IMG/VR virus record: IMGVR_UViG_3300030098_004020 | Coordinates: 1-26,379 of that record | Reading direction: 5' to 3' (one strand) | Origin: a virus | Length of the DNA stretch: 26,379 nucleotides | Part shown: positions 1-26,379 of the stretch, one piece after another | Numbering within the stretch: position 1 is the stretch's first letter | How the letters are laid out: each line of letters begins with the position of its first letter | Translations under genes and position numbers: made by a program | Notes under the pieces: model-generated | Database searches by the model: none | The model's input: the letters and a program-made list of their open reading frames with translations, nothing else | Told to the model about the DNA's origin: nothing

Positions 1-218
1 TCAACATTTAGCTCGCCTTCGTAGCCTTTCATGAAGTACTCAGTCATCTTATTAGATGGATCTAAGCCAGCATCACGAAACACTTCTTTGCGTTGCATTT
101 GCTGAATTTGTGCTTCAAGCTCATCAGCCCTCTTAGCTTTCGCTTCGAGTTCTCTACGCCAATTTGGTTTGGATTCGGTACTAGAAACTTCTTCCGTTTC
201 TGTAGACTCTGTTTCCAT
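1..218 (-). CDS. Scaffolding-like protein, N-terminal part (runs off the window)
   Basis: Only the first 72 codons are present; the gene continues past position 1. The start ATG at 218 follows a good ribosome-binding site (AGAAGGTGA, about 8 nt upstream). The visible protein begins with an acidic Thr/Ser/Glu-rich stretch. It then becomes a charged helix (about residues 22-45) that is likely coiled coil, followed by a segment like VFRDAGLDPSN and YFMKGYEGEL. The order acidic N-terminus, charged helix, then 'aGldp...yf.kgY.Ge' is typical of capsid scaffolding proteins of actinobacteriophages. Its place at the distal end of the portal-side operon fits a major capsid gene lying just beyond the window. 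The call is by pattern only, and another coiled-coil virion protein is possible. The 139-bp gap upstream (219-357) holds no gene I can support. Confidence 0.55.
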   Translation of the reverse strand, partial: METESTETEEVSSTESKPNWRRELEAKAKRADELEAQIQQMQRKEVFRDAGLDPSNKMTEYFMKGYEGELNV

Positions 219-357
219 TATGTCACTCACCTTCTCATACACGCTAACAACGGTGGAATGCCAGCGGAGTTTAATTATGTGTAAACAGCTCACCCTCTTA
301 ATGGGGCCGATTACATAACTAAATATAGAGAAAAACAGGGTTTGCGTCTACAACCTA

Positions 358-1368
358 TTAATTTTGTGTAGCTCCAAGACCAATAGCACCTTGTTGCTGC
401 ATTAAACCGCCTAAACCTTTTTGCTTTGTTTGGCTTCTTCGATCTCTTAAACGTCTAATATTCGCAATCGATTCTGGATCTAACGCAAAAGCTGAAGCAG
501 CTAACTCAGAAGTCGTTACCCCTTTAGTAGAAAAAGTATCTTCTGTTAAACCAACTGAAGTAGCTAAACGTTCTGAAATTTGCATTGGTTGATAAAATTT
601 ACTTGCTAAACGCTCAGCTACTGATTTACTTAAACCGCCTTTACCAACTGTTTCTATAGCAGCAGAAGATAAACTAGCAGCAGTCATTTGATTTCTACTT
701 TCAAACACCGTCACAGCCCTATCAGGGTCTATATAATACGCAATTATATCGCTATCGCCATCCCCACCAATACCGTACAAACGTGCTAATTCTGACTTTA
801 AATTAGGATCTACATTAGCTACAGCTTGCGCTGCTAACTCAACTCGTTCTTCAACTTCTTTAGGCGATACATCATTTCCAATTAATTGAGCTAAATCACT
901 AGGCTCATAAAATTCACTAGGAATACCATATTCCATCATAACTTGCCTGTATTGATTTTCATTAGAAATATATTGGTCAATAGAAATAGCATTTAATCCT
1001 GCATCTTCTCTTAATTGCATCCCATAAAATCTATCTTTAAACTCGTCAGTGTCTTTTAAACGCACAATCATTTGATCTATCGTGTAATCTTTTTGAACCC
1101 ATTCAACAAGTTTTGGTAACAAAGATTCCAAACCATAATTGCTAAGCATATCTTTCATAAGATCGTATGCTTCTGTTTCTTCTACAGGAGCGTTAGTTTC
1201 TGGAACAGAAGTTACAGCATTAGTAACAATTGAAGAATTAAACGGATACTTTTCGCCTTCAATTATTTCTCCTGTTTGTACATACGTTGTGTAATCAGTA
1301 GTATCCGCAGCAACGCTGCCACCCATACCAAAATCCGAATTTAAAAGTTCATCTTGATTAATAGCCAT
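358..1368 (-). CDS. Virion-associated protein, 336 aa, function unknown
   Basis: The start ATG at 1368 overlaps the last base of the upstream gene's stop codon, so the two are translationally coupled. The protein is acidic at its N-terminus, and the middle part is helical. It contains a run of the kind 'lr.t.ef..RF.gmqlre.agl..isi.qYi..e..Y' (about residues 105-145). Further on come a 'YGIPSEFYEP' segment and 'AYYIDPDRA'. The C-terminus is Gly/Gln-rich. I have seen this YG...AY.lDP arrangement in proteins encoded among structural genes of many phages, where it is usually annotated only as virion protein. No catalytic motif, signal peptide or membrane segment is evident. Position between the lysozyme-like protein and the scaffold suggests a minor capsid or internal protein; this is inferred from context. 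Confidence 0.7.
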   Translation of the reverse strand: MAINQDELLNSDFGMGGSVAADTTDYTTYVQTGEIIEGEKYPFNSSIVTNAVTSVPETNAPVEETEAYDLMKDMLSNYGLESLLPKLVEWVQKDYTIDQMIVRLKDTDEFKDRFYGMQLREDAGLNAISIDQYISNENQYRQVMMEYGIPSEFYEPSDLAQLIGNDVSPKEVEERVELAAQAVANVDPNLKSELARLYGIGGDGDSDIIAYYIDPDRAVTVFESRNQMTAASLSSAAIETVGKGGLSKSVAERLASKFYQPMQISERLATSVGLTEDTFSTKGVTTSELAASAFALDPESIANIRRLRDRRSQTKQKGLGGLMQQQGAIGLGATQN

Positions 1369-3038
1369 TAATACGAAGCCTTTCCAAAGGCAGACGCAAT
1401 ACCTTCAACAAGTTGATATATCTTATTCTGCCCCCTATTGCTACTTAAATAATCATCAGTTCCACGAACATAATTTTCAGCTTCCCACCTAGTCAAAGCA
1501 CGAACTGAACCTGTAGGGTCAACATGATTAATAATCGGACTCCATTTAGGATCAGCTAAATTAACTTGCTTACCAAGCAAATCTTCAATAGCAGTTTCAG
1601 TACTCTGAAAATATTCTTTAGGAGTCATACCCAACTCTAATAATGGTTCTTTCAAATGAGGAAACTCAGCCCACGCTTTATGTTTTAAAAATTGAAGATA
1701 CTCTTGTTCGTTTGTATTCCCAACAAACATATCTTCAGCCCATCTTCTTGCTGTTTCATCATTAACTTTTATAAAATAATTAGCAGCGTCAGCTTTATTT
1801 TTTTCTACTTGACCTTCAAACAAATTGTAATCATTAACAACATCTTTCTCATCAATATGCGCTAAAACCAAACCATTTATAAAACCCCTATCACCTGTTT
1901 TATTAAGACGTTCAACTTTATAAGCAAGATCAAATATTTCATCTTCAGAAAACCCGTACAATAATTGGTTAGTATCAACATCAATAGACGTTAAACCTAA
2001 AAATTGTAAAGTATTTTCAATTTCTGTTATAGCTGTTTCAAGGTATTCTTTTTTTTCTACGTCATTTAATTCTGAAAATTCAACATCAAATTCTTTTTGG
2101 TGTTTCGTATTTTCTTGACCCCATTTAGTAAAAGTTAACAATTGCCTTATTCTTAATTCACCTTGAGCAGTATCCCCAGCAATCTCTGTTTGAGCAAATG
2201 GACCATCTGCAAGAATAGCATCTAAAATATTAATCGGTTCTCCCGTAGCTGTAGGATCATTCCAAGGAACATAATTACCAAATCGATCTTGACCTATTAA
2301 CAAATCATCTTGGTTTTCATCTACAAAAAAACCAATAGCCCCAAATTGTTCTTCTAAAAACCCTTGGCTTCTTTCTTGATATAAACCAGCTTGTGATAAA
2401 GCACCGCCTAAAGAAGATTCACCATAAAAAGTACCTTGCGTTTGGCCAACATTTACATCTGGGGTATACGACCCACCCATAACATTATCGTAACCATCGC
2501 CACTCCAAGCTAATAATAAATCACTAACAGAACTAGAAAACTTTTCAGGAGTAGTCCCATCACGAAACTCTTCAATCATACGGCTGTAACCACGTTCTAA
2601 AAACTTTGCTGTTTCTTCAACGCCTTCATCAAAGTTGCTAAAATTGCGGACACCATAAACAGTGCTTTCGCTAGCTACCCATCCACCTTCTTGATTATTT
2701 AAATCATTCCAAAAACCAGCAGAAGAATTACTTTTTTTATCAAGAGCAATTGCAAGCGGATTAAAACCTGCACCTGTTCCTTCCATAGCCATCCACCGAA
2801 CTAAAGTATCAACATTCCCACTATTATTAGGATCAGCGCCAAGCCTAGTAAGCAAAGATTCAGCAAACCTTTGACGACTATATTCTCCTACTGTTTGTTG
2901 ATTCGTAGAACCAGAAAAAGCAACCGGCTCTGATTGTTCTGGAGTTTTAGAAAAAATAACATTAATAGCATTTTGCAACTCAACATCATTTTTAGCTTCT
3001 TCTTCAAGAGCCGACCAATTAATATTTGGAACAACCAT
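1368..3038 (-). CDS. Virion protein with N-terminal lysozyme-like (peptidoglycan hydrolase) domain, 556 aa
   Basis: Residues about 58-195 match a lysozyme-like domain seen in many phage and Gram-positive proteins. The match consists of LLTRLGADP, then RWMAMEGTGAGFNPLA, a YGVRNF segment, an 'eGveeTakfL..gYsrmi' helix and a final LLAWSGDGY. E86, in the 'W..mEGT.A.fNPL' motif, is the likely catalytic acid. The domain is usually around 110 residues and is slightly expanded here between FNPLA and YGVRNF. The remaining 360 residues are acidic, rich in Asn, Asp, Glu and Gln, and unrecognised. There is no signal peptide, which fits a hydrolase carried in the virion to open the cell wall during DNA entry rather than a lysis enzyme. 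The start ATG at 3038 overlaps the preceding stop codon. Confidence 0.7.
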   Translation of the reverse strand: MVVPNINWSALEEEAKNDVELQNAINVIFSKTPEQSEPVAFSGSTNQQTVGEYSRQRFAESLLTRLGADPNNSGNVDTLVRWMAMEGTGAGFNPLAIALDKKSNSSAGFWNDLNNQEGGWVASESTVYGVRNFSNFDEGVEETAKFLERGYSRMIEEFRDGTTPEKFSSSVSDLLLAWSGDGYDNVMGGSYTPDVNVGQTQGTFYGESSLGGALSQAGLYQERSQGFLEEQFGAIGFFVDENQDDLLIGQDRFGNYVPWNDPTATGEPINILDAILADGPFAQTEIAGDTAQGELRIRQLLTFTKWGQENTKHQKEFDVEFSELNDVEKKEYLETAITEIENTLQFLGLTSIDVDTNQLLYGFSEDEIFDLAYKVERLNKTGDRGFINGLVLAHIDEKDVVNDYNLFEGQVEKNKADAANYFIKVNDETARRWAEDMFVGNTNEQEYLQFLKHKAWAEFPHLKEPLLELGMTPKEYFQSTETAIEDLLGKQVNLADPKWSPIINHVDPTGSVRALTRWEAENYVRGTDDYLSSNRGQNKIYQLVEGIASAFGKASY

Positions 3039-4165
3039 TATCTACCACCTAAAACTACTCTATTTAAAGCTTGAACAGCTCTAGATTTTTTCGCAGCTTC
3101 AGTCTTTAAAGGATTTTCTTCTTCTAAAAACGACTTTGCATAAAGAGACGGAGTACTTGAAGTTAATTGAACATTACTAGCAGAATGCTTTTCAACTACA
3201 TCTACCATATATTTAAGAAATTTTTCTTTTTGCAAATTAGAAACATTCTCACCTAACAAATCACGGCTTGCTGCATTAACAGTTTCAGCAAGAGCTAACG
3301 GATCGTAATAAGTAATATTTTTTCTTTCCATAGCTTCAACTTGCTTAGCTTCTACAAACTGACTGTATATTTCTTCACCAGTTAAACCGCTTTGCCCCGA
3401 TAAAATATCATAAGCAAGACTTATACCTAGCCCCGTTTGGCCCGGAGCTTTAATAACTTGACCTCCAACCTCTCCTGTAACAATTTCTCCAGTCGGTTTC
3501 CATTCCTCTGCATAATATAAAGCTTCAGCTAAAGCCATTCCAAAATTCTTCATATCTAAATCAAGAGCTTTGCCTTCTTCAAAATTAACAAATGCAGCAT
3601 CAAGACCTCCAACTCGATCATAAAAACCTGCATTAGCTAATTCCATAGCCATTAACGATTGTTCTTCTTTAGGTAAATTTTGTATCAAATACATTACATC
3701 AGCTACTATTTGTTCATCATCTTTAGTTAAAGGTTGCCCGTCAAGTTCTAAATCGCCAAATCTTGAATCTTCAGGATCAAAAGCACCTATTGTTGCATAC
3801 CCAGTATTTTTTATAAGTTCTTGTATTGCTGCAGCTTTATCTAAAACTTCTCTATTAGTTCCAACATCTTGGTCATATTCGTATTTAGGAGACTGAGGGG
3901 TATCTGGTTCCCATGCAGCAATTTCAGTAACATTAACCATTACTTGATTAAACGCTAAATTAATTGCACGTTGATAATCTTCAGTTTCTCCTACAAAATC
4001 AGTAGGTAAATTAGCCGTTTCAAAATAAGTATTAATATCATCAATTTGAAAATCTTCTAATTCATTCCAAGAATTTAATGTTTCTTCAATATCTGTAGCG
4101 TTTGCACCATCTAATCCTGCATGAAATGTATACGCATTTATAGTTTTACTTGATATTTCTGACAT
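3038..4165 (-). CDS. Virion-associated protein, 375 aa, function unknown
   Basis: This is a soluble acidic protein with no recognisable domain, signal peptide or membrane helix. It is rich in Ala, Glu and Leu, and most of it should be helical. The C-terminus turns basic (KKSRAVQALNRVVLGGR). Its start at 4165 lies 9 bp after the giant gene's stop and its end overlaps the next start by one base, so it belongs to the same late transcript. Neighbours are the giant portal-proximal protein and the lysozyme-like virion protein. An internal or ejected virion protein is therefore plausible, but that is inference from location. Confidence 0.65.
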   Translation of the reverse strand: MSEISSKTINAYTFHAGLDGANATDIEETLNSWNELEDFQIDDINTYFETANLPTDFVGETEDYQRAINLAFNQVMVNVTEIAAWEPDTPQSPKYEYDQDVGTNREVLDKAAAIQELIKNTGYATIGAFDPEDSRFGDLELDGQPLTKDDEQIVADVMYLIQNLPKEEQSLMAMELANAGFYDRVGGLDAAFVNFEEGKALDLDMKNFGMALAEALYYAEEWKPTGEIVTGEVGGQVIKAPGQTGLGISLAYDILSGQSGLTGEEIYSQFVEAKQVEAMERKNITYYDPLALAETVNAASRDLLGENVSNLQKEKFLKYMVDVVEKHSASNVQLTSSTPSLYAKSFLEEENPLKTEAAKKSRAVQALNRVVLGGR

Positions 4166-4174
4166 ACTGCTACT

Positions 4175-7100
4175 CTAGTCCATCCAACTATTTCGTTGAA
4201 TAAGGTCATTAGAAAAATACTTTTCATAAAAATTAGTATTTTGAGATTTAGAAGCATAATCTGTTTGAATGCTCTTCCACCTTAACAACAAATCTGTATT
4301 AGATTCTGCTGTTAAATCGCTAGAACCATTTAAACCACCTCGTAGTTCTAAAAGATCTTGTATCGCTTTTCGCTCCATCAAATAACCATCTTCACCAACA
4401 AGGTCTTTATACCAATCAAATTTCTTACCCACACTTGGATTATCTAATAACTCTTCAAGACCTTTTATAACATCTCGCATATACGTAGGAGATTGATATT
4501 CTTGTTTAGACTCAAACCAAAGCGGATACTTTGCTGCTAATTCTTTTTCTTTAGCATCAAACAATATTCGCAAATCACTATTTTCTTCTGCATACAAAGA
4601 AGAAGAAACCCCTGATTTACTAAAACGAACATCATTAGGAGAAGGCGCATCTTCAGCAGCTTCATTACTGCCAGCATTAAGATCAGGGTTAGGAGTTTCT
4701 AACCAAGCATTCCATTCTGCCCAACCTTGTTTAATTTCTGCGTTTTTAACAAAGTTTTCAGGACTTAAATATTCAATAGTTTCATCATTCAACATCATTT
4801 GTCGGACAATTGGAGAAAAATTATTTTCATCAAGTACAGAACCACCCAATGAATTTGTCACAGCAGGAGCAAGCGTTGGATGGCGTTCAATAAAATCAGC
4901 AAACTCTTTACTTGTGTGCCAACCAGAAACAGATTGTTCTACATTAAATTTATTATTTGTGATGCTAGCTGTTAACATAAAAAACTCTTCGCCATACGCT
5001 GTAAAAAACATTTGATCTGCAAGGTTATCGTATGTTTCATAAGGGAAAGCTTCTACCCATTCTCTGTATTGTTGTATCATTTCAACAAAAGGCGAAGCAT
5101 CATCTACGGCAACAGGCACTAACGTGCTACCAAATACTTTTAAAAATCCAATGTTTCTTGTTCTAGTTTGAGCTTCGTGAAGAATATCTTGAAATTGTTT
5201 TCTATCTGTATAATCTGGGACTATACCGTTTTGTCTCATTTGAGCATCAAGCATTGCTATTTGCTCAAGTAAAGTTCTATCGTACATTTGAGTATTACCT
5301 GCACCCCAACCTGTCGAATACCAAGCATGTTTAGCCCACGTTGGAGAAAGTTCTTGTGTTAATCTTTCTATAAGATTCCCGTCAGGATGACCAAAAGGAT
5401 ACAACCAACCAAACACTTCTTCTAACTCAGGTTTGCCAGCTAACGGGCCAGTACCCATCATTACTTCACGAATTGGGAAAGTAATAAACGGTCCAAAACT
5501 TGGAGTTGTTTGTTGAATCATAGACAACAAACCATCTCTATCTAAAGAAACCCCTGTTTCAAGAATATCTCCTACCGTGCCAGATCCCGGAATACCTTTC
5601 CCTACTATTTTTCCAGCTACACCAATTTCTTTAGCAAAAGGCAAACTAGTAAATAGTTTAGCTAAACTACTATTAGCTGGTCTAAAGACCATTGCTTTAT
5701 TACCCCATTCGTTTTCTTCTTGTTGCACTCCCAACATAGGCAATTCGTAATTATCTTTTGAATAAAAATACGTTCCTTTACCAACAAAATGTGGATTATC
5801 TAAAGCTAGCCCAGCCCATCGCCCAATAACTTCTTGATAAGCGTTAAAGAACGGCATAGCAAACCCAACCATTTCAGCAAATTGTGTACGCTCAGCTAAT
5901 TCATAAAGCACTTCTCTTGTTTGTTGAAGAGCGTGTTTGCGAGCAGCAGTTTCTATTCGTGTAATATCGTTAGGAGTTATACTATACGTACCATTAGCTT
6001 GACGATATGGTTGAATAGTTTCAATTATGTACTCTGCATAAGACGCTTCAAAAAATGGTTGCCTAGATAAAGTATCAGAAGCCATAGTTCCTAAATTTTC
6101 AAAACCTTTATCTACAGCAGCTTTAGTTATTCTTGTTAACGCACCTTGGTCTGAAGCCATATACGCAGGTCCACGCCCTTTAGCAAAATTAGGATAAGAC
6201 ATTCCTTCTATTAACCTGTCAGAATCATAAAAATCTTTTGAACGAATTTTTTTAATTAAAACAGAAACATCAGTAATATGTTTTACATCTTCTGGTTTTA
6301 TTCTATCTAACGGCGATTCCGGACCAAAAATCTTTTTTTGCCATTCGTAGTCAAGCATAACTTCTTCAACATCTTTCCAAGTTATATCTTGTCCTTCTCT
6401 AGCTTTTGCTCTTAAATTACCAAAAAGACTTGGAGGTAAAAGCTCGTTTACTTCATCAATAATATCTTCAGCTACAAGTTCAAGAAGTTCTTTATCTCCT
6501 TCAAGCCCTTCATATTTATTAATACCTAAACGTTCACGAATTTTAGGACTTCTATCAATTACTTCAGCAATCTTTGATTTTTTGTCCCACCACGTTAATT
6601 TATCATTATAAAGAATATCAAATAAATCTTGGCTTATCGGACCAGTAGGAGAAAATTGCCTGTAATGATTATTCCATGCGTTTAAATATCTGCCATCTCT
6701 AGCATCTGCTAAATCATAAACATTCCACCCTTGAGACATTTCATCTTCAAAAATTCTTTTTTCAGCATTAACAAAACCCCTAACAGCTCCATCAGTTGAA
6801 CGCCGTGAACTTAATTGTTCTTCAACCATTCTGTGCCAACGTTGATCTGAACCATACGCATTTTCAAAAGAAAGATTACCTACTTCTAATCTAGGAAAAC
6901 CAGCTTTATCCCATTGAGTTGCAGCTTTATCAAATAAACTAACTATTTCATCTTTATTAGTTACCGCATAACCAAATTTATTTTCTAAAATTTCTAAAGC
7001 TAACCTTGTACGTTCAGATCTGCTATTAATGTTTGCTGCTAATTCTTTAAACTCATCTAAATCTTCAGGTTTAATTTTATGAGCTGATTCATAAAAACCT

Positions 7101-10100
7101 TCTAAAGAAGTTTTAAATTCACGACGTTCAGATATTAAACGTATAGCAGCATTTTCATACGACTGAGCTAAAACAACATGAGCATTTTTTTCAACCAATT
7201 GTTGCATTGCTTTTGTTCGTGAACGCCAATGCCTACCAGCCCAAGCAAGACCAACAAAAGGATGAACCATGCTACCTAAAAGTATTCTTGCGCCAACACT
7301 TGCGCCTCTCATCGCCCCGTATTTATATTTGCCTACTCGACTTTTGTGTTTTTCTAAATTTCGTTTAATAGCATTCTCAACAAAATCGCCATATTCATTA
7401 AGCGAATGAGGACGATACCCCTGCTCATAAATTCTACCTATTGGTTGATTCCTGTCTTTATTAATAACAACTTCATTAATTGAAACTTCTTTTTTAATAA
7501 TTTTTGATCCATCTGGAAAATCTGTTTTAGCTCTATTTGTTGCAAAATGTTCTGCATAAGATTTAGAAACAGTTACCCAATCTCCAGCGTTAATATCATT
7601 AACATGTGGAGGCACAGCACGATAAATTTTTATAGTTTTTTTAGGATTATTTTTAGCGTAAGATAAAGCTTCCATTATTTCTTTATCTATTTGATCCCAT
7701 CTTTTTTTCATTGGCTTAATCTTTTTGTCTCTTTCAATCCACTTATTAATTCGTTCAGCAGGAGTTGTACTGTCAAAATAACGAAACTCCTCATCATGAG
7801 CTTTAAACAATTCTCTTGTACGATTATTGCCAAATGTATCTACTATATCTTGTGGAGTTATATCATCTAAAGATCGACTATGTACACCTGTAAACATTCC
7901 AGACAAATCATCAAAAGTAGATCCTTTCTCAGGCGCTAAATCTACATGCTTTGTTTTTCTATAAGGATTTAATTCTAAAAGCAATTCTCTTTGAGCATGA
8001 GCAACAATATCTATAATATGTGCATCATCTATAGGTTTATAAACAACATTTTGTGGCATCACAAACGTTGGATCACCTTCTAAAGCTTCTTCTCCTAAAG
8101 TTACTTTTGCCGATCTAGCTTCAGGACCAACTGGTATTTCAGTAATATGAGGAAACGATTCTTTAAACTCATCACGTAAAGCCTGTTCAAAACCATCTTC
8201 ACTAAAATTTAAACCATTTGCAGCAAATCGTTTTTGATAATTTGTCCAACCACCTTGCAAACTACTTAACATTTTCATCATGCCAAAAACCGCAGCCATA
8301 CGCATTTTTTCATCTGTAATAACACGTGCAGTCCAACGTGGAGTTAACAACTTTCCAGAAGTCCAAACATTTTGCATACCTCTATACGTTCCACTTGCTA
8401 TTTGTCTGGCTACTGCATTTCCGGGTTTTCTTAAACCAACTAAACCACCAGCATATTGGCCCGTAGCTTTTCTATATTCAACCCCTAACAAATCCCATCG
8501 AGGAACAACAGCACAAGCACTTAATTGACTAGGACTCATATTAAACAACAAAACATTTATACCGTATTCGTCTTTAAGAACCATCGAAACGCCATCTTCT
8601 CCATGTTCATCTAAAATTCTTTGAACACGAGGATCGTTAGAAGCTAACCTTCCTCTTTGACGAACGCCTGCGTCTTTTAAATACTCTGGATCAGCAGTTA
8701 CAGTATTTACTGGCCTACGATCCATGCTTTTAACATTGCCATTTTTAGGATTAACCCTATTAATAAACCCAGCAGTAGCTTCTTGCAACCAAGTATCTAA
8801 ATCACCTTTTTGAATTTTTCTTGACCTAGCAACACCATCGCTATTTTTACTATAAACTTTTATTCCATCTTCAATAAAAATATCTTCTGCTCGTTTATTA
8901 AGTTTTTTAACAACATCTTGATAAAATTTTCCCATTTCAACAAAATCAGCTCCAGCGTCAGCACGCCGTCGCCATTCACCAAGAAAACTTTCAACTTCAT
9001 CAAGCTTAACAATTTTTCTTCCACCAAAATTTTGCTTAGAAGCTTCTTCAAGAAATCTTTCAAACATAATATAAGACTGGCCCCCAAGATCATCAAAACG
9101 AATTAAACCTTGAGGAACACGTTGCGTAATAAAACGCAATTGCCTAAACCCTCCGGGTTCAAAAGTACTTGGAATCCAATGCCTTTGTTCAGCAATCTTT
9201 CTAGTGCTGTCTGCTTTAAGACGATCCATGTTTCTTTTGTGAATTATATTTAAAGGCCGATGAATTTTACCATTACCTGTTCTAGCAACAACTTTGCTAC
9301 CGTTAACAATTCCTTCAGCAATGCCATCTATCAAAACATTAAGAGTCATATTGTCAGAAGGCGTTAACAACTCAAAAGCATCTACTTCTGAAACATGACC
9401 GCCATTAGCATCCATCGCATATTTCTTTTGTTGCGCTTCTCGTACTATATTATCAAAATCAAAATGATGATCCCAATGAACTTCTGTAAGGATTTTCCCC
9501 ATTTCATCAAGATCAGCACTTTCTATATCAAATTCTTTTTCTCTATTACGAACGTATGTTTCGTTTCTACGAATATTTCTTTCAAGTTTTTCAACATCTT
9601 CCATAGTTGAACTAAGAAGATTTTCTATTTCCTGTTCGACATTACGAATTTCAGTTTGAATACGATTACGTTCATTTGTACGCAGCCGTGTTTGAGCTTG
9701 TTGTTTTGTTTCTTGAACACCTTTTTTAATTAACAAATCGTTTTCAGTAACTTCATAAACACGAGTGCCTACTTCTTTCCACTTATCAAGAAGTCTTGAT
9801 TTTCTATTTTCTAATTTCGTAACTTCTTTGCCTTTACCTGAAATAGTATTTCTAAGTTTCCCAACTTTAGCTTTTTGTTCTTTAATAAGATTTTTTCGAG
9901 CTTCTATTTTATCTCGTTTTTTATTAAGATTTTCAAGATCTATTTTCCATTGGCCATCAATAGCGTCATCTGCTTGCCTAACAATATCGTCAATTTCTAC
10001 TTTCACAGAAAGATCGCCCATATAATTACGCAACACTCTTTGAGCTGCTGGAAAACTTGGAGCAGTAGCTAAAGCAGCAGCAGTTTCGCTAGGCAAAGAT

Positions 10101-11488
10101 TTACCTAATTTTCTACCAGCATATTGTAAAAACTTTGTAGCACGCCTATTAAGTATGTTGTTATCCGCAGCAGTTTTTCTTCCTCCTTTAAGAAAAGATA
10201 AACTTAAACCTTTATCTGGCACATCCTCAATAACAGCTTTGTAAGTATCAGAAAACCATTTACTATTTGCAACGCCTTCTGCCTGCAATTTAGTAACGCT
10301 TGCTTTAATACCAAGTTTTTGTTCATAAGTGTGCCGAACTTTTTTAGGTCTAGCTAATTCTTTTGTAACATCATCTACTGTTTCAAGTCTTGGAGGTGGT
10401 GGCAAATTAGGATTTGATAAATCTTTTCCAATTGCAAAATCTTTATCTCTAATAACAGTTATTCCTCGTTGCCCTTCTGTAATAACAAATGTTTTACTTG
10501 GAGTTGCAGTTCGTAAATAATCTTTAGGTATCCCAAAATCATATATTTTTACTAAATCTCCAGCGTCATTTACTCTTGCAACTACCGATGCGCCTTTAAC
10601 AAATTTTCCTGCACCTATAGTAAATCTTTCAACAGGATCTAAAAATATTTCTTTAGCGAAATCAGCAGTTCCTGATATAGCACTAAACCACCATTGCGAT
10701 TCAATAGCGTTATAAGCTTTACGATCAAAAGGATCTATGGCAGCTATATTTGCAGCAAGCGCTTGTCCAGCAGATCTATCTTCGTTATAAACAACATCAT
10801 ACGCTTGTTTCCATTCATCAGCATTAAAAAATACAAATGGATTAGTTTGCCCATTTGCTATAAATCGCATTTGAGTAACTGGATCTAGACCTATGCCACT
10901 AGCAGATAGCATTGTAAACCCTATAGCTAATGGGTTATCCACTAATTGATTCATTACTACGCCCCATGCTTGGCCTGCTTCTCCTATAGGGTCTCTAACA
11001 ACGCCCCTAATTTCTTTAGGGACAGCGCCTATAACAGCGCTACCTACACCTTTAGGCCCAAACAACGTATGCTCAGGTACTCCACCTTCTTCAGTAAAAT
11101 CTAAACCGACAAAATCTCTAAGAATATCTTCTTGAACAAATTCAAATAAACCTTGACCAGCTTTAGTAGCATCCCACATAGGCGTACCGTTATGCCCAAT
11201 GTTTCTTAAAATTAAACCATCAACAAGTACTTCTTTGGCTCCTAAATAAATTCCACCAGCTCCAGCTTCAACAAAATTAAAACCCCAATTACCAAATCTG
11301 TCGCCTGCTTTCCACAAAAATTCGTCAGGAGACATTTCCCAACCAGCTTTAACAGATTCAAGAAACCCTTGTCTTTGTTCGTCAGTAACAGAAGTACTAA
11401 TATCTACGGCTGCTTTAGTTGGTGACGTAAAAGTTGTTAAAGGATTAATCGTATCATTTAGTTTGTTAACAATATCTTTAATGCCCAT
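4175..11488 (-). CDS. Giant virion protein, 2437 aa, with coiled coil and ADP-ribosyltransferase-like segment
   Basis: This is a single uninterrupted gene of 7.3 kb, starting at ATG 11488, 2 bp after the preceding stop codon. By sequence the N-terminal 300 residues are Gly/Ala-rich with several hydrophobic stretches (for example LAIGFTMLSASGIGL near residue 190). A strongly charged Lys/Glu/Arg coiled coil spans about residues 515-655. Around residues 1280-1350 lies IKIYRAVPP, then GDWVTVSKSYAEHF, then SINEVV and EQGY. This order resembles an R-S-E ADP-ribosyltransferase fold of phage proteins, with R near 1288, S near 1308 and E near 1340. Another hydrophobic stretch follows near residue 1400, and the C-terminal thousand residues are unrecognised. 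Size and position next to the portal suggest an internal or ejected virion protein, comparable in role to T7 gp16 or N4 vRNAP, though no polymerase motif is seen. The function remains inferred. Confidence 0.8.
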   Translation of the reverse strand: MGIKDIVNKLNDTINPLTTFTSPTKAAVDISTSVTDEQRQGFLESVKAGWEMSPDEFLWKAGDRFGNWGFNFVEAGAGGIYLGAKEVLVDGLILRNIGHNGTPMWDATKAGQGLFEFVQEDILRDFVGLDFTEEGGVPEHTLFGPKGVGSAVIGAVPKEIRGVVRDPIGEAGQAWGVVMNQLVDNPLAIGFTMLSASGIGLDPVTQMRFIANGQTNPFVFFNADEWKQAYDVVYNEDRSAGQALAANIAAIDPFDRKAYNAIESQWWFSAISGTADFAKEIFLDPVERFTIGAGKFVKGASVVARVNDAGDLVKIYDFGIPKDYLRTATPSKTFVITEGQRGITVIRDKDFAIGKDLSNPNLPPPPRLETVDDVTKELARPKKVRHTYEQKLGIKASVTKLQAEGVANSKWFSDTYKAVIEDVPDKGLSLSFLKGGRKTAADNNILNRRATKFLQYAGRKLGKSLPSETAAALATAPSFPAAQRVLRNYMGDLSVKVEIDDIVRQADDAIDGQWKIDLENLNKKRDKIEARKNLIKEQKAKVGKLRNTISGKGKEVTKLENRKSRLLDKWKEVGTRVYEVTENDLLIKKGVQETKQQAQTRLRTNERNRIQTEIRNVEQEIENLLSSTMEDVEKLERNIRRNETYVRNREKEFDIESADLDEMGKILTEVHWDHHFDFDNIVREAQQKKYAMDANGGHVSEVDAFELLTPSDNMTLNVLIDGIAEGIVNGSKVVARTGNGKIHRPLNIIHKRNMDRLKADSTRKIAEQRHWIPSTFEPGGFRQLRFITQRVPQGLIRFDDLGGQSYIMFERFLEEASKQNFGGRKIVKLDEVESFLGEWRRRADAGADFVEMGKFYQDVVKKLNKRAEDIFIEDGIKVYSKNSDGVARSRKIQKGDLDTWLQEATAGFINRVNPKNGNVKSMDRRPVNTVTADPEYLKDAGVRQRGRLASNDPRVQRILDEHGEDGVSMVLKDEYGINVLLFNMSPSQLSACAVVPRWDLLGVEYRKATGQYAGGLVGLRKPGNAVARQIASGTYRGMQNVWTSGKLLTPRWTARVITDEKMRMAAVFGMMKMLSSLQGGWTNYQKRFAANGLNFSEDGFEQALRDEFKESFPHITEIPVGPEARSAKVTLGEEALEGDPTFVMPQNVVYKPIDDAHIIDIVAHAQRELLLELNPYRKTKHVDLAPEKGSTFDDLSGMFTGVHSRSLDDITPQDIVDTFGNNRTRELFKAHDEEFRYFDSTTPAERINKWIERDKKIKPMKKRWDQIDKEIMEALSYAKNNPKKTIKIYRAVPPHVNDINAGDWVTVSKSYAEHFATNRAKTDFPDGSKIIKKEVSINEVVINKDRNQPIGRIYEQGYRPHSLNEYGDFVENAIKRNLEKHKSRVGKYKYGAMRGASVGARILLGSMVHPFVGLAWAGRHWRSRTKAMQQLVEKNAHVVLAQSYENAAIRLISERREFKTSLEGFYESAHKIKPEDLDEFKELAANINSRSERTRLALEILENKFGYAVTNKDEIVSLFDKAATQWDKAGFPRLEVGNLSFENAYGSDQRWHRMVEEQLSSRRSTDGAVRGFVNAEKRIFEDEMSQGWNVYDLADARDGRYLNAWNNHYRQFSPTGPISQDLFDILYNDKLTWWDKKSKIAEVIDRSPKIRERLGINKYEGLEGDKELLELVAEDIIDEVNELLPPSLFGNLRAKAREGQDITWKDVEEVMLDYEWQKKIFGPESPLDRIKPEDVKHITDVSVLIKKIRSKDFYDSDRLIEGMSYPNFAKGRGPAYMASDQGALTRITKAAVDKGFENLGTMASDTLSRQPFFEASYAEYIIETIQPYRQANGTYSITPNDITRIETAARKHALQQTREVLYELAERTQFAEMVGFAMPFFNAYQEVIGRWAGLALDNPHFVGKGTYFYSKDNYELPMLGVQQEENEWGNKAMVFRPANSSLAKLFTSLPFAKEIGVAGKIVGKGIPGSGTVGDILETGVSLDRDGLLSMIQQTTPSFGPFITFPIREVMMGTGPLAGKPELEEVFGWLYPFGHPDGNLIERLTQELSPTWAKHAWYSTGWGAGNTQMYDRTLLEQIAMLDAQMRQNGIVPDYTDRKQFQDILHEAQTRTRNIGFLKVFGSTLVPVAVDDASPFVEMIQQYREWVEAFPYETYDNLADQMFFTAYGEEFFMLTASITNNKFNVEQSVSGWHTSKEFADFIERHPTLAPAVTNSLGGSVLDENNFSPIVRQMMLNDETIEYLSPENFVKNAEIKQGWAEWNAWLETPNPDLNAGSNEAAEDAPSPNDVRFSKSGVSSSLYAEENSDLRILFDAKEKELAAKYPLWFESKQEYQSPTYMRDVIKGLEELLDNPSVGKKFDWYKDLVGEDGYLMERKAIQDLLELRGGLNGSSDLTAESNTDLLLRWKSIQTDYASKSQNTNFYEKYFSNDLIQRNSWMD

Positions 11489-11490
11489 AG

Positions 11491-11868
11491 TTAACTCCCT
11501 ATTTCATTATTTTGATTAACCCTAACAGTAGCTTTCATCTCTCTAACTAATTTACGTAATTGAAACGAAGAATCTCTATGCGAAGCTCTTAATTCAAGAG
11601 CTGGCAAAACAGCTAAAATCTGCGCTTTTCTTTCTGAACTTAATGGTTTAGATTGTGGCCTCCCACCAGCAGGAGTAATAATACTTTCAGAAGGTCTGCT
11701 CGTAGGCCCAGTTAATTGCATATCACCCGGCCGCATTGTAGAAATTGGCGGTTCTTCTATTTTAGGTAACGGAATTACATCTTGAGCTTGTTCTTGTTCT
11801 AAAGACTGGCCATATTGTTGACCCGTTACAGTTTTATTTGCTTGTTGCCCTTTTCCTTTTCTTGGCAT
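11491..11868 (-). CDS. Small portal-adjacent protein, 125 aa, function unknown
   Basis: The start ATG at 11868 overlaps the portal stop codon by one base, and the stop lies 2 bp before the giant gene. The N-terminal two-thirds is low complexity, rich in Gln, Pro, Ser and Thr, and probably disordered. The C-terminal third is basic and helical (SSERKAQILAVLPALE onward). No domain is recognised. Position between portal and giant protein in a tightly packed operon argues for a structural or assembly role, for example a small adaptor or a chaperone for the giant protein. That is inferred from context alone. Confidence 0.6.
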   Translation of the reverse strand: MPRKGKGQQANKTVTGQQYGQSLEQEQAQDVIPLPKIEEPPISTMRPGDMQLTGPTSRPSESIITPAGGRPQSKPLSSERKAQILAVLPALELRASHRDSSFQLRKLVREMKATVRVNQNNEIGS

Positions 11869-13631
11869 TACAACGCTCCAAGAAGTTCACGCAAACCAGC
11901 AGGCCCACCCTCGGCAGGAGGAGCAGCCATAGCTTCAGCTCCAGCTCCGGGTTGGGCTATGCCGGGTTGTGCTTCAGGGGATGTAGGTGGAACCATTTCA
12001 GCTTGTCTTTCTTGAGCTTCACGCTGTACTTTTTCAACAGCGCCAGCAAGTTCAGCTTTATCAGCTTTAACAAGATCAATAATACGAGCAATATCCGAAG
12101 GCGGTATTGCCCCTGTTGCTGCTTGTTGTTGCAAACCAGAAAGCAAACTTTGTTCAAGTAATTCAGCGGTAACAGCGTCACGTTCAGCTTCAACATCCTC
12201 AACAAGAGGATCTATTTTCATAAAGGATTCTTTTGACATCGTTCCCATTTGAAGCCTTTGACCGCCAGCAATAACAAGATTATTGATATCAGCCCCAGCA
12301 TGACTGTAACTGACCACATTATCATCCGTTGTAAAGTGTTTGCTTGGAACATAATCTACCTTGCCTTTTACTTTGCCCATAGAAACATAAAACGATTTAG
12401 ATTGATTACCGGCATGGGATTTAGCCATAGCGATAGCTATTTTATTTTCAGCTTCTAACGAACGAGCAAGGATACGTTGCGATTCCTGCACAGCAAAATC
12501 AACAACAGCGGAAAGCACAGCGTCGCCACGACGACCAGTACGAATATTACTAGTAGACTCGCCACCAAATTCGGCAGGTACACCAGCGGTTAAACGTTGC
12601 GCCCTTTCTAAACGATCAATTGCAGGGTTAGTCATAAATCCGGGTTGGAGTTGCATATCTCGCAAATCACCGCCACGCAAAACACCAACTTCTCCAGTTA
12701 ACCCATTCGCAGGGTTAATAATTTTTGGTGATTCACCTGCACGGCCTATAAGCCACGTATCAGGAAAGATACCTTTTTGCACAGCTATAACTTCTAAAGC
12801 CATTAACTTAGCTTGCTGCTGATACATCCCTAGTATGCCATCAAACTGTCCTTTAGATTCATCTAAAGAAATACGCTGCGACATAACAACAGGACAAACG
12901 CCTGTACGGTTTTTGACACGTTCTAACTCTGCAACAACAGGGCCAGTATCGTTATTCGTAGAAAACATTCCAATACTATTAGCAGGATGCCGGACCGCTA
13001 CAAGCACATACTCTTCATGGTCCACATACTCAATAAGTTCAATCGGCCTATCATTATCATACGGGGCTTCAGCAACACCAGCAAACCGCAACGCAGCATC
13101 AGGGTATTGTTTCCGAATCCAACCATACGAACGTTCATAACCAAACACGCAATCCGCAGGAGTCATATCATCAGACCCACGCAAATTAGACGGATACGCT
13201 GTTAACGGATCACGAACATGCCACGTCGGGCAACCCTTATCATGGTCAAACCGTATTTGAACAATAGTGTTAGCATACCCAATTAAGTGACGTGCTCTCT
13301 TAGCCAGTTGCATGTCAATTCTTGAGTTCTGCCACCAACCAAACAACGCCTTACGACGAATCGCAGCAAACTTTTTAGCTTGCTTAGAAGATTCATCTTC
13401 AGGTGGACATACAATGTCCGGCGTTACCGACGCTATACGCATCGCTGTTTGATCCAAACCCTGAGCAAGAAGATTCGCAACAGCCGAAGCCTCAGTCGAA
13501 TCTATCTCAGGAAGCGGAACAATAACATCGCCGTTATAATGGTCACGGATATGACGCATCCGTTCTTTCGCTCCAGCATGGTTAGATGACCGTGTATAGT
13601 ACAGGTCTACAATTTCTTCAGCGCTTTTCAA
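11868..13631 (-). CDS. Portal protein, 587 aa
   Basis: The portal forms the dodecameric DNA channel at one capsid vertex and docks the terminase. The protein has the usual portal order. An N-terminal helical region carries 'ym.ahyngd...plpe'. An 'RDP...YPS' clip or stem segment follows near residue 155, and a charged loop lies in the middle. Then come a long region with PAEFGGESTSNIRTGRRGD, a common portal pattern, and a helical C-terminal part ending in a Pro/Ala/Gly-rich tail (PPTSPEAQPG onward) that should be disordered. Length is within the 450-750 range of portals. The gene sits 4 bp downstream of the terminase, the standard order. Base composition looks more GC-rich by eye than the genes after it. 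Confidence 0.88.
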   Translation of the reverse strand: MKSAEEIVDLYYTRSSNHAGAKERMRHIRDHYNGDVIVPLPEIDSTEASAVANLLAQGLDQTAMRIASVTPDIVCPPEDESSKQAKKFAAIRRKALFGWWQNSRIDMQLAKRARHLIGYANTIVQIRFDHDKGCPTWHVRDPLTAYPSNLRGSDDMTPADCVFGYERSYGWIRKQYPDAALRFAGVAEAPYDNDRPIELIEYVDHEEYVLVAVRHPANSIGMFSTNNDTGPVVAELERVKNRTGVCPVVMSQRISLDESKGQFDGILGMYQQQAKLMALEVIAVQKGIFPDTWLIGRAGESPKIINPANGLTGEVGVLRGGDLRDMQLQPGFMTNPAIDRLERAQRLTAGVPAEFGGESTSNIRTGRRGDAVLSAVVDFAVQESQRILARSLEAENKIAIAMAKSHAGNQSKSFYVSMGKVKGKVDYVPSKHFTTDDNVVSYSHAGADINNLVIAGGQRLQMGTMSKESFMKIDPLVEDVEAERDAVTAELLEQSLLSGLQQQAATGAIPPSDIARIIDLVKADKAELAGAVEKVQREAQERQAEMVPPTSPEAQPGIAQPGAGAEAMAAPPAEGGPAGLRELLGAL

Positions 13632-13635
13632 TGTT

Positions 13636-15543
13636 TTAGCTTTCTGCTGTCACCCACGAAGGTCGCCATTGTTTAAACGGCTCAGACATAGGCGTATATA
13701 ATTTTTCTAAGTTATGTTCTACAAACCATTGTGCCATTACACAGTCGTCAGTTCTAGAACCTGTGCCTTCTGGATTCCATTTTGTTACTTCATTAACCAA
13801 AAGCAAAGAATGAGGCCGAGCGTCAGTCCGCTGTTTTCCCGGAAGTCGAATACGGCCAAGACGATACAACGGTGCTAACATTTGCACCCCATACTTAGGA
13901 TCACCCTTATTTCTAGAATGCGTATAATGCGGAATAAGCTCAACCCCCCTAAGAGCTGACCACCGCCGAAAATGATCGTACTGCAAAATAAATTTTTGAG
14001 CAGCGTTGGCTTCAACTATCCAATGCGTAATCGGATGGCCTATCTCGTTACTTATCTGCCACCACTCCTCAGCTATACCAGTAAAACGTTGTTCATCATG
14101 GTTCCAATCTAAAAACGCTGGCGCATCCATCTTACGACGGTACGACTCTAACAAATACCTGTACTCGCTATCAGGGCAATACGCCCAGCATTGCAACGCC
14201 CAAAAATTAGACGGAGAAGGATCAGCAGACGCAACTACCATAACGTCACCTGCAAGATACTGTGGCACTTCCCACAAATCACGGTCCGTGTCCCAACAAC
14301 CAACATAATCAACGCCGTTTTTACCTTGACCCCCACTAATCCAAAGAGGATCAACAAGGACAGACGCAGGGTCCGAATCTTCCTGCTGGTACAAAATCTC
14401 ATACCTGTCAGGTGTTTGCGCTTTAACATGGCGTATCCTTCTCCAAGGAAGCCTCCGAGGATACAAAACACAACCTTCAGGGTACGGTGGGTCCGTTGCT
14501 TTATGAAGCTGCTCGCACCTGTCCTCATAATGGGCTTTAAATTTAAGATGATGATACTTACGTTCACCTTCAGCATCTACCTTATCTTCATCAACCTCAT
14601 CATAATCTTCATCAATAGGAGCAAACTTATCTAACGCATAACGGTAAATATCGTCAGAAGCCATACGCTGCCCCTGCAAAATAAGTAAACCTCCGGGTTC
14701 TAACCGTGTTTCAGCTACCTCATCCCACCAACGATACATGTCAGAACGTGATTCGCTGTTACGCATCTTCCTTGGGTCCCACACGTCATCCCAAATAATA
14801 AGATCAAAACGGCCACCAAGAAAACCAGAGTCCATACCAAACGCAGACCATGTAGGTTCTTTCTGAGAAAGCGGAACATCGCCTTGCTGCACAACAGTAA
14901 ATGCCTCCGCACGCCATATTTCTTTAGCGTCAGGTTTAAACTGGCCGAAATCTTCTTGCATAGTGCGTTCAGCGTCAATACCTATACCTAACTTAACGTC
15001 GTTTAATTCGGCACGGGCGACATGCTCACGTTCAAACTCTGCCCTCAAACGCCGTGTATACCATTCAGCGAGACGTTGAGTCGAGGAACCGAGCATACCC
15101 CTAATGGCACGGTTGCGTACCGTGGCCCATGCCGGAAGTACCTTAGCAAAAAACGTTGACTTGCCCGATCCGGGTGGGGCGTTAATAACAACGTACTCTT
15201 CTAAAGGCGTTTCAAAAAGCTCAAAAACTTTTTCAGTGGCTTCTATCTGCCAAGGCTGCAAAATAATGCCAAAATAACGCAAAGCAAATTTCTCAATGTT
15301 ATTCCAGCACTCCTGCACCTCAGCAGGTAACTGGTCATACGTCGGAATATCAGAAACCCCGATCTTATCAACCTGTTCCTTAGCGATAACATAATTACGG
15401 GTAGATACCCTACCGTTCTCATTATCTCTCGCTGAATGATAATTAACGCTAGCCTGTTTCGCAGCAGCATAAATACTGTTACTACGCCGAAGAATTAAAT
15501 ACTCAACCCATTTCTCAACAGGGGTAGCTTTACCAGAACCCAT
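13636..15543 (-). CDS. terL: Terminase large subunit, 635 aa
   Basis: This is the DNA-packaging motor, with an ATPase and a headful or cos nuclease. The N-terminal ATPase has a Walker A box, APPGSGKST at residues 122-130, and a Walker B box, DLIIWDD ending at D252/D253. A coupling-type motif, LILQGQR, follows near residue 287. The RNase H-like nuclease carries ASADPSP (D441), WIVEANA (E511) and TDDCVMA (D599/D600), giving the expected acidic triad. Length is normal for the family. The region before the ATPase has an AAKQAS helix that may bind DNA. No separate small terminase was recognised; one of the three short genes upstream could fill that role but none looks like a known TerS. The start ATG at 15543 is 1 bp after the upstream stop codon. 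Confidence 0.93.
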   Translation of the reverse strand: MGSGKATPVEKWVEYLILRRSNSIYAAAKQASVNYHSARDNENGRVSTRNYVIAKEQVDKIGVSDIPTYDQLPAEVQECWNNIEKFALRYFGIILQPWQIEATEKVFELFETPLEEYVVINAPPGSGKSTFFAKVLPAWATVRNRAIRGMLGSSTQRLAEWYTRRLRAEFEREHVARAELNDVKLGIGIDAERTMQEDFGQFKPDAKEIWRAEAFTVVQQGDVPLSQKEPTWSAFGMDSGFLGGRFDLIIWDDVWDPRKMRNSESRSDMYRWWDEVAETRLEPGGLLILQGQRMASDDIYRYALDKFAPIDEDYDEVDEDKVDAEGERKYHHLKFKAHYEDRCEQLHKATDPPYPEGCVLYPRRLPWRRIRHVKAQTPDRYEILYQQEDSDPASVLVDPLWISGGQGKNGVDYVGCWDTDRDLWEVPQYLAGDVMVVASADPSPSNFWALQCWAYCPDSEYRYLLESYRRKMDAPAFLDWNHDEQRFTGIAEEWWQISNEIGHPITHWIVEANAAQKFILQYDHFRRWSALRGVELIPHYTHSRNKGDPKYGVQMLAPLYRLGRIRLPGKQRTDARPHSLLLVNEVTKWNPEGTGSRTDDCVMAQWFVEHNLEKLYTPMSEPFKQWRPSWVTAES

Positions 15544-15544
15544 G

Positions 15545-15757
15545 TTAATAGATTCTAACTATCGGCCAACAAAAATCACGTTCCTCATATTCTTCAAAAC
15601 AATCCATCCACTCTTTCATATCGTCCATGTGGACCGCATCATGGTTCTCACAATACACAGGCGAACAAAAACCTTCCTTTACCCCATGAACAATCCACTT
15701 TTCAAAATCGTTTTCCCAAGGCTCAACAAACTCCACAACCTCACAAACGTCAGACAC
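15545..15757 (-). CDS. Hypothetical protein, 70 aa, acidic and Cys-containing
   Basis: I chose the GTG at 15757, which shares its G with the TAG stop of the upstream 32-aa gene, so translation is probably coupled. The independent ribosome-binding site is weak (AAGAAG). The protein is acidic and aromatic-rich, with a central GFCSPVYCENHD stretch and further Cys and His residues that could bind a metal. Similar small acidic 'gFCs..yC..Hd' proteins are common just upstream of terminase genes in actinobacteriophages, with no function known to me. A role in packaging is possible from position only. Confidence 0.6.
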   Translation of the reverse strand: MSDVCEVVEFVEPWENDFEKWIVHGVKEGFCSPVYCENHDAVHMDDMKEWMDCFEEYEERDFCWPIVRIY

Positions 15758-15855
15758 TACTTCTTTTTTCGTTTCATCTTCTTACGACCAGCAGCCTTAG
15801 CAGCCTTAGAAGGCCGACCCCTCTTACTACCGTAAGTACCTTTACCGTATGGCAT
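15757..15855 (-). CDS. Very short basic protein with AT-hook-like core, 32 aa
   Basis: This is a 32-codon gene with an excellent ribosome-binding site (GAAGGAGAA, 4 nt before ATG 15855). The protein begins MPYGKGTYGSKRGRPSK and continues with Lys/Arg/Ala to a KKMKRKKK end. The KRGRPSK core matches the AT-hook, a minor-groove DNA-binding element whose Gly-Arg-Pro is flanked by basic residues. Small proteins starting MPYGKGTYG are recurrent in phage late regions. The product might bind DNA or fill capsid interior space; neither is shown. The stop codon overlaps the next start, and the acidic 32-aa gene lies 12 bp upstream. Confidence 0.65.
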   Translation of the reverse strand: MPYGKGTYGSKRGRPSKAAKAAGRKKMKRKKK

Positions 15856-15867
15856 AACTATTCTCCT

Positions 15868-15966
15868 TCACTGACAACTATCACAATAATCAGGATTTTC
15901 TAAGCCACACTCTAGCACCTCATCATCGTCCACGTCCCATACCTCATCAAAATCTTCAAAAAACAC
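15868..15966 (-). CDS. Very short acidic protein, first gene of the late operon, 32 aa
   Basis: The GTG start at 15966 is preceded by GAGGAG with a 5-nt spacer. An ATG further upstream (about 15980) opens only a few codons before a stop. The product begins MFFEDFDEVWDVDDDE and ends with ECGLENPDYCDSCQ, giving three Cys and about one-third acidic residues. Its opposite charge to the next gene product is noticeable. This is the first coding sequence downstream of the hairpin-rich minus-strand leader. No homology is recognised, and support comes from ribosome-binding site, frame and operon position. Confidence 0.5.
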   Translation of the reverse strand: MFFEDFDEVWDVDDDEVLECGLENPDYCDSCQ

Positions 15967-16042
15967 AAAAACTCCTCGTCATACTGTTGCAAAAAAGAAA
16001 CAACCGAGATACCCTACAACAAAACCCAAACCCAAACGGGTA

Positions 16043-16231
16043 CTGTGGACCCTTGACCCACCACAGCAACGCTTGTAAGAAGCGCCCGACTAACCCTCGG
16101 TGCGTCACCCGTCAGAAGGGTAACCGCCCCCTATGAAAACGCAAACAAGGAAATGAGCGCATAGGGGCGTAGCGCACAGGACAAAGCGACTACAAGGCCA
16201 AAGCAGCCTAAATGCTTGGGAGGTTCCCAAG
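16043..16231 (-). ncRNA. Candidate structured leader RNA of the late operon
   Basis: Six hairpins follow each other over about 190 nt. They are CTGTGG/CCACAG (16043-16066), CGCTT/AAGCG (16070-16084), CCGA/TCGG (16086-16100), a 7-bp stem at 16104-16124, a 10-bp stem with one bulge at 16125-16169, and CTTGGGA/TCCCAAG (16215-16231). The 16104-16124 stem pairs completely only as minus-strand RNA: GTTACCC with GGGTGAC uses a U-G wobble, whereas the plus strand has a C-A mismatch. That suggests minus-strand transcription toward the late genes starting at 15966. No known RNA family was recognised, and no strong U-run marks any of the stems as a terminator. Whether this is a 5-prime untranslated leader or a separate RNA cannot be told. 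Confidence 0.4.
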
Positions 16232-16239
16232 GGAAACCA

Positions 16240-16325
16240 CGCCCAAACACAACACCCCACACACAACAAACCACACACACAAACAACTGAACCAAAACCA
16301 CCAAAACACCGATAACAATACTGAA
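16240..16325. other. Strand-skewed A/C-rich tract
   Basis: For about 85 bp the plus strand is almost only A and C, with CACACAC and AACAAACC runs. The minus strand is therefore G/T-rich. No open reading frame with a ribosome-binding site is seen. Such strand asymmetry keeps RNA or single-stranded DNA unfolded and is found at some replication origins. Within this divergent intergenic region it could mark an origin or unwinding element, or simply the untranslated start of the late transcript. Confidence 0.35.
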
Positions 16326-16351
16326 ATCACTAGGGTAGCAAGGCACTTCCC

Positions 16352-16385
16352 CCCTAAACCCTCAACCTCTAGTAAAGGTTTAGGG
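16352..16385. repeat. 9-bp perfect inverted repeat, CCCTAAACC / GGTTTAGGG
   Basis: The arms are at 16352-16360 and 16377-16385 with a 16-nt loop. Neither side is followed by a T-run, so a simple intrinsic terminator is unlikely. Short direct repeats (TAGGGTA followed by GGCAC and a C-run) begin near 16331 and 16381 and overlap the arms. A protein-binding site, an origin element or an RNA hairpin are the possibilities. Confidence 0.5.
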
Positions 16386-16440
16386 TATGGCACCCCCTTA
16401 TCTATTTGAGACATAGGCTATCGGTTTTATTGATAGTAGG

Positions 16441-16488
16441 CCAACCGTGTGGTTGGGTTATGTTTTTTTGGTCCAACCGTTTGGTTGG
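16441..16488. promoter_or_regulatory. Twin palindromic operator-like sites, CCAACC-N4-GGTTGG
   Basis: Two perfect palindromes are seen, CCAACC-GTGT-GGTTGG at 16441-16456 and CCAACC-GTTT-GGTTGG at 16473-16488. Their centres are 32 bp apart, about three helical turns, so dimers would bind one face of the DNA. They lie between a possible minus-strand -10 (TACTAT, 16438 to 16433) and a possible plus-strand promoter (TTGTTA-N18-TACTAT, 16492-16521). A T7 tract separates them, so the first could also act as a weak plus-strand terminator. A regulator binding here could set the balance of late and early transcription; this is inference. Confidence 0.5.
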
Positions 16489-16491
16489 GTA

Positions 16492-16521
16492 TTGTTATAC
16501 GTTGTTTGGTATATTTACTAT
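16492..16521 (+). promoter_or_regulatory. Candidate plus-strand promoter TTGTTA-N18-TACTAT
   Basis: The hexamers are reasonable matches to the housekeeping sigma consensus, and the spacer is 18 bp. The second CCAACC palindrome ends 4 bp before the -35. A competing -10, TATATT at 16510, is also possible. Transcription from here would run about 200 nt before reaching the stronger promoter at 16700. Confidence 0.35.
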
Positions 16522-16580
16522 CCGGGCGCGCTGGGGTTGGTGTGTTGTGGGTGGTTGCTCTGAGACGCTCTGGGATGCGT

Positions 16581-16642
16581 TCTAAGGCCTGTTATACGTT
16601 CTCGGGTATTGTCCCCCTAGTTCGGGATATAAACGCCTTAGA
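16581..16642. repeat. 8-bp inverted repeat TCTAAGGC / GCCTTAGA closing a 46-nt loop
   Basis: The arms are 16581-16588 and 16635-16642. The loop contains the second GTTATAC copy and a CCCCC run. It could fold as RNA from the upstream promoter, or extrude as a cruciform. It ends 6 bp before the twin GTTAC sites. No coding potential is seen. Confidence 0.35.
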
Positions 16643-16648
16643 GTAATT

Positions 16649-16688
16649 GTTACATTTCGTAACATTAGTGTTACGTTTGTAACATTAG
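16649..16688 (+). promoter_or_regulatory. Twin operator-like sites GTTAC-N4/5-GTAACATTAG
   Basis: Two tandem copies are seen. GTTACATTTCGTAAC lies at 16649-16663 and GTTACGTTTGTAAC at 16670-16683, each followed by ATTAG. Each is an inverted repeat, and the centres are about 20.5 bp apart, two helical turns. They end 12-17 bp upstream of the -35 at 16700, roughly -47 to -86 from the predicted transcription start. That position suits an activator or an upstream repressor dimer pair. The regulator is unknown; candidates in the window are the WhiB-like, winged-helix or ribbon-helix-helix proteins. Confidence 0.6.
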
Positions 16689-16699
16689 AAAAAAATTTC

Positions 16700-16728
16700 T
16701 TGACTTGTTATACATCTTCGATTAATGT
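16700..16728 (+). promoter_or_regulatory. Early operon promoter, TTGACT-N17-TAATGT
   Basis: A near-consensus -35 (16700-16705) and an acceptable -10 (16723-16728) are separated by the optimal 17 bp. The predicted start is near 16735. An A/T-rich run (16689-16698) lies just upstream and could act as an UP element. The spacer carries the third GTTATAC copy and the twin GTTAC sites lie upstream, so the promoter looks regulated at two places. Everything downstream on the plus strand to the terminator at 20347 can be read from it. Confidence 0.65.
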
Positions 16729-16734
16729 TTTTAG

Positions 16735-17045
16735 TAGTACCCCGATAAGGGAAGCACTAGAGGACCGGAGAGAAAACCGGAAGCAATCTAGAGGCGGTCG
16801 AAATGGTCAGCGATGACACACCATGAAGGTGGTAAACGATACCGGCGATGTGGAAGTAATCAGGGGAAAGCGTGTATCGGTGTTAGGTCCGATGAACTTA
16901 GAGGTTTAGAGCAGTACCCACGGGCAAACACTCACTAAGTAATTATCGGTAGGCGTGAAGGGTCTAGGCAGAGATCTGAGAGAGTGAAGGGCGTTCCCCT
17001 TGTAGTAGCTTTCGACTGAGTGAATTGAGACTGTCACACCCTTAG
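16735..17045 (+). ncRNA. Candidate large structured RNA at the head of the early operon
   Basis: About 310 nt without a supported gene follow the early promoter. A TAAGGG/CCCTTA helix (16746-16751 with 17039-17044) can close the whole region. Inside are CCGG/CCGG (16765-16780), GTCA-GCGA-TGAC with a GNRA loop (16806-16817) and CACC/GGTG (16819-16831). Further stems are CGATAC/GTATCG (16837-16842 with 16874-16879), a TAGGT/ACTTA stem (16884-16900) and AAGGG/CCCTT (16987-17001). A longer-range CACTCA/TGAGTG helix joins 16929-16934 to 17017-17022. The AAGGG hairpin is followed by GTAGTAG, as the first hairpin of the intergenic modules is followed by TAGTAGT. I could not match it to group I or II introns, RNase P, tmRNA or a tRNA. 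It could be an independent RNA or a long regulatory leader. Confidence 0.5.
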
Positions 17046-17053
17046 AGTCTTTC

Positions 17054-17115
17054 TTTCCTTCTCTGTGGAATTAACCACACTGACGAGGCTCCAACCGGAG
17101 CTAGAAAGAAGGAAA
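17054..17115 (+). promoter_or_regulatory. Possible ribosome-binding-site sequestering fold before the first early gene
   Basis: TTTCCTTCT at 17054-17062 is a perfect 9-nt complement of AGAAGGAAA (17107-17115), the Shine-Dalgarno block of the gene at 17117. Two small hairpins lie between them, TGTGG/CCACA (17064-17079) and GCTCC-AACC-GGAGC (17088-17101). A multiloop closed over the ribosome-binding site would block initiation. The alternative state leaves only the second hairpin abutting the site, as in the later modules. Confidence 0.4.
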
Positions 17116-17116
17116 C

Positions 17117-17311
17117 ATGAGCGCACCTAGAACAGTAGGCCGGTACTCCGTAGGTAGAACCTGTGTGAGTATCGCCAACCGTAATAAAGAGTTCTACCGA
17201 TTGAAGAAATTGGAGCGGATAGAACAGCTCAACCGGAGTAAAGGCGAAACGAACATACCTGAACATGACGTTTCAGGGTGGATAGTTTCAGCCGATAAAA
17301 TCCGGTGGTAG
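17117..17311 (+). CDS. Early small protein, 64 aa, basic, function unknown
   Basis: This is the first gene of the early operon. ATG 17117 follows GAAAGAAGGAAAC. The protein is basic, with an N-terminal Arg/Ser/Gly region and a charged helix (EFYRLKKLERIEQLNRSK, about residues 25-42), then a short end with GWIVSADKIRW. No domain is recognised. Its ribosome-binding site can pair with an upstream pyrimidine run (17054-17062). The stop codon is followed at once by the first two-hairpin module. Early, small, basic phage proteins often bind host enzymes or nucleic acid, but nothing specific can be claimed. Confidence 0.65.
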   Translation: MSAPRTVGRYSVGRTCVSIANRNKEFYRLKKLERIEQLNRSKGETNIPEHDVSGWIVSADKIRW

Positions 17312-17374
17312 TGCTTAGGGCATCCGCAAGGGTGCCCCTAGTAGTATCACCTGATACTAGAAAGAAGGAAGATA
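17312..17374 (+). repeat. Two-hairpin intergenic RNA module, copy A
   Basis: The module fills the 63-nt gap between stop and start. Hairpin 1 is GGGCATCC-GCAA-GGGTGCCC (17318-17337), 8 bp including a T-G wobble, with a GCAA tetraloop. Hairpin 2 is TAGTATC-ACCT-GATACTA (17342-17359), 1 nt before the Shine-Dalgarno block AAAGAAGGAA. The sequence differs from the other copies mainly by paired changes. Confidence 0.7.
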
Positions 17375-17611
17375 ATGAAAGAGTTCACTATCAACATAGA
17401 GCCGGACTATTTAACTACTGGCTCACACGTTGCAAGCCGAATACTAGAAGCACGGCCCGAAAATATGACCGTCGCTAGCTGGCGTGCAACTGTGGTTACA
17501 TTCGCCGAGCATATCCGCTACCTGGCTTTTAAAGCTGCGGACGCTCCCGAAGGTGAACTAAGTGATTATCATAAACTTATGATTCACTTGGATACTTACC
17601 TACCTCGCTAG
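17375..17611 (+). CDS. Early small protein, 78 aa, function unknown
   Basis: ATG 17375 sits 4 nt after GAAAGAAGGAA at the end of module A. The protein is soluble, with an N-terminal beta-like stretch (MKEFTINIEP) followed by helices containing WRATVVTFAEHIRYLAFKAA. No Cys, signal peptide or known motif is present. The TAG stop at 17611 is directly followed by module B. Such isolated alpha-helical proteins in early phage operons are often host-takeover factors; that is only context. Confidence 0.65.
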   Translation: MKEFTINIEPDYLTTGSHVASRILEARPENMTVASWRATVVTFAEHIRYLAFKAADAPEGELSDYHKLMIHLDTYLPR

Positions 17612-17680
17612 GTTGTGCTTTGGACATTCGTGAGAGTGTCCTTAGTAGTGCCTAGTGGCACGGAAAGAAGGAAAAGAATA
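17612..17680 (+). repeat. Two-hairpin intergenic RNA module, copy B
   Basis: The module runs exactly from stop to start (69 nt). Hairpin 1 is GGACATTC-GTGA-GAGTGTCC (17622-17641). Hairpin 2 is GTGCC-TAGT-GGCAC (17648-17661), with GGAAAGAAGGA following immediately. Over about 55 nt it differs from copy D at one base, which suggests a recent duplication or gene conversion. Confidence 0.75.
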
Positions 17681-18064
17681 ATGGCAAGAAGATGGTCATA
17701 CGAAGAGAGCGATACCATAACAGAAGCGTTCTTGAAGGTAATCAGTTACAAGAACGACCTAATGAAGACCCCTATATGGGATAACATGGTAGACGGTAAA
17801 CCTAAAGGTTGGAGAACCGACTACACAAGATATTGTAAACATGGTACCAATGTAGGTGACCCTTATGGACCTGATTACCTTTGTGGGTACTGTGAAGACG
17901 ATACTCCTGATCAGGTGCTAGAAGATAAGGCATACATGCTCCGACTTGAGCAAGTTGCAGAAAATTGGGAAGCGTTCGCCCTTGATTTAGCTTTACACCT
18001 TGAGCACGGATTACCGTTCGAGAGTCAATTAAAGGAACTCAAGATCGGTGTACTACCTAGCTAG
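17681..18064 (+). CDS. Early protein with Cys/His zinc-binding-like motif, 127 aa
   Basis: I start the gene at ATG 17681, placed after GGAAAGAAGGA. The frame is open further upstream, but only by reading through module B, whose hairpins then would be coding. The protein has YCKHGT (C52, H54) and YLCGYC (C68, C71), a spacing that can hold one zinc ion. The product of the gene at 18130 has a similar YLCDVC end, so the two may be distant relatives. The C-terminal part is a helical acidic region. Function is unknown. The stop is immediately followed by module C. Confidence 0.7.
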   Translation: MARRWSYEESDTITEAFLKVISYKNDLMKTPIWDNMVDGKPKGWRTDYTRYCKHGTNVGDPYGPDYLCGYCEDDTPDQVLEDKAYMLRLEQVAENWEAFALDLALHLEHGLPFESQLKELKIGVLPS

Positions 18065-18129
18065 GTTGTGCTTTGAGCATTCGCAAGAGTGCTCTTAGTA
18101 GTGCCTAGCGCACTAGAAAGAAGGAAGAT
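18065..18129 (+). repeat. Two-hairpin intergenic RNA module, copy C
   Basis: The module runs from stop to start (65 nt). Hairpin 1 is GAGCATTC-GCAA-GAGTGCTC (18075-18094). Relative to copies B and D, the second and third pairs of the stem are swapped on both sides (GGA/TCC becomes GAG/CTC), and the loop changes GTGA to GCAA. Hairpin 2 is TAGTGC-CTAGC-GCACTA (18099-18115), ending directly at GAAAGAAGGAA. Confidence 0.75.
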
Positions 18130-18468
18130 ATGATTAATTGGTACAACAAAGAAGTAGACCTTGACCGTTGGCGTAGAGGTGATCGGTATTATCATTGGTG
18201 TGACGCATTCAATGACATGGAAGACCCATGCGAAGAAATGGGTGGCAACATGCACTGGGACTTATGTACTAAGTGCATTAAGCTCCCTGACTTGTATGAC
18301 CGTCTAAACTTCGAGCATCATGAGGAATACAAGAACACTAAGGGTAGCCATATTGATGGACCTTGTGCTAGACCTGAATACTATTGGAAGTATGATAGCT
18401 ACACGGGTGACGCTGAACCAAGCGGAGAGTATTTGTGCGACGTGTGCAAGATCGTCTTGAATCACTAA
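18130..18468 (+). CDS. Early Cys-rich protein, probable zinc-ribbon type, 112 aa
   Basis: ATG 18130 follows GAAAGAAGGAAGAT. The protein has two similar halves of Cys ligands: C24, C34, C46-x2-C49, and H74, C79, C103-x2-C106. It is very rich in Asp, Glu, Tyr and Trp. Two CxxC knuckles with further Cys or His fit one or two structural zinc sites. No named family is recognised. The YLCDVC segment resembles YLCGYC in the 17681 product. Acidic zinc proteins in early phage operons can act as inhibitors or DNA mimics, but this is speculation. The stop is directly followed by module D. Confidence 0.7.
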   Translation: MINWYNKEVDLDRWRRGDRYYHWCDAFNDMEDPCEEMGGNMHWDLCTKCIKLPDLYDRLNFEHHEEYKNTKGSHIDGPCARPEYYWKYDSYTGDAEPSGEYLCDVCKIVLNH

Positions 18469-18534
18469 GTTGTGCTTTGGACATTCGTGAGAGTGTCTTT
18501 AGTAGTGCCTAGTGGCACGGAAAGAAGGAAGATA
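18469..18534 (+). repeat. Two-hairpin intergenic RNA module, copy D
   Basis: The module runs from stop to start (66 nt). Hairpin 1 is GGACATTC-GTGA-GAGTGTCT (18479-18498), with a G-T pair at its base. Hairpin 2 is GTGCC-TAGT-GGCAC (18505-18518), followed at once by GGAAAGAAGGA. It is nearly identical to copy B. Confidence 0.75.
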
Positions 18535-18792
18535 ATGTCAGAAAGAATAACGATGAAACATATAGAGTTTCAGTTACAGGCTTTAAACGGTTACTTCGGT
18601 ATCAAAGATGCTAAATGGGACACTGTAGGGCACTTCTATGTTGACCAATCTAACGGGGGCTACCGATTAGTGCGTGTCATCAATGAAGGTGGTGGTTGTA
18701 CGGATATTTCGTTTCGTGGAACTAAGCGTGAGATATACGACAGTCTCTACGCAATTAACAATGTCTTGGTTGCAACAATCTTGCACCGATAA
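18535..18792 (+). CDS. Early small protein, 85 aa, function unknown
   Basis: ATG 18535 lies 5 nt after GGAAAGAAGGAA. The open frame continues upstream only through module D, so that extension is rejected. The protein mixes a helical start (HIEFQLQALNGYFGI) with beta-rich sequence (HFYVDQSNGGYRLVRVINEGG). It ends in a helix with YDSLYAINNVLVATI. This order suggests a small alpha/beta fold. There are no Cys clusters or catalytic motifs. Role unknown; probably a host-interaction or regulatory factor given its neighbours. Confidence 0.65.
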   Translation: MSERITMKHIEFQLQALNGYFGIKDAKWDTVGHFYVDQSNGGYRLVRVINEGGGCTDISFRGTKREIYDSLYAINNVLVATILHR

Positions 18793-18872
18793 AGATTGCT
18801 AAGTTGTGGGTTGGGCATTGGAGACAGTGCCTTTCCTAGTGCTTAGATAGGGCACGGAAAGAAGGAAAAGAT
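18793..18872 (+). repeat. Two-hairpin intergenic RNA module, copy E (divergent)
   Basis: This 80-nt gap holds the most diverged copy. Hairpin 1 is GGGCATTG-GAGA-CAGTGCCT (18813-18832). The closing pair of the loop is changed from C-G to G-C, and the loop is now GAGA, a third GNRA variant. Hairpin 2 is GTGC...GCAC with a 9-nt loop (18839-18855). GGAAAGAAGGA follows. Confidence 0.65.
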
Positions 18873-18995
18873 ATGGACGCTTTAAGATGGAGTCACGGTT
18901 GGATAACCGTACCCGATACCATGCGTAAAGACTTAGTAGAAATTTGGGAAGCAGTTACTAAACTTCCTACTGAGTTAAGCGAAGAATCTAGTTAA
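18873..18995 (+). CDS. Early very short protein, 40 aa
   Basis: ATG 18873 follows the standard GGAAAGAAGGAAAAG block of module E. The product starts MDALRWSHGWITVPDTM, continues as an amphipathic helix (RKDLVEIWEAVTKL) and ends acidic. No homology is recognised. Support is the conserved ribosome-binding module, a clean stop and the position in the gene series. From here on the module disappears: the next gene follows after 24 bp with a plain AGAAAGGAGG site. Confidence 0.6.
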   Translation: MDALRWSHGWITVPDTMRKDLVEIWEAVTKLPTELSEESS

Positions 18996-19019
18996 ACCTA
19001 GAAGAAAGGAGGAAAAGAT

Positions 19020-19265
19020 ATGGACATGCAACCACTACTAAACGAGCTAGCTAAACAGTTAATTCCCTTAGTCATTGAAAACCTTAACCCTGAAGAACTT
19101 GATTTCTTCAAAGGTGAAGATGACAATGAGATTGACAACGACGTTCTCGCAGAAGCTCTTAGGCACTGTTTAAGAGAAGGTTGGGTTGATGAAGAAATAG
19201 AATCACGCATTGATTCTGTTATTAATAATGGTAGCTGGGACTTTGATATAAGTTTCTCGGCCTAA
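19020..19265 (+). CDS. Early acidic helical protein, 81 aa
   Basis: ATG 19020 has a near-perfect ribosome-binding site (AGAAAGGAGG). An ATG two codons later is less well spaced. The protein is strongly acidic and mainly helical, with PLLNELAKQLIPLVIENL at the start, an acidic middle (GEDDNEIDND) and a REGWVDEEIESRID helix. No domain is recognised. Its charge could suit binding to a basic partner, a DNA-mimic role being one possibility. That is not supported beyond composition. Confidence 0.65.
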   Translation: MDMQPLLNELAKQLIPLVIENLNPEELDFFKGEDDNEIDNDVLAEALRHCLREGWVDEEIESRIDSVINNGSWDFDISFSA

Positions 19266-19290
19266 ACAATAAATAAAGAAGGGAAAGATA

Positions 19291-19473
19291 ATGTCAGAAA
19301 CTTACACGATTGCTATGAAAGTCATGTTTGAATCTACAGTAGAAGTAGAAGTTGAAGCTGACAGTGAAGATGAAGCTGTTGATCTTGCTTACGAAGCAGT
19401 TGATATCGCTGATGCTCACGCTGAAGCATCGCATTCTGAAACAATTTATTGGTCTACTGTTTGTATGGCCTAA
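19291..19473 (+). CDS. Early small acidic protein, 60 aa
   Basis: ATG 19291 follows AAGAAGGGAAAGATA. The sequence MSETYTIAMKVMFESTVEVEVEADSEDEA begins with two beta strands rich in alternating Val and Glu. A helix (DEAVDLAYEAVDIADAHAEA) follows, then a short end. The strand-strand-helix order with 'v.v.a.s.deAv.lA...' resembles small DpnD/PcfM-like or similar beta-beta-alpha phage proteins. I would not assign one. It lies 13 bp before the next gene. Confidence 0.6.
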   Translation: MSETYTIAMKVMFESTVEVEVEADSEDEAVDLAYEAVDIADAHAEASHSETIYWSTVCMA

Positions 19474-19486
19474 GAAGGGAAAGATA

Positions 19487-19627
19487 ATGCCAGAACAAGA
19501 AATTGACTGGGCAATAGAAAGAATTAAAGCTGTATTCTTTTCAGATGAGCCTAGTAACCTGCTTATTTATAATAAAGAAGCAGAAGATATACCATTTGAT
19601 CTAGCAAACTCTGACGATTCAAGGTAA
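19487..19627 (+). CDS. Early very short acidic protein, 46 aa
   Basis: ATG 19487 follows AAGAAGGGAAAGATA, the same site as the gene before it, so I prefer it to an upstream in-frame ATG (19352) that would lie inside the 19291 gene. The product is MPEQEIDWAIERIKAVFF followed by an acidic, probably unstructured end. No function can be given. It is the last gene before a 131-nt non-coding gap that looks structured. Confidence 0.55.
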   Translation: MPEQEIDWAIERIKAVFFSDEPSNLLIYNKEAEDIPFDLANSDDSR

Positions 19628-19743
19628 ACCGAGCAGACGCACGGTAATAAATCCTAGAGCTGATGAGCGTAGCTCCCTACCCATCTGAAGATAGTCCCCT
19701 GTCGTAGGGTGGGTAGTGGGAAACGCTTGACGGTGTTTCAGAA
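19628..19743 (+). ncRNA. Candidate structured RNA element with three-way junction
   Basis: CTACCC/GGGTAG (19677-19682 with 19711-19716) can close a junction holding a short ATCT/AGAT stem (19683-19692) and CCCT-GTCGT-AGGG (19697-19709). GAGCT/AGCTC (19657-19675) precedes it. AAACGC-TTGACG-GTGTTT (19721-19738) follows and ends just before the AGAAAGAAAGGAG ribosome-binding site of the gene at 19759. The last hairpin thus repeats the hairpin-next-to-ribosome-site layout of the upstream modules, with unrelated sequence. A CTGATGA box is present, but a hammerhead fold does not close. No known family is recognised. Confidence 0.4.
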
Positions 19744-19758
19744 AGAAAGGAGAATTAA

Positions 19759-19875
19759 GTGCATCCTGAAGCAGACATGAGCATCGTAAGCACGATACTC
19801 TCAGGGATTGCAGTAATCAGTGTGCTTATTGTCCCTGTATTGATCTCTTATATTAAAGAGAGAATAAATAAATAA
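19759..19875 (+). CDS. Single-span membrane miniprotein, 38 aa
   Basis: A GTG start at 19759 lies 6 nt after AGAAAGGAG, the best site nearby; an ATG six codons later has none. The protein starts MHPEADMS, then carries one hydrophobic segment of about 24 residues (IVSTILSGIAVISVLIVPVL onward). It ends in a basic tail, YIKERINK. With the positive-inside rule the tail should be cytoplasmic. Short membrane proteins in early phage operons may block superinfection or act on host envelope proteins. A small holin is less likely because the gene is far from the endolysin. Confidence 0.55.
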   Translation: MHPEADMSIVSTILSGIAVISVLIVPVLISYIKERINK

Positions 19876-19894
19876 AAAAAAGAAAGGAAAGAAT

Positions 19895-20335
19895 ATGAGT
19901 ATAAAATCTGACATAGAAAAATCTGAAAAGATATTTGCTCCGTATGAAATACCAGTTGATGTAACCAGTTATGAGCAATACGCTAAAGACGTATTTGAAA
20001 CTGCTATTGAAGGCGGTATTAATTATTGGGCTGACATCTATGAGGTATCTTATGATGAGGGTCGTGGTTGGTACGCCAAGCTGACCGTCTCTGACGATTA
20101 CTATGATGATGGTACTAGTTTTGTGCTTGATTGGTGGACCATTATGAGTGGGACACAACGTCTTGTGACATCAGGTATTAATTACGAAGCTGGTTCTTTA
20201 ATCAGCCAAGTTGTTGCAGTTCTAAAAGAAGCAGCAGAGACAGACGACTATGAGAAATTTCTCAACATGTACGATGTCGAATGGACAGATATTATTGTCC
20301 AGCACGGGTTGTTTGGAGGGCTTGTTTTCGGATAA
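19895..20335 (+). CDS. Early protein, 146 aa, function unknown
   Basis: ATG 19895 follows AGAAAGGAAAGAAT. The product is acidic and rich in Tyr, Asp and Trp. It runs through a helix (EQYAKDVFETAIEGGINYWADI), a beta-rich centre (GRGWYAKLTVSDDYYDDGTSFVLDWWTI, about residues 55-83) and helices that end with the VQHGLFGG segment. The 'a.egGinyWa....' motif followed by beta strands is familiar from small actinobacteriophage early proteins of unknown role. It is the last gene before the terminator at 20347. Confidence 0.65.
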   Translation: MSIKSDIEKSEKIFAPYEIPVDVTSYEQYAKDVFETAIEGGINYWADIYEVSYDEGRGWYAKLTVSDDYYDDGTSFVLDWWTIMSGTQRLVTSGINYEAGSLISQVVAVLKEAAETDDYEKFLNMYDVEWTDIIVQHGLFGGLVFG

Positions 20336-20346
20336 GCTATTCATTG

Positions 20347-20390
20347 CCCCCCATACGGGTTTGGTCCTTCTTTCCCTGTATGGGGGGTTT
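20347..20390 (+). terminator. Strong terminator hairpin with a loop complementary to the early Shine-Dalgarno block
   Basis: CCCCCCATAC (20347-20356) pairs perfectly with GTATGGGGGG (20378-20387), followed by TTT. The stem has 10 pairs, seven of them G-C. It follows the last early gene by 11 bp. The T-run is short, which is common in actinobacterial terminators. The 21-nt loop carries TCCTTCTTTCC (20365-20375), the exact complement of GGAAAGAAGGA found before three upstream genes. Confidence 0.75.
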
Positions 20391-20398
20391 ACCTGTAC

Positions 20399-20404
20399 TA
20401 AAAT
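20399..20404 (+). promoter_or_regulatory. Possible -10 box (TAAAAT) for a leaderless WhiB transcript
   Basis: TAAAAT ends 6 nt before ATG 20411, so transcription could start at or next to the start codon, as is frequent in Actinobacteria. The ribosome-binding site is weak (GAAAG touching the ATG), which fits this reading. No -35 match is seen, since that place is inside the terminator stem. An activator-dependent promoter would be needed. Confidence 0.3.
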
Positions 20405-20410
20405 AGAAAG

Positions 20411-20641
20411 ATGGACTGGAGAGAGAAAGCTGGCTGTCGTGGTATGACTGCGACGTTTTATTCAGACCAACATCGTAAGTGTAGGTTTGTTTGTAATTCT
20501 TGCCCTGTGTTTGAACAGTGTATTGGTACGTCTGTTGAGGATGAACCTGACCCTTTCCAACTCTGGGGTTTCAGACATGGGATGACGGCTTCCGAGCGTC
20601 ATCGTTGGCGTATGATGAAGGCCAGACTTGACAGCGTGTGA
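20411..20641 (+). CDS. WhiB-like transcriptional regulator, 76 aa
   Basis: Wbl proteins hold a [4Fe-4S] cluster and bind region 4 of the housekeeping sigma factor to redirect transcription. The product opens with DWREKAGCRG (C9) and has CNSCPVFEQC, i.e. C28-x2-C31-x5-C37, the family's cluster-binding set. An extra C24 is present. The LWGFRHGMTASER segment corresponds to the G[VI]WGG turn and following helix, though the second Gly of the turn is replaced by Phe. The C-terminus is basic and should bind DNA. Length is within the 75-130 range. It stands alone behind a terminator, so it can be expressed apart from the early operon. It may be the switch to middle or late genes, as inferred from position. 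Confidence 0.85.
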   Translation: MDWREKAGCRGMTATFYSDQHRKCRFVCNSCPVFEQCIGTSVEDEPDPFQLWGFRHGMTASERHRWRMMKARLDSV

Positions 20642-20646
20642 TACCC

Positions 20647-20665
20647 TGTTAAAAAGGATTTAACA
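20647..20665 (+). promoter_or_regulatory. 7-bp inverted repeat TGTTAAA-AAGGA-TTTAACA
   Basis: The repeat lies between whiB and the next gene and ends about 6 nt before the AGAAAGGAGG ribosome-binding site. The loop AAGGA is itself Shine-Dalgarno-like. It may be an operator for a dimeric regulator or a weak RNA hairpin next to the ribosome site. Confidence 0.45.
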
Positions 20666-20684
20666 AAAAGAAAGGAGGAACCAG

Positions 20685-20936
20685 ATGAGCAAGAGCTTTT
20701 CCAAAGAAGAATGGCTTGCACTACCTGTTGGTCGAGATCACGGTCATCGTAACGACGACATTGACAAACCAGTAGTCGTGTGGACCGTACTTAATAGAAG
20801 TACCGGTTGGTCAAAGATGGATTGGTTTAACGTCGAGTGGAACACGCCGATTGATTTCGGCAATCCGTCAGATGACCAAGACCTTCCAATACCACAATAC
20901 CAACTGGGTGGTGGATTCACACTTAACGCCAGTTAA
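20685..20936 (+). CDS. Hypothetical protein, 83 aa
   Basis: ATG 20685 follows a perfect AGAAAGGAGG site. The protein opens with a short helix (SKEEWLALPVG), has an HGHRNDDID loop, then beta-rich Trp-containing strands (VVVWTVLNRSTGW, DWFNVEWN). It ends with Pro/Gln/Gly-rich sequence. No metal-binding or catalytic set is complete. It is followed after 14 bp by the zinc-ribbon gene. Function unknown. Confidence 0.6.
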   Translation: MSKSFSKEEWLALPVGRDHGHRNDDIDKPVVVWTVLNRSTGWSKMDWFNVEWNTPIDFGNPSDDQDLPIPQYQLGGGFTLNAS

Positions 20937-20950
20937 AGAAAGAAGGAAAC

Positions 20951-21121
20951 ATGGACTTTGATTTCTCACCAGAGAAACCTAAAAGGCGTAAAGCTGCATA
21001 TAAAAAACCTGACTCTTGGGTTAGGTGTTTAGATTGCAGAGCTATTTACGCTGACAGGATAAGTAAGAATTATCCTACTTGTAAGTTCTGTAATGGAGCT
21101 AACTGGTCGAACGATGTTTGA
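20951..21121 (+). CDS. Zinc-ribbon miniprotein, 56 aa
   Basis: ATG 20951 follows GAAAGAAGGAAAC, the same ribosome-binding block as the early genes. The product has a basic N-terminus (EKPKRRKAAYKKP) and then WVRCLDC (C26, C29) and YPTCKFCNG (C44, C47). That is a classical CxxC...CxxC zinc ribbon of about 22 residues. Such single zinc-ribbon proteins in phages usually bind nucleic acid or host RNA polymerase; the target here is unknown. The stop codon overlaps the -35 of a promoter that drives the next genes. Confidence 0.7.
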   Translation: MDFDFSPEKPKRRKAAYKKPDSWVRCLDCRAIYADRISKNYPTCKFCNGANWSNDV

Positions 21122-21145
21122 CATCTGATGACAGTGTGCTACAAT
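21118..21145 (+). promoter_or_regulatory. Promoter TTGACA-N16-TACAAT
   Basis: A perfect -35 (21118-21123) and a near-consensus -10 (21140-21145) are 16 bp apart. The -35 uses the TGA stop of the zinc-ribbon gene. The predicted start near 21152 is 18 nt before ATG 21170. It would drive the replication and recombination genes separately from the early operon. No operator-like repeat is seen around it. Confidence 0.65.
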
Positions 21146-21169
21146 TATAGTAATCCCAGAAAGGAAGGC

Positions 21170-21424
21170 ATGACACTTTACAAAGATATGCAATACCATC
21201 CGGCTTTCACAAACAAGCCTGTAAGGTTAGCACTCACCGATGATAGTAAAGTATTAATTACTTACGACACCGGCGAAGTGTACCCATACGATTGGTCTGT
21301 TGAAATGAACACAGACGAAGCATCGTTATTGCATTACCTATTAACCCAATTTCTTTTCGATGACCTCGTACTTAATCAGGGTATGCCCAAAGATTATTAC
21401 GGGTCAGAGGAAGATACAATCTGA
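21170..21424 (+). CDS. Hypothetical protein, 84 aa
   Basis: I start at ATG 21170, after AGAAAGGAAGG. An in-frame ATG at 21128 lies inside the promoter and is rejected. The product has beta-type sequence in the middle (VRLALTDDSKVLITYDTGEVYPYDWSV) and a helical end with SLLHYLLTQFLFDDLVL. No family is recognised. The TGATG overlap with the next gene points to coupled translation. Confidence 0.6.
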   Translation: MTLYKDMQYHPAFTNKPVRLALTDDSKVLITYDTGEVYPYDWSVEMNTDEASLLHYLLTQFLFDDLVLNQGMPKDYYGSEEDTI

Positions 21425-21660
21425 TGGGAAGAATCCGCAGGATGATACGTCACCGGCGTGACCGGAGATCAATCAAGCGGTTCTCTCAAACCAGAGAAAC
21501 ATTTATAAACATAAGGAAGGATATTAATATGCCAAAAATTACATTACTTGGGTTCACTCCAGAAGAAGAAACGGAGAACCCTCACCTCAAGCAACTCTAC
21601 GATGTAGTTGATGCTATCAATGAGGGCTACAAAAGAGAATACGGTGACGATGATGAGTGA
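21424..21660 (+). CDS. Hypothetical protein, 78 aa, or 43 aa from an internal start
   Basis: Two starts are credible. ATG 21424 overlaps the previous stop and has GAGGAAG upstream. ATG 21529 has AAGGAAGGATATTAAT. The upstream part encodes a very basic segment (MGRIRRMIRHRRDRRSIKRF). The part after 21529 is acidic (MPKITLLGFTPEEETENP to GDDDE). The sharp charge change suggests either two products from one frame or that only the short form is real. I keep the longer form because the frame is open and coupled. Function unknown. Confidence 0.5.
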   Translation: MGRIRRMIRHRRDRRSIKRFSQTRETFINIRKDINMPKITLLGFTPEEETENPHLKQLYDVVDAINEGYKREYGDDDE

Positions 21661-22072
21661 CCCTCGCAACTGCGATGTGTGTCCGACTTGTCGTCGCCCA
21701 TTCAGGGCGCTTCAATCACATGAACGTGCGAGATCAGGAAACCCTGACTCTCTAGAGCATGAAGCAGCAAAGGAACTGAAAGACGCAGGGCTAAGATGCA
21801 AACAAGTCTTAGACTTTCTACGCTGGGAAAAGCATAACGCTTTAACCAGATCACATAGGGCAAGCTACGTCGGCAACAACGGGTTTGTCAGTGGAGAGGA
21901 TATGAGATCAAGTCTTGGCTCTGGAGATTGGCAACGACGTGTCAGGCAACTGTCTGAAGAGTACGGCGTTCCAATAGAAAGAAAAATGGATAACCCCAAC
22001 GGTGGCAGGAAGGTAGCTTATTACCGGCTTGCTGACGGATGGGACTACGAAGGAGAAACAGAATATGTCTGA
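21653..22072 (+). CDS. Zinc-knuckle and winged-helix DNA-binding protein, 139 aa
   Basis: I start at ATG 21653, overlapping the end of the previous gene; an adjacent ATG at 21650 is equally possible. The N-terminus has CDVCPTC (C7, C10, C13) with H23 as a likely fourth ligand. Residues about 78-127 (VSGEDMRSSLG, WQRRVRQLSEEYGVPIER, GGRKVAYYRL) form a winged-helix pattern common in phage and restriction-associated DNA-binding proteins. The central 'WEKHNALTRSHR' helix is basic. It could regulate the nearby promoters or assist replication. No nuclease residues are seen. It shares 8 nt with the next gene. Confidence 0.65.
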   Translation: MSDPRNCDVCPTCRRPFRALQSHERARSGNPDSLEHEAAKELKDAGLRCKQVLDFLRWEKHNALTRSHRASYVGNNGFVSGEDMRSSLGSGDWQRRVRQLSEEYGVPIERKMDNPNGGRKVAYYRLADGWDYEGETEYV

Positions 22073-22217
22073 TGAATACATAGATTACTTAGTGTACGAG
22101 CGTCGTATGGAACGAGCGTTCGGCAAAGAATTTACGGCCAGCAGAAAGCTGTCACCCATAGCGAACAAGGACTTCGAGGGTACGCCCGACGAAAGCGAGA
22201 TCGTTAAGGACAAGTAA
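22065..22217 (+). CDS. Hypothetical protein, 50 aa
   Basis: ATG 22065 follows GAAGGAGAAACAGAAT and overlaps the previous stop. A longer frame starting at 22029 would lie fully inside the previous gene and lacks a site. The protein is a charged helix (YLVYERRMERAFGKEF) with a hydrophilic tail. Its stop TAA directly abuts the GTG start of the exonuclease gene. A small accessory protein of the recombination set is possible from position. Confidence 0.55.
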   Translation: MSDEYIDYLVYERRMERAFGKEFTASRKLSPIANKDFEGTPDESEIVKDK

Positions 22218-23102
22218 GTGAAATACACTAGCGATATAGAGCAGGCTTACGGCAGGTTCTTACAAGGAAACAGAGAGGTCAAGGGAACAGCGTGCGGTAC
22301 TCTGTCTAGGGTGTCTGACTCTGGGGCGTGTCTCCGTCAGCGAGGCTTCAACGCTTTGCAGACAGAGGAATGCCACACCATAGACACGACAACCCTGTTA
22401 GCGTTCGAGCTAGGCACACACATGCACAACGTAGTGCAAGAAGCATGTGCAGACCAGTTTGAAGGAGAGTACGAAACACCCATAGATCTGTCCTACTCAG
22501 GTGTTAGCCTTAGCGGTAGCTGCGATGGTTTAATTAAAGTCAATGACCAATACAGGTTGTTAGAAATAAAAACCATGAGTCCGTTTGGGTATTCCCTCTG
22601 TAAAAACTCAGGGGTTCCTAAGCGAGAACACATTGTGCAAGCCAGCTTGTATGCCAAAGGCATGATAGAAGCAGGCAAACAAGTAGACGCTGTGTACCTA
22701 GTGTACATAGCTAAAGGCGATGACTTCCGTAGCAAAACAAAAGCAGGAGACATGATGGAATGGGTAATCCCGTTAGATTTTTTTATCTACGAGTACAACA
22801 TGTCGCCAATGCAATTAGCTGACGCTGAACTAGAACTGTTCCGCTCTGTCCAATACGATCTTAGCTCCGACAAGCTCCCAGATGCCGTAGTATTTGACGA
22901 CGATGGAGTTGACCAGCTAATAGAAAGCCCTAGCCCCTACGGTGTGCCTCATAAGGGAGGCTACTGGGGGTGTAGGTATTGTAGATTTAATGAGCTGTGC
23001 CAAATGGTAGGACCAACCGATGTGTCTTTATCTACAGCTCGTTATCATGAATCATTATTGAAAGGAGATAATGATGACATCCCAGTTAACGAAGTTAGCT
23101 AA
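22218..23102 (+). CDS. Cas4/RecB-like PD-(D/E)XK exonuclease with iron-sulfur cluster, 294 aa
   Basis: The GTG at 22218 follows AAGGA by 8 nt. The protein has the Cas4-type core. It consists of a GTHMHNVVQ helix (H68, H70), SGSCDGLI with D103, LLEIKT with E116 and K118, and an IVQASLYAKGM helix (Q141). This is the metal-binding set of the PD-(D/E)XK fold. One upstream Cys (C38) and a late C252-x2-C255-x5-C261 group match the four ligands of a [4Fe-4S] cluster in Cas4 and AddB. No CRISPR array or cas1 gene lies nearby, so a role as recombination exonuclease producing 3-prime ends for the following annealing protein is more likely. Its 3-prime end overlaps the next gene. Confidence 0.8.
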   Translation: MKYTSDIEQAYGRFLQGNREVKGTACGTLSRVSDSGACLRQRGFNALQTEECHTIDTTTLLAFELGTHMHNVVQEACADQFEGEYETPIDLSYSGVSLSGSCDGLIKVNDQYRLLEIKTMSPFGYSLCKNSGVPKREHIVQASLYAKGMIEAGKQVDAVYLVYIAKGDDFRSKTKAGDMMEWVIPLDFFIYEYNMSPMQLADAELELFRSVQYDLSSDKLPDAVVFDDDGVDQLIESPSPYGVPHKGGYWGCRYCRFNELCQMVGPTDVSLSTARYHESLLKGDNDDIPVNEVS

Positions 23103-23478
23103 ACCCATACCAGAAGCGTATGTGAAAGTTAAACCAACCGGCAGAGGCGACAGGTACGTTAGTCACGGAGACATAACACAGTTCTTGCTCGCTCATGTTG
23201 GCCCGTTTGATATGAGGATAGTGGAACTTATACGCAGCCCTGAAGGTATAGTTGAGGGTTGCATATTGGAAGCCACGTTCCAGATAGATGGGCGCACGGT
23301 CACTATCCAAGAGATAGGTGAAGTGGAGCGACCTAGTAAACACTCAGGTCAGAACGCTAAGAGTAGCGTCAGCGACGGCATAAAACGGATAGCCATGCGC
23401 TGTTCTCTGGGGTTAAGTCTCTGGACAGGTGACGAAAGCTACCGGCTACATAAAGAACTCACTAAAGGAGAAGAGTAA
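23074..23478 (+). CDS. Rad52-family-like single-strand annealing protein, 134 aa
   Basis: Two adjacent ATGs (23071, 23074) follow AAAGGAG; I take the second for better spacing. The protein starts near 'ip.ayvkvkp.grgdRYVSHGDITQFLLAHVGPF'. It then has beta strands (VEGCILEATFQIDGRTVTIQEIGEV) and the signature SSVSDGIKRIAMRCSLGLSLW (about residues 96-116). The last part matches the 'sDa.KRa....G.gl.lw' helix of the Rad52/Sak group of phage annealing proteins. It is short for that family but similar to other small actinophage members. Next to an exonuclease and an SSB, it should anneal complementary strands during recombination or replication restart. Confidence 0.65.
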   Translation: MTSQLTKLAKPIPEAYVKVKPTGRGDRYVSHGDITQFLLAHVGPFDMRIVELIRSPEGIVEGCILEATFQIDGRTVTIQEIGEVERPSKHSGQNAKSSVSDGIKRIAMRCSLGLSLWTGDESYRLHKELTKGEE

Positions 23479-23480
23479 AT

Positions 23481-23720
23481 ATGGCAAAGCAACTAGAAGA
23501 ACATAATTTCACTAAGGCTGGTTCCAAGCTCAAGTATGATTGGGATCAGTGGCTAGATGGTAACATTTGGGAAATTAAACGACCTGATGATTTCCAAGGC
23601 AGCAGCCAAAACTTTCGTGCTGCTGCGCAAAGTCATTCAAAGCGACGTGGCTTTAAGGTTCGCACAAATGTGGTAGACGATGACACGGTTGTGATCCAAG
23701 CTTACGATAATAACAAATAG
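23481..23720 (+). CDS. Hypothetical protein, 79 aa, probable small nucleic-acid-associated protein
   Basis: ATG 23481 follows AAAGGAG. The sequence contains 'kYdWdqWldGniWeikrpdDFqgssqnfRaaaqshskrrGfkvrt....dtvviqay'. This is a compact pattern recurrent in small actinobacterial and phage proteins of unknown role. The basic central helix (RAAAQSHSKRRGF) could contact DNA. It sits between the annealing protein and SSB, which supports a replication-related job; no direct evidence exists. Confidence 0.6.
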   Translation: MAKQLEEHNFTKAGSKLKYDWDQWLDGNIWEIKRPDDFQGSSQNFRAAAQSHSKRRGFKVRTNVVDDDTVVIQAYDNNK

Positions 23721-23731
23721 GAAGGAAAAGA

Positions 23732-24067
23732 ATGAGTAAAGCAAAATCACATGATGAGATATTAGAAGATGAGTTTGAACACAGGAAACAAGGTGGGATG
23801 CCCAGTCAAGAATTTCTGTTAGACACTGGAGAAATGTTCGTAGCAGATATTTTCTCAGGCGAAGGTAAGTTTTTAATTACTGACGAATGGGAAGAATGTG
23901 GCATCCTTTTGAAATGTGACATATTAAAAGGATGGATAAATGAATTAGATGAGTATTACGAGGAGCTACGGGGTAGCAAAGAAGCGTGGGAAAATTTATT
24001 AACAGCTATGAAATGGACTGATTCAGAAGCATACGATCTTATGTTAGAGGAGCAGAAAGATGATTAA
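23732..24067 (+). CDS. Hypothetical acidic protein, 111 aa
   Basis: ATG 23732 follows GGAAGGAAAAGA. The protein is acidic with helices at both ends (SHDEILEDEFEHRK and SEAYDLMLEEQ). A central segment carries GEMFVADIFSGEGKFLITDEWEECGILL, which looks beta-rich. There are two Cys but no CxxC. No homology is recognised. Its last 8 nt overlap the SSB start. Confidence 0.6.
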   Translation: MSKAKSHDEILEDEFEHRKQGGMPSQEFLLDTGEMFVADIFSGEGKFLITDEWEECGILLKCDILKGWINELDEYYEELRGSKEAWENLLTAMKWTDSEAYDLMLEEQKDD

Positions 24068-24524
24068 CGAACATACACACTACCTTCACGGCAACCTCGG
24101 AAGAGACTGGTCAATGAAAGTAATAGAAAGCACAGGCAAAACCGTCTACGAAAACGCACTTGCCTACTCTCTGAAACAGGACGACCCGACCATCTGGGTC
24201 AACCTCACGATATGGGAGGACAGTAGAGACGGGTCAACCGTACTAGCAGAAACCATTGCAGATAAAACAAGCAAAGGTTCTAGAGTTATAGTGCGTGGGA
24301 AATTCACGCAAAGCTCCTACAAAAACAAAGAAGGAGAAACAAAAACTTCTTGGAACTGTAGCGTATGGGACGTAGCCAATGTCATACGGAAGCCTCAAGG
24401 GGCATCAAACTTTTCATCAGGTACAGGCAGGCTAGGACCAGCCGACGATGAATACAAAAAGAAAGTAGAACAAAACACCGGATACGATTACGATTCTGGA
24501 GAAGCAAAGGAGATACCATTCTAA
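24060..24524 (+). CDS. ssb: Single-stranded DNA-binding protein, 154 aa
   Basis: ATG 24060 follows GAGGAG. The N-terminal 110 residues form an OB-fold of the SSB type: LHGNLGRDWSMK, then ALAYSLKQDDPTIWVNLTIW, TSKGSRVIVRGKFTQSSYKNKEG and SWNCSVWDVANVIR. The low-complexity linker is followed by EAKEIPF, close to the bacterial SSB tip DDDIPF that binds partner proteins. Length is normal. It should coat single strands in replication and support the neighbouring annealing protein. The stop codon overlaps the next ATG by one base. Confidence 0.8.
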   Translation: MINEHTHYLHGNLGRDWSMKVIESTGKTVYENALAYSLKQDDPTIWVNLTIWEDSRDGSTVLAETIADKTSKGSRVIVRGKFTQSSYKNKEGETKTSWNCSVWDVANVIRKPQGASNFSSGTGRLGPADDEYKKKVEQNTGYDYDSGEAKEIPF

Positions 24525-24679
24525 TGACAGCCAACGATCAACTAGTAGCATTACGGATGCCGAAAGATTTAGTAGACAAAGTAGACCACATCGCTACCGA
24601 CGAAGGCCGTACAAGGTCATCAATGATACGCCGTATGCTCGACCAGTACATAGATAACTACGCCTACGTTAAACAGTGA
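24524..24679 (+). CDS. Ribbon-helix-helix (CopG/Arc-like) protein, 51 aa
   Basis: ATG 24524 overlaps the SSB stop (TAATG), with AAGGAG about 15 nt upstream. The product reads DQLVALRMPKDLVDKVDHIA as strand and first helix, and TRSSMIRRMLDQYIDNY as second helix. This is the classical ribbon-helix-helix layout with a basic strand and 'T.s..iR.ml..yi'. Such proteins dimerise and bind operators, so this is a candidate regulator. The stop overlaps the methyltransferase start (GTGA). Confidence 0.75.
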   Translation: MTANDQLVALRMPKDLVDKVDHIATDEGRTRSSMIRRMLDQYIDNYAYVKQ

Positions 24680-25230
24680 TAAAGTTTTCAAGAGAATGGG
24701 CTATGCCCAGCTCTGAAACTTTCACCATTAAACCGATAGCTCATCTGCTTAGGCGTGAGCTATTAGGGGCGTGGCCACACACCGCTGCTATTTGGGTAGA
24801 CCCTTTCGTTAGGAACAGCAACGTCAAACATTTAATGACGTGGACTAACGACATCAACCCAGAGTACGAAGCTGACTACAACATGGAAGCATTAGATTTC
24901 CTGAAACTTATCGACGATGAATCAGTTGACGGAGTTCTATTCGACCCACCGTACAGCGTCAGACAGATCAAAGAATGCTATGAAGGCATTGGGCGTACCG
25001 TCACCCAGTACGATACACAAAACCCGTGGACAGCGTACAAAAAAGAGATAGCACGGATTGTTAAACCGAAAGGGAAAGTTATTAGATTCGGTTGGACATC
25101 TGGTGGCATTGGAAAGAAGCTAGGCTTTGAACTTGTTGAAGTTATGCTTGTACCCCACGGGGGAGTACGTAACGACACGATAGTTACGGTAGAACATAAG
25201 CGATTAGATAAACAGGAGAAGTTATTTTAA
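24676..25230 (+). CDS. DNA methyltransferase (DPPY type), 184 aa
   Basis: GTG 24676 overlaps the previous stop by 4 nt. The protein has VDPFVRNS (residues 41-48) as likely SAM-binding motif I and VLFDPPYS with D90-P-P-Y93 as catalytic motif IV. That makes it an amino-methyltransferase acting on adenine N6 or cytosine N4. It lacks a target-recognition domain of usual size, so it is a small solitary enzyme. IARIVKPKGKVIRFGW resembles motif V. No restriction nuclease partner is evident, so protection of phage DNA or a regulatory mark is more likely. Specificity cannot be read from sequence. The stop overlaps the next ATG by one base. Confidence 0.8.
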   Translation: MIKFSREWAMPSSETFTIKPIAHLLRRELLGAWPHTAAIWVDPFVRNSNVKHLMTWTNDINPEYEADYNMEALDFLKLIDDESVDGVLFDPPYSVRQIKECYEGIGRTVTQYDTQNPWTAYKKEIARIVKPKGKVIRFGWTSGGIGKKLGFELVEVMLVPHGGVRNDTIVTVEHKRLDKQEKLF

Positions 25231-25583
25231 TGTCAAAAGCACGACAAAAAGGAACGACTGGTGAAAATGAAATACTAGCTATGCTCTACGAGTGGGGGCA
25301 TACTGATGCGAAACGAACCTCGGCAGGGAAAGAATCACACGATATCTGGTTGGGGGATATTATCGTGGAGGTTAAGTTTCGTAAACGTTGGACCTTATTC
25401 CCGTGGGTGTCTAAGGCACGTCGAGTGTCTGAAGATAACAGGTGGGTGATCTATTGCATCCACGGGGATAGGCGTTCAGCGGTAGGTCGAACAGTTGGTA
25501 AGGTAGCTGTGATGGATGCGGAGTTCGCAACAGAGCTGCTAATGTTATGGAGACACCACCACGAAAAGGACCAATACCTATGA
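25230..25583 (+). CDS. Holliday-junction-resolvase-like PD-(D/E)XK nuclease, 117 aa
   Basis: ATG 25230 overlaps the methyltransferase stop and has CAGGAG upstream. The protein is close in length to archaeal Hjc and related small nucleases. It shows KGTTGENEILAMLYEWG with E12, AGKESHDIWLGDIIVEVKF with D38 and the E47-V-K49 pair, and then VSKARRVSEDNRWVIYC. This is the single-core PD-(D/E)XK order. It could resolve branched replication products before packaging. A restriction-type nuclease with the neighbouring methyltransferase is the alternative, but size and motif favour a resolvase. The stop overlaps the endolysin ATG by 4 nt. Confidence 0.7.
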   Translation: MSKARQKGTTGENEILAMLYEWGHTDAKRTSAGKESHDIWLGDIIVEVKFRKRWTLFPWVSKARRVSEDNRWVIYCIHGDRRSAVGRTVGKVAVMDAEFATELLMLWRHHHEKDQYL

Positions 25584-26188
25584 AAAAAATATTTACAATA
25601 GTTTTAACACTAGGCTTTCTATTTACAGCAACGCCAGCCCAAGCAGATCACAAGAACCACCCACCGTTTATTGACTGGGGCATGTTAGAAAAATGGACAT
25701 ACGCCTATGAATACGAATGGTTAGAAGAATCTTCATCAGTTCAATGGTTGCAGTATTGGTTGGGCATAGAGCAAGACGGCATTTATGGAAGGCAAACACA
25801 CTTAGCTCACCGGCAAAAAGCTATGGAGCTGGACATTAACGTCAATCTTTTCTGGGACATGGTAGTTGAACAAGATTATGGCCCTGATGTAGAACGCTGG
25901 CGACCCACCGTGGAAGAAGCGATTGTCGCTATGGGTGGCCCTATTGAGGATACATACAGGTTTTTAAGTGTGATGCGTTGCGAAAGCCAAGGTGACCCTG
26001 ATGCTTACAATGCAAGTAGTGGAGCGTCAGGGCTAATGCAGCACCTACAAGTATACTGGCCTCCCCGTGCTAAAGCTGCTGGCTTTGAAGGGGCATCACC
26101 CTTTGACCCTGTAGCAAACATCTATACATCAGCGTGGTTAATATACCGAGCAACTGGTGGAGGTTGGCAGCACTGGGTGTGCGTTTAA
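25580..26188 (+). CDS. Secreted endolysin: signal peptide, peptidoglycan-binding and SLT-type domain, 202 aa
   Basis: ATG 25580 overlaps the preceding stop (ATGA). The first 22 residues form a Sec signal peptide: MKK, hydrophobic core, and ATPAQA cleavage site. Residues about 52-80 (SVQWLQYWLGIEQDGIYGRQT) resemble a peptidoglycan-binding type 1 domain. Residues about 125-202 resemble a lytic transglycosylase or lysozyme-like domain with MRCESQGDPDAYN (E135 as catalytic acid), SSGASGLMQHLQVYWPPRA, DPVANIYTSAWLIYR and GGWQHWVCV. C134 and C201 may form a disulfide outside the membrane. The enzyme would be exported by the host Sec system, so a holin may be needed only for timing. Use in entry is less likely since it lies apart from virion genes. 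Confidence 0.8.
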   Translation: MKKIFTIVLTLGFLFTATPAQADHKNHPPFIDWGMLEKWTYAYEYEWLEESSSVQWLQYWLGIEQDGIYGRQTHLAHRQKAMELDINVNLFWDMVVEQDYGPDVERWRPTVEEAIVAMGGPIEDTYRFLSVMRCESQGDPDAYNASSGASGLMQHLQVYWPPRAKAAGFEGASPFDPVANIYTSAWLIYRATGGGWQHWVCV

Positions 26189-26367
26189 CGACGCTCTAAA
26201 GCCCTGATCCTTTGCTCATGGTCCTCTAGTTGATCTTCAACGTTATCTAGAACAGCGTCACCTCTAGCTAAACGAATTTCAATTTTGATAAGTACAGTTG
26301 ATACCCACGCCATCCACGGTAAGAGACATCCGGTAAGTATCAACAAGAACAACGCTTCTAAACTCAT
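26185..26367 (-). CDS. Small membrane protein with coiled-coil tail, possible holin, 60 aa
   Basis: ATG 26367 follows a very strong site (GGAGGT). One hydrophobic segment (about residues 4-27, SLEALFLLILTGCLLPWMAW onward) is followed by a charged, probably coiled-coil tail (DNVEDQLEDHEQRIRALERR). The gene is on the opposite strand to the endolysin, and their stop codons overlap. Such one-span proteins with a coiled-coil tail next to endolysins are often called holins or holin-like in actinophages. This is the likely role, though a structural membrane protein of the adjoining late region is possible. Confidence 0.6.
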   Translation of the reverse strand: MSLEALFLLILTGCLLPWMAWVSTVLIKIEIRLARGDAVLDNVEDQLEDHEQRIRALERR

Positions 26368-26379
26368 GTAACCTCCAGA

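Follow-up and report, generated by a model that had tools for sequence, protein, structure and literature searches.

Candidate RNase III-type processing signals at consecutive early gene boundaries of an uncultured phage

Introduction

In the early region of an uncultured marine phage represented by an IMG/VR virus record, six consecutive genes are separated by five gaps of 63-80 nt, and each gap is filled by a copy of one RNA module (A-E). What such an element might do at one gene boundary after another is the question addressed here. The window, that is, the whole stretch of DNA that was analysed, is 26,379 nt long. On its plus strand lie early gene 1 (17117-17311; 64 aa), gene 2 (17375-17611; 78 aa), gene 3 (17681-18064; 127 aa), gene 4 (18130-18468; 112 aa), gene 5 (18535-18792; 85 aa, phrog_15017) and gene 6 (18873-18995; 40 aa). 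The exact stop-to-start intervals between them are 17312-17374 (gap A), 17612-17680 (B), 18065-18129 (C), 18469-18534 (D) and 18793-18872 (E), and these coordinates bear out a first-pass annotation of the sequence, in which the gaps ran exactly from stop codon to start codon across six consecutive genes. The gaps after gene 6 carry plain Shine-Dalgarno (SD) sequences and no modules.

Structure of the five modules

Sequence and covariation together define a rod of about 19-21 bp, built from a GNRA-capped hairpin (H1), a 2x2 internal loop, an outer helix (P2), a G.G mismatch and a basal helix (P3). The 8-bp hairpin H1 is the tip of this longer rod, whose arms are about 24 nt. Immediately 5' of the SD, an alternative hairpin (H2) can form. 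Module A (17301-17374) has its rod at 17301-17354, H1 at 17318-17337 with a GCAA loop, H2 at 17343-17358 and its SD at 17360-17369; its P3 (GGUGGUA/UAUCACC) takes in the end of gene 1. In module B (17606-17680) the rod occupies 17606-17657 and encloses the stop codon at 17609-17611, with H1 at 17622-17641 (GTGA), H2 at 17648-17661 and the SD at 17663-17672. Module C (18060-18129) likewise encloses a stop codon (18062-18064) in its rod (18060-18109), followed by H1 at 18075-18094 (GCAA), H2 at 18100-18114 and the SD at 18116-18125. The rod of module D (18463-18534) spans 18463-18514, contains one A.C mismatch and encloses the stop codon at 18466-18468; H1 is at 18479-18498 (GTGA), H2 at 18505-18518 and the SD at 18520-18529. 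Module E (18793-18872) is the exception, in that the upstream gene's own stop codon (18790-18792) falls just outside the rod (18799-18846); its H1 lies at 18813-18832 (GAGA), H2 at 18839-18855 and the SD at 18857-18866.

Constrained folding of the rod versus the two-hairpin fold gave -34.0 versus -24.1 kcal/mol for module A, -30.8 versus -25.6 for B, -30.2 versus -21.2 for C and -25.1 versus -24.0 for E; in module D the two-hairpin fold is slightly the more stable (-21.8 versus -22.8). Fold z-scores of the five copies range from -2.4 to -4.2, whereas two gaps without modules farther along the operon score about 0.

Much of the first-pass description survives this analysis. The 8-bp hairpins with GCAA, GTGA, GCAA, GTGA and GAGA loops were all found in A-E, as was a second hairpin close to the SD with its GAAAGAAGGA block; the paired base changes quoted between copies are correct, and modules B and D are indeed nearly identical (96% over 48 nt). 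The TAGTAGT sequence that had been assigned to a linker is also there, but most of it is the 3' strand of helix P2 (5'-UGCU/AGUA-3') rather than linker. An E-value scan of the window against Rfam 15 placed the modules nowhere near any gathering score.

Two module types in related phages

Relatives were gathered by a terminase search, which yielded 79 related viral loci, and more were added with DNA patterns and early proteins; blastn against INPHARED returned nothing useful. From eight related contigs (the window record, G001-G006 and G010), 41 module copies of two sequence types were tabulated. Type 1, to which the window modules belong, comprises 25 copies (alignment A2), and type 2 comprises 16 (alignment A3) with a 10-11-bp GGAGCRCA..UGYGYUCU stem. 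A model was built from each type (R1 from type 1, R2 from type 2), and each gives weak matches to the other type: E 1.8e-4 for type 2 with R1, and E 0.005 for type 1 with R2. Both types occur together in G004 and G010. In relatives, a single contig can carry as many as seven or eight copies, and all 41 copies are intergenic, with an ATG 3-9 nt 3' of the SD. When the best hairpin 5' of SD blocks was sought without constraint, GNRA loops were the commonest class. Outside the tally, one further copy lies in G009 and one in the divergent relative L171 (2716-2786; E 3e-7). No convincing module match was obtained in G011-G015, five relatives whose early regions differ, and no Rfam 15 family exceeded its gathering threshold in the seven related loci scanned.

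A divergent module, possibly a third type, stands before the gene 5 orthologue in L127 (5080-5160), where a 12-bp stem with a TTTA loop is followed by a 6-bp second hairpin at the SD; R2 finds it weakly (E 2.6e-4).

Selection acts on the RNA

RNAalifold and a count over the named structure agree on the helices of type 1: the 8-bp helix, a UU/UU 2x2 loop and the 4-bp outer helix P2, which occurs as UGCU/AGUA, UACU/AGUA, UAGG/CCUA and UGGG/CCCA. Of the cells in these helices, 99.6% are paired, and double changes occur at 6 of the 12 pairs. The covariation score is 0.565 versus 0.259±0.023 for shuffled alignments, above all 500 shuffles; with P3 included, 97.6% of cells are paired and eight pairs are double-changed. 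The GNRA loop and the core CAU/GUG are kept while flanking pairs vary, and CA/UG and the U.G pair are invariant in the H1 stem. The 274 cells include about 50 that are G.U and one that is A.C; because G.U is common and A.C almost absent, RNA of the coding (plus) strand is the molecule that folds and is selected. A DNA cruciform is ruled out by the same bias. The module structure is clearly under RNA-level selection, as judged from sequence comparison. The first-pass annotation had proposed such selection from five copies and suggested looking for covariation in related phages; the 41 copies in eight contigs strongly support it, with scores exceeding every shuffle.

The upstream stop codon and two competing folds

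Helix P3 was first seen on folding copies C and E, in which sequence around the upstream stop codon pairs with the H2 loop. In many copies it reaches the last codon of the upstream gene; the gaps are exact, as originally described, but the element itself extends 5' through P3 into that codon and the stop codon. At least two of the three stop codon nucleotides are paired in P3 in most copies (26/39). In 18 distinct type 1 rows, the third stop base and its partner form A-U nine times, G-C seven times and G.U once, and are broken once; UAA or UAG in the upstream stop covaries with U or C opposite it, in the H2 loop. The P3 strands themselves vary. In the first gap they are GGUGGUA/UAUCACC in the window and CUUGUGG/CCACAAG in G003, and type 2 copies have GCUUA/UAAGC, AGUUA/UAACU, UUAGUUG/CAACUAA, CUAGC/GCUAG and others. 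Each copy's own P3 strands nonetheless pair better than strands swapped between copies, with -9.93 versus -6.92 in type 1 (0/5000) and -9.02 versus -7.75 in type 2 (31/5000). Removal of duplicates gave 5e-5 and 0.008, respectively, and the same test on H2, which shares its 5' arm with P3, gave 0/5000 and 12/5000; these p-values ignore common descent and are indicative. Readthrough of the stop codon into the next gene was rejected, as the gap lengths are not in one frame.

H2 (GUGCC..GGCAC in type 1, GAUGC..GCAUC in type 2) and P3 are mutually exclusive, yet both are conserved. Under constrained folding, each of the 41 copies is able to adopt either fold, with at least 5 bp in H2 and at least 5 bp in P3; the rod is better than the two-hairpin fold by 4-5 kcal/mol on average, and the SD is almost always free in both. 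The two-hairpin architecture of the first-pass annotation is present and conserved, but it represents only one of two conserved folds.

Likeness to RNase III sites of the T7 group

The early mRNA of phage T7 is cut by RNase III. A resemblance between its processing sites and the modules emerged when T7, as a control, was folded for rod length. Site R1.1 is GGUCAUUCGCAAGAGUGGCC, within which CAUUCGCAAGAGUG is identical to copy C; the 14 identical nucleotides common to the two are CATTCGCAAGAGTG, at 18078-18091. The models R1 and R2 had been built from the modules alone and before any comparison with T7. When R1 is run on just the T7 early region, its top match is R1.1 (E 0.006), and R1.1 again ranks first (E 0.029) in a 37.5-kb control set of T7, T3, phiYeO3-12, lambda and T4 segments. 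The only other R1 matches aligned to H1 are the R1.1 sites of T3 and phiYeO3-12, which are weak (E about 5), and the top match of R2 in the control set is T7 R0.3 (E 0.12). The motif G[GA]NCAU..GUGN'[CU][CU] has seven matches in the early regions of T7, T3 and phiYeO3-12, all of them at RNase III sites on the coding strand, and none in the lambda or T4 segments; in 2.5 Mb of control strands, the background rate is 0.118 matches per 10 kb of strand. This motif was defined after R1.1 had been seen, and the 15 sites of the three phages are interrelated, so that the seven matches represent perhaps two to four independent events.

The likeness extends beyond sequence. Folded with site positions taken from the record annotation for T3 and phiYeO3-12 and with what we take to be the cut positions for T7, the 15 sites form rods of 15-21 bp whose arms measure 18-26 nt. 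Module rods have arms of 23.7±1.6 nt in type 1 and 24.0±1.4 nt in type 2, lengths that are partly bounded by the folding constraints, and at 18-24 bp in nearly all 41 copies they span roughly two helical turns. Both the modules and the T7-group sites (R0.3, R0.5, R1, R1.1 and R1.3) lie between consecutive early genes, R1.1 originating between genes 1.0 and 1.1 (PMC6121014); all 41 module copies are in gaps, presumably within a single transcript. The upper stem GGNCAU..GUGNCC with its U.G wobble is common to both and occurs in all five window copies, R0.3 and R1.1 have a GCAA loop, and the annotated stem-loop of phiYeO3-12 R0.45 overlaps the stop codon of gene 0.3.

There are also differences. 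By terminase search, the module phages are a group unrelated to that of T7. The asymmetric internal loop of T7-type sites, 4/5 in R1.1 (PMC6121014), is absent from the modules, whose 2x2 loops are symmetric. Unlike the T7-group sites, the modules stand in each of five consecutive gaps, regularly hold a stop codon in the basal helix, and have an SD-proximal alternative hairpin and a uniform GAAAGAAGGA SD. The modules may well work like T7-type R sites, by analogy, but for want of the asymmetric loop they are not filed as such.

Processing and alternative functions

From these comparisons, the modules are probably processing signals of the RNase III type, placed between the cistrons of a polycistronic early transcript. 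Processing by RNase III was among several roles listed in the first-pass annotation, and it is the one best supported, by sequence likeness to T7 sites and by rod length. Host RNase III would cut near the border of P2 and H2, a position placed by analogy with the T7 cut, which we take to lie just 3' of the upper stem. The upstream mRNA would then end a few nucleotides past its own stop codon, and the downstream mRNA would begin at or beside H2, which would fold once its strand was freed by the cut. H2 could protect the new 5' end and leave GAAAGAAGGA single-stranded for the gene's own initiation, the long early message being converted into single-gene messages. Such a role at the start of the cut downstream RNA is proposed as the reason why H2 is conserved despite the greater stability of the uncut rod.

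Several features fit this reading less comfortably. The internal loops are symmetric, in contrast to the loop of R1.1; the two-hairpin fold is marginally the better one in module D; and the GNRA loop is strongly conserved, although to our knowledge bacterial RNase III does not need it. The host, which a WhiB gene suggests is actinobacterial, may have an RNase III with preferences of its own, and RNase III enzymes can differ (PMC6121014).

If processing signals they are, an unrelated uncultured phage lineage that probably infects actinobacteria puts such an element at consecutive early gene boundaries. The T7 signals are few and confined to that phage group, whereas here two diverged types have the same architecture and the T7 core stem. 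The modules would offer a data set in which the RNA features read by RNase III could be compared, an example of a stop codon that is kept in a conserved helix and covaries with the leader of the following gene, and an explanation of how small early genes can be swapped with independent expression kept.

Translation could gate the processing, a ribosome terminating in P3 deciding between a rod that is cut and an uncut two-hairpin refold; we hold this elaboration only tentatively. If true, the cleavage and expression of each gene would depend on translation of the preceding one, and the modules, with both folds kept in 41/41 copies, would form a class of stop-codon-sensing RNA switch. A rather unlikely variant dispenses with cutting: a terminating ribosome would melt P3 and P2 and allow H2 to form at the SD, the rod otherwise staying in place, and the switch would tune or insulate initiation of the next gene. 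The pairing of the stop codon in P3, the covariation of its third base with the H2 loop and the conservation of two exclusive helices are all consistent with such a switch. However, nearly all copies leave the SD unpaired whichever fold they adopt, so that the switch has no obvious output, and the likeness to T7 RNase III sites would be left unexplained.

Retention of the GNRA loop and core CAU/GUG among variable flanking pairs is also what a binding site might show, if a phage or host protein recognised the GNRA-capped stem and controlled the genes of the array together. All type 2 copies in G010 share a GCGC variant, which a common partner would explain, as would conversion. We nevertheless consider this improbable, as no candidate regulator has emerged and H1 resembles RNase III sites; for the phage RNA-binding regulator raised in the first-pass annotation, no specific evidence was found.

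Least probable of all is that the modules are recombination junctions for shuffling small early genes, with structure incidental, since compensatory changes and the G.U/A.C bias require selection on one-strand RNA and homology alone would favour identical rather than covarying copies. Traces of exchange are nonetheless present. In comparisons between contigs, the 5' halves of modules resemble each other more if the modules share their upstream gene (0.802 versus 0.722, p 0.001), and the 3' halves more if they share their downstream gene (0.795 versus 0.710, p 0.003); and orthologous genes carry a type 1 module, a type 2 module or none in different phages. Because the similarity of half modules tracks the adjacent gene, genes are taken to be exchanged with break points inside modules. 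This exchange is a consequence or second use of the modules, and it does not explain the covariation.

Comparison with other phage intergenic repeats

The best-known analogue named in the first-pass annotation, the SAS and ESAS repeats of cluster K mycobacteriophages, resembles the modules in position, directly 5' of non-structural gene starts and in longer intergenic gaps (PMC3203893), but the analogy fails in sequence, RNA pairing and promoter features. The SAS is a 13-bp GGGATAGGAGCCC before the start codon and is absent from all module copies. For the ESAS, the authors who described it saw little to support RNA pairing (PMC3203893), and later work placed SigA-like promoters in it (PMC11373665), whereas the modules covary as RNA and show no promoter excess: promoter-like sites in modules are not above shuffles, and the one 9/12 match touches module B only. 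An intrinsic terminator or internal promoter was rejected as an explanation, with no terminator-like site (stem and T-run) in any module. The PeSL (promoter-early stem-loop) cassettes of T4-like phages, as cited in PMC4503421, are likewise repeated intergenic stem-loops where small early genes shuffle. They join a terminator to an early promoter; the modules have neither, but have an SD and covary as RNA. The inactivation of T4 early messages at SDs by RegB is a functional relative in a broad sense only (PMC3014915).

Neighbouring elements

The last 70 nt of the operon leader (17047-17116, plus strand) form a three-way junction in which a CUUUCUUUCC strand pairs with the gene 1 SD. The tract CUUUCUUUCCUUCUC is conserved there and pairs with that SD in seven contigs (the window, G001, G003-G006 and G010). 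The skeleton of this leader is related to the modules, but it is not a module. Core letters of the junction are hammerhead-like (CUC, CUGANGA and GAAA, in type III order), but GAAA is preceded by an additional A; with Rfam Hammerhead_3 the leader reaches 13.6 of the 48.5 bits needed, and the model finds nothing in L127. Farther upstream, between a promoter-like TTGACT box and gene 1, about 300 nt (16740-17046) hold no convincing gene. In relatives this region falls into two sequence classes, the second with covarying GTAT/GTAC-loop hairpins, and it has no Rfam match.

Downstream of the array, a further conserved intergenic rod lies at 19660-19735 (GAGCGU..ACGCUU or GAGUGU..ACACUC in relatives), with a constant AG/AA internal loop at at least eight loci and no Rfam match. 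The phrog_2355 protein (19895-20335) stands after the array in every module-bearing contig covering that region, and its family is the one that all of these contigs share and that five module-free contigs lack. It was considered as a module-specific regulator and set aside, the family being common in unrelated phages without modules. A gene for a WhiB-like transcription factor (20411-20641; Pfam E 7e-8) points to an actinobacterial host; a prophage search for the host found no terminase relative among GTDB genomes. Before this gene, a hairpin at 20347-20387 (CCCCCCATACGGG..CCTGTATGGGGGG) has a loop, TCCTTCTTTCC, complementary to the GGAAAGAAGGA SD blocks of the array. Its counterpart in L135 has a different stem and keeps the loop core, and the hairpin is possibly a trans-acting anti-SD RNA or a terminator. 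Finally, the interval that separates the late operon from the divergently oriented early operon holds two hairpin repeats, nearly identical (CCAACCGTxTGGTTGG; 16441-16496) and 32 nt apart, each followed by a T-rich stretch and terminator-like in appearance.
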